From the NCBI GenBank assembly GCA_026397235.1, contig JAPLVG010000021.1, forward strand, positions 1 to 49,417: 49,417 nt of DNA. The letters are read 5' to 3'. This DNA comes from Candidatus Berkelbacteria bacterium. Lineage in GTDB: Bacteria; Patescibacteriota; UBA1384; XYA2-FULL-43-10; CAINNR01. Below are positions 1-49,417 of the stretch, one piece after another; the stretch's first letter is position 1, and every line of letters starts with the position of its first letter. The notes below the pieces were generated by a model. It was not told where the DNA came from and ran no database searches. It worked only from the letters and a program-made list of their open reading frames with translations. A program made the translations under genes and the position numbers.

Positions 1-113
1 GTGGAGTGCCGAATTCTGTTGCCAGATCCTCGACATTTTTCCCAGCCCAAACAAGCTTATTATTTTTGGTTTGATATTTTCTCATTGTTCTCGAATAAAT
101 AAATGTAAAAAAA

Positions 114-189
114 TGGTGGACCGAGAGAGACTTGAACTCTCTACCTCCGCAATGCGAATGCGGTGTTCTACCAGGTGAACTATCGGCCC
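114..189 (-). tRNA. tRNA-Ala (anticodon CGC), CCA encoded
   Basis: Reverse complement GGGCCGA TA GTTC..GAAC .. CCGCA TTCGCAT TGCGG .. GAGAG TTCAAGT CTCTC TCGGTCC A CCA folds as a full cloverleaf; loop TTCGCAT gives CGC. Confidence 0.88.
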
Positions 190-199
190 ATCTATTTAA

Positions 200-239
200 C
201 AGGGCAAGTGCGCGCTCTACCAACTGAGCTAATGGCCCC
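200..239 (-). pseudogene. 5' fragment of a tRNA (acceptor 5' strand + D-arm, stops around the anticodon)
   Basis: Reverse complement GGGGCCATTAGCTCAGTTGGTAGAGCGCGCACTTGCC has a canonical tRNA 5' half; it runs into the adjacent tRNA-Ala without a 3' half. Confidence 0.55.
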
Positions 240-329
240 TTTGAGCTTGATTATAGCTGATTTCTGAGTGATTTTCCAGCATCAAGTGATGAATATATAA
301 CTCAAACAAAACATGGTAGAATATGACTG

Positions 330-1433
330 ATGAGAATAAATATTGACAGGCATAAAAAGGGATTTATCGGTTTTATTCCATTGATAGTTGTTGGAATAAT
401 CATTTATTTTGTTTTCTTCCATTCCCCTACTGCTCCAACAAAAAAATATTTAGCTGGCGGTTGCAAAGATTGCAAGGAAAATTCGAATAATATTTATGTT
501 TTAGAAACAAGTGATAATTTGATTGAGTTTAATAATAGTCTGCAAATAATCACCGATGAATTTTACAACAAATATCCCGATAACTATGATTTTTTGACAA
601 TATTTCCGACATTTCCAATTTCCGGAACACTCGGAGACACAGTCGCCAACGCTACTAGCATGAAAAATGATGTTAAGGGCATTTGTAAACCAATTGAGGA
701 TAAATGTTTTTGGCAATATTGCAGTTTTAACAAACTTTTAGGCATTAATAAATTTATTTATAATGACGATTCAAGTTATGATCTTTGGGGTGATGCTAAA
801 GAAATTGCCACGACAACAATGCATGAAACGGCTCATCATTGGTCAACGTCTATGGGATTAAATATTACAGACAGATTGACTAGTAATGGCGTCAATGGTA
901 GTTGCTATAATTCCGATTTGCCATTAAAAGATGGCTATACCGAACATTGGTCAAAAGGGCTTGATATGCCCGGAGATAATGTCGATGTTTTAGATTCTGC
1001 GACTCATTGGACAAACATGGGCGGTGGCTATTATGAATCGTCGCTACTGAAAAAACCGAAATTCCACCCATTTGATTTGTATTTAATGGGTTTAATGGGC
1101 AAAGAAGAGTTTAAATCCGATTTTACATTACTAACAGATATAAAAGATTATGGCGGGGCCTTGCCAAATAGTCAAATAACCCCCGCTGGTGATTATGCTG
1201 TCACGGCGAAGGAAACCAAAGTTTCAATTAATGACATTCTAAAAATTGCTGGGGAAGATCGTCAGCCGTTAGCCAAAGATTCGCAAAAAGATTTTCGAAT
1301 GGCATTTCTAATTTTAGTTAGACCAGGACAAAGTGTCCCGGAAAAGTTGCAGAAAAATGTTGAGGATGCGGCGAAACTTTTGCCAACCGAGTGGTCATAC
1401 GCAACCGATGGCAAATCGACGATGAACAAATGA
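330..1433 (+). CDS. Putative membrane-anchored/secreted zinc metalloprotease-like protein
   Basis: 367 aa ORF, N-terminal hydrophobic segment FIGFIPLIVVGIIIYFVFF, HETAHHW (HExxH-type) motif. Confidence 0.6.
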   Translation: MRINIDRHKKGFIGFIPLIVVGIIIYFVFFHSPTAPTKKYLAGGCKDCKENSNNIYVLETSDNLIEFNNSLQIITDEFYNKYPDNYDFLTIFPTFPISGTLGDTVANATSMKNDVKGICKPIEDKCFWQYCSFNKLLGINKFIYNDDSSYDLWGDAKEIATTTMHETAHHWSTSMGLNITDRLTSNGVNGSCYNSDLPLKDGYTEHWSKGLDMPGDNVDVLDSATHWTNMGGGYYESSLLKKPKFHPFDLYLMGLMGKEEFKSDFTLLTDIKDYGGALPNSQITPAGDYAVTAKETKVSINDILKIAGEDRQPLAKDSQKDFRMAFLILVRPGQSVPEKLQKNVEDAAKLLPTEWSYATDGKSTMNK

Positions 1434-1653
1434 CGTGCTTAGCAACCTTGAAATTTCGAGAGCTTTTTGCTAGTATTATTTATTGTAAGCGGGCATGTAG
1501 CTCTCCGACGCTTTAGGTCGGAGTCCCGACATTATTCAAATCGTCGGGGCAGTTGGTTACCCCAGCACCAGAGCAAAGCTCGGTGCGGGGCAGAGAGCAC
1601 GTCACTGTATACAAGATATAATAATGCCCGCAGGGCGACAAAGCGTAACAAGA

Positions 1654-1765
1654 GTAAATTATTTTTATCATGGGCGTATAGCTCAGCTGGTTAGAGCGCG
1701 TCACTGATAATGACGAGGTCCATGGTTCGAGTCCATGTACGCCCACCATTATAAAAATAATTTAC
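1654..1765. repeat. Perfect 15-bp inverted repeat flanking tRNA-Ile (GTAAATTATTTTTAT / ATAAAAATAATTTAC)
   Basis: 1654-1668 is the exact reverse complement of 1751-1765. Confidence 0.95.
1672..1748 (+). tRNA. tRNA-Ile (GAU), CCA encoded
   Basis: GGGCGTA TA GCTC AGCTGGTTA GAGC G CGTCA CTGATAA TGACG AGGTC CATGG TTCGAGT CCATG TACGCCC A CCA, perfect cloverleaf. Confidence 0.95.
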
Positions 1766-2042
1766 GATTCTAATGACGGGGTCGGAGGTTCGAGTCCTCC
1801 CATGCCCACCACAACGGAAAAATCAAGTTTTCGCTTCCCGTTTTCGCCGAGCTGGCGGACTCGGCGACGAGTTTGTAGGGAGTTTTCGGGATAATTTGCC
1901 ACTTTCGATTTTGAATGGATTTGTAAAAGAAAATTTTTATGAATTTCAATCAGCAATGATTGATTTTTTTGTTGTTCTGTGTTATGTTGCAAGTCGTAAT
2001 GCTTGGTTGGCATTCGAGAAAGAGAAAAGGAGAAAACAGACC

Positions 2043-2444
2043 GTGGGCACCAATCTGGAGCTGGTCAGTCGCAAACCCAATGCTGTGGACCTAATCCGCG
2101 ACGAGATTGAGCAGGCTAAGGAAAAGATCCATAACATTCAGGAAAGTTGTGAGCATGATTTCTGTCCGCAGGCACAGCTACGACTGAAAGAGACAGGAAC
2201 CCCTGGAGTTTTCTGGTCGCCTGTACCATCGTGGGGATTCAGCCTCAAGTGTCGCATTTGCGGTCTGGAGAAGGGTACAAAGGATGGGGTTAAAAGCCTT
2301 TCCTGTTGTCCGAAGTGCGCAGCGGCCAATATCCGCATAGTCGCCGAACGGCCGCTCGGCGACTATATGCCCAGACCACGAAACAACTGGAATGTACCCG
2401 AGTTCTTGTGCCTGGACTGTGGCTTCCGCTATGTCCAGCGGTAA
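2043..2444 (+). CDS. Small GC-richer ORF, zinc-ribbon-like protein (CxxC motifs)
   Basis: GTG start in the frame of ORF 1773-2444, preceded by AAAGGAG; CRIC, CPKC, CLDC pairs; followed by an intrinsic terminator. The upstream part of the listed ORF lies over the tRNA and is likely spurious. Confidence 0.6.
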   Translation: MGTNLELVSRKPNAVDLIRDEIEQAKEKIHNIQESCEHDFCPQAQLRLKETGTPGVFWSPVPSWGFSLKCRICGLEKGTKDGVKSLSCCPKCAAANIRIVAERPLGDYMPRPRNNWNVPEFLCLDCGFRYVQR

Positions 2445-2462
2445 ATACCGCAACCGACCCAT

Positions 2463-2498
2463 GTGAGAAGCGCCCGTCTGGCTCTTCTCACTTTTTTT
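2463..2498 (+). terminator. Intrinsic terminator after the zinc-ribbon ORF
   Basis: GTGAGAAG-loop-CTTCTCAC followed by TTTTTTT. Confidence 0.85.
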
Positions 2499-2789
2499 CT
2501 AAAGAAAAATTTGTCTCCAAAGGAGAAATCTGCTTAGATTTCTCTAGTGGTGTAAGTCGCCAAAGAAAAACTTGAAATTGTCAAAGTTCAGAATTCAGTC
2601 GGGAATTTTCGGAAGCTTTTCGCCCAAATTTTTCGGGTCAAAATGCACCGTGCCCCGTAGTAAGCTTTGCTTTACTACTGGGGTTCGAACTATTTCCAGA
2701 ATAGACCACCAAGTTGTGTTAGTAATTTATTGCTGATAGAACTTGGTGAAGATTAGTGACTCGAAAGGCGGAGGCGCGACTGGCGCCGA

Positions 2790-2851
2790 GACGGGGTCGA
2801 GGAATCCCGAAGCATCGGGATATCCGTGACCGAGTCCTCCCATGCCCACCA
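2790..2851 (+). pseudogene. Second copy of the tRNA 3' end, T-arm interrupted by a palindromic insert
   Basis: GACGGGGTCG (2790-2799) and CGAGTCCTCCCATGCCCACCA (2831-2851) are identical to 1775-1784 and 1791-1811; the interval holds ATCCCGAAGCATCGGGAT. Confidence 0.75.
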
Positions 2852-2857
2852 GAAAAT

Positions 2858-2881
2858 TCAGATTTTAATCTGAGTTTTTTT
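2858..2881 (+). terminator. Intrinsic terminator
   Basis: TCAGATT-TT-AATCTGA followed by T-run. Confidence 0.7.
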
Positions 2882-2965
2882 ATTTTCAACAAAAAAATCC
2901 GCATTTCTGCGAATCAATTTCCATGGATTTTGTCCGTGTTTTATCCGTGCAAAAAATCCGTGTAG

Positions 2966-2995
2966 TTTAACAGCTAAATAGTGGCAACTTCGTCG
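2966..2995 (-). other. 3' half of pre-16S processing stem
   Basis: TTTAACAGCTAAATAGTGGCAACTTCGTCG is near-perfectly complementary in the transcript to the leader segment at 6400-6430. Confidence 0.75.
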
Positions 2996-3115
2996 CTTAT
3001 CATAACTCGATCTTGCGATCGATTTACATTCGACCCTTGGGCTGATGATTTATATCAGCCTATCTCCTTAGAAAGGAGGTGATCCATCCCCACCTTCCGA
3101 TAGGGATACCTTGTT

Positions 3116-3839
3116 CATGCAAGTCCTACTGTTACCAATAGGCATGGACTATATCTTCATCCTAAGTTCCATTTGCTTCGCTTTTCTTGGATGCCACGAA
3201 TTTACTTTATTCATGAAATCTTTGTGCGAAGTCCTGGAAAGAAAGAAACGCCAGTAGTTATCATCAACTTGTTTACTTGGATTGTGGACTATTCCACATT
3301 TGATTCCAATATCAATCAGATATTTTCTTACCTCTTCCAAGTCAGATTGATTTTTCTGACAAAACTGAAAGTAAAGAAAATGGCGATCATTCTTTGGCAT
3401 ACCACCTTCAGAATCGAAATATCCTCGAATATAAGCTATCTTTTCTGCATCATTCTCAGCATTTCTTTTGATAAATTTTGCAGAAGTTTCGAGAATCCAA
3501 ACGTTTCGCTGTTTTCCTTCTCGGTAGATCCAGCTTTTTGAGCTAAGTCTAGTAAGAATTTCTTTAATCAATTCCAACCACTCAGTTGATGATTGACTAA
3601 AACGAAAAGTTTTATGAATCCGATTGAATGTGGCATCATGAAGAGCTCCCAAAATATACATTTCGAGTTCACTCTTCGTGGTTTTACTTAGGCGTCGACG
3701 TGTAGTCTCTACGGGGTCAAACCGAATACCACTTCGGCCGACTTCCCTCGGTATTGTCCTCATAATATACATTATAAGGGTGTTCACCGATACAGTCGAG
3801 TTTTACTAGCAAATTACTTCGCTAGGTCGCAACAATTTT
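3116..3839 (-). other. Group I-like intron in 16S (between AAGTCGT and AACAAGG)
   Basis: 5' exon ends ..GUCGU; internal guide-like GCGAC just inside the intron pairs with it giving terminal U.G; intron ends in G; conserved group I 3' core AAGATATAGTCC near 3143-3160; LAGLIDADG ORF inside. Confidence 0.8.
3149..3787 (-). CDS. LAGLIDADG homing endonuclease encoded in the 16S intron
   Basis: Two LAGLIDADG-type helices: MYILGALHDATF and AYIRGYFDSEGG; lies in the 16S insertion. Confidence 0.85.
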   Translation of the reverse strand: MNTLIMYIMRTIPREVGRSGIRFDPVETTRRRLSKTTKSELEMYILGALHDATFNRIHKTFRFSQSSTEWLELIKEILTRLSSKSWIYREGKQRNVWILETSAKFIKRNAENDAEKIAYIRGYFDSEGGMPKNDRHFLYFQFCQKNQSDLEEVRKYLIDIGIKCGIVHNPSKQVDDNYWRFFLSRTSHKDFMNKVNSWHPRKAKQMELRMKI

Positions 3840-3923
3840 ACGACTTAGTCCTGATCACCGATCCCACCGTGGTACCCTGTTGGGCACTTAAGATGTTACC
3901 GGCTTTCCTGACTTGACGGGCGG

Positions 3924-4767
3924 ATTGCGATAGATAACGCTTCTTCGCGTTTCCACCGAGCGAGCGGATTTTCCACACTCGGCGGACCCCAAGATTCATT
4001 TTTCTCTTCAATTTTCCGATTTTAGCAATTTGAGTTGCTGTCAATCGGGATTTGTCCCGAACAATTTCTGCGACTTGCCGAAACAGAAGGTAATCATTTT
4101 GTTTTGGCCCTTGCAAAGGATATTTATCAAAAAGCGGAATAAGAGTATTGAAAATATCTCTGCGAGAATTTATCTCAAAACGAAAACACTCCGAATGATT
4201 GGCTCTACTTTCAGACTGATGATATACTGCACCACAACCAAAACTTTCTTTTACTTTATTAAGAAGCTCCAAATGGTCACCTCTTAATTTTAAATAAAAA
4301 TGAAGTTCGACGGTTGACGGTTGAGTACGGCTGTTTACTTCTACTTGGACGAATGTTTACGTAGAAGCAACCTTCACCATCTGTTAAACCAACCAAGTAA
4401 TCAACTGAAAGAATCTTAGGTTTGTCCCTTTGACGCCGCGTCATGACAATATAATATCATCATTTTTCAACGTCTACTATGAACAAGCTGACTTCTTGTC
4501 CTTAAATGCGTTTGCAAAGACAAGATCTCCATGGATCATTTATTACACCGTTTTCTACATCGAGCAACATTTTAATAATATTTTCCCTATGACACAACCA
4601 CCCAAGCATAAGTCAATATTTGTTTACAGAAAGCTCGCTGCAAATTGTCATTAAGCCCTCTAGTCCATTCCTCACGGAGTTGGACCTGCTTTAAACTACG
4701 TCCCGTTGACGAAACGGGGAGTGGATTTGCACCACTTGGCGTAATAAACTGCCATGCGTCTTTAATT
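3924..4767 (-). other. Second intron-like insertion in 16S between CUUGUACAC(A) and CCGCCCGUC
   Basis: Splits the universally conserved TTGTACACACCGCCCGTC; contains remnants of a LAGLIDADG ORF; class not assigned. Confidence 0.8.
3978..4444 (-). pseudogene. LAGLIDADG homing endonuclease, frameshifted
   Basis: Frame 1 from ATG at 4444: MTRRQRDKPKILSVDYLVGLTDGEGCFYVNIRPSRSKQPYSTV; continues in another frame ELHFYLKLRGDHLELLNKVKESFGCG..FRFEINSRRDIFNTLIPLFDKYPLQGPKQNDYLLFRQVAEIV; junction is a 7-bp tandem duplication. 3' end approximate. Confidence 0.8.
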
Positions 4768-5207
4768 TGTGTACAAGACCCGAGAACGTATTCACCGTAG
4801 TATGGCTGACCTACGATTACTAGCGATTCCGACTTCATGAGGGCGAGTTGCAGCCCTCAATCCGAACTGAGGATAGGTTTATGGGATTAGCTTAACATTA
4901 CTGTTTTGCAACCCTTTGTAACTATCCATTGTAACACGAGTGTCGCCCAGGGCGTAAGAGCCACGCTGATCTGACGTCATCCCCACCTTCCTCCGACTTA
5001 ACGCCGGCAGTCCTGTTTGAAAAATTCAACAAACAGCAGGGGTTGCGCTCGTTAACCGACTTAACGGGACACTTCATAGCACGAGCTGACGACGACCGTG
5101 CAGCACCTGTCTTATGGTTCCCTAAGGCACCTTCCAGTTTCTTGGAAGTTCCATAGATGTCAAGCCCTGGTAAGGTTCTTCGCTTAGCATCGAATTAAAC
5201 CTCATGT

Positions 5208-5265
<58 letters not shown>

Positions 5266-5613
5266 ACCCAGGCGGCACACTTAACGCGTTAGCTTCGGCA
5301 CTCGAAGGGTCGATACTCCAAATGCCTAGTGTGCATCGTTTACGGCGTGGACTACCGGGGTATCTAATCCCGTTCGCTACCCACGCTTTCGTTCCTCAGT
5401 GTCTGGAGAGCCTAGCAGACTGCCTTCGCCATTGGTGTTCTTCATGATATCTACGCATTCCACTGCTACACCATGAATTCCATCTGCCCCTGCAAACCAC
5501 AAAGTCTTGCAGTATTGAGTACAGTTTATCGGTTAAGCCGATAGATTTAATACCCAACTTACAAAACCACCTACGAACTCTTTACGCCCAATAATTCCGG
5601 ATAACGTTCGGAC

Positions 5614-5653
<40 letters not shown>

Positions 5654-5818
5654 CCTTATTCAGTGGGTACTTTCAAGATTACTCCCCACTAAAAGAAGTT
5701 TACGATCCGAAAACCTTCATCCTTCACGCTGTGTCGCTGCATCAGGCTTTCGCCCATTGTGCAAAATCCCCAACTGCTGCCTCCCGTAGGAGTATGGGCC
5801 GTGTCTCAGTCCCATCGA

Positions 5819-5850
<32 letters not shown>

Positions 5851-5956
5851 ATCGCCTTGGTGAGCCATTACCTCACCAACTAGCTGATAGGAGTAAGGCC
5901 TCTCCCCAAGCGCCCGAAGGCTTTGCTGTACCTCGCTGCCGCTCGGCACGAACACA

Positions 5957-6040
5957 AATGGATGACTAATTTATCCAAATGGCTAATGACGAATTTCTGA
6001 TTTATTAGTTATTCGTTATTTAGACCATTCGTTATCCATT
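5957..6040. repeat. Dispersed palindromic element copy A, inside 16S variable helix
   Basis: AATGGATGACTAATTTATCCAAATGGCTAATGACGAAT...ATTCGTTATTTAGACCATTCGTTATCCATT; matches copies at 6175-6261 and 18806-18882. Confidence 0.85.
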
Positions 6041-6174
6041 GGTGGGTGCTGAACGATAGTGAGGCACAGATTATGCAGGATTACCTAACCTTTCGGCTAG
6101 CTATCCTTCACTCGGGGGTAAGTTCCTTACTATTACTCTCTCGTCTGCCGCTGCTGCGCTTCGCGCAGCTCATG

Positions 6175-6261
6175 AATGGATGACTAATTGTCCAAATAAC
6201 TAATGACTAATATTACGAATTCTCATTCGTTGTTCGTCATTTAGATTATTCGTTATCCATT
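6175..6261. repeat. Dispersed palindromic element copy B, inside 16S variable helix (helix 6 region)
   Basis: AATGGATGACTAATTGTCCAAATAACTAATGACTAAT...TTCGTCATTTAGATTATTCGTTATCCATT. Confidence 0.85.
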
Positions 6262-6399
6262 GCTGGAGCTAAGTGAAACGCAGCGCGCTCGACTTGCATG
6301 TGTTAGGCGCACAGCCAACGTTAATCCTGAGCCAGGATCAAACTCTCAAATAAATGTGAGCTTGAATTAGCTCTAAAATACAAATTCAAAAAAAATTGA

Positions 6400-6435
6400 C
6401 GACGAAAATTACCACTATTTAGCTGTTAAAGAACG
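6400..6435 (-). promoter_or_regulatory. 16S leader: boxA-like sequence and 5' half of processing stem
   Basis: Minus strand CGTTCTTTAACAGCTAAATAGTGGTAATTTTCGTCG; boxA-like TTCTTTAACA and complementarity to the trailer at 2966-2995. Confidence 0.65.
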
Positions 6436-6523
6436 CTTGCAACAACTGAAAGACAAGACAAGATTGTTTCAATTCTGAAACAACTTGTAATCGATCTCTT
6501 CAGTTATAAGCCTTTGTGTATTA

Positions 6524-6552
6524 AGTATAAATAAAGATTTTCAAAAAGTCAA
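6524..6552 (-). promoter_or_regulatory. Promoter of the 16S unit
   Basis: TTGACT-N17-TATACT on the minus strand upstream of the 16S leader. Confidence 0.75.
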
Positions 6553-6663
6553 CTGTTTGAGAATATTCTTTACTGGATTAATTTTAGAGACAGATCATTA
6601 TTCGATATTTTTTACTCGATGCAACAATTCTGTTTTGCTTTTATAATATAAATAAGCACAGGA

Positions 6664-6864
6664 ATGGAGGTCAAATTGTCAACACCCAAGAAAAAACAGC
6701 CCAGTGACGTCACTGTAAAGATTGTTACCGACGATGATTTGATCGACGAACCCGGTCCAGAACACCCTTGGACACAAGACGACGACGAAGCAGTCGCCAG
6801 CCACAAACATCCTCACCCCGATTTTGGGGGCGTTACGACTCTAGCACTACCGGTCGGATTCTAG
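6664..6864 (+). CDS. Small GC-richer acidic ORF (start may be TTG at 6676 behind GGAGG)
   Basis: MSTPKKKQPSDVTVKIVTDDDLIDEPGPEHPWTQDDDEAVASHKHPHPDFGGVTTLALPVGF; TATAAT upstream, GGAGG, terminator directly after stop. Confidence 0.55.
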   Translation: MEVKLSTPKKKQPSDVTVKIVTDDDLIDEPGPEHPWTQDDDEAVASHKHPHPDFGGVTTLALPVGF

Positions 6865-6879
6865 GATCCGGCTTTTTTT
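6855..6879 (+). terminator. Intrinsic terminator overlapping the end of the small ORF
   Basis: CGGAT-TCTAGG-ATCCG then GCTTTTTTT. Confidence 0.7.
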
Positions 6880-6895
6880 AAATTTTCGATTGTCT

Positions 6896-9265
6896 TTATA
6901 GACCAAGAAGTCTGAAATTAAATACCACTGGATCTCTGCCAATATAAATACTTCTTCGCTGAGATACTAAACCGGATTTTGTAACCACCACACGATATCT
7001 GCCGGCCGGAACATTATCAAATCTATAATTTCCCTTGGAATCAGTTTTAGCAATCCGAATTGGATTAGTGTAAATAACAACCGTAGCATTCACTAAAGTT
7101 CGATTAGTGATTTTCGATATTACTTTGCCTGAAAGCGAACCAAAACTTGTCTCGCCAATTTTCCATTCAAAAGTTTCCGGTACTCCGCGAGTAATATTAA
7201 TCGGCCAAGTTTCTTCCGGCTGACCTTGAATTTTAAAAGTTAATAAATAAAACCCAGACGGAAGCCTTGCTCCATAATGTCCCTTGCTACCGGTAAGTTT
7301 GAAGTTATTTGAAGTATTTATCCAAACATCAACAGGTAAACTAGTATCGACCCATTGACCGCTTATCAACTCTTTAAAGTTTGCATCTAGCGAACCAAAA
7401 TCAGCAGAGTAATCTAAATTTAAAGATTGCTCTCCGACCCAGGTGTCGCCACCTGCTCTTGCAAAAACATTATTAAGAAAATAATCGGTTGTAAAACCCG
7501 GTTTAGAATATTTAATAACATAATCATTAGCAACCGGAACACCTTTAAAGATAAAGTTGGCTATCCCATCACCGCTAAAACCAGTATCTGTTGAAATGAC
7601 CTGTTGGATTGTTTGGCCACTTAAACCTTTTTTCAATTCAAGAGTTACACCTGATGCTGGTCTTAAAAAGCCATCTGGATTCCAAATAATTTTACCGGAA
7701 AGTGTACCAGTCTGAGTCGATTTAAGCTTCAATTCGATATCTAGTTGTAATGTCCCATTGACAGCTACTGTTATTGTCTTAAATTCACCAAGACAGTCGG
7801 GATGGGTCACAACCATTTGGTAATATCCTGCCGGAACATGACCAAAACTATATAATCCATTGGTTGTTTTTACAATCTGTTGATTTACAACATTTAAAAT
7901 TATTGATGCATCGTTGACCGGTTTTTTAACACCATCGGTAATAGTATAGACATTGCCGGTAACCGAACCATATCCGGAAAACACGACTTTCTTTAATTCA
8001 ATATTTAATCTGTTATCGCCTGGTTTAATTTGGACAGTTTGCGTTACCGTGGTGTATTCAGGTGATTTAACAGTAACAAAATAGTAACCGATTGGAAGAA
8101 ATTCAGATGTCGAAGAAAAGACCGAGCCACCAAACCAATAATTAGTTGAATTATTACTTGTGCTAACTGTCTTTTTGTACGGTGCAGTGCTAATTATTAA
8201 CTCCGCCCCACTAACAGGCATTTGCTTTAATGATTGGTCAGTCGTGTAAACTAATCCCTCCAAGTTACCAGCAGAATCCTCGGCTTTTTCTTGCAAATCA
8301 AAATCCACCGATGTAATTCTTCCACTGGTAACGATAATCCCAGATTTTGTTTGGGATGCATAATTGGTATGAGCCACAGTAACAGAATAATAGCCTATAG
8401 GAATAGATAAAATACTGTAGTTGAGACCACCAGAACTATCAAAACTGGTTTCATATGATACCGGGTCAGTCGTCACAGTCACAGTTGTACCTACAAGAGG
8501 TTGCCCGTTGCCAGTAATCATTCCCACAATACCACCTGTTGCAATTGGAGTGGTTTGCTTGACCATGGAATACTTAAAAAATCTATGATCACTGTCGACA
8601 GAAATTGACTGTAATATTAATGAATAGCCGAATTTAGAAAGCGTTACGTCGTATTGACCACCACTAACTCCATCTATATCACATTGGCCAAAGTTGCTGG
8701 TTGAGCAATTTTTAGTTGGATTAGTTGCAAGTGCAACATTTACTCCACTCAAAGAGACTTCGCCTGAGTTCTGAGTTCCACCTTTTTCCGTCACCGAAAA
8801 ACTAACTTTACTTCCATCTAAGCCAATTTGGGTGCATTGGGCCGGCAAATTCACAAACTGATAGTCTTGGTTAATTGCAATTCTCTGAGGACTTGGAGTT
8901 CTACACGAATAAGCTCCGCCGTCTCTGCCTAAAACAATAAAGTTAGCAGAGGCATAATATGAAGTATATGTTAGGTTGTAAAAATATGCTTCGTCCGGAG
9001 ACATCCCTTGCCCAAGTAGTTTTTCGTCAACTACAGAGGACATATCAGAATTCCTGCTCAAAGAAACTTTTCCATTGTTAATATTGCCTTCTTGAGAAAA
9101 ATTCACCTGAACTAAAACTCGGCCTTGATAACCCAAGTCATCAGCTAACGAACTTAAATGCCCAGTTTTGGCAGCCACAAATAATCCACCGACACCAAGC
9201 ATCAAGACAACCGCAGGTAAAATAATTGAAAAAAATCTTCTATTAAAAAACAATTTATTAATCAT
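6896..9265 (-). CDS. Large surface protein with repeated carboxypeptidase-regulatory-like (CarboxypepD_reg) beta-sandwich domains
   Basis: 789 aa; signal/TM near N-terminus; recurring GxVxGxVxxxxxxxPVxxAxVxxxxxxxxTxxxGxYxFxxVPAGYY motifs. Confidence 0.75.
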   Translation of the reverse strand: MINKLFFNRRFFSIILPAVVLMLGVGGLFVAAKTGHLSSLADDLGYQGRVLVQVNFSQEGNINNGKVSLSRNSDMSSVVDEKLLGQGMSPDEAYFYNLTYTSYYASANFIVLGRDGGAYSCRTPSPQRIAINQDYQFVNLPAQCTQIGLDGSKVSFSVTEKGGTQNSGEVSLSGVNVALATNPTKNCSTSNFGQCDIDGVSGGQYDVTLSKFGYSLILQSISVDSDHRFFKYSMVKQTTPIATGGIVGMITGNGQPLVGTTVTVTTDPVSYETSFDSSGGLNYSILSIPIGYYSVTVAHTNYASQTKSGIIVTSGRITSVDFDLQEKAEDSAGNLEGLVYTTDQSLKQMPVSGAELIISTAPYKKTVSTSNNSTNYWFGGSVFSSTSEFLPIGYYFVTVKSPEYTTVTQTVQIKPGDNRLNIELKKVVFSGYGSVTGNVYTITDGVKKPVNDASIILNVVNQQIVKTTNGLYSFGHVPAGYYQMVVTHPDCLGEFKTITVAVNGTLQLDIELKLKSTQTGTLSGKIIWNPDGFLRPASGVTLELKKGLSGQTIQQVISTDTGFSGDGIANFIFKGVPVANDYVIKYSKPGFTTDYFLNNVFARAGGDTWVGEQSLNLDYSADFGSLDANFKELISGQWVDTSLPVDVWINTSNNFKLTGSKGHYGARLPSGFYLLTFKIQGQPEETWPINITRGVPETFEWKIGETSFGSLSGKVISKITNRTLVNATVVIYTNPIRIAKTDSKGNYRFDNVPAGRYRVVVTKSGLVSQRRSIYIGRDPVVFNFRLLGL

Positions 9266-9420
9266 TTCCCCTCTTCCTGCAAATTAAATATTTTTGGTAT
9301 ATAAAGTTCTCACCAATTATAGTATATCAAAAAAAAACTAAATTTTTCACTTCTCATTTACACACTTTAAATCTGAGATTCAGATGCGGGATGTCGGCTG
9401 ATGATGAGACGGCTATAATA

Positions 9421-10497
9421 TTAGAGCCTCCACTTTCCACTCTCCTGCACGACTTTGCCATCAAGAATAATTTTAGCCCTGCGCATATCTTTGACAATAT
9501 CCCAATGGATTGCCGAATCATTGCCACCGCCGTTGTCTTTATAGGCCATGCCGAGCGCCAAATGAATTGTGCCGCCAATTTTTTCATCAAACAATAAATC
9601 TTTGGTAAATTTTGTCACTTTTGGATTCATACCGATACCAAATTCGCCAATGTAGGAGCTATTTTTATCGGTTTCCAACATTTGTTTCAAAAAGTTTTCG
9701 TTTTTGGATGCCGAAAATTTGACTACTTTTCCTTTGAAAAATTCCAGCCGAATATCAGTTACTTCCTTGCCAGCCTCAATTGCCGGATAGTCAAACTGAA
9801 TCCAGCCCTCTGCCGAATTGCGAACCGGCGCCATAAAAACTTCGCCGCAAGGAACATTGTCGCCTTCTAAATCATCCTGAGCGAGTTCACCGCGAATATC
9901 AAACTGAAGGTCAACATTTTTTCCCAGCAAATGCACATGTTTGCCTTTTCTGAATTTGGCTGAGATTTTTTTGATTTCTTTGCCCAACTTGTCCCAATCT
10001 TGTAGCACCGCGCCAAAAACAAAATCTTCATATTCAGCCAACGACATCTCTGCTTCTTGTGCTAAGGCCGAACAAGGATAACCGACAGATGATCGGCGAA
10101 TTTTGTCTTTTTCATTGCAAACATAGTTGGTAATTGGCCGAGTGACAATTTGCCTGTCGGCAATTTTTTTCGGATCGACATTGGTCATTTCCCTGGTATT
10201 TGTATCAGTCGAAATTCCGATAAAGTATTGGGCATGTTTTACCGTGTAATCAAAAATGTCAGGGTATTTTTTAATGTGATGATCTTTGGCATATTTGTAA
10301 AAAATCGACCCAAGATTTGGCAAACTCAAACGCAAAACTGGATGCGCACCAACATTTAATACTTCTGCATATAGAGCCTCAACAAAAGGAGCTGCTTCTG
10401 TCGAACCAGAAATAATAACATTTGAATCATGTTTGACCTTCAAAAAATAGTTGATGATTAATTTAGCTAATTTTTTAGTTCGTTGATCAATTGCCAT
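9421..10497 (-). CDS. M29-family aminopeptidase
   Basis: N-terminus LAKLIINYFLKVKHDSNVIISGS and C-terminal HLALGMAY/HWDIV motifs typical of thermophilic metallo-aminopeptidases. Confidence 0.8.
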   Translation of the reverse strand: MAIDQRTKKLAKLIINYFLKVKHDSNVIISGSTEAAPFVEALYAEVLNVGAHPVLRLSLPNLGSIFYKYAKDHHIKKYPDIFDYTVKHAQYFIGISTDTNTREMTNVDPKKIADRQIVTRPITNYVCNEKDKIRRSSVGYPCSALAQEAEMSLAEYEDFVFGAVLQDWDKLGKEIKKISAKFRKGKHVHLLGKNVDLQFDIRGELAQDDLEGDNVPCGEVFMAPVRNSAEGWIQFDYPAIEAGKEVTDIRLEFFKGKVVKFSASKNENFLKQMLETDKNSSYIGEFGIGMNPKVTKFTKDLLFDEKIGGTIHLALGMAYKDNGGGNDSAIHWDIVKDMRRAKIILDGKVVQESGKWRL

Positions 10498-10551
10498 AAA
10501 AAACTCCTTTCATAATTAGTGAGTTCATGATAACGCCAAATGGTTAAATAA

Positions 10552-11007
10552 TCAATGGAGCATTTTGCAACCCAGGGAGTACACCGACCAAGCAGCTGGA
10601 TTTACTTCATCAATAATACTTTTGTATTGATTCAATGTTGGATTTTCCACTGATGTAATTAATATCTTGTAACAGGAGACACCAGCAGAATTAAGTAAAT
10701 ATTTATAAGTTCCGGATTTCGGATCAGTCGGGATCGAAGTTAAATATTTTCCACTTACCAAAACATTTAGTGTTGGCGGATAAAATCCATTCTCCCGATA
10801 ATATAATTGAACCGCCGAATTTATCTTTGCCAAATCGGCTACCCGCTGAACATCACGAGCACGAGACTGAGCATTTCTGACACTGACAATAATAAAAACA
10901 CTGACAATTGAGATAATCGCAATAACAATAAGTAGTTCGATAAGCGTAAATGCGCGCTTACTCACCACAGGTAGTTCAATAAGTGTAAAAGCCCCTCGTC
11001 TTTTCAT
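10552..11007 (-). CDS. Type IV prepilin-like protein (N-methylation domain)
   Basis: FTLIELLIVIAIISIVS prepilin motif, pseudopilin-like C-terminal region. Confidence 0.85.
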   Translation of the reverse strand: MKRRGAFTLIELPVVSKRAFTLIELLIVIAIISIVSVFIIVSVRNAQSRARDVQRVADLAKINSAVQLYYRENGFYPPTLNVLVSGKYLTSIPTDPKSGTYKYLLNSAGVSCYKILITSVENPTLNQYKSIIDEVNPAAWSVYSLGCKMLH

Positions 11008-11029
11008 ACTATTATACTAACAGAAATGC

Positions 11030-11614
11030 CTATCGCTTGCTAATAACTTTATCAATGATGCCATATTTTTTTGCTTCGTCAGCACGCATATAAAAATCGC
11101 GATCAGTGTCACGTTCAACAGTTTTAATATTCTGGCCGGTATTTTTAGCCAAAATATGATTCATCTCATCGCGAATTTTCAAAATCTCTTCGGCTTGAAT
11201 TTTAATATCCGACGCCTGGCCCTGAGACCCACCCGACGGTTGATGAATTAGAATTCTCGAATTTGGTAATGAATATCGCATACCCTTTTCGCCACCGGCG
11301 AGCAAAAACGCCGCCATTGATGCCGCCAAGCCGATGCAAATTGTCGAGACCTTTGGTTTGACATGATTCATGGTGTCAAATATTGCCATTCCAGAGTAAA
11401 CTTCGCCACCGGGCGAGTTTATATACATTTGTATTTCTTTTTTAGGATCTTCGGATTCCAAAAAAAGCAGTTGGGCAATGACAGTGTTGGCAACACCATC
11501 ATCAATTGTTCCGCCCAAAAAAATAATCCGGTCTTTTAATAATCTTGAATAAATATCATAAGCTCGCTCACCAAAAGCAGACTTCTCGATTACCGTTGGT
11601 ATTAGATAAGACAT
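11030..11614 (-). CDS. clpP: ATP-dependent Clp protease proteolytic subunit
   Basis: [41 protein letters not shown] motifs. Confidence 0.97.
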
Positions 11615-11778
11615 GTGATCTCCATTAAATTGATTACTGCTTGCCCCGCGTAGCCTCGGCGAAGTGGGGTTGGTATTAAATACGTCATATTATTCCTTTA
11701 CTAAAATATAATCCGTGGATATCTGTGTGCAAAATCCGTGTAGTTGAATTGTAAAGTTTGCTTAACATTATGTCAAGA

Positions 11779-13011
11779 TTACTCTTCGTCAAAAAGCAAA
11801 ATCGCCGAATAGATCATAATTACCAATGCCAAAAGAATTAAGGTGAAGACTGGCGATGTTAGGTCGGCGATACCACCGATGAAAAGTGCCGGTAATCCCA
11901 TGGCCAAATTAATCATCATGGCTGAAATGCCAAAAACCCGGCCGCGCATTTTACCCTCTGAATTTAGATGAAGCAATGATTGAGTCGAAATATAGACAAA
12001 AGCTGCAGCCATGCCGAGAATAATCATTAGTACGATGGCGATTAAAATTGAAAAACTCAAAAAAGCATAGAGATTATAAAGTGCCAATGTAAGCAGAGTG
12101 ATGCCACAAATTACAAAACCGGTGATAATGATTTTATTTTTTGTCCACTCTTTATGTCTGTTTAATAAATAGGACGCCAATAGCATGCCGATACCCGCCG
12201 GAGCGATGAGAATCAACCCAGCCATTTTAGTGCTGATACCGACCGTGTGTTGTGCAAAACCCGGCAATACTACAATGAACGCACCTAGCATCGCCCAACC
12301 GATTGATAACTTTATCATTGGGTTGAGGACATTCTCTTTATTTTTTATGTAGGATAGACCCTCCTTGGTCGACGCCCAAACCGAATTGATACTGCTGGCC
12401 AAATTGGACAATGTTAATTTATGGCCAATTTCTTTCTGGTCATAATTGGACATTGAGCCAATTGAAAAAGCCGAGACAAGATAAGCGATTGCGGCTAAAA
12501 CGAATAACCAGCCTGAACCGATTAACCCCAAGATTGGACCAGCGATCCCATAACCGATAATTAATGACCCATAAAGTGTCGCAATATAAATTGAGTTGGC
12601 TGCAACTATTTCGTCACGTTCGACAATTAATGGAATGGATGACATTTCCGCCGGAGCAAAGAATTGGGTAATGGCCGCCATTAAGAAAATAATTTCTAAA
12701 ATCGCCAAAGTATTGTGAGCTGCAGGAATTAATAATAGTGCGACTAAAAAACGCAAAATGTTTGTATAGATCAAAACTTTTTTGTAATGTACCCGGTCAG
12801 TGATGACGCCGGAAAACGGCCCGAAGATGATTGAAGGCACAGTTGTAGCAATCATCACCAGTGATATCGTAGTTAAACTGCCAGTAAGATCGTAAATATG
12901 TAAAATAAGCGCAAAGGTCAACATATTGGAAACCATCTGCGACAAGATTTGTCCAGTCCAAAGTCGCGAGAAATCTCTCTTCTTTAGAATTTTTAGAAAA
13001 CTCGTTTTCAC
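11779..13011 (-). CDS. MFS transporter
   Basis: ~12 hydrophobic segments, N-terminal FSRLWTGQILSQMVSNM..L, FGPFSGVITDR motif. Confidence 0.85.
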   Translation of the reverse strand: MKTSFLKILKKRDFSRLWTGQILSQMVSNMLTFALILHIYDLTGSLTTISLVMIATTVPSIIFGPFSGVITDRVHYKKVLIYTNILRFLVALLLIPAAHNTLAILEIIFLMAAITQFFAPAEMSSIPLIVERDEIVAANSIYIATLYGSLIIGYGIAGPILGLIGSGWLFVLAAIAYLVSAFSIGSMSNYDQKEIGHKLTLSNLASSINSVWASTKEGLSYIKNKENVLNPMIKLSIGWAMLGAFIVVLPGFAQHTVGISTKMAGLILIAPAGIGMLLASYLLNRHKEWTKNKIIITGFVICGITLLTLALYNLYAFLSFSILIAIVLMIILGMAAAFVYISTQSLLHLNSEGKMRGRVFGISAMMINLAMGLPALFIGGIADLTSPVFTLILLALVIMIYSAILLFDEE

Positions 13012-13046
13012 GATTTACCTACCTATTAAAACTTGTTAATCAGTGA

Positions 13047-13155
13047 GCTCTCACCGAATTTCGACGGTTGCAAGTCTTCCGAAGGTGACCCTGTGGGCGC
13101 TCCAGCTCTTTCGCCAGAAAGGGCTGGAAAAGCGCCTAGACAATTCGGTGAGAGC
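13047..13155. repeat. Large nested stem-loop
   Basis: Perfect 14-bp inverted repeat GCTCTCACCGAATT / AATTCGGTGAGAGC enclosing a GGCGCT..AGCGCC / CTTTC..GAAAG inner hairpin. Confidence 0.8.
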
Positions 13156-13165
13156 GAACGATCAA

Positions 13166-14365
13166 TTATTTTGTCACTTTCTTTATAATACTATCCAATG
13201 CGATTCTTCCGGCTTCCGGATTTTTGGCATCAATTTTTTCTTGCTCAATAACTTTGCCGAGTAAAAATCCAATGCGGATATTTTTTTCCGCCACTTGGCA
13301 CATATCTTTCCGTAATTCTGGCAAGGTTTTTTTAATACTCTCCAGATATTTATCCAGTTTCATCCCCTTACTTTCAATCTGCTCTGACATGTTTGTAACC
13401 ATCCGATCGATTTCCTGGTCGACTAAACCATCCGGCACTTCGACGGTCAGAAATGGCAAAACTTTCTCCAAAACCTCGGACTCTAATTCTTGACGAGCTT
13501 TAGTTTCAACCTCATCCTTCAAGCTTTTGCGAATTGCGTCAGTTAAATCTGCAATATTTTTATGTCCAAAGTTGGCGGCGAAAGCATCATCAGCCTCCGG
13601 TAAGTTCACCTCTTTAATATCAACCAAAGTTACTTCAAATTCGGCTTTTTTTCCTGCAAATTCCCTGGAATGATAATCTTTTGGAAATTCAATCTCGAAC
13701 TTCTTTTCTTCATCTTTTTTCATCCCGATAACTTGATCCTCAAAACCAGGAATCAAAGTATTTTCACCCAAAATTACAGGATGGTTTTTTGCCGACATAG
13801 AATCTTTTTTGACTTTATTAATAGAACCTTGATAGGAAATTTCTGTCCGATCGCCCGTTTTAGCTGGTCTATCAATTTCAGTAAAAGTTGCTTTCTGTCG
13901 GCGCAAATGAAGCATAATTTTTTCAACATCTCCTTCGGTAATTTTTTGCGACTCTTTTTTTGCAACTTTAACTTTCGAAAAATCCTTCAATTTCACTTCC
14001 GGTAAAACCTCGACTTCGGCTTCAAATACTAGCTCCGATTCGATCTCTGATATCTCCAAACCCCAATTTGGATATTTTGAAATTGTAACTTTTGGCGGAC
14101 CAACCGAAATCATTTTTTCTTCTTGAATTGCCAAAACATATTGTTGTTGAATAATTGAATCAAGTGATTCCGACAGCAGCCGAGTGATCCCAACTGATTC
14201 TTCAATCATTTTTCGCGGCGCTTTTCCGGCTCTAAACCCGGCAATTTTGACATCTTTGGCCAAATTATCATAGGTCAATTTATAATACTTGACAATTTCA
14301 GCCGGCTCAACGGTGATAGTTAGCTTGAATTTTCCTTTTTTTAGATCTTCTTTTTTGACTTTCAT
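13166..14365 (-). CDS. tig: Trigger factor
   Basis: MKVKKEDLKKGKFKLTITVEPAEIVKYY.. KIAGFRAGKAPRKMIEE.., FKBP-like domain; start moved from 14425 because upstream peptide SLDFARDD is repeat-derived. Confidence 0.93.
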   Translation of the reverse strand: MKVKKEDLKKGKFKLTITVEPAEIVKYYKLTYDNLAKDVKIAGFRAGKAPRKMIEESVGITRLLSESLDSIIQQQYVLAIQEEKMISVGPPKVTISKYPNWGLEISEIESELVFEAEVEVLPEVKLKDFSKVKVAKKESQKITEGDVEKIMLHLRRQKATFTEIDRPAKTGDRTEISYQGSINKVKKDSMSAKNHPVILGENTLIPGFEDQVIGMKKDEEKKFEIEFPKDYHSREFAGKKAEFEVTLVDIKEVNLPEADDAFAANFGHKNIADLTDAIRKSLKDEVETKARQELESEVLEKVLPFLTVEVPDGLVDQEIDRMVTNMSEQIESKGMKLDKYLESIKKTLPELRKDMCQVAEKNIRIGFLLGKVIEQEKIDAKNPEAGRIALDSIIKKVTK

Positions 14366-14463
14366 AATTTCCTTTTTTATGTCATCCCGAGCAAAGTCGA
14401 GAGATCTTTTGTGTAATGATTCCAATATTTACCAATTCACTTTAGCAAAATAGCTTCGAAATT

Positions 14464-14500
14464 AAAAGAGGCGGCCCAACCAATATCTGGTCGGGTCGCC
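14464..14500 (-). terminator. Intrinsic terminator of the 46-aa ORF
   Basis: Minus strand GGCGACCCGACCAGATATTGGTTGGGCCGCC then TCTTTT. Confidence 0.8.
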
Positions 14501-14513
14501 ACTGGCTCGGCAA

Positions 14514-14654
14514 CTACATGGTGGGACTGACAGAAACCCCGTTCAGCCGAAGAATCAAAACGTCCCTGGATGCCAACTGCCGGCTGGCTTCCTTTGCGGC
14601 CGCTGCCATCTTCGGCGTCTGCCCTTTCCAACTATTGGAACGTGGCGTATTCAT
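14514..14654 (-). CDS. Small GC-richer ORF, 46 aa, unknown
   Basis: GGAGGTTTGCA-ATG; MNTPRSNSWKGQTPKMAAAAKEASRQLASRDVLILRLNGVSVSPTM; terminator ~14 nt after stop. Not in the supplied ORF track (below its length cutoff). Confidence 0.5.
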   Translation of the reverse strand: MNTPRSNSWKGQTPKMAAAAKEASRQLASRDVLILRLNGVSVSPTM

Positions 14655-14747
14655 TGCAAACCTCCAGCGGACAGTATTATGTATTTTTTATATCACATTA
14701 TTATTTTTTTGTCCAATTTTTTCCACATAATTGCTCACCCGCCTTGT

Positions 14748-14827
14748 CATTGCGAGGAGGAACGACGAAGCAATCTATCCGATAGAGATTGCCGCGCCTC
14801 TCACTTTGTTCGATGGCTCGCAATGAC
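14748..14827. repeat. Dispersed palindromic repeat (GTCATTGCGAGGAGGAACGACGAAGCAATCT.. / ..GGCTCGCAATGAC)
   Basis: Inverted arms TCATTGCGAG / CTCGCAATGA; second copy at 33790-33884. Confidence 0.85.
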
Positions 14828-14932
14828 GAGTGAGCAGTTACTTTTTTCTACATTAATTACAAAATTCAGATTTGAACCGATCAGTACAAATCTGAATATA
14901 AAAAAATTGATATTTTTCTGTGAAAATCCGTG

Positions 14933-15787
14933 TTAAAAATCCGTGTTGTTCCACTCTTTAATTGCTTTTTCGTAGGCTTCATGAGTTCCGGTATCAAACC
15001 ACTGGCCCTGGAAAGGGTAGCCAAAAAGTTTGCCTTCGGCCGCCAACTTGGGGTAAATGTCATATTCAACCATAGCTTTTCCCCGTTTTGGAACATACTT
15101 TTCAATTATTTCCGGCTCCATAATTGCCATGCCGGAGTTAATTAGATTACTCGGCGCTTTTTCCTTTTCCGGTTTCTCGATAAAACCGATAATTTTATTA
15201 CCATTCAACATCGCCACACCATAGCGTGATGGGTCGGAAACCGTTGTCAGTGCCACCGTCGCCAATCCACCATGCTCTTTGTGAAAATACATGAAATCAG
15301 TCAGGTCTAAATGCGACAAAATGTCGCCCCAAACAATGAAAAACGGTTCGGTCAGATATTTTTTCGCCAAACGAAGTGGTCCAGCAGTGCCAAGTGGCTT
15401 ATTTTCTTCAACATATTTGATAGAGAGTCCAAATTTTGATCCGTCGCCAAAATACTCCTGAATTTTTTTGCCTTTATAGCCAACTGCCAGAACAATTTCG
15501 GTTATCCCATGTAATTTTAGTTGCTCCAGTACATGCAAAACCATCGGTTTGTCATGAATCGGCAACAAAGCCTTCGGTAATTCATAGGTAAACGGTCGCA
15601 GTCGTGTTCCCTCACCACCAACTAAAACAATTGCCTTAGTAATTTTCCCAATGCCCAAACCAGATTCGATTAAAAATTCCGTTGCATGGGAGCGATTACG
15701 AATTTTGCGACCATCAATAATTTCATCTATTTTCTTGAACAGCTCTTTTTTGATAGTAACAGTAAGTTTTTCTCTTTCGATTGTCAT
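14933..15787 (-). CDS. Sugar-nucleotide pyrophosphorylase-like nucleotidyltransferase with N-terminal ribbon-helix-helix-like domain
   Basis: KAIVLVGGEGTRLRPFTYELPKALLPIHDKPM nucleotidyltransferase signature preceded by ~50 aa EKLTVTIKKELFKKIDEIIDGRKIRNRSHATEFLIESGL. Confidence 0.85.
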   Translation of the reverse strand: MTIEREKLTVTIKKELFKKIDEIIDGRKIRNRSHATEFLIESGLGIGKITKAIVLVGGEGTRLRPFTYELPKALLPIHDKPMVLHVLEQLKLHGITEIVLAVGYKGKKIQEYFGDGSKFGLSIKYVEENKPLGTAGPLRLAKKYLTEPFFIVWGDILSHLDLTDFMYFHKEHGGLATVALTTVSDPSRYGVAMLNGNKIIGFIEKPEKEKAPSNLINSGMAIMEPEIIEKYVPKRGKAMVEYDIYPKLAAEGKLFGYPFQGQWFDTGTHEAYEKAIKEWNNTDF

Positions 15788-15793
15788 GGCACA

Positions 15794-15830
15794 AATGGAT
15801 AACTAATATTCTAATAGCTAATGACGAATA
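15794..15830. repeat. Half-copy of the dispersed palindromic element
   Basis: AATGGATAACTAATATTCTAATAGCTAATGACGAATA matches 5957-5993 arm. Confidence 0.6.
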
Positions 15831-16018
15831 AAAGAAATGTACAAAAATACTACGTCTGGATATATTAAATATCATTGAACCAATAAAGTCAAATGAAAAT
15901 ATTTGACATACGATTTAATACGATATACGATTATATACGACAGGAGGAATTAATCTGATGATCAAGGTTCCAGTTGGATACGGATACAGCAATACATACA
16001 CTGCCATGGAGGATTCTG

Positions 16019-16261
16019 ATGCCGACGACAGAGCAGATTGCGATGGTCGAACAGTTACTGAAGCTAAAGGGACAGAAGACCGATGTCAGAGTGACTGCCA
16101 CAGGGAAAGTCCATCCACGAGTGTATAGAGGGTTCGTCGAGAAAGAGTCTGATAGTTCCCAAGTCATCATTTCACTCAAGGGTAACGGTCAGCCAGTTCC
16201 CCTCAGGCCAGATGAGATCGAGTCCATCGATCTCGAACCAGACAAGTGTTCACCGCCGTGA
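16019..16261 (+). CDS. Small GC-richer ORF, 80 aa, unknown
   Basis: GGAGG-N6-ATG; MPTTEQIAMVEQLLKLKGQKTDVRV..; promoter TTGACA-N17-TACGAT at ~15903; stop codon lies in the terminator stem. Confidence 0.55.
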   Translation: MPTTEQIAMVEQLLKLKGQKTDVRVTATGKVHPRVYRGFVEKESDSSQVIISLKGNGQPVPLRPDEIESIDLEPDKCSPP

Positions 16262-16282
16262 GTCGTCTCACGGCTTTTTTTT
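16255..16282 (+). terminator. Intrinsic terminator overlapping the stop codon
   Basis: GCCGTGAG-TCGT-CTCACGGC-TTTTTTTT. Confidence 0.9.
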
Positions 16283-16669
16283 ATCCACCAACAACCATGG
16301 TCGGCGATCGCGCTTTTTGAATTGTAATGGGAAAACAAAGCGTTCGGGTTTTTTCAGAAATATTATTGTGGCGAATTTGCTATTTTTCTTTGCATGCCAA
16401 AATTTATCACTTACCACTAACTCTTTTCCATATTGCTGACGCAAAAAAATAACCATTGCCGATTTTAGATTGTCATAATAGAGAACATTATCAACTATAA
16501 CTTGTCCCAGTATGTCTCCGCCAGATTTTTTTAAAAGAATAATATCATCCTTGGCAACTTCACCGTACGGCAAAACTCGCGATTGAGAGAATCGGCTTTC
16601 GATTGTTTTTTTGCAAGAAAAAATATCCTCAATGGCAGTTCCTATAAAAATTGCAATATGCCGCCTCAT
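16268..16669 (-). CDS. ASCH/PUA-like domain protein
   Basis: IFSCKKTIESRFSQSRVLPYGEVAKDDIILLKKSGG resembles the ASCH signature. Confidence 0.65.
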   Translation of the reverse strand: MRRHIAIFIGTAIEDIFSCKKTIESRFSQSRVLPYGEVAKDDIILLKKSGGDILGQVIVDNVLYYDNLKSAMVIFLRQQYGKELVVSDKFWHAKKNSKFATIIFLKKPERFVFPLQFKKRDRRPWLLVDKKKP

Positions 16670-16817
16670 TATTCGGCTCCTACTAAAATACTAATTTAGC
16701 TAATATACGAATAAAAAAACAAAAACCTCTATATTTGTTTTTGTTTTAATTTCTAACTTACCGTTCGAGCATCAGCGAGAACTAACTTCTAACTTCGTTC
16801 GAAGAATAATATTGATT

Positions 16818-17837
16818 TTAAGAATATACTTTTGCTTCTAATTTTACCAGTTTTCCCGAATTTTCAATAATTTCAGATTTCGATAATAGCCCGGTGTTAG
16901 CGCCAACTTGACTAACAACAGCACCGGAATTTACAATTCCCCATTTCAAACTCTCTGATATCACTTCCCGATTTGGCAAAAAACTCTGAGGTTTTTCACT
17001 GCCAGATTCTAATATAATTCTTGCAGCCATCGAGCTAGCAAAAGCATCGCCAGCGCCGGTGGCATCAACTCTTTTATCAGGCGATGAATCAATTTGATAA
17101 AAAACTTCTCCGTCAAAAGCCTTTGCGCCATATTTTCCATCAGTCGCAATAACAATTTTTGCTCCAATTTCATGCAGCGACTTCAGGCAATCATCGGTCT
17201 TTGATTTTCCGCAACCGGAAAAATTCAAAGCCTCTTCGCGATTTAATATTAGAATATTGCAAAGCCGCAACAAGTGCCGATTGGCTTTTGCTCCTTGTTT
17301 AATCTGCGATGGACCAGGATTCCAAATTAGTCCTGTGCCATTTTTGGCAATATTTTCTATTAATTTATTTTCTAATTGGTCTGATTCATTTCCAATTGGC
17401 GACAAATAAAACCATGAAGCTTTTAGACTTTTGGCTAATGTTAAATCGTTAAAATTTCTATCGCCATGATAAGCCAAAATAGTCCGATCACCATCATGAC
17501 TCAAAATTACCGAGGTGTTTGTCGGCTGTGAATCATTTTTTAAAAGATCGGTTGAAATTCCAGAATTTTCAATTTCAGAAATTATTTTTTCTGCTGGTGA
17601 ATCATTACCGATAAAAGATAAAATTGAAGTTTCCAGACCAATTTTAGAAAAACAGATGGCGGTATTAACTGCAGATCCACCAGAATGGTATTCAATTTTT
17701 TCAACATCAATTTTTGCGCCATAGTCAAAACTCAAAGAGTTACCGGATCTAAAACTCCTATCCGGCAAAACTTTAAAATCAGCCGAAAAAACGAATAGGT
17801 CCTGAAAAGCGTCGCCAATTGTTACAACATCATACAT
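16818..17837 (-). CDS. PfkB-family carbohydrate kinase
   Basis: YHSGGSAVNTAICFSKIG and DATGAGDAFASSM signatures. Confidence 0.9.
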   Translation of the reverse strand: MYDVVTIGDAFQDLFVFSADFKVLPDRSFRSGNSLSFDYGAKIDVEKIEYHSGGSAVNTAICFSKIGLETSILSFIGNDSPAEKIISEIENSGISTDLLKNDSQPTNTSVILSHDGDRTILAYHGDRNFNDLTLAKSLKASWFYLSPIGNESDQLENKLIENIAKNGTGLIWNPGPSQIKQGAKANRHLLRLCNILILNREEALNFSGCGKSKTDDCLKSLHEIGAKIVIATDGKYGAKAFDGEVFYQIDSSPDKRVDATGAGDAFASSMAARIILESGSEKPQSFLPNREVISESLKWGIVNSGAVVSQVGANTGLLSKSEIIENSGKLVKLEAKVYS

Positions 17838-17955
17838 AGATTAAAAAATAATATTGAATATTCGAACTCTGACAATACTACATTGACTTTTCACTGACTG
17901 GTTGCATTTGTCAGTGTTTGGTCAGTGTTGCCAAGTCAGTGTTAGAATATACCTT

Positions 17956-18786
17956 TTATCTAACACCATTAAAAAGTTTCAGATCTTTCATCACCACAGA
18001 TTCTACGTCATCTTTTGCATCTGAAAGAAAATTTCTAATATCCTTGCCGGAATCATTAATATGCTTTTCTATACTTTCCTTAAAAGCATGTCGAAGTTGA
18101 GTATCAATATTAATTTTTCGGATACCATTTTTTATTGCTGCTGCAATATCGGGTCTAGTAACTCCAGACGCGCCATGTAAAACCAAGGGGACGGAAACCA
18201 ACCCGCGAATTTTTTTCAACAGTTCAATATCTAATTTCTCGTTTTCCGGAGCACCGTGAATATTTCCAACGGAGACAGCTAAACTATCAACACCGGTAAG
18301 TTTAACAAAGTCAGCTGCTTGATCTGGATCTGAATATTTAGCCAGAATTTTTTCCCTACCTTCCTCACCACGACCAACTACGCCAACCTCCGCTTCAACA
18401 CACGCACCGTATTTATGAGCCAAATCAACCACCTTTTTTGTTTCCGACACGTTGTTCTCGTAGAGTAAGTCCGAGCCATCGAACATCACTGACCTATAAC
18501 CCATCTCTAAGCATTTAGCAATTAAATCAATTTTCTTAGCATGATCCAAATGGATAAGCATGGGAATTTTTGATTCATCGATTAAATCTTTAACAATATC
18601 AAAAAGCTCCCGCAGCCCGGCGTATTCAATTGCTGACGGAGTAGTTTGAATAATTGCCGGCAATCCAGTTTTTTCCGCAGCAGAAACAATCGCCTGCGTT
18701 ACTTCCAAATCGTTAGTATTGAAAGCGCCAATTGCCGTATCGTCATTTTCAGCTTTTTTGTATAATTCGCGAAGTGATGTGAACAT
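17956..18786 (-). CDS. fba: Class II fructose-bisphosphate aldolase
   Basis: IPMLIHLDHAKK, CVEAEVGVVGRGEE, LVLHGASGV motifs. Confidence 0.93.
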   Translation of the reverse strand: MFTSLRELYKKAENDDTAIGAFNTNDLEVTQAIVSAAEKTGLPAIIQTTPSAIEYAGLRELFDIVKDLIDESKIPMLIHLDHAKKIDLIAKCLEMGYRSVMFDGSDLLYENNVSETKKVVDLAHKYGACVEAEVGVVGRGEEGREKILAKYSDPDQAADFVKLTGVDSLAVSVGNIHGAPENEKLDIELLKKIRGLVSVPLVLHGASGVTRPDIAAAIKNGIRKINIDTQLRHAFKESIEKHINDSGKDIRNFLSDAKDDVESVVMKDLKLFNGVR

Positions 18787-18805
18787 AATGAATCCTCCAC
18801 CTAAG

Positions 18806-18882
18806 AATAACGAATAGTCTAAATGACGAATAACGAATCGGTTTTATTAGTCATTAGTTATTTAGATAATTAGTCATCCATT
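18806..18882. repeat. Dispersed palindromic element copy C
   Basis: Reverse complement AATGGATGACTAATTATCTAAATAACTAATGACTAATAAAACCGATTCGTTATTCGTCATTTAGACTATTCGTTATT aligns closely with the 16S copy at 6175-6261. Confidence 0.85.
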
Positions 18883-19998
18883 GGTGTTATAATAGCCCAA
18901 AACCTTTAATCCTGGCAACTCTATCCCAGCTAAAAATTCTAACGCCGCCCCGCCGCCGGTTGAAACGAAAGTGAATTTATCAAGCATTTTATGCGAATCC
19001 AAAAAACCAACCGTATCACCGCCGGCAACAATTTTGGTATATTGATTTGCCCTGATTGCTTCGGCAATTTTCATTGTCCCAGTCTGATAATTTTCATCTT
19101 CAGAAAACCCCATATTTCCATTCCAAAAAATTGTTTTGGCACCAGCAATAATTTCTTTAAACTTCTCAATAGTTTTCGGGCCAATATCCAAAGTATTTTG
19201 ATCTTTAATCTTGCCGTCAATTGGCAGAATCATTTTTTCACCGCTGATTTTGAAAATTTCTTCAACATTGGATTCAATGTCGTTTTCAATTTTAGAATTT
19301 TTTCCAATATCATCACCCCGATAAAATCTGAGAGTATTGGCAATTGCGCCGCCAACTAAAATATTATCTGCTGGACCTGCAAATTGTTTGATCAAACCAA
19401 GTTTATCTTTAATTTTTGCCCCGCCTAAAACGATGATAAATGGATGTCTAGGATTTTGGCTTAAAGTTGACAACATTCTAATTTCTTTTTCTAAAAGCAA
19501 CCCGGCATAACTCGGCAAAAAGTTAGTAATACCTTCAATTGAAGCATGGGCGCGATGGCTGACTGCAAACGCATCATTAATATAGATATCGGCATATGAC
19601 GCTAATATCTTAGTAAACGATAAATTGTTTTCCTCCTCTTCTTTGTACCAACGCAAATTCCCAAGAACTAAAATATCTTTTGGTTCCAACTTTTCGACTT
19701 GTGCTTTAACAGCTGATTCGATGACATAATCCGTGGCGATAACTTTTCCCGAATGAAGCTGGGAAAATCTCTTGGCTAGAATTTTAGTTGATAGTGACTG
19801 GACAGCTTCACCATCCGGCCGGCCAAGATGAGTCCCGATAATTATTTTACAATTTTTTGATTGAAGATATTCTATGGTTGGAATAGTTGCTCGGATTCTA
19901 TTATCATTAGCAATTTCTCCGTCCTTTAAGGGAACATTCCAATCAACTCTTAGAAATACTGTTTTGTCTTCAAGTTTTGCATCCTTTATACATTTCAT
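18874..19998 (-). CDS. pgk: Phosphoglycerate kinase
   Basis: VFLRVDWNVPLKDG, RVDWN, LGGAKIKDKLGLI, STGGGAALEFLAG motifs. Confidence 0.97.
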   Translation of the reverse strand: MKCIKDAKLEDKTVFLRVDWNVPLKDGEIANDNRIRATIPTIEYLQSKNCKIIIGTHLGRPDGEAVQSLSTKILAKRFSQLHSGKVIATDYVIESAVKAQVEKLEPKDILVLGNLRWYKEEEENNLSFTKILASYADIYINDAFAVSHRAHASIEGITNFLPSYAGLLLEKEIRMLSTLSQNPRHPFIIVLGGAKIKDKLGLIKQFAGPADNILVGGAIANTLRFYRGDDIGKNSKIENDIESNVEEIFKISGEKMILPIDGKIKDQNTLDIGPKTIEKFKEIIAGAKTIFWNGNMGFSEDENYQTGTMKIAEAIRANQYTKIVAGGDTVGFLDSHKMLDKFTFVSTGGGAALEFLAGIELPGLKVLGYYNTNG

Positions 19999-20399
19999 GA
20001 TTTGGAACTATTAAACTCTTCTATTTCTTTTTTTAAATTTTTTTCTGTGGTGTCTTCGCGTCTATTAATTAAACTTAAGATTTTCTGAATCTCTTCTTCG
20101 AGATGTTCTTTGGATAATAACGATAAAGTTTTTCTAAAATAATTTTCTGCAAGTATAGATAATGCGAATAATATTACCGGAGCACTAGCTAGTGCAAAAA
20201 TAGATGTCAGGATCTTTGTAATACTATGAGTCGGGACAAAATCTCCATAACCCAGTGTCATCAAAGTCGAAGTGGAAAAGTAGAAAGAGTCCACCATGCT
20301 CCAATTCTCAAAATAGGAAAAAATTAATGTCCCGAGAACTAGATAAAAAAACACCAAAGATAACGCAAGCAATAACCTTTTTCTTTTTTTAGTTAGCAT
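19995..20399 (-). CDS. Two-TM potassium channel-like protein
   Basis: STSTLMTLGYGDFVPTHSITK selectivity-filter motif. Confidence 0.85.
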   Translation of the reverse strand: MLTKKRKRLLLALSLVFFYLVLGTLIFSYFENWSMVDSFYFSTSTLMTLGYGDFVPTHSITKILTSIFALASAPVILFALSILAENYFRKTLSLLSKEHLEEEIQKILSLINRREDTTEKNLKKEIEEFNSSKS

Positions 20400-22149
20400 T
20401 ATTATCCTTTTTTAATTTTGGCCGTCTCAAAGTAAACTTTCGATGAAATAATTTTTTGGACAGCGGGCCTAAAGGCTTTGTGTCTAAGCCCTGATATAGT
20501 TTAATTATATCAGGATTATCATGTGCTCGCCTGACTTTCTTTTTTTGGTCGTCAGTATAGAACGCTGCGCTTCTTTTGAATCTAATTTCAGGCGTAGTTG
20601 GTATCGGTTGCCCGCCACCACCAAGACAGCCACCCGGGCAAGCCATAACCTCAACATAATTATAGCGCTTTATTCCGGATTTCATATCAGCCAGTAATTT
20701 TGCGGCATTTTTCAAACCTGAAACGACTGCAACCTCAAGTTTTTCACCATCGATATCTACTGATGACTCTTTAACACCGCTCATTCCTCGAACTTCAGAA
20801 AATTCCAATTTTGGCAATCTTGCATCAGACAATTTTGCCACTACTGTGCGAAGTGCTGATTCCATCACCCCGCCCGATGAGCCATAAATTGCGCCGGCAC
20901 CAGATGACGACCCTAGCGGTGAATCAAATTGGCTATCAGCGAGTTTTGGTAAATCAATATTTTTATTTTTCAAAATTCTAGCAGCCTCGCGAACAGTTAG
21001 AGCAAAATTAACTTCCGGATTAAATGTCTGGCACATTTCCGGTAGCTTGGCTTCATATTTTTTGGCAATACAGGGCATGATTTCAACAATTTTTATCCGC
21101 CCAGGGCGGATACCAATTTTTTTAGCAAAATATGATTTTACCGCTGGTGCCAAACAATGAGTTGGTGATTTTGTTGTTGTTAGATTGGGAATTAAGTCGT
21201 GATGAAAAGTCTCAACATAGCGAACCCAAGCCGGGCAGCAAGCAGTAAACATGGTTTCGTCTTTTCTGGTTTGCAACCGCTCTATTAACTCGGCTGCTTC
21301 CTCGACAGTGGTTATATCGGCGCCAAAATTAACATCAAAAACGTAGTCAAATCCTAATTTTTTTAACGCAGTCACCAATTTTAATTCGAGATTAACACCT
21401 GGCGGCAGATTGAACAATTCGCCAATTGAATATCTGGTAGAAGGAGCAAATTGCGCTACCAGTATTTGTTTTTTCTTATTCAATAAAATTTTTTCAACGT
21501 CTTCGATTTCCGATTTTTCTTGCAATGATCCGGCTGGGCAACGCAAAACACATTGGCCGCAAAAAACGCAATCAGTGTCAGCGAAACTTCTACCGCCAGC
21601 CGGACCGAAGATTATCGAGTGCCCGCGGTATTTGCTTTCAATATTCGCTAGCCCGGCAATTTCATTACAGGCAGAAACGCAATTTCCACATTCAATGCAC
21701 TTTGACGAATCCCAAAAAATTGATGGGGTTTTAGCGTCAGTTTTAAAATGCCGGCGACGCTCAGGAAACCTAGATTCTTTAATACCAAATTCGCGAGCCA
21801 ATTCTTTTAACCCGCAATTATCATGCCAATTGCACTCTCCACATTTTTTTATATGGTCAGATAGAAGCATCTCCAAATTTATCTTCCTGGCAGATTTAAC
21901 GCGTGGAGTATCTAATTTTATGTTCATCCCTTCAAAAACCTTTGTTGAACAAGCTGTAACTATTTGTGATTTTTTTTCATTAATAATTTCCACAAGACAC
22001 AAACGGCAACTAGCACCAACCGGCAAATCGGGGTGATAACATAGTGTTGGAATTTTCAAATCATTTTTTCGCGCAATCTGTAAAATAGTATCACTTGATG
22101 ATGCCTTATATTTTTTAACGTTGATTTTTATGTCAAAAATTTTACTCAC
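20389..22149 (-). CDS. [FeFe]-hydrogenase catalytic subunit
   Basis: N-terminal 2Fe-2S and CxxC ferredoxin clusters; H-cluster motifs TACCPAWV, MPCIAKKYE, EVMACPGGCLGGGGQP. Confidence 0.95.
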   Translation of the reverse strand: MSKIFDIKINVKKYKASSSDTILQIARKNDLKIPTLCYHPDLPVGASCRLCLVEIINEKKSQIVTACSTKVFEGMNIKLDTPRVKSARKINLEMLLSDHIKKCGECNWHDNCGLKELAREFGIKESRFPERRRHFKTDAKTPSIFWDSSKCIECGNCVSACNEIAGLANIESKYRGHSIIFGPAGGRSFADTDCVFCGQCVLRCPAGSLQEKSEIEDVEKILLNKKKQILVAQFAPSTRYSIGELFNLPPGVNLELKLVTALKKLGFDYVFDVNFGADITTVEEAAELIERLQTRKDETMFTACCPAWVRYVETFHHDLIPNLTTTKSPTHCLAPAVKSYFAKKIGIRPGRIKIVEIMPCIAKKYEAKLPEMCQTFNPEVNFALTVREAARILKNKNIDLPKLADSQFDSPLGSSSGAGAIYGSSGGVMESALRTVVAKLSDARLPKLEFSEVRGMSGVKESSVDIDGEKLEVAVVSGLKNAAKLLADMKSGIKRYNYVEVMACPGGCLGGGGQPIPTTPEIRFKRSAAFYTDDQKKKVRRAHDNPDIIKLYQGLDTKPLGPLSKKLFHRKFTLRRPKLKKDNNAN

Positions 22150-23143
22150 CGATCAGCTCCTGCTTAAAATTTTCTGTTGCCGAATTTACCGGTCTGGCTA
22201 TAGATAATCCAAGTGGGCAAAAACTGGAGTCGCCGGCAGTTTTGGCGATGACAGAAATTAACTCCAAAATTTCTTTGCGGTCCCAAAGGCTTGCCGTTGT
22301 AATTAATTTATTTAGCAGTTCAGTAATCCTGTAACTTCCCTCCCGGCAAGGCGTACATTTACCACATGATTCGTTTTTCAAAAATACCATTGAATCGATA
22401 AGTCCTTCGATAATTCTTCGATTTTTTCCATAAATTTCTACCGCTCCAGTTCCGGAAACTATTTGCTCAAAATCTTCGTGTCTGGCAAAAAACCCAGATG
22501 GTCCGCTGATTCGAACAAAATTTATTTTATCAAGATATCGCGGCAGGATAACCTCTTTGATTTTAGCCCCAACTTTTTCTTTAACTACTCTTTTGTGATC
22601 GATAACATCACCGGAAATTGAATAGAATCTTTTCATTTCTGTCTCGCCTTGTGAAATTAAATAGGCGCGATACAAAGTTTCGGCATTATTGATCAACGTT
22701 GGATAACCATACAGGCCAGTTTCGGTTGGGTATGGCGGTTTTTGCCGCGGTTGGCGCAATTTGCCTTCCATCGTCTGCAACAGCGTTGTTTCCTCACCAC
22801 AAAGATAGCGACCAGTATCAATAAAGACTTCTATCTTTTTGTCTTTTACTGCTTTGATAATTTTAGGCAGATATTTTCGGTATTTGTCATTTAAAAATAC
22901 ATATGCTCGCTGGGCACCGACGGTTTCTTTAGCCAAAGATATCCCCGCAATCAGCTCTGGTAGATGATTTTGCAAAATATATTCGTCCTTAAAAACTCCC
23001 GGCTCGCCCTCGGATAAATTACAAATGACAAACCGCTTGACCTCAGGAGAATTTTTGACCGCTTGCCACTTTTGCCAAGTCGGAAATCCTGCCCCGCCTA
23101 AGCCAACGAGACCGGATTCTTTTAATGCACTGATAATTTCCAT
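22142..23143 (-). CDS. NuoF/HndC-like FMN-binding diaphorase subunit
   Basis: GLGGAGFPTWQKW, GRYLCGEETTLLQTMEGK, CGKCTPCREGSYRI; start moved to MEIISALKESG because of overlap with gap. Confidence 0.9.
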   Translation of the reverse strand: MEIISALKESGLVGLGGAGFPTWQKWQAVKNSPEVKRFVICNLSEGEPGVFKDEYILQNHLPELIAGISLAKETVGAQRAYVFLNDKYRKYLPKIIKAVKDKKIEVFIDTGRYLCGEETTLLQTMEGKLRQPRQKPPYPTETGLYGYPTLINNAETLYRAYLISQGETEMKRFYSISGDVIDHKRVVKEKVGAKIKEVILPRYLDKINFVRISGPSGFFARHEDFEQIVSGTGAVEIYGKNRRIIEGLIDSMVFLKNESCGKCTPCREGSYRITELLNKLITTASLWDRKEILELISVIAKTAGDSSFCPLGLSIARPVNSATENFKQELIGE

Positions 23144-23145
23144 AG

Positions 23146-24141
23146 TTATTTTTCCGAAACCTTTTTTGCCATTTCGACAAGCCGGCAGGAGTAGCCCCAT
23201 TCGTTGTCGTACCAGGCGATGACTTTTACCAAAGTTCCACCGATGACGTTTGTCAGCGACAAGTCGACGATTGATGACGCAGTGTTGCCAATTAGATCCG
23301 AGGACACAAGTGGATCTGATGTCACTGCCAAGATTTCCCGCATCGAAGATTCCGCAGCAATCTCAAAAGCTTTGTTGATTTCCTCGATGGATGTTGGCCG
23401 GTCAGTAACAGCAACAATATCAGCCAACGAAACCACCGGCGTTGGAACACGGATCGCTAGCCCATCAAACTTTTTATCTAATTCTTTGATAATTTTTGTT
23501 ACGGTTTTCGCTGCACCGGTTGTCGTTGGTACAATATTCATTGCCGCCGCCCGCGCTCGCCGTAAATCTTTATGCGGACTATCTACTAAATTCTGATCTG
23601 CGGTATATGAATGAACTGTGGTCATCAACGATTGTTTGACACCAAAACTATCATTTAAAACTTTAATAACTGGCGCAATGCAGTTGGTTGTACAGGAAGC
23701 GTTTGAAATAATATCTTCACCTTGATATTCGTCGGCATTGACACCCAAAAGATAGGTTGGTGTTTCCTTGTCTTTTGCTGGCGCTGACATGACAACTTTT
23801 CTCGCCCCGGCGTGGATATGATCGCGGCATAACTCTGTAGTCAAAAAAACACCGGTTGATTCGATAACAACATCAATGCCCAGTGCTTCCCATGGTAATT
23901 TTGCCGGTTCCTTTTCAGAGAAAAAGTGAACTTTTTTGTCATCAATAGTAATTTCTTTGTCAGAAAGCGTAACTTTCTTGTCAAATAACCCATAGGTTGA
24001 GTCGTGGGTCAATAAAAATAATAATGTCTCTGGATCAGTTAAATCATTGACCGCAACTAATTCCAAGTCATCGGAGTTTAAAATAATCTTTGCAGCTGCT
24101 CTGCCAATTCGCCCAAAACCATTGATTGCAATCTTGATCAT
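23146..24141 (-). CDS. gap: Glyceraldehyde-3-phosphate dehydrogenase
   Basis: MIKIAINGFGRIGRAA, SNASCTTNCIAPV, WYDNEWGYSCRLV. Confidence 0.97.
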   Translation of the reverse strand: MIKIAINGFGRIGRAAAKIILNSDDLELVAVNDLTDPETLLFLLTHDSTYGLFDKKVTLSDKEITIDDKKVHFFSEKEPAKLPWEALGIDVVIESTGVFLTTELCRDHIHAGARKVVMSAPAKDKETPTYLLGVNADEYQGEDIISNASCTTNCIAPVIKVLNDSFGVKQSLMTTVHSYTADQNLVDSPHKDLRRARAAAMNIVPTTTGAAKTVTKIIKELDKKFDGLAIRVPTPVVSLADIVAVTDRPTSIEEINKAFEIAAESSMREILAVTSDPLVSSDLIGNTASSIVDLSLTNVIGGTLVKVIAWYDNEWGYSCRLVEMAKKVSEK

Positions 24142-24182
24142 AAAACCTCCGCCACACATTAATTATTTAATAGTTTCGTGGC

Positions 24183-24248
24183 GCCCCTCGAAGTGATCAT
24201 TTGTTTGCGAGGTCGCAGTCCTCGAAACAAATTCGAACGAAGTGGGGC
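24183..24248. repeat. Palindromic intergenic element (GCCCCT..CGAAGTGGGGC type)
   Basis: CCCCTCGAAG .. CGAACGAAGTGGGG plus inner GAGGTCGCAGTCCTC hairpin; relatives at 11642, 32529 and 33326. Confidence 0.65.
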
Positions 24249-24255
24249 TATTCAA

Positions 24256-24999
24256 TTAAACCATCCTTTTGTATTCAGAAACTATCCGACAAATTTTTAT
24301 AAAACCCGGAGCATTTAAACTATCGCGACCAACCAAAACACCATCAATCTCAGGTCGCTGAACAAAACTATATATATTACCGGCATTTATTGCGCCACCA
24401 TAGAGTATTGGTGTTTGGATGGATAACACTTCACGCAGTTGATCTATTACTCTGGCAGAGTGCTCCGGCGTCGCTGGCTCCTCTGCACCGACAGCCCGAA
24501 CCGGTTCATAGGCAACAATTATTTGATCAAGCTCATTTTTATTTATACCAAATAATGATTCTTTTAGTTGAGTCACAACTTCTGACACAGAATTTTGGCT
24601 CTTTTTTTCTTCACCAACGCAAATAATCGGAATTAGTCCGGTATCAAGAGCAACCGCAGTTTTCCTAGCTATAATGTCATTTGTTTCTGCAAAATTTTTT
24701 CTTCTCTCTGAGTGACCCAAAATTACATATTTTGCCACATCACGAACCATCCCGGCTGAAATCTCACCGGTATAACTTCCATCCGGCATATAATGAATAT
24801 TCTGCGCGCCCAAACCCAAGTGTCCAATTTCTTTATGAATAATTTGAGAAACTTCTACTAACCAAATTGCTGGCGGGCAAATTACCACTTCGACCCCAGA
24901 AATATTTTCCACTCCATCACGAATAGCTGTCGCTAAAACGATAGCATCAGAAAGATTCGTGTTCATTTTCCAATTAGCAACAACTAATGGCCTGCGCAT
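24256..24999 (-). CDS. tpiA: Triosephosphate isomerase
   Basis: VVANWKMNT, ILGHSERR, IVAYEPVRAVG. Confidence 0.97.
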   Translation of the reverse strand: MRRPLVVANWKMNTNLSDAIVLATAIRDGVENISGVEVVICPPAIWLVEVSQIIHKEIGHLGLGAQNIHYMPDGSYTGEISAGMVRDVAKYVILGHSERRKNFAETNDIIARKTAVALDTGLIPIICVGEEKKSQNSVSEVVTQLKESLFGINKNELDQIIVAYEPVRAVGAEEPATPEHSARVIDQLREVLSIQTPILYGGAINAGNIYSFVQRPEIDGVLVGRDSLNAPGFIKICRIVSEYKRMV

Positions 25000-25140
25000 A
25001 AATTCCCCTCAAAAAAATAGAAGATTGTCCAAGGGTAAAGATACCAGTTTGGAAGATAGAAATTGGGAATTTGTCCAGCCAACTTCTTATTTCCACTTCC
25101 AATTTCTAAACTGGCTTCCTAACCTGTTAACCAATTTCTT

Positions 25141-25407
25141 TTAAAGAATATAAACTTTGCAGCCTTCATGAACCTTCTGGTCGACTTTCAAGCCGATTTC
25201 ATCGCCCACCTTGGCTTCTTCAATTTCATTGCGGTCAATTTGCATTGACGAAATCTCCTGTTCAAACTCTACGCCACCTGGTGCAACAACTTTGATTCTG
25301 TCGCCAACTTTGAGTGGTGACTTGACTTTTAAAACCGCAGCCGAAACATGCGGGAAGAAATGAGTAATTTCCCCGACCAATTTTCCCTCTTCCTTTTCTT
25401 TTTCCAT
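25141..25407 (-). CDS. Translation elongation factor-like (EF-Tu domain 2-like) small protein
   Basis: VGEITHFFPHVSAAVLKVKSPLKVGDRIKV..DEIGLKV beta-barrel pattern. Confidence 0.7.
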   Translation of the reverse strand: MEKEKEEGKLVGEITHFFPHVSAAVLKVKSPLKVGDRIKVVAPGGVEFEQEISSMQIDRNEIEEAKVGDEIGLKVDQKVHEGCKVYIL

Positions 25408-25485
25408 ATTTTCTCCTTCTTATGATTTTATCAGTGCTTGATCCGTGTGTATGACATCCGTGTAGTCGATGCCATATTTCTCCTT

Positions 25486-26514
25486 TCATTTACTCTCTTT
25501 GACACTATTATATAGTAAAATGATTTCTTTCGCCAATTTGTCCCGATCATGGTAAAGCGGCAATTTACGATCAATTAAATCACAACAAATAATTTTATAT
25601 TGATGATAATTTTTCTCACCGTAGGTAATATTATTTACCTCGCCTAATTTTGAGGTCATTTTTGATCGTCTAAGAATTTTATTATTTACCAGCACATAAT
25701 CGAATAAATCTTTGCCGGCGTGATTCTCCACAGTTTGTATGTGATCCGGGATCGTCATCTCCTCAGTTTCACCACGTTCAGTTGAGCAGTTGGCAACAAA
25801 AAGTTTCGCTGCACGACAACCCTTAATCGCGCTTGCAATTCCCGGCACTAACAAATTGGGAATTACCGAAGTATATAAGCTACCCGGACCGATAATTATC
25901 AAATCAGCATCATTAATAGCTACCACCGCTTTTCTATAAGCCCGAACACCAGCCTTATTAAAAAACACCCGTTTGATTCTTTTGCCAGCAAGCGGGATTT
26001 TATCTTCACCTGTAATTTGCTTTCCATCTTCAAACTTAGCCACCAATTGGACATTATCCAAAGTCGACGGATAAACATTGCCAACAATGTCCAGTAGATG
26101 ATGTGAAACATCAATCGCTTTTTCAAATGAACCGTACTTCTGGATTAATGCCGCCAACCAAATATTTCCCAACGGGTGACCGGATAAGAAATCGCTACCG
26201 CTAGGAAATCGATATTCAAAAACCTCCGATAGCAATTGATATTCATCTGATAGTGCCGCCAAACATTTGCGAATATCTCCCGGCGGCAAGGTTTTAAAAA
26301 CTTTGCGAATCACACCGGAGCTTTTGCCGGCATCTGACATGGCAACAACGGCCGTAATGTCCCGGGAGTATTTTTTCAAACCCCGAAGCAAATTAGAAAT
26401 TCCCGTGCCACCGCCGATAGCAACAATTTTAATTTCACCCCGACCATATCTTGGATCAGCAGGGTCGTAAGCGATCGACAGCCACCATTTTTTTATATTT
26501 TTTCTAAGATCCAT
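25486..26514 (-). CDS. yvcK: YvcK family protein (gluconeogenesis factor-like)
   Basis: IVAIGGGTGISNLLRGLK, VAMSDAGKSSGVIR, PGSLYTSVIPNLLVPGI. Confidence 0.9.
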   Translation of the reverse strand: MDLRKNIKKWWLSIAYDPADPRYGRGEIKIVAIGGGTGISNLLRGLKKYSRDITAVVAMSDAGKSSGVIRKVFKTLPPGDIRKCLAALSDEYQLLSEVFEYRFPSGSDFLSGHPLGNIWLAALIQKYGSFEKAIDVSHHLLDIVGNVYPSTLDNVQLVAKFEDGKQITGEDKIPLAGKRIKRVFFNKAGVRAYRKAVVAINDADLIIIGPGSLYTSVIPNLLVPGIASAIKGCRAAKLFVANCSTERGETEEMTIPDHIQTVENHAGKDLFDYVLVNNKILRRSKMTSKLGEVNNITYGEKNYHQYKIICCDLIDRKLPLYHDRDKLAKEIILLYNSVKESK

Positions 26515-27775
26515 TTGTTAGAGAATTTCTATGTAATTTTCGATAGTAACTTTGGGAAAATCGATGAGCTTCATCGCGAGCAATTATGGCGAAGTTTTTT
26601 AGTTCCGGATTTTTAAGGAAATACTGTCCAATTTCCGGCGTCGTATAATGAAATTCGTCCTTGTTTCTGTCTGGTCCTTTGGCGATCGAAATTGCCGGGA
26701 TGGAAATTTTTAGCTCTGATAATACTGAATTGACCACTTTTAAATGCGTCGTTCCACCATCGATTACCAAAAGATTCGGGTGCAACCAATTATTAGAAAA
26801 CCGGCGACGGATAATTTCCTGCATCATGGCAATATCATTCGATCCAGAAACCGTTCGGATTTTGAATTTTTTATATTCCGATTTTTCAATTTTTCCAAGT
26901 GACACAACCGTCATGGCACCAACGGCAAAATCTCCACCAATATTTGAAATGTCATAAGCTTCAATCCTGGCAAAAATTGAGCCACTTCGAAAATCATCAA
27001 ATGAATCTTTCATTCCAATTGAGTATCGATTTAAATGTTCCAGTGCAAATAATTTGTCACGAATAATGGCCGCAGCTTCATACTTTTTCATACGGCTCAG
27101 CGACTTCATTTCTTTTGATAACGACCGGATAACTTTTTGTTTTTTGCCGGAGAGAAAATCCTTCAAATAGCCGATTTGCTCTTTAACTTCCGGCGATGAT
27201 GCGACGCAAGGTGCCAAACACAAATTAATGTCGCCATATAAGCAGGCTTTGCATAACTTTTCCACCCTTTTGAATTTTGTTTCTGAACAATTGGCAAAAG
27301 GAAAAATTTTGCGCAAAATTCGTAGTGCTCGTTTGACAATTTCCCCAGACGGGTATGGGCCAAAATAATAAAACTTTTTGTTCTTTAAATCGACGTTTCT
27401 CACTCTACGAAGTTCGACTCGAGGAACTTCATCTTTGGAAATTTCAATCACATAAAAACTTTTGTCATCTTTCTGCCGCGAATTATATTTTGGTTTTATT
27501 TGATTGATTAACTGGGCTTCCAGAAAAACAGCTTCAATTTCTGAATCGGTTTCGACGGTTTTTATTCGCGCAACTTGGCCGACCATTTGAAAAATCGCCT
27601 CCGACCTGGTTTCTAACAAGTCTTCGGACTTTTGAAAGTAGGATTTTACCCGGCTGCGAAGATTTTTCGCCTTACCTATATACAAAATCTTGCCGGCGCT
27701 ATCATAGAACTGATAAACTCCCGACCCCGTCGGTAAATAGTGTAATTTTAATTTTTCGATTGATTTTATTGACAT
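26504..27775 (-). CDS. uvrC: Excinuclease ABC subunit C, C-terminally short
   Basis: GIY-YIG domain GVYQFYDSAGKILYIGKAKNLRSRV, UVR-like region, VIDGG and ARDEAHRFSQSYYRKLHR; protein ends without a recognisable HhH domain. Confidence 0.9.
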   Translation of the reverse strand: MSIKSIEKLKLHYLPTGSGVYQFYDSAGKILYIGKAKNLRSRVKSYFQKSEDLLETRSEAIFQMVGQVARIKTVETDSEIEAVFLEAQLINQIKPKYNSRQKDDKSFYVIEISKDEVPRVELRRVRNVDLKNKKFYYFGPYPSGEIVKRALRILRKIFPFANCSETKFKRVEKLCKACLYGDINLCLAPCVASSPEVKEQIGYLKDFLSGKKQKVIRSLSKEMKSLSRMKKYEAAAIIRDKLFALEHLNRYSIGMKDSFDDFRSGSIFARIEAYDISNIGGDFAVGAMTVVSLGKIEKSEYKKFKIRTVSGSNDIAMMQEIIRRRFSNNWLHPNLLVIDGGTTHLKVVNSVLSELKISIPAISIAKGPDRNKDEFHYTTPEIGQYFLKNPELKNFAIIARDEAHRFSQSYYRKLHRNSLTNGS

Positions 27776-27820
27776 AGTTTGATAACATTCAGTCATATTC
27801 TTCACAGGAGAGTGTCAGCT

Positions 27821-28006
27821 ATGGCAGCAATTGACGATCTGGAAGCGATGTTCGGTACCGAAGAGTGGCTCGATGCACTCATCAGCGTTAACGCGCGACA
27901 ACCATTCAGGCACGAACCTGTCTTGGCAGGATTCGTCGGACCTACCGCGCACGTTGGAGTGCGACAGCATCCGCCAAATCTAACCGAGGACGCGACTCAT
28001 AACTGA
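27821..28006 (+). CDS. Small GC-richer ORF, 61 aa, unknown
   Basis: AGGAG SD, MAAIDDLEAMFGTEEWLDALISVNARQPFRHEPVLAGFVGPTAHVGVRQHPPNLTEDATHN; TTGACA at 27769 upstream; stop codon lies inside the terminator stem. Confidence 0.6.
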   Translation: MAAIDDLEAMFGTEEWLDALISVNARQPFRHEPVLAGFVGPTAHVGVRQHPPNLTEDATHN

Positions 28007-28019
28007 GTCGCGCTTTTTT
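27991..28019 (+). terminator. Intrinsic terminator overlapping stop codon
   Basis: CGCGACTCA-TAAC-TGAGTCGCG-CTTTTTT. Confidence 0.9.
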
Positions 28020-28290
28020 AATATTAAACAAACAGCAACGACGCGACAATTTCATCGCGCTAATTATATCTCGAGAACAAAATTTATTCAAGATGGCTTG
28101 TCATCCTGAGGTTTCCTGCCGAAGGATCTCATCTCCAAACAGATTCCCGCAGGGTCACTTTCGGAAGATTTCTCATCACTCACAATGACACTCAAGTAAT
28201 TTCTTAATATTCGTTTCATTTTGTATGCTGGATTGTATCGATCGTGCGTTTCCAGCATACAAAATTTACTGCGTCCAAAATCCAAAGTGA

Positions 28291-29997
28291 TTATTTTATT
28301 AAATCAGCCACTTTTTCCATTTCAACAACTTCTACTTTTGGACCATCGATAATTTCCACACCACCGGCAACCAGGGATTTTTCCGAAACAATAATTCGGA
28401 TTGGTGCGCCAACTAAATCAGCGTCGGCAAATTTTTCACCGGCAGAAGTTTCTCGATCATCATAAAGAACTTCATCGATAAGATTGCCACGCTCCGCTCG
28501 CAATGACTGGTACAACTTTTCCGCTTCCTCATTTTTATTCAAGGAAATGATTTCAACTGCAAAAGGCGCAACTGATTTTGGCCATTGAATACCTTTTTGG
28601 TTATTATAAACCTCAACTAGTGTTGCCATTGTCCGGCCGATACCGATTCCGTAACAGCCCATATAAAACGGTTTCTCTTTCCCATCAGCGTCAGTATATG
28701 TAGCGCCCTTCATTTTGCTTGAATAATGATATCCCAATTGAAAAATATTTCCAACTTCAATTCCTCGTTTCTCAACTAATTTTCCAGTGCCAATAGCTGA
28801 TTCAAAACCGGCCTCTGCCAAAGCAATGTCGCCCTCAATGTCAGGCTGATAATCCCTACCAATATTTATATTTAAAAGATCCAAATTTTTCTTATTGCTG
28901 CCACCGTAAGCATTTGAAATTGTTCTCAATGAATCATCTGCAACGATAATTAATTCTGCCTTACTATCAATTTTTTCTTTTATTCCAACTGGAGAGATAA
29001 ATCCTGGCTCAGATTGAAGAACTTCTCTTATTTCCTCGTCAGTGGCTGCGCGCAAAGTTGCTGCACTAGTTAAGTGCTTAAGTTTCATTTCATTGACGTC
29101 AAAATCGCCGCGAATAATTGCTAGAATAAATCGATTCTTTTCGTCGACAAACATCACGTCTTTAATCTGTTGCCAAAGAGGAAGTTTATGAAAATCTACA
29201 CCATCCTGCATGGTTGTTCCTCTAACCGCTTCAACTTCGGTTAAGGATTTCTGTTCATCATCTTCATTTTTTGTATCTTTTTTAAACTTAGCGACATCTT
29301 CATGGGCAGAATACGATCCGTCTTCTGAGGTAAAGTATTTACTTTCACCAATTTCAGAATTAACGATAAACTCGTGACAATACTCTCCGCCAATATACCC
29401 GTTATCAGCCTCGACAATCGCAGTTTCTAATCCCATCTTCTTAAAAATATTAGTATAAACCTTCTTCATCTTTTCATATTCAGCTTTGAAACTTTCTTCA
29501 TCCTTATCAAAAGAATAACCGTCCTTCATTAAAAATTCTCTAACACGAAGCAACCCACCTCGAGCGCGCATTTCATCACGAAATTTCGGAGAAAATTGAT
29601 ATAAATGAAATGGCAAATCACGATAGCTAACATCGTATTGTCTAACAAGATCAACAAACATTTCCTCTGCAGTACCGCCAAGAGCAAACTCTGCACCCCG
29701 ACGATCTTTGATTTTCATTAACTCAAAACCAGCAGTATTAGTTCTATTTGTCTCTTTCCATAATTCCAATGGATGCAAAACAGGCGCCAGCATTTCTTGT
29801 GCGTCGGCAGAATCCATTTCTTCTTTAATAATTGCCATGATTTTCTGCTGGACTCTTTGGCCTAGAGGCAGAAAATAAAAACGGCCAGCTGCTGATTCAC
29901 GGATATAAGCGCCGCGCTTTAGAAGAATTGCTGAAATAATTTTTTCATCATCTGAAACATTTTTAAACGTTCTCAGAAAATATTTTGAAGCTTTCAT
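28291..29997 (-). CDS. proS: Prolyl-tRNA synthetase
   Basis: Class II motifs FYFLPLGQRVQQKIMAIIKEEMD, FHLYQFSPKFRDEMRARGGLLRVREFLMKDGYSF, MGCYGIGIGRTMATLVE. Confidence 0.97.
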   Translation of the reverse strand: MKASKYFLRTFKNVSDDEKIISAILLKRGAYIRESAAGRFYFLPLGQRVQQKIMAIIKEEMDSADAQEMLAPVLHPLELWKETNRTNTAGFELMKIKDRRGAEFALGGTAEEMFVDLVRQYDVSYRDLPFHLYQFSPKFRDEMRARGGLLRVREFLMKDGYSFDKDEESFKAEYEKMKKVYTNIFKKMGLETAIVEADNGYIGGEYCHEFIVNSEIGESKYFTSEDGSYSAHEDVAKFKKDTKNEDDEQKSLTEVEAVRGTTMQDGVDFHKLPLWQQIKDVMFVDEKNRFILAIIRGDFDVNEMKLKHLTSAATLRAATDEEIREVLQSEPGFISPVGIKEKIDSKAELIIVADDSLRTISNAYGGSNKKNLDLLNINIGRDYQPDIEGDIALAEAGFESAIGTGKLVEKRGIEVGNIFQLGYHYSSKMKGATYTDADGKEKPFYMGCYGIGIGRTMATLVEVYNNQKGIQWPKSVAPFAVEIISLNKNEEAEKLYQSLRAERGNLIDEVLYDDRETSAGEKFADADLVGAPIRIIVSEKSLVAGGVEIIDGPKVEVVEMEKVADLIK

Positions 29998-30053
29998 AAA
30001 CTTATATTATATGAATTAGATCCATTCGACAAGCTCAGGATGACGTAACGGCG

Positions 30054-31148
30054 TCACTTTTTGATAATTAAGTTAACGACATCTTTATAGGTCACCACTA
30101 AAGCAAATAGAATAATCAGGGCAAAACCAACCATATGGATGATATTTTCCACACTTTCAGTCACAACTTTTTTCCTAAAGATTTTTTCCAGGGCAATAAA
30201 TAACAACCTTCCACCATCAAGTGCGGGAAACGGTAAAATATTTATTAATGCTAAGCTGATAGATAATATCGCTATGAATTGTAGCACAACCATTGTCCCG
30301 GCTTTGGCTGCCATGCCAGTAAAAATATAGATCGCTACCGGACCGCCAACATCTTTAGAAATCTGGCCACGAGAAAACAGCTGGGCAAAAAAAGACTTAA
30401 GAAAAACCAGGTTGATTTTTATAATTCTGACTATTTCCCTTAGTGCGACAACTGGCGACCAATACCAAGCAGTTCTAATAATTGAATTATCGACCATTGA
30501 TATTCCCAGTGGACTTGTTGGATCACTCGAAAGAGTAGCCTCGGCTAACTTTTCTTGATTATCTCGCTTGTAAACAATTTCAATTTTCTTGCCGAGATGC
30601 GTTGTTGTGTAATCAGTTACAGTCTTTGCCAAATCAAACTTTGTTACTATTTCTCCAGCTGTAGAAGCAGAAATTAAATCATCTCCCGGTTTCAAACCAG
30701 CGGTGGCGGCGGAAGAATTCTTCGCGACATCTGCAACCACAATCGATGTAGATAATTTTTTGCCTGGAATTGAGTCAGGCGTTGAAACCAAAGGCGACAT
30801 GCCAACGGCAAAACCAATAGTTAAAATTAGCCAGGCCAAAATTACATTCATTAGAACTCCGGCAACCGAAACCGCTGCCCTTACTCCCGGCTTCTTTTTT
30901 GAAAACGATCTTTTGCTCTGGCTTTCTTCTGATTCACCAAGCATTTTAACGTAACCACCAATCGGAATGGCGTTAATGGCATAAACCGTTTCGCCTTTTT
31001 TTATTGACCAAATTTTTGGCGGAAAACCAAAAGCGAATTCTTCGACTTTGATTTTTGATAATTTGGCAGCAACAAAATGCCCGGCCTCGTGAACAAAAAC
31101 GAGTAGTCCGAGGATAAAAATGAATAGTATTATAGTAAGAAAAGTCAT
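30054..31148 (-). CDS. rseP: Site-2 protease RseP-like (M50)
   Basis: FVHEAGHFVAAKL, PDZ region, NILPFPALDGGRLLF. Confidence 0.95.
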   Translation of the reverse strand: MTFLTIILFIFILGLLVFVHEAGHFVAAKLSKIKVEEFAFGFPPKIWSIKKGETVYAINAIPIGGYVKMLGESEESQSKRSFSKKKPGVRAAVSVAGVLMNVILAWLILTIGFAVGMSPLVSTPDSIPGKKLSTSIVVADVAKNSSAATAGLKPGDDLISASTAGEIVTKFDLAKTVTDYTTTHLGKKIEIVYKRDNQEKLAEATLSSDPTSPLGISMVDNSIIRTAWYWSPVVALREIVRIIKINLVFLKSFFAQLFSRGQISKDVGGPVAIYIFTGMAAKAGTMVVLQFIAILSISLALINILPFPALDGGRLLFIALEKIFRKKVVTESVENIIHMVGFALIILFALVVTYKDVVNLIIKK

Positions 31149-31251
31149 AAGGTTTATATTGAGGTAAGTCCACTGATTTTTTACACAGATCCGGCACAGA
31201 TTTTTTCTATCTGTGATTTATCAGTGTTACAGATCTGTGGGCTTACATTCA

Positions 31252-31809
31252 TTATATGGTTTTCAACTCAGCAATCTTTGCAGCTGAAATTTCTTCAACT
31301 GATTTATTTTTCTTCTCAATTAATTCGTTTAATTCTTTTTCTCCACGGTATTTTTCATCTTCAGAAATCTCCTTATTTTTAAAGGAATTTTGAATTTTCT
31401 CCCAAGCTTCACCGCGAATATTCCGTAGCGCTACTCTGGCAGCTTCGGCTGATTTTTGCGCTTGTTTTGATAATTCTTCTCGGCGCTCTCCAGTCAGTGG
31501 CGGCAAAGAAATTCGAACTGCGTTGCCATCATTTACAATCGACAATCCAAGTTCAGCATTTTTAATCGCATTTTCAATATCGCCCAAAGACTGTTTGTCC
31601 CAAGGGGTAACCGCTAGCATTGTCGGCTCCGGAACCGAAATCGAAGCCATTTGTTTCAAAGGAGTGTTAGCCCCATAATAGGATACTACAATATCTTCAA
31701 CCAGCCCGGCACTAGCACGACCAGTACGAATGTTCTTGAGCTCCAATTCAAAATTAGCAATGCTTGCGTCCATCTTCGGACCGATGGTTTTCATTACTTC
31801 TTTAATCAT
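31252..31809 (-). CDS. frr: Ribosome recycling factor
   Basis: ELKNIRTGRASAGLVEDI, PPLTGERREEL. Confidence 0.97.
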   Translation of the reverse strand: MIKEVMKTIGPKMDASIANFELELKNIRTGRASAGLVEDIVVSYYGANTPLKQMASISVPEPTMLAVTPWDKQSLGDIENAIKNAELGLSIVNDGNAVRISLPPLTGERREELSKQAQKSAEAARVALRNIRGEAWEKIQNSFKNKEISEDEKYRGEKELNELIEKKNKSVEEISAAKIAELKTI

Positions 31810-31891
31810 GGCAGCTCCTTTAATAAAATCTTAACATCTTTCTTCAGATTTTTCTTCATCCGTGCCATTTCCGTGTCAAAAATCCGTGTGA

Positions 31892-32482
31892 TTAGCAAGC
31901 GAGATCAAATCTGACAAATCTGGCGATGACAATTTTCTCGCCGGTTTTGGCGGTAAACTCATTTAGTAAATCAGATATTGTCATTTTAGAATCGCGAAAA
32001 TATGGTTGATTGAGCAAGCAAACTGAAGCATAATACGTTTCTAATTTTCCATCAACAATTTTATCGATAATATTTTCCGGTTTTCCAGAACCTTTTGCCT
32101 GAGCGGCATAGATTTTCTTTTCAGCTTCTAACTCTTCGATTGGAATCTCCTGCGCTTTGACATATTTAGGCGCAGTTGCGGCAATCTGAAGTGAAAGCTC
32201 ATGAGCAAAATTTTTGAAATCATCGTTTTTTGCCACAAAATCGGTTTCGCAAAGAACTTCGGTTAAAACACCGATTCGACCAGAGTGAACATATGAGTCG
32301 ATAACGCCATTTGCAGTTGCCCGGTCAGCCCTTTTATTAGAATTAGTCATCCCTCTCTTTCGTAAAATCTCAATGGCCTTATCTTCATCACCATTGGATT
32401 CCAAAAGGGCTGACTTAACTTCCATCATCGGTAGCCCTGTTTTTTCTCGCAAAGCTGCAATTTCTTTTGCTGTAATTTCCAT
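31892..32482 (-). CDS. tsf: Elongation factor Ts
   Basis: LREKTGLPMMEVKSALLESNGDEDKAIEILRKRG, GVLTEVLCETDFVAKNDDF. Confidence 0.97.
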   Translation of the reverse strand: MEITAKEIAALREKTGLPMMEVKSALLESNGDEDKAIEILRKRGMTNSNKRADRATANGVIDSYVHSGRIGVLTEVLCETDFVAKNDDFKNFAHELSLQIAATAPKYVKAQEIPIEELEAEKKIYAAQAKGSGKPENIIDKIVDGKLETYYASVCLLNQPYFRDSKMTISDLLNEFTAKTGEKIVIARFVRFDLAC

Positions 32483-32528
32483 ATTACCTCCGAAACTTCA
32501 TTAATTATTTTAATATAGTATTTTGTTT

Positions 32529-32597
32529 CGCCCTACCGTAGCGAGCCTTCGGCTGCGAGGATCGTAGTCCTCGAGACGAATTCGAGCAAAGGAGGGC
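32529..32597. repeat. Palindromic intergenic element (GCCC..CGTAGCGAGC.. / ..GGAGGGC type)
   Basis: GCCCTACCGTAGCGAGC .. GAGCAAAGGAGGGC with inner GAGGATCGTAGTCCTC hairpin. Confidence 0.6.
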
Positions 32598-32604
32598 CAA
32601 TCTG

Positions 32605-33306
32605 TTATTTTACTTCTTCAGTTTTTGCGGGCTTTACCTCGGCAATTGCTTTAGCAAATGTATCAACCATTAATTTAATAGATTTTGTAGCATCATCGTT
32701 AGCTGGAACTGGCCAATCAATTTCCCTTGGGTCAGCATTTGTGTCCACCAAAGCGACCACTTTAATTCCTTGATTTTTGGCTTCCTTTAGAGCGATTTGC
32801 TCATCGTGTGCACCAATAAGAAACAGAATATCTGGGCGCTTTTTTAAATCAGCCAGTCCACCGAAAATTCGCTCGAGTTTTGCTGCTTTTTCTTTAATTT
32901 TGTTCTGTTCGATGTTGGAGATTTTATCAAATTCCGGGCTGGCAATTTGATCGTTCAATGATTTCAAAGTTTTAAAGTTTTTTGAAACAATTTCGTAGTT
33001 GGTTAGTGTACCACCACGCCATTTTTCTACTACATACGGCATTCCGCAACTGATAGCTGCCTCTTTAACAATTTCTTTGGCCTGGCGTTTGCTGGTAACA
33101 AAAACTACATTTTTTCCGGCTTTGACTTCATCGGTTACTGCCTGCAAAGCTTTTTCTAACATCGCCTTGGATTTCTCCAAGTTAATGATTGAAACGCCAT
33201 TTTTAGTGGCAAAAATAAATTCCTCCATTTTTGGATTCCATCTGGCCCGCTTGTGACCAAAATGAACTCCGGCCGCGAGCATTTCGCGAAGAGTTGGTGA
33301 TTCCAC
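32605..33306 (-). CDS. rpsB: 30S ribosomal protein S2
   Basis: LREMLAAGVHFGHKRARWNPKMEEFIF, PYVVEKWRGGTLTNYE. Confidence 0.97.
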   Translation of the reverse strand: MESPTLREMLAAGVHFGHKRARWNPKMEEFIFATKNGVSIINLEKSKAMLEKALQAVTDEVKAGKNVVFVTSKRQAKEIVKEAAISCGMPYVVEKWRGGTLTNYEIVSKNFKTLKSLNDQIASPEFDKISNIEQNKIKEKAAKLERIFGGLADLKKRPDILFLIGAHDEQIALKEAKNQGIKVVALVDTNADPREIDWPVPANDDATKSIKLMVDTFAKAIAEVKPAKTEEVK

Positions 33307-33325
33307 GTTACTTCTCCTTCTTTAG

Positions 33326-33362
33326 TCCCGCGTAGTTCCGATGAACATCGGAGCGAAGTGGG
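33326..33362. repeat. Palindromic element (CCCGCGTAG-TCCGATGAACATCGGA-GCGAAGTGGG)
   Basis: Inner perfect hairpin TCCGATG/CATCGGA; outer arms shared with 11642-11668. Confidence 0.7.
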
Positions 33363-33500
33363 AAACCTCCACCTTACATCAATCCGCCCAAGACGGACAA
33401 GGATAATTAGAAAGGTGTGTGAATTAATTAAACTTTACTTACACAAAAACCTTACCACACTCTTGCAAAAAGTTCAATAGTTTGATAATATAATTCTATT

Positions 33501-33737
33501 ATGAAAAAAGATATTCACCCACAATACAAAACAGCCAAAGTTACCTGCTCTTGCGGAAATGCTTTTGAAGTCGGCTCAACAGTCGACGAAATTAACGTTG
33601 AAATTTGCTCCGCTTGTCACCCATTCTTCACCGGCAAAGAAAAACTAATGGATGCGGCTGGCCGAGTTGATAAATTCCGTGCCCGACAAGAAGCAGCCGA
33701 GAAGTTTAAAGCAGCCAAAGTCAAAAAAGAAAGCTAA
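33501..33737 (+). CDS. rpmE: 50S ribosomal protein L31
   Basis: [41 protein letters not shown]. Confidence 0.97.
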
Positions 33738-33789
33738 ATACTCTGCTATAATAAAACCAGTGAGATTATTCGAGCTGGTTTTTAGTTGC

Positions 33790-33884
33790 ATTGTCATTGC
33801 GAGCCATCCAGCTCTTTTCCCAAAAAGCGCTGGAGGCGCGGCAATCTATTGGTAAGATTGCTTCGTCGTTCCTCCTCGCAATGA
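33790..33884. repeat. Dispersed palindromic repeat (GTCATTGCGAGCCATCC.. / ..CTCGCAATGAC)
   Basis: Arms TCATTGCGAG / CTCGCAATGA; includes GCGCGGCAATCTAT and AGATTGCTTCGTCGTTCC shared with 14748-14827. Confidence 0.85.
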
Positions 33885-33896
33885 CGGGAAAACATC

Positions 33897-34961
33897 ATGA
33901 AAGAGAAATTACAACGAATCATTGAGAAATATAATGAGCTAGATTCCGAGTTGAAGGATCCGGTTATTTTAAATGATCCGGAAAAGTTGACGAAAATTTC
34001 CAAAGAAAAATCGAATCTGGAAAATGACGTCAATAAAATTAAAAAATATTTGCAGCTGATAGAAAATATCGGTGAAAATGAAGAAATTCTTGCCAATATC
34101 GAAGATGAACTCCGAGAAATTGCTGCTGAGGAATTGCCGAATCTAAGATTGCAAAAAGATGAACTGGAAAAAGAAATGGAATTGTTGCTGCTACCGACTG
34201 ACCCGAACGATGAAAAAAACGTAATTGTCGAAATTCGCCCAGCCGCTGGCGGTGACGAATCAGAACTTTTTGCCAGTGAAATTTTTCGCATGTATTCTCA
34301 CTACGCCGAAAAACAGGGCTGGCAAATCTCAGTTCTCAGTTCTCAGTTCTCTTCTGTCGGTGGGATAAAATCGCTGACATTTTCCATCAGTGGGACCAGA
34401 GTTTATGCCAAAATGAAATATGAATCTGGTGTCCACCGCGTTCAGCGCGTTCCGGAAACCGAAAAAGCCGGTAGAATTCACACATCCACAATCACAGTTG
34501 CCGTTTTACCGGAAGCCGAAGAGCAAGACGTTGACATCAAACCGGAAGACATTCGCGTTGATGTTTTTCGCTCCTCTGGTCCCGGCGGACAATCAGTTAA
34601 TACCACTGATTCGGCCGTACGACTTACATATGTTCCAACCGGCATGGTTGTCACCTGCCAAGACGAAAAATCACAATTGAAAAATAAAGCCAAGGCGCTG
34701 TCGATTTTGCGTTCTCGGCTTTTGGCAATTGAGGAAGAAAAAAAACAGAAAGAGGAAGGTGATGTTCGTCGCTCGCAAATTGGCACCGGCGATCGTTCGG
34801 AAAAAATCCGAACTTATAATTTTCCCCAGGATCGAATTACAGATCACAGAATAAATATTAGCTGGCACGGAATTCCAAAATTTCTAAACGGCGATATTGA
34901 ACCAATAATTTCTAACTTGATTGAGGAAGATCGAAAACGATTACTCTCAAATAATGATTAA
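33897..34961 (+). CDS. prfA: Peptide chain release factor 1
   Basis: [24 protein letters not shown] domain; RF1 architecture. Confidence 0.96.
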
Positions 34962-34985
34962 AAAAATGCCGCGCTAGGCGCGGCA
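34961..34985 (-). terminator. Intrinsic terminator (TGCCGCGCCTAGCGCGGCA + U-run on minus)
   Basis: Plus strand AAAAAATGCCGCGCTAGGCGCGGCA; on minus the hairpin precedes T-run. Confidence 0.8.
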
Positions 34986-35005
34986 CAGTGATCGTCCCGG
35001 GTGGT

Positions 35006-35221
35006 CTACTTCTCGGGCAGTAGTTTGAGCTGAAGCAAGATACCATTTTCCGGTTCGGCCCCCCTCGGCTCCATATATATCAGCTCAGCTTCCCTGCCGT
35101 CGTAGCCCATGGCTGTCATCTCCAACATGAATCCTGACATCTGAATCCCTGCCACAAGCGGCTCTCCGTTCGGTCCAGTGCCCTCGATGATCTTGCCCCT
35201 GACAGTCTTTGACATGGCCAT
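35006..35221 (-). CDS. Small GC-richer ORF, about 71 aa, unknown
   Basis: AAAGGGTGG SD-like, MAMSKTVRGKIIEGTGPNGEPLVAGIQMSGFMLEMTAMGYDGREAELIYMEPRGAEPENGILLQLKLLPEK; TTGATA-N16-TATTAT upstream on minus. Confidence 0.55.
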   Translation of the reverse strand: MAMSKTVRGKIIEGTGPNGEPLVAGIQMSGFMLEMTAMGYDGREAELIYMEPRGAEPENGILLQLKLLPEK

Positions 35222-35259
35222 AACCACCCTTTCATCAGATAAAAAGATAATATCAGAAA

Positions 35260-36156
35260 ATGAAAAAATATCAAGAAATTAAAAAACAAATTATTGGCGA
35301 TCTTAAAACCGCCGGAATTTCGTCAGCGGAAATTGATGCACAGATTTTGTTGGAATTTGTGACGAAAAAATCCCGCGAATTTTTGTTATCACATCCCGAA
35401 TACGAGCTATCAGCGAAAGAATATAAAAGCATATTGAAACTCGTCGATCGACGCAAATCGATATACCCGATAGCCTACCTCACAGGTCATAAAGAATTTT
35501 TTGCGCTAGATTTTTTGGTCACGCCAGACGTTTTAATCCCCCGGCCGGAAACCGAACAGCTGGTAGAAATAGCATTGGACTTCTTAAAAGCTAGAAGTTG
35601 TAAGTTAGCAGCTATTTTAGATGTCGGAACCGGGTCAGGAAACATTATCATCTCAATCGCAAAATTTATAACTGATAATCCAGTTCGATTTGATCCGATC
35701 GGCTCAAAATGGATTTTTTCCGCATCCGACAATTCAGCAAAAGCATTAACAGTTGCCAAAAAAAATGCTAAAAAACATAACGTAAAAATTACGTTTATTA
35801 AATCTGATCTTTTTGAAAATATCAAAGGAAAATTTGGTTTGATCGTCGCCAACTTACCATATGTCCCAATTGAAAAATGCAACCGATTCTCACCGATCGA
35901 GTCAAATCAGTTGCATTTTCAGGAGATAGATTTTGAACCGCAAAATGCAATCTTTGCTGGCGATAATGGGGCAGAAATTATCAAAAGATTTTTACTTGAT
36001 GCCAAAAAATATATTAATAACAACGGATTGATACTCGCCGAACTCGACCCGCGAAATGCAGATGACATATTGGTATTTACTACAGATTTGTATAGTTCTG
36101 CAGAAATAATTTCTGATTTTTCCGGCCAAAAACGCTTGCTTAAAGTCTTGACATAA
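35260..36156 (+). CDS. prmC: Release factor N5-glutamine methyltransferase
   Basis: YPIAYLTGHKEFFALDF, DVGTGSGNIIISIAK, ANLPYVP (NPPY-like). Confidence 0.95.
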   Translation: MKKYQEIKKQIIGDLKTAGISSAEIDAQILLEFVTKKSREFLLSHPEYELSAKEYKSILKLVDRRKSIYPIAYLTGHKEFFALDFLVTPDVLIPRPETEQLVEIALDFLKARSCKLAAILDVGTGSGNIIISIAKFITDNPVRFDPIGSKWIFSASDNSAKALTVAKKNAKKHNVKITFIKSDLFENIKGKFGLIVANLPYVPIEKCNRFSPIESNQLHFQEIDFEPQNAIFAGDNGAEIIKRFLLDAKKYINNNGLILAELDPRNADDILVFTTDLYSSAEIISDFSGQKRLLKVLT

Positions 36157-36241
36157 AAGTACTATTTTGTTATTTTCAAGCTGAACTCTTCCCTATCTTC
36201 ATTTCGTTAAGTCGTCGGACAAGACGAGAGGAGGTGAGACA

Positions 36242-36427
36242 ATGCCTACGGTCAAACCAAGAGACGACGCTCCATTTTGTCCAAAGGGATGCGGTAATCG
36301 GCTTCTACGCTGGAGCCAGTATTACGGAACGTGTCCAAAATGTCACACAGTTGACTTGAAGCCGGTCGTGCTGGAAAGCGTTAAGGGAGGCGCAAGCAGA
36401 GATGAGCAAGTCACAGCAACCGCTTAG
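36242..36427 (+). CDS. Small GC-richer ORF, 61 aa, zinc-ribbon-like (CPKGC..CPKC)
   Basis: GAGGAGG SD, MPTVKPRDDAPFCPKGCGNRLLRWSQYYGTCPKCHTVDLKPVV..; TTGACA-N17-TATTTT promoter at 36148-36176; hairpin after stop. Confidence 0.6.
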   Translation: MPTVKPRDDAPFCPKGCGNRLLRWSQYYGTCPKCHTVDLKPVVLESVKGGASRDEQVTATA

Positions 36428-36500
36428 GGAAGAGAGCCTGTCCTACCAACTGGCTCGCCCGTCCGCGAGCCAGTCAAACAAAATTATGCACCTAGATATG

Positions 36501-36571
36501 AAAAATCCCCTAGTTTACTTCGAGCCCATTCGGTTCACTCAGGGCAGGCGAAGTCGAGAAGGGGATTTTTT
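36501..36571. terminator. Bidirectional terminator-like hairpin with a repeat in its loop
   Basis: AAAAATCCCC / GGGGATTTTT(T) enclosing CTTCGAGCCCATTCGGTTCACTCAGGGCAGGCGAAGTCGAG. Confidence 0.65.
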
Positions 36572-36589
36572 CTTTAAATCTGTGTGGTT

Positions 36590-37798
36590 CTATTTCATTT
36601 CTTGCAACGCAACTTTCACCGTTTTTTCTTCACCAGCATGTGAGAGTTTTATACTCACAGTATCACCGACATTATATTTTGAAAGCAGTGCAGTCAAGCC
36701 GTTATTACTATCAATTCTCTCACCATTAATTTCTAAGATGATATCATTTTCAACAATTCCGGCTTTGTCAGCTGGGCTACCTGGGACAACAGCGACTTGT
36801 CCAAGACCATTTCCTCGAACGACCAAGGCGCCGTAATCATACTTTAGATTATTTGTTTTGGCAATGTCGGGTGTAATTGGCAAATAACGAACTCCAAGGT
36901 ATGGGCGGACAATTTTACCAGTCTTTTTTATTGAATCAATTGCACTTTTTGCTGCATTGATCGGAATTGCAAATCCAATTCCCTGTGCTCCGGATGCAAC
37001 GGCTGTGTTAATTCCTATTACCTGTCCTTGCAAATTTACAAGTGGTCCACCGGAATTGCCAGCATTGATGGCAGCATCGGTTTGCAACATTCCTGATAAA
37101 TTTTCAGACGATGCGCCCGTTGCATCACTAGCTTGAATATCCCGTTGTTTGGCAGAAATTACACCGGCAGTTACCGTATTTTGATATTGACCCAAAGCAT
37201 TTCCAATCGCCACTACCCATTGCCCAACCTGAAGCTGATCGGAATCGCCCAATTCAACAACCGGAAGTCCTGTGGCTGTAATTTTAACAACCGCCAAATC
37301 ATTTAAAGGATCTACGGATTGAATTTTGCCATCATAATTCTTTCCATCAGCTGTTATTACCGTATAGGCGGCGTTGGCATCGGATACAACATGCTTATTT
37401 GTCAAAATTAATCCATCGGAAGTAATAATAAATCCAGTTCCGGCGCTTGATGCCTCAGCAGTGTTCCCAAAAATTGTTTGTACTTGCGATTTAGCAACGA
37501 TTGAAACCACCGCCGGTGATACCTTGTTTGATGAATCAATTATCGCGCTTGATTCTTGAACATTAATCTTTTTTGTTTCTGTTAGCGGAATAGTTAGATT
37601 ATCCCAGTTTTTGAAACCAATCTTCTTGGCAATCGAGCCGTTGTTTTCTGATAATAAGATAATACTTCCCACGCCAGCTACTGAGCCAAAGATCATCGAA
37701 ATAATTACTATTAAAACGATTAGCCAACCACGTCCTCGTCTCTTTTTTGGATAAACTATTTTTTTATCATCCGGGTTTTCATACTCAATTTTCGGCAT
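36590..37798 (-). CDS. HtrA/DegP-type trypsin-like serine protease with PDZ domain
   Basis: GTGFIITSDGLILTNKHVV, DAAINAGNSGGPLVN, PDZ region. Confidence 0.95.
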   Translation of the reverse strand: MPKIEYENPDDKKIVYPKKRRGRGWLIVLIVIISMIFGSVAGVGSIILLSENNGSIAKKIGFKNWDNLTIPLTETKKINVQESSAIIDSSNKVSPAVVSIVAKSQVQTIFGNTAEASSAGTGFIITSDGLILTNKHVVSDANAAYTVITADGKNYDGKIQSVDPLNDLAVVKITATGLPVVELGDSDQLQVGQWVVAIGNALGQYQNTVTAGVISAKQRDIQASDATGASSENLSGMLQTDAAINAGNSGGPLVNLQGQVIGINTAVASGAQGIGFAIPINAAKSAIDSIKKTGKIVRPYLGVRYLPITPDIAKTNNLKYDYGALVVRGNGLGQVAVVPGSPADKAGIVENDIILEINGERIDSNNGLTALLSKYNVGDTVSIKLSHAGEEKTVKVALQEMK

Positions 37799-37837
37799 CT
37801 TCGTCTCCTTAATATGTTTTGTTTTTATATCTCTTTG

Positions 37838-38119
37838 CTATAGCGACCGTTCACCAGAATCATAGTCGCCCAGTCTTGTTAGCTCCGACTGCATAAAATC
37901 GATATTTGTGGACAGTTCCTCGTCTGAAAGTTCTCCCGGTCTCGCCATCAGAATATTATCTTGAATCTCAGCAAACTTTCGGTAGACATCAATCTCGCCT
38001 TTTTCCAAATAAACCTTTGAATTTCCCTTCCCTCGGATCGCTAATTCCCGTGCTTTCTGCTCCAGTTGACTAAATCTCGAAACAACTTCAGCCCCTGCAC
38101 CATTTAGCAACTCTGACAT
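37838..38119 (-). CDS. Hypothetical protein
   Basis: 93 aa ORF between same-strand genes with upstream AAGGAG. Confidence 0.6.
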   Translation of the reverse strand: MSELLNGAGAEVVSRFSQLEQKARELAIRGKGNSKVYLEKGEIDVYRKFAEIQDNILMARPGELSDEELSTNIDFMQSELTRLGDYDSGERSL

Positions 38120-38127
38120 ATTTCTCC

Positions 38128-38715
38128 TTATTCTTTGTTTTTGTTTAACTTACGAGCTAAAAACTTTTTAATATCAATTTTATTGTCCTCAACTTCGCGG
38201 GAAACAACTTGCCAACCATCTTTATCCAATTTGGCATTGGGGAAAACATAGACGATGCCTGCTTCATCAACTACACGAATTTTTCTGATATCAACAGAAT
38301 GAATAATCCCAACGACATCACCAATTTTGATTTTATAACCAATTTCAAAATCAGGATCTCTAGCCAAAAATACGCCAGAGATAATATCGGTTGCTAAACC
38401 TGAGGCACCAGAAGCTAGTGCCAAGGCTAGTACTGCCAGTGATCCGGAAATTGTCACAGCCAGACTACCTAACCCAAGCTGTCTGGCAATTTCAGCGAAA
38501 AGTACGACCCACATAATAATTAGTGCCAGTGACATAATCACTGAAAGTAGAGCTCTCGGCATCCGGGAAAATCTCAGCGTCCGATTTAAAACCCAAGTAA
38601 TAATTTGAATAATAAAATAGCCAACGATCAAACTAATAATAATACCAGGAATTTTCGGTCCGAAACTGGCTATTGGCTGCCAAAATCGATCAGGGATACT
38701 AAGCAGAGTGTCCAT
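38128..38715 (-). CDS. Small MscS-like mechanosensitive channel protein
   Basis: TM helices then DPDFEIGYKIKIGDVVGIIHSVDIRKIRVVDEAGIVYVFPNAKL typical MscS beta domain. Confidence 0.8.
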   Translation of the reverse strand: MDTLLSIPDRFWQPIASFGPKIPGIIISLIVGYFIIQIITWVLNRTLRFSRMPRALLSVIMSLALIIMWVVLFAEIARQLGLGSLAVTISGSLAVLALALASGASGLATDIISGVFLARDPDFEIGYKIKIGDVVGIIHSVDIRKIRVVDEAGIVYVFPNAKLDKDGWQVVSREVEDNKIDIKKFLARKLNKNKE

Positions 38716-40168
38716 CTAATTTCTCCTTGAGTAATTTATTCAATACTTGCGGATTAGCTTTCCCACTTGTAGATTGCATAATTTTTCCGACAAAAAAACC
38801 AACAACTTGAATTTTTCCGGAACGATACTTTTCTACTAAATCAGGATTTTCTTTGACGATTTGGTTAATCACCGATTCAAGCTCACCAGTGTCAGAAACC
38901 TGCTCCAAACCCTTCTTTTTTATTATATCAGCTGGAACCTCGCCTGTCACTATCATTTCATAAAAAATTTCTTTGGCCACAGTTTTAGAAATAATGCCTT
39001 CTGCAACTAAATTTAATAAATCAGCAATTTTTGTTACCGGAACTTTTGTCTGATATTCTTCGAATAAGATTTGATGTTCGGCAATTGCCCGCGTGACTTC
39101 TTCGGAAATAAACACTGCTAAATCATGTTTTAACTGTGTTGATGTTTCCAAATATTCCGCCAGATGCGGTTGACGAACCAATTTTTCGGCTACATCGACA
39201 CGAATTCCAGCTTCGATAAATTTTTTCTGTTTCTGTTTCGGCAATTCCTTAATTTTTAATCGCAAATCATTAATCTCGGTTTCAGAAAATGATATTGGCG
39301 GAATATCCGGCTCCGGAAAATAACGATAATCAGCAGCTTCTTCTTTTCTCCGCTGCTCAAAAGTTATTCCTTTATTTGAATCAAAGCCTCGAGTAATTTT
39401 GCCCATTTTTTCCGGCCAGTTTTCGAAATCAGCAGTTAATCTTTTTTCTTCAAATGCCAATGCCTGTTCGACAAATTTAAATGAATTTAAGTTTTTGATC
39501 TCGATAATTGGTGAAGATTTACCGTCTTTTTGGATTGAGATATTCGCATCACAGCGCACATGGCCCTTTTCCATATCGGCATCTGAGACCTTAAGATATT
39601 TTAGCGCCAATTGCAACTCTTCCATAAATTGTCTGGCCTCTGCAGGAGAAGTAATGTCGGGCTCAGTAACAATTTCCATCAATGGTGTGCCAGCACGATT
39701 TAAATCAACCAATGAATAATCTTTGCCAGCCGGATGAGTTAATTTACCGGCGTCTTCTTCTAGGTGAATTCGATTTAATCTGATTTTTCTTGTCTCTATT
39801 CGTTGTTCGCTATTAGTTTCATTCGCTGTCCTTATGTAGCTGACTTCGACTTCACCACCTTTACAAAATGGTTTGTCGTACTGAGAGATCTGGTAGCCCT
39901 TCGGCAAATCTGGATAAAAATAATGTTTGCGATCAAATTTCGATTCAGACGGAATATCGCAACCAAGTGCCAAACCAGTCATAATTGTCATTTCGATCGC
40001 AGATCGATTGGCGACTGGTAATGTTCCTGGCATAGCTAAACAGACAGGACAAACCAAACTATTCGGTTCCGCATTTTCGGCATTGTTATCACACGAACAA
40101 AACATTTTGCTCTTAGTTTTTAACTGGCAATGAATCTCAAGCCCAATTGTAGTTTTAAAATCGCTCAT
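38699..40168 (-). CDS. gatB: Asp/Glu-tRNA amidotransferase subunit B
   Basis: TTIGLEIHCQLKTKSKMFCSC, DLPKGYQISQYDKPF, VDLNRAGTPLMEIVTEPD. Confidence 0.97.
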   Translation of the reverse strand: MSDFKTTIGLEIHCQLKTKSKMFCSCDNNAENAEPNSLVCPVCLAMPGTLPVANRSAIEMTIMTGLALGCDIPSESKFDRKHYFYPDLPKGYQISQYDKPFCKGGEVEVSYIRTANETNSEQRIETRKIRLNRIHLEEDAGKLTHPAGKDYSLVDLNRAGTPLMEIVTEPDITSPAEARQFMEELQLALKYLKVSDADMEKGHVRCDANISIQKDGKSSPIIEIKNLNSFKFVEQALAFEEKRLTADFENWPEKMGKITRGFDSNKGITFEQRRKEEAADYRYFPEPDIPPISFSETEINDLRLKIKELPKQKQKKFIEAGIRVDVAEKLVRQPHLAEYLETSTQLKHDLAVFISEEVTRAIAEHQILFEEYQTKVPVTKIADLLNLVAEGIISKTVAKEIFYEMIVTGEVPADIIKKKGLEQVSDTGELESVINQIVKENPDLVEKYRSGKIQVVGFFVGKIMQSTSGKANPQVLNKLLKEKLDGHSA

Positions 40169-40173
40169 ATTTA

Positions 40174-40602
40174 TTAATTATGTGACAACAAATTATTTAT
40201 TGCCTGTTTTAATTGTGCGTCTGGGATATTACTATCCTCGTGTGCAATCAGATTTCGAATTTTGTGCCCCTGCCAAATACTATTATATACATCTGCTGGG
40301 ATATCTTTTTCTGCCGCTCGTAGTCTATCGGCGAAAGTGCTACCTTGATAATTCTTCTTTTTCAAGATCCAATCGGCCAATTTATCTGCTTCCATCACTG
40401 CGTGTCGAAGTTCAAATTGATTGTCTGAATTTGATAATTTCGCAATTTCATTTTTCTTCGAAATCAAGTATTGCTGATCTGCAAGTGATAATTTCTTACT
40501 CTTTTTTAAACCGCGAAATGGCAATTTTACCAACCACCAAACACCGCGAAAAAAGCCAATGACAATTTTTTCCAGTATAGTTTGTTGGTTTCGTTTAACC
40601 AT
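40174..40602 (-). CDS. Hypothetical protein
   Basis: 142 aa ORF with HKIRNLIAHE segment. Confidence 0.6.
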   Translation of the reverse strand: MVKRNQQTILEKIVIGFFRGVWWLVKLPFRGLKKSKKLSLADQQYLISKKNEIAKLSNSDNQFELRHAVMEADKLADWILKKKNYQGSTFADRLRAAEKDIPADVYNSIWQGHKIRNLIAHEDSNIPDAQLKQAINNLLSHN

Positions 40603-41249
40603 TATTTTATTACTACATCCTTAAGATAAACTGAGACAGTCGGCACTTCTTTTTCATTTACCTCATGCACTTCAATTTTCTTTACTACGTCCATGCCCTC
40701 AACCACCTGACCGAATGATGTGTATTTTCCGTTCAATGATTCTTGTGCGTCTGCAGTCGTGATAAAAAACTGCGAATCATTTGTGTTGGCTCCAGCATTG
40801 GCCATACCGACAATACCAGCTGCAAAATTTAAATCCGATATTTCGTCATCAATTTGATGTCCTGCTCCGCCAGTACCAGTGCCGGTAGGATCACCTGTCT
40901 GAATCACAAAGCCCTTAACAACTCGGTGCCATATCATGTTGTGATAAAAACCATCCTTTGCCAGTCCAATAAAATTGGTAACAGTTGTTGGCGCTTTGTC
41001 GGCACACAATTCAATTTTAATATTTCCTTCAGAAGTTTCCAATATTGCATACTTACCATGAGGAATATATTTTGCATAGACAAACGGGTAAGCGATTAAA
41101 GCCAAAATACAGATGGTGAATACTATAAAAATTGGTGACATAAAAAATCTCCTTGGATCAAAAATATTTGACTTAGCTTTAACTTCTTCTCGCTGTGCAG
41201 CTAGTTCTTCCAATTTCTTTTCTTTTCGTTGGCGTTGTTTTCTGCCCAT
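40602..41249 (-). CDS. Cyclophilin-type peptidyl-prolyl isomerase, membrane anchored
   Basis: YHNMIWHRVVKGFVIQTGDPTGTGTGG, GMANAGANTNDSQFFIT. Confidence 0.95.
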   Translation of the reverse strand: MGRKQRQRKEKKLEELAAQREEVKAKSNIFDPRRFFMSPIFIVFTICILALIAYPFVYAKYIPHGKYAILETSEGNIKIELCADKAPTTVTNFIGLAKDGFYHNMIWHRVVKGFVIQTGDPTGTGTGGAGHQIDDEISDLNFAAGIVGMANAGANTNDSQFFITTADAQESLNGKYTSFGQVVEGMDVVKKIEVHEVNEKEVPTVSVYLKDVVIK

Positions 41250-41260
41250 AATTTATACGT

Positions 41261-42145
41261 TTATATTACTAAAATCGCTCCAGTTATCATTAATATTATA
41301 GCAATTACTTTAATTACAATCGCATCCCTGCCTATCTCCTCTTTCAAAATCTTCGGGTAGAAAATGCTAATCAATATGGCGAACACTAATACAAACAACG
41401 GTTGAACTGATGATAATGCGTTCGTTAATGTCACATAACCAGTTACCGCAGCAGCAGTCATTAAAGCGACTGCTGTCAAATTCAATATCTCAGACATTGT
41501 CATTAGAGAAAATGATTTCAGGCCGTTATCTTTAGCCGCATAAACTAAATCGTTTTTGTAGATGAATACCAAAGGAATTATTGCAAGGAAGGAACCAATT
41601 CTTAAATAGCTAAAAACTGTCCAGTAATCAGTAAACCCTACCAAGTACTTCGTAATGACCTGACTAATTGCACAACAAATTGCAGCAAAAATCATAAACC
41701 AAAAAGATTTAGAAAATTTAAATCGTTCACCTTTTTTATATCCAATCAGGTACGCACTCATCACTATTAATCCAATTGCCACATATTTTATGAAACTAAA
41801 ATGTTCACCTAAAAACATCGCGGCAAAGATTGCGATAAATACCGGAGAACTCTGAAACAGAGGTATTGCCGCAGACACTTCTGAATCTTTAATTCCATAG
41901 AAATAAAACAATGTCATGCCAGCATAAACAACTCCGCCAATAAGACCTAATAATATATTGCTAGTCGAAAGCGAACCAAAACCGCTGATGAAATATACAA
42001 TTATAGCGCTTATGATTGCAAGGAAACCAAAAAACATTAATGGCACAACTGGGCGCTTCACTAAATTCGAAACAACATATTTATCGTTTATGTTAACAAC
42101 TGCTAGTGTCATGCCTGCGAGTAGTGCGAGCCAAGTCCAACTCAT
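41261..42145 (-). CDS. EamA/DMT family transporter
   Basis: 10 TM pattern, two EamA-like halves. Confidence 0.85.
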   Translation of the reverse strand: MSWTWLALLAGMTLAVVNINDKYVVSNLVKRPVVPLMFFGFLAIISAIIVYFISGFGSLSTSNILLGLIGGVVYAGMTLFYFYGIKDSEVSAAIPLFQSSPVFIAIFAAMFLGEHFSFIKYVAIGLIVMSAYLIGYKKGERFKFSKSFWFMIFAAICCAISQVITKYLVGFTDYWTVFSYLRIGSFLAIIPLVFIYKNDLVYAAKDNGLKSFSLMTMSEILNLTAVALMTAAAVTGYVTLTNALSSVQPLFVLVFAILISIFYPKILKEEIGRDAIVIKVIAIILMITGAILVI

Positions 42146-43623
42146 TTAATCTCCGGTTTCTTTAAATGATGTTCAGTTGCTCTCTGAAAAGCATCCGCTA
42201 TTTCAATGATTTTGCCTTCTCCCAAGTGCGGGCCAATAATTTGCATACCAACAGGCAAGCCAGTAGATGTAAAACCAGCAGGTACCGACATGGCTGGAAC
42301 ACCAGCGGGATTTATCGGTACTGTATTAACATCGGCCAAATACATTGAAAGTGGATCTTCAAGTTTCTCACCAATTTTGAAAGCTGGGAAAGGAGAAACT
42401 GGCGTGATTAAAACGTCATACTTTTTGAAAGCGTCTTCGTATTCTCTTTTAATTAGTGAGCGAACCTGAGAAGCTTTTTTGTAATATGCATCGAAATAGC
42501 CCGATGACAGAGTATAGGTTCCCATCATGATTGAGCGCTTGGCTTCATTGCCGAAAGCCTCTGTGCGATTTTTGAAATATAGGTCAATGAGATCTTTAAT
42601 CTTCGTCTTATCTTTTTTAAGGTTTGAATAACCATAACGGATACCATCATAGCGTGCCAAATTTGACGATGCTTCCGACTTGGCAATAATGTAGTACATG
42701 GCAATGGCAAAATCGGTTGACGGCAAGCTCATTTCCTCAACTTCAGCCCCAAGTGATTCTAGTTTCTTGATTGCATCCTTTAGAATTTTATCAACTTCCG
42801 CGCTCAAACCTTGGCCATAAAATTCTTTCGGTATTCCAATTTTTTTGCCTTTGATATCTTTGCCTAAAAAGCTGGTGTAATCTGGCAGTTTTTCTTTGAC
42901 GGTAGTTGAATCAAGTGGATCATTACCAGCAATGATGTTTAGAATGATGGCAACATCAGCGGCAGATTTTGCTATTGGGCCAATAGTATCAAACGATGAA
43001 GCATAGGAAACAACTCCATTTCGCGAGACCAAACCATAAGTCACTTTTAAACCAGTGGCCGAACAAAAACTGGCTGGCTGGCGGATTGACCCACCAGTGT
43101 CAGTGCCTAGCGCAAACAAACATTCATCAGCGGCAACCGCGGCAGCTGATCCACCGGATGAACCACCAGGGACGCGCGAAGTATCCCAAGGATTATGTGT
43201 TGGGCCAAACGCAGAATTTTCTGTCGATGATCCCATGGTAAACTCGTCGGTATTAACTTTGCCCAACATTATGGCTCCGGCATTTTCTAGTTTTTCTACG
43301 ACTGTAGCATCATACGCAGGAATAAAATCTTCTAAAATTTTTGAAGCGGCGGTAGTTTTAACACCTTTTGTGCAAAAAACATCCTTTAGTGCTACTGGGA
43401 TTCCATCCAAATCTGACAACGGTTTGCCATCGACGTATCTTTTATCAGATTCCTTGGCTTGCGCACGAGCAATCTCAAAAGTTTTTGTAATGTAAGAATT
43501 AATTTCCGGCTCGACTTTTTCTATCCGTTCAATTATGGATTCCAAAATTTTAGATGATGTTATTTCACCTGCTTTTAATTTCGTTGATGCTTCTTGAATT
43601 GTTAATTTATATAGATTTTCCAT
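42142..43623 (-). CDS. gatA: Asp/Glu-tRNA amidotransferase subunit A
   Basis: GGSSGGSAAAVAADECLFALGTDTGGSIRQPASFC amidase signature. Confidence 0.97.
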   Translation of the reverse strand: MENLYKLTIQEASTKLKAGEITSSKILESIIERIEKVEPEINSYITKTFEIARAQAKESDKRYVDGKPLSDLDGIPVALKDVFCTKGVKTTAASKILEDFIPAYDATVVEKLENAGAIMLGKVNTDEFTMGSSTENSAFGPTHNPWDTSRVPGGSSGGSAAAVAADECLFALGTDTGGSIRQPASFCSATGLKVTYGLVSRNGVVSYASSFDTIGPIAKSAADVAIILNIIAGNDPLDSTTVKEKLPDYTSFLGKDIKGKKIGIPKEFYGQGLSAEVDKILKDAIKKLESLGAEVEEMSLPSTDFAIAMYYIIAKSEASSNLARYDGIRYGYSNLKKDKTKIKDLIDLYFKNRTEAFGNEAKRSIMMGTYTLSSGYFDAYYKKASQVRSLIKREYEDAFKKYDVLITPVSPFPAFKIGEKLEDPLSMYLADVNTVPINPAGVPAMSVPAGFTSTGLPVGMQIIGPHLGEGKIIEIADAFQRATEHHLKKPEIK

Positions 43624-43654
43624 TCCAATATTATTATTTTTTATCTATTATCTA

Positions 43655-43975
43655 TTATTTATTTTCAAAAACTCCCGGAACCTTAATCGATCCGTTTTCA
43701 ACCTCGGGAACGTTTGATAATAAATCGTCGCGCGATTCCTTCCCAGATGGATTCTTTATTTCATCTGCACGAAAAACATTGGTAAGCCCAGTAACCTGCG
43801 CTGTTGGTTCCACGCCAGTTGTATCAACATTGCTCAAAAGCTCAAAATTCTCTAAAACCGCAGAGAGCTGACCAGCAAATTTCTCTTCCTCAACATTTGT
43901 GAGTTCAATACGAGCAAGCTGGGCGACATTTAACACCCAGGTTGAATCTCCTGATTTTTTAATTTCTTCTGACAT
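43655..43975 (-). CDS. gatC: Asp/Glu-tRNA amidotransferase subunit C
   Basis: VAQLARIELTNVEEEKFAGQLSAVLENFELL. Confidence 0.95.
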   Translation of the reverse strand: MSEEIKKSGDSTWVLNVAQLARIELTNVEEEKFAGQLSAVLENFELLSNVDTTGVEPTAQVTGLTNVFRADEIKNPSGKESRDDLLSNVPEVENGSIKVPGVFENK

Positions 43976-44068
43976 TTGATCTCATTCTAGCACTATTAAT
44001 TCCCAACTTCAAGATGGCTTTTGCTGGCATTTAATATATTTTATTCTGTACTAATCATCAACAAAGTA

Positions 44069-44102
44069 TTATCGATTTGGCGCGATCGCACCAAATCGAT
44101 AA
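44069..44102. repeat. Perfect 12-bp inverted repeat around a GC-rich centre
   Basis: TTATCGATTTGG-CGCGATCGCA-CCAAATCGATAA. Confidence 0.85.
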
Positions 44103-44235
44103 TTTTATTTAGATCAAAATCATTTTTATCATTCGCAAAAATTCTGCTTCGGATAAAATTTTGGTTCCGAATTTTTTCGTCCACGCACTAGAACAAGTTC
44201 GGTGCGGGACTTCGCTATCTTTTACGGCAAAACTA

Positions 44236-46257
44236 TTACTTAACTAATTTTAGAAATTCATTTTCAGTTATGATCTTCGTTCTCAACCGCTTCGCCTTAT
44301 CCAATTTAGACCCCGGCTCGTCACCAACAACCAAGTAATCTGTTTTTGAGGTTACAGACGATGAAACACGGCCGCCGTTTTTGACAATTAATTTGTGTGC
44401 ATCATCGCGCGGCATCGATTCCAGTAAACCGGTGACAACAAAAGATTTACCGCCCAATTTTTTTGAAACGACAGGGGAGTGAAATGGTTTAATTTTAACG
44501 CCAAGTTTTCGTAATTCTTTGATAATTTCTAAATGTTTTTTGTCGGAAAAATACTGCTCAAAGGATTTACCAACTGCTTCACCTACTCCGTAAATTGCGT
44601 CCAGGTCCTCTTTTTTCAGCGACAATATCTTTTCGATTGTACCAAATTGCGCCGCAATATCATTGGCAGTTTCAGCACCGACATGGCGAATTCCCAGCGC
44701 ATATAAAAATTTTTCAAGTGATATTTCTTTACTCTTATCAATCGCTTCAATAATGTTTACCGCCGATTTTTCGGCAAAACGCTCCAGTGGTTGTAAATCA
44801 CCTTCTTTTAATTTGAAGATGTCAGCTGGGTTGCCAACCAATCCGACGTTCATTAATTGTTCAATAATCTTTGGCCCCATGCCGTCAATATCAAAAGCAT
44901 TTTTTGAAACAAAAAATTCAAGCTGCCGCATTTGCCGGGTTGAACAATTATTATCGGCGCAGTAATAATCCACCTCGTCGGCTTTTTTTGTTACCTTGCC
45001 ACCGCAAACCGGACAACTCTTCGGCATGTGAAAAGTTTTCTCATCACCATTGCGCATTGATTTAATTACCTCTTTGACCTCCGGAATCACGTCTCCGGCT
45101 TTGCGGATGATAACAGTGTCGCCAATTCGAATATCTTTTCGGCCAATTTCATCAGCATTGTGCAAAGTTGCCCGCGAAACCGTTGATCCAGCAACAATTG
45201 TTGGCTCCATTACCGCCACCGGAGTTAACTTTCCAGTTCTGCCAACTTGAACGATGATATCTAGTATTTTTGATGTCGCTTCCTCAGCGGCGAATTTGTA
45301 GGCAATAATTCCTCGTGCCGCTTTGCCAACGACTCCCAGCCGATCAAAAGCTTTTTTATTGTCAAGAACAACGACAACGCCATCGGTTTGATACGGTAAT
45401 TTCTCCCTTGCTGATTCCCAGTGTTTCAAAAATTCTTTTACCTCAGCTAAATTGCGGCAAAGTTTATTATTTTTATTGACTTTAAAACCTAAACACTCGG
45501 CTAAATCATGTTCCTGATGATGTTTGTCTAACCCGACCTTTGAGGCTACAGCGTAAACAAAAAAATCTAGTTCCCGCTCCGCAGTTATTTTGGAATCAAG
45601 CTGGCGGATAGAACCAGCAGCAACATTTCTCGGGTTGGCATATTTTGCCAAGTCGGATTTTTCCCGGCCGGCATTTAATTTTTCAAAATCAGCTCTTGAT
45701 AAGAACGCCTCGCCGCGAACTTCAAATCGACCAGGAAGTACACCTCGTAGGTGTACTTCGGTTGATCGCAACCGTAATGGTATCGAATTTATTGTTTTCA
45801 AATTTTGTGTTACATTTTCACCGATTGAGCCATTACCACGAGTTGAACCTTGAACCAAAACTCCGTCTTCGTAAATTAATGAAACCGCCAAGCCATCCAT
45901 TTTTAGTTCGACAAAATAACCATTTTCTTCAATGGCATTTTTAGCGCCCAATTTTATTAACCGCTCCTCCCATTTTTCTAGTTCTTCAAAATTAAAAACG
46001 TCATTAATCGAAAGCATTCGCGAATCGTGTTTTACCTTTTCAAATTTCTTCACCGGCTCGGCCCCAACTCTTTGTGTCGGTGAATCTGGCGTGATTAAAT
46101 CAGGATATTCCTCTTCTATTTTTTCTAGTTCTCGGAACAATGAGTCATAAACGGCATCTGAAATCTTCGGCTTGTCTAGAACATAGTAAAAATAACGATG
46201 TTGATTCAACTCGCCGCGCAATTTTTCTATTCGATTTTTAGCTTCTTGCTTATTCAT
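44236..46257 (-). CDS. ligA: NAD-dependent DNA ligase
   Basis: KMDGLAVSLIYEDG, Zn finger CPVCGG..CADNNCS, HhH and BRCT regions. Confidence 0.97.
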   Translation of the reverse strand: MNKQEAKNRIEKLRGELNQHRYFYYVLDKPKISDAVYDSLFRELEKIEEEYPDLITPDSPTQRVGAEPVKKFEKVKHDSRMLSINDVFNFEELEKWEERLIKLGAKNAIEENGYFVELKMDGLAVSLIYEDGVLVQGSTRGNGSIGENVTQNLKTINSIPLRLRSTEVHLRGVLPGRFEVRGEAFLSRADFEKLNAGREKSDLAKYANPRNVAAGSIRQLDSKITAERELDFFVYAVASKVGLDKHHQEHDLAECLGFKVNKNNKLCRNLAEVKEFLKHWESAREKLPYQTDGVVVVLDNKKAFDRLGVVGKAARGIIAYKFAAEEATSKILDIIVQVGRTGKLTPVAVMEPTIVAGSTVSRATLHNADEIGRKDIRIGDTVIIRKAGDVIPEVKEVIKSMRNGDEKTFHMPKSCPVCGGKVTKKADEVDYYCADNNCSTRQMRQLEFFVSKNAFDIDGMGPKIIEQLMNVGLVGNPADIFKLKEGDLQPLERFAEKSAVNIIEAIDKSKEISLEKFLYALGIRHVGAETANDIAAQFGTIEKILSLKKEDLDAIYGVGEAVGKSFEQYFSDKKHLEIIKELRKLGVKIKPFHSPVVSKKLGGKSFVVTGLLESMPRDDAHKLIVKNGGRVSSSVTSKTDYLVVGDEPGSKLDKAKRLRTKIITENEFLKLVK

Positions 46258-46624
46258 CAGATTTGTCTTGTGAATTTATTGAATTCTCCACGGCCGTTAA
46301 CATTTCTTGATTATATTTTTCAACTGTTGGAGCATTACAGTTCATAACCATTATCTTTCCATTTTGGATAAAGATCGTCCAGCAACCCGGTCGCAAGTGC
46401 TGACCTTCTTTGATCAAATAATCAAAATTGTTTCGCATTCCAGATGTCGAGCCACCAAGCTCCCGATGAATTTTTGTTGCCAATTCCACCCGCTGCTCGT
46501 CATTCCAAGTTTCCGGAATTTTGATTTCAATTGTGTCGTTGTTATCACTATAACAACTACGAACTTCAAAAGTCGGTGAATCTGAACCAATTTTTTCTTT
46601 TTCTCCCATTTTTACTCCAAACAA
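46250..46624 (-). CDS. Hypothetical protein
   Basis: 124 aa ORF overlapping ligA start. Confidence 0.6.
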   Translation of the reverse strand: MFGVKMGEKEKIGSDSPTFEVRSCYSDNNDTIEIKIPETWNDEQRVELATKIHRELGGSTSGMRNNFDYLIKEGQHLRPGCWTIFIQNGKIMVMNCNAPTVEKYNQEMLTAVENSINSQDKSDE

Positions 46625-46662
46625 CTTAAAAAATCCCTATTGACAAAACACATTTGGCTTTG

Positions 46663-47229
46663 TTATAATTGTAACAGAATCACTACGAAAAGGCTCCAAA
46701 CGGGTTTCGTCCCTAAGGGGTCCTTTTCTTTTTTTTGGCTCCGAAAAACAAGTTTTGGTTTCAGAACATCCAAAAAAGCCACAAATTTGCCCTTAGTAAT
46801 TTTGCGCAAAAGTGAAGAGTATTTTCTGTTACTCGGCGCAAGAACGGTCTTCAGTTTTTCTTTTCCGATTAAATAATCAACCAAACAGGCAAAATCGCCA
46901 TCGCTGGTGACAATGATCGCTTTATCAAAATTCTTAAATTCGATCATTGTGTGTAGCACTAACTCTGCATCGCAATTGCCTTTTATTTTTCCATCAGAAT
47001 CACTAAGAGTCGGTTTAAAAATCAGAATATAGCCATATTCCTGTAACATTTGATACAAAACCTGGTTTCCATCAATATAGCCGATAAAATAGTAAGCTTT
47101 TTTGACCTGATATTTATCCTCTAAATATTTTCTGAATTTTTTCAGATCTAATTTCCAACCGAGCTCTTTAATTCCCAAATTCAAATTCTGTCCATCGATA
47201 AAAGCATAATTTTTTGATTCATTCTTCAT
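46663..47229 (-). CDS. NYN-domain (LabA-like) protein
   Basis: YAFIDGQNLNLGIKELGW, KAIIVTSDGDFACLVDYL. Confidence 0.85.
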   Translation of the reverse strand: MKNESKNYAFIDGQNLNLGIKELGWKLDLKKFRKYLEDKYQVKKAYYFIGYIDGNQVLYQMLQEYGYILIFKPTLSDSDGKIKGNCDAELVLHTMIEFKNFDKAIIVTSDGDFACLVDYLIGKEKLKTVLAPSNRKYSSLLRKITKGKFVAFLDVLKPKLVFRSQKKEKDPLGTKPVWSLFVVILLQL

Positions 47230-47315
47230 AGACTTATTATATCAATCTATGACGAAAAGTGAATGTGATTTATCTGTGCGATATCTGCGCAGTAGATCCG
47301 TGGGCTTACCTCAAT

Positions 47316-49127
47316 TTATTTCTTTGCTCGGTTTCGCTGGGTTGCATCCAAAATCTTTTTTCGCAAACGTAGTGCTGTTGGCGTCACTTCCAAGAGTTCG
47401 TCATCTTCCAAAAAGTCGACACATTGTTCAAGTGATAATGTTGTTGGCGGCGTTAGAACTGTGATCATGTCAGAACTGGCAGCTCGAATATTAGTTAACT
47501 GTTTTTCTTTGGTGACATTAATTTCCATATCCCTATCGGTTGGATTTTGACCGACGATCATGCCAGTATAAACCTCGGTTTGCGGTGGAATGAATGTAAT
47601 GCCTCGTTGCTGAGCAATATTTAGTCCGTAAGCCACAGTTTTTCCTGGACCAAAAGCAATTAGAACTCCGGTTCGGCTTTTTGGCAGAGCAGGACCGACT
47701 TTTTCGTATCGTAAAAATAGCGAATTTATAACTGCCGTGCCCTTGGTTGCAGTCATTAAAACATTTCGTAAACCAAGTGTTCCGCGGGTTGGAATTTCAA
47801 AAATTAATCTGGTTGTACCGTCAGCATTTTCATTTTGGTGCATTAGCATTCCTCGGCGACGAGAAATTTCGCCAATAACATTTTGGGCAAAATCACTTTT
47901 TACGTCAATGGTTAGTTCTTCAACTGGCTCAGATAGGATTCCATCAATTTCCCTTGTAATAACTTCCGGTTTCCCGACCTGAAGTTCATAGCCTTCTCGT
48001 CGCAAATTTTCGATAAATACTGACAAGTGAAGTTCGCCGCGGCCGGACAGAATATAATTTGCGTCTTGTGAATCATCAAGTCGCATCGAAACATTAGTTT
48101 CTAATTCTTTTTTGATCCGGTCCAAGAGCTGCCGGGCCGTTACAAATTTCCCTTCGCGTCCGGCAAATGGTGAGGTATTAGCGTAAATTGATATTCGAAG
48201 AGTGGGCTCCTCAATTGCAGGCGCAGGTAACGCTTCTGGATTTAACGGATCGGCAACCGTATAGCCGATTGTGGCATTTTTGAGTCCAGCAATTGAGACA
48301 ATGTCGCCAGATTCAGCTTGAGAGACTTCAACTTTTTTCATCCCAGAATTTAGATAGATTTTTTCAATTTTACCACTGCCGACAACGCCATTTTCATCTA
48401 ACAAAATAATTGGCATACCAGATTTGGCAATACCATTTTTAATTTTTCCAACAGCATATTTACCCATAAAGCTATCATAATCAAGCGCTGAAACTAGCAT
48501 CTGAAACGGCTGCTCGTCGTTTTTTTCCGGCGCCGGGATATAGTCAATAATTGCGTCCAAAATTGGAGTTAGATCAGCATCAGCATTAAAATCTGCCGGC
48601 ATTTCCCTCCAAGCTTTTCCATTACGCCCAAGCGCATAATAAATTGGGAATTCCAATTGCTCGTCGGTTTGTGCCATATCCAAAAATAAATCGTAGGTAT
48701 TGTTTATGGTTTTTTGCAAATCAGCATTTTGTTTGTCAATTTTATTAATAACGACAATAATCTTTAAGCCCAATTCAAATGCTTTCTTTAATACAAATTT
48801 AGTTTGTGGCATCGGCCCTTCCCCAGCATCAATAACCAAAATAGCTCCTTCAGCCATGTTCAGTGTTCGTTCAACTTCACCACCAAAATCAGCGTGCCCA
48901 GGAGTGTCAATGATATTGATTTTCACACCTTTGTAATTAATGGCAGTGTTTTTGGCCAAAATTGTAATTCCCCGCTCGCGTTCCTGATCGTTTGAATCTA
49001 AAATTAGATCTTGGTCCATGTAGGCTTCGTTATCGCGAAAAGTTTTTGACTGTTTCAAAAATCCGTCCACTAGTGTGGTTTTGCCATGATCAACGTGAGC
49101 GATAATTGCAACATTCCTTAATTCCAT
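47316..49127 (-). CDS. typA: GTP-binding protein TypA/BipA
   Basis: [38 protein letters not shown], TypA C-terminal domain. Confidence 0.97.
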
Positions 49128-49287
49128 AATGTTTTCTCAACAAAAAAATTGAATAATTTTGTGAATTATTGATTAATAGATCGCCGACAGAGCGCGCTTG
49201 AGACTTCTACCAAACAATATTTGTATACTATAATAGTACGCTGTTTTTCTTAATTTGTCAAGAACATTTTTGTCATTTGTTAGCCCA

Positions 49288-49346
49288 AAATTAAAATTGC
49301 ACCTGTCCACGCTTAAAACACCCATATTTCCAAATTAAAATTGCAC
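49288..49346. repeat. Direct repeat pair AAATTAAAATTGCAC
   Basis: AAATTAAAATTGCACCTG and AAATTAAAATTGCACTTG 44 bp apart. Confidence 0.85.
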
Positions 49347-49397
49347 TTGCACTTTTGCTCTAAACTTTAATCTAAACAATTAAAGAAAAGGAGCTAA

Positions 49398-49417
49398 ATG
49401 TCGCAACTGCACAAAAG
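49398..49417 (+). CDS. Start of a truncated ORF (MSQLHK..), possibly a transposase
   Basis: AAAGGAG SD and ATG at 49398, runs off the window. Confidence 0.4.

Follow-up and report, generated by a model that had tools for sequence, protein, structure and literature searches.

In tRNA-dependent lysogeny, which has been shown experimentally for the mycobacteriophage Fionnbharth and others (PMC10865867), integration breaks a tRNA gene and does not restore it. Group I introns are known from the anticodon loops of bacterial tRNA genes (PMC3984707), and archaeal tRNA genes may be interrupted, multi-intron, split or permuted (PMC4090602, PMC3978253). Rickettsia palindromic elements and prokaryotic MITEs are short palindromes dispersed in ORFs and RNA genes (PMC10969869), and tRNA fragments are left by integrative elements (PMC9897764). 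The locus described here resembles each of these in part: a tRNA-Ile gene is split by three inserts, the largest of which contains a second, complete tRNA-Ile. Such a tRNA-in-tRNA arrangement is real and recurrent in the phylum. No earlier report of tRNA-in-tRNA nesting in bacteria was found in the open-access literature, and a tRNA nested in a tRNA of the same type appears to be undescribed so far.

A tRNA-Ile gene split around a second tRNA-Ile(GAU)

The window (the whole stretch of DNA analysed) is the entire contig C26, 49,417 bp long, of a 925-kb draft genome (G000) in 28 contigs that is 99.7% complete. The original prediction, that a tRNA gene at 1491-1811 is split by three inserts and holds a complete tRNA-Ile(GAU) in its anticodon loop, was borne out, with all pieces located (Table 1); inserts of 47, 35 and 163 nt lie between exon pieces of 13, 9, 13 and 41 nt. 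The inverted repeat that brackets the inner tRNA had escaped that prediction. It is near-perfect, and its 15-bp core is the longest perfect complementarity around any of the 44 tRNAs of G000.

Table 1. Parts of the nested tRNA-Ile locus, and a related tRNA-Ile piece, in the window
Feature	Position	Strand	Remarks
Outer tRNA-Ile(GAU) exon piece 1, GGGCATGTAGCTC	1491-1503	+	acceptor 5' strand, D-stem 5' strand; equals G001 tRNA-Ile positions 1-13
Insert 1, double-hairpin palindromic element E1 (TCCGAC..GTCGGAGTCCCGAC..GTCGGGGC)	1504-1550	+	47 nt; D-stem/D-loop junction
Outer tRNA-Ile exon piece 2, D-loop, AGTTGGTTA	1551-1559	+	
Insert 2, hairpin element E2 (CCCCAGCACC..GGTGCGGGGCA)	1560-1594	+	35 nt; D-loop/D-stem junction
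Outer tRNA-Ile exon piece 3, GAGCACGTCACTG	1595-1607	+	D-stem 3' strand, anticodon stem 5' strand, loop CTG
Insert 3 (whole)	1608-1770	+	163 nt; contains inner tRNA-Ile(GAU)
Insert 3 leader module E3 (ATACAAGATATAATAATGCCCGCAGGGCGACAAAGCGTAA, about 1609-1648)	1608-1653	+	
Inverted-repeat left arm flanking inner tRNA (GTAAATTATTTTTATCAT)	1654-1671	+	pairs with 1749-1765; 15-bp perfect core
Inner intact tRNA-Ile(GAU)	1672-1748	+	ARAGORN; Rfam tRNA 73.4 bits
Inverted-repeat right arm (TTATAAAAATAATTTAC)	1749-1765	+	pairs with 1654-1671
Outer tRNA-Ile exon piece 4, TAATGACG...CCCACCA	1771-1811	+	loop 3' part, anticodon stem 3', variable loop, T-arm, acceptor 3', CCA; equals that part of the intact G001 gene
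Second, degenerate tRNA-Ile 3' piece	2789-2851	+	2831-2851 exact duplicate of 1791-1811; hairpin 2803-2830 in T-loop

The intact, uninterrupted homologue that was to be sought in close relatives exists in G001, a genome of the same genus, where a 77-nt tRNA-Ile(GAU) is rRNA-linked, lying between 16S and tRNA-Ala(CGC). The 76 joined nucleotides of the outer gene match it at 76 of 76 positions, and A35, the middle anticodon base, is missing. The gene is split and its anticodon loop is not restored; the intact Ile gene of G002 is 98.7% identical. Because the outer pieces match the intact G001 gene at every position, chance is excluded, and judged by its exons the outer gene is the resident tRNA-Ile(GAU), not Arg or Asn, contrary to the anticodons UCU (Arg) and GUU (Asn) guessed for it earlier.

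Both of those identities were considered and rejected. A sole Asn(GUU) was appealing given that ARAGORN, which lists 44 tRNAs in G000, lacks Asn and Phe, but each of the two has a gene whose anticodon loop holds an ordinary group I intron (C4:44676-45293 for Asn, where the intron contains an ORF, and C15:13231-13525 for Phe), and the orthologue in G001 is an intact Ile gene. Arg(UCU) was rejected given the intact Arg(UCU) at C12:12426. A hidden Phe tRNA at C5:20626 was discarded as a 20-nt chance match within an ORF. With Arg(UCU) intact and Asn and Phe present, there is no requirement for the outer gene to work. For Ile(GAU), G000 has a single canonical gene, which is the inner copy (the other call, C5:36145, scores just 44.5 bits).

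That insert 3 is not an ordinary group I intron had also been anticipated correctly: Rfam gave no RF00028 match in 1608-1770, though the Asn and Phe introns of G000 were detected. Elsewhere in G000, a Pro-like tRNA (C5:35744-35897, L016) has an anticodon-loop insert of ~75 nt without a group I match. Within the window, the 16S 3' part (3061-4768, minus strand) is interrupted by two large inserts, which carry LAGLIDADG ORFs (3152-3787, 3841-4272) and give weak group I matches, and much of this region is collinear with G001. The block at 240-2890, which holds tRNA-Ile between Ala(CGC) and 16S, is inverted relative to G001 and carries different ORFs (330-1433, 1773-2444), without Pfam match.

Palindromic inserts and nested tRNA genes in the phylum

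The three elements are palindromic and dispersed, including within ORFs, as are RPE/MITE-like palindromic mobile elements, the labels of copies as reading-frame or intergenic being assigned by eye. E1-related copies occur at C3:95928, C8:28182, C15:28926 (ORF-like sequence) and C15:16558, the last in a second, broken Val(TAC) tRNA gene, where the element again lies at the D-loop junction and a further copy lies in the T-loop. E2 copies lie at C2:2397 and C17:9289, and the outer Ile of G009 has one (31/33 identical) at the same D-loop spot. E3 has a copy at C8:41093 and directly follows the CTG of the outer tRNA-Ile in G007, with a weaker form in G010; it is rare (3/380 genomes, one of the three intergenic). 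The count of GC-rich hairpins was 69, compared with 4-6 after the sequence was shuffled. Two further palindromic inserts, related to each other but different in kind from E1-E3 and each ~120 nt long, are located in the 16S V1 and V2 loops of the window (5925-6070 and 6152-6286, minus strand) and are absent from G002.

The arrangement is found at further tRNA genes of G000: (i) Thr(CGT) lies between the halves of a second Thr(CGT) (C5:49948-50111, arms TCCAGCCTTTT/AAAAGCTGGA), (ii) Val(CAC) lies within a wrecked tRNA (C1:1914-2130, arms ACCCTGTTAAAT/ATTTAACAGGGT), (iii) Cys(GCA) is enclosed by the two halves of another Cys gene, in whose D-loop there is a hairpin as well (around C15:12340-12533), and (iv) Ala(CGC) and Arg(GCG) are each preceded by a truncated copy. 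In the window, a tRNA 5' half resembling the Ala(CGC) of G003 (192-239, minus strand) stands directly before the intact Ala(CGC) at 114-189; the sequence between them, CCCTGTTAAAT, is found again on C1, where it forms one of the arms that flank Val(CAC).

A survey for an intact tRNA 3' end followed by a second T-arm within 48 nt matched 12/55 genomes in the class and 60/380 across the phylum, while a reversed-pattern control matched 2/380. When a single set of rules was applied throughout, both outer halves were present at 24 of 63 Patescibacteria loci (23 from the survey and one from a named-genome sample) and at 0 of 46 comparable matches from other phyla (Fisher p = 2e-7), which is a contrast and not a frequency estimate, since the two samples were drawn differently. 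The inner tRNAs, situated in the outer anticodon loop or less often the D-loop, include Cys, Ala, Gly, Arg, Thr, Trp, Val, Met, Phe, Ile and others, and a nested Gln is common to G125 and a Kazan bacterium contig. Three-layer loci, with a tRNA in a tRNA in a tRNA, were found for Val in G173 and Thr in G125, and in G249 at least four Thr 3' halves follow one another.

Inner and outer tRNAs share their isoacceptor at every locus whose anticodon loop was legible. Automatic reconstruction with floating junctions gave ambiguous anticodons, and a looser anticodon test (29/56, with ~19 candidate anticodons each) was uninformative and was replaced by a stricter test on 15 plain outers, defined by an uninterrupted D-arm. 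The inner anticodon was readable across the split loop in nine of these 15, compared with a permuted mean of 2.7 and a maximum of 7 in 2000 trials. The remaining outers have altered loops (e.g., CAC instead of CGC in the Ala of G003), and no clear isoacceptor mismatch was seen among the loci read. Most inner/outer pairs differ in the acceptor stem.

Origin of the inner tRNA and fate of the outer gene

The inner Ile of the window is 100% identical to the tRNA-Ile of G009 and of G040, each from another family, and the G040 copy is itself nested in a different outer. It differs from the outer at 13 of 77 positions. Since the inner tRNA is the Ile of other families and the outer follows the species, the two have different histories. 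An intact Ile gene beside 16S is retained in G001, G002 and G004, and so repeated insertion at a fixed spot would be a simpler account of these sequences than repeated precise loss; no 16S lies within the flanks examined around the nested Ile of G007, G009, G010 and G040, whose positional orthology to the rRNA locus is not established. Inner and outer sequences are identical in G007 (Ile) and G297 (Phe), which suggests that there the resident was copied, or gene conversion took place, rather than import.

Outer genes range from perfect to wrecked. At the rRNA locus of G003, which has the same Ile-in-Ile, hairpins occupy the D-arm and the anticodon stem of the outer gene, and a further hairpin takes the place of its T-arm; the outer T-arm is interrupted in G040, the outer of G295 is wrecked, and one family has two Cys-in-Cys loci, at one of which the outer 5' half is gone. 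Among 34 convincing 3' halves, about one third lack a 5' half that can be recognised. Judged by sequence, the wrecked outers (G003, G040, Cys and those missing 5' halves) are dead. About seven plain outers elsewhere are perfect tRNAs, and the window outer has no substitution in 76 nt, against a difference of ~12% between G000 and G001 in nearby 16S-intron sequence. Such perfect or near-perfect outers, including the one in the window, would fit either recent death or function. The earlier alternatives, a tRNA-in-tRNA arrangement with putatively excisable inserts or a tRNA destroyed by palindromic elements, each hold in part: nesting recurs, the palindromes are dispersed and outers are wrecked elsewhere, but the outer is not the Arg or Asn tRNA envisaged.

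Other tRNA 3' ends were observed downstream of intact genes. A repeat, GACTCGAAAGGCGGAGGCGCGACTGGCGCCGAGACGGGGTCGAGG...GTGACCGAGTCC, at 2759-2851 (plus strand) of the window terminates in 20 nt copied from the tRNA-Ile 3' end; it occurs also on C5 before tRNA-Gly(UCC) and in G040 (L049), ending there in G040's own Ile 3' end. It has no Rfam match and is possibly an att-like scar or a structured RNA of a new kind. Met, Gln(CUG) and Gln(UUG) are each followed, ~120-150 bp downstream, by a copy of ~20 nt of a tRNA 3' end (C11:28981, C20:17463 and C28:1741), as if left by very small integrated elements. In G358 (L214), tandem repeats of ~67 bp, each a tRNA-Val(UAC) 3' half with a hairpin spacer, follow the intact gene.

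Candidate explanations and comparison with known systems

The reading that we favour, and hold to be reasonably probable, is that a hairpin-flanked tRNA cassette landed in the resident tRNA-Ile(GAU), inactivated it and replaced it. A hairpin cassette with a complete tRNA-Ile(GAU) between inverted-repeat arms would have inserted into the anticodon loop of the resident and so inactivated it. The inner tRNA, freed from its leader and trailer by the ordinary enzymes of tRNA 5' and 3' processing, would now supply Ile(GAU), and the dead outer gene would then have gathered more hairpins (inserts 1 and 2). On this sequence evidence, the intact inner tRNA-Ile probably does the job of the broken resident. 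The same takeover may have happened many times in the phylum, sometimes serially. Given few or no spare copies of most tRNAs, an insertion would be survivable only with a cargo of the destroyed gene's identity, which would produce the same-isoacceptor rule. We infer a silent outer, a cassette that acts as a mobile unit, such a viability filter and an insertion enzyme; the insert contains no mobility gene, and no excised form was seen. Because the arms differ between loci, one transposon family is insufficient for all cases.

If so, this would be a recurrent replacement route for essential single-copy genes, whereby a newcomer lands in the resident, destroys it and brings the cure. Patescibacteria tRNA genes would be mobile, which would explain patchy tRNA phylogenies, and a hitherto undescribed insertion mechanism aimed at tRNA-gene loops would be revealed. 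For annotation, tRNA fragments and nested copies confuse tRNA counts.

Alternatively, both tRNAs could be made, the insert being an intron that carries a tRNA: hairpin-flanked inserts would be excised and the outer exons joined. The exons are indeed intact here and in the seven or so plain outers, the inserts abut the anticodon loop exactly and without target duplication (e.g., TTTTG^TAAAC, CTG^CAAAA), the hairpin arms would draw the junctions together, and E2 and E3 are found at these outer positions in other families too, as could be the case for an arrangement that is old and has been kept. However, neither the EndA endonuclease (PF01974) nor the RtcB ligase (PF01139) of EndA-type splicing was found in the G000 genome, the insert has no group I match, the window outer lacks one anticodon base, comparable outers are wrecked in G003, G040, G295 and several other G000 tRNAs, and with an intact inner copy of the same isoacceptor there is no need for the outer, all of which renders this reading unlikely. 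The proposal that the inserts are a new class of tRNA-carrying introns, in which one transcript yields both tRNAs through hairpin-guided removal by an undescribed bacterial splicing system, is likewise doubtful. Expression of the outer tRNAs, if it occurs, would imply that bacteria possess a tRNA splicing route, based on protein or RNA, that is new to science.

The locus could also be a collapsed phage or island remnant, in which an integrase cut the anticodon loop, the element brought a tRNA of the same isotype and all else was later lost. Actinobacteriophages follow the same logic, with attachment cores commonly at the anticodon loop (PMC10865867), and the 20-nt 3'-end copies downstream of Ile, Met and two Gln genes in G000 and the tandem 3' halves in G358 would agree with it. 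This origin is nevertheless improbable, as no integrase or phage remains lie between inner and outer, and insert 3 has no gene-sized space. The arms are short inverted repeats flush with the exons and often recurrent palindromes (e.g., CCTGCCCGCC/GGCAGGCGGG), which random decay would not leave, and D-loop cases exist.

Duplication in place, by which the inner tRNA would be a copy of the resident made during repair or replication at a hairpin and not imported, accords with the identical pairs of G007 and G297 and with tandem 5' halves at the Met locus of G125. It is very unlikely for the window, where the two tRNAs differ and the inner one is that of other families, and the acceptor stem differs in most pairs. 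Assembly artefact or chance is scarcely credible, even in a 28-contig draft genome, given independent recurrence in many genomes, including the homologous G003 locus, and a folding z-score of -6.75.

Compared with known systems, the hairpins share with Rickettsia palindromic elements and MITEs the dispersal described above (PMC10969869), but some of them lie in tRNA-gene loops and have an intact tRNA in their own loop. Group I introns use the same insertion site, with true examples in the Asn and Phe genes of G000, whereas the nested inserts have no group I core and carry a tRNA (PMC3984707). The separated halves and paired arms near the junctions recall archaeal tRNA genes, but EndA was not found here and the insert holds a second tRNA of the same isoacceptor (PMC4090602, PMC3978253). 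Integrative elements likewise give partial copies beside intact tRNAs, yet leave one fragment at the far end on a kilobase scale, whereas here two halves enclose an intact copy within ~320 bp (PMC9897764). The logic of tRNA-dependent lysogeny appears, by analogy, to be matched, but without phage or integrase; in that system an entire prophage, complete with integrase and attP, is inserted, while here the insert is ~100-200 nt (PMC10865867). In place of a prophage, one tRNA lies between inverted-repeat arms, wholly inside the target tRNA and sometimes several deep, and this inner Ile(GAU) is of the same isoacceptor as its outer; elsewhere, 9 of 15 readable outers have the anticodon of their inner tRNA.
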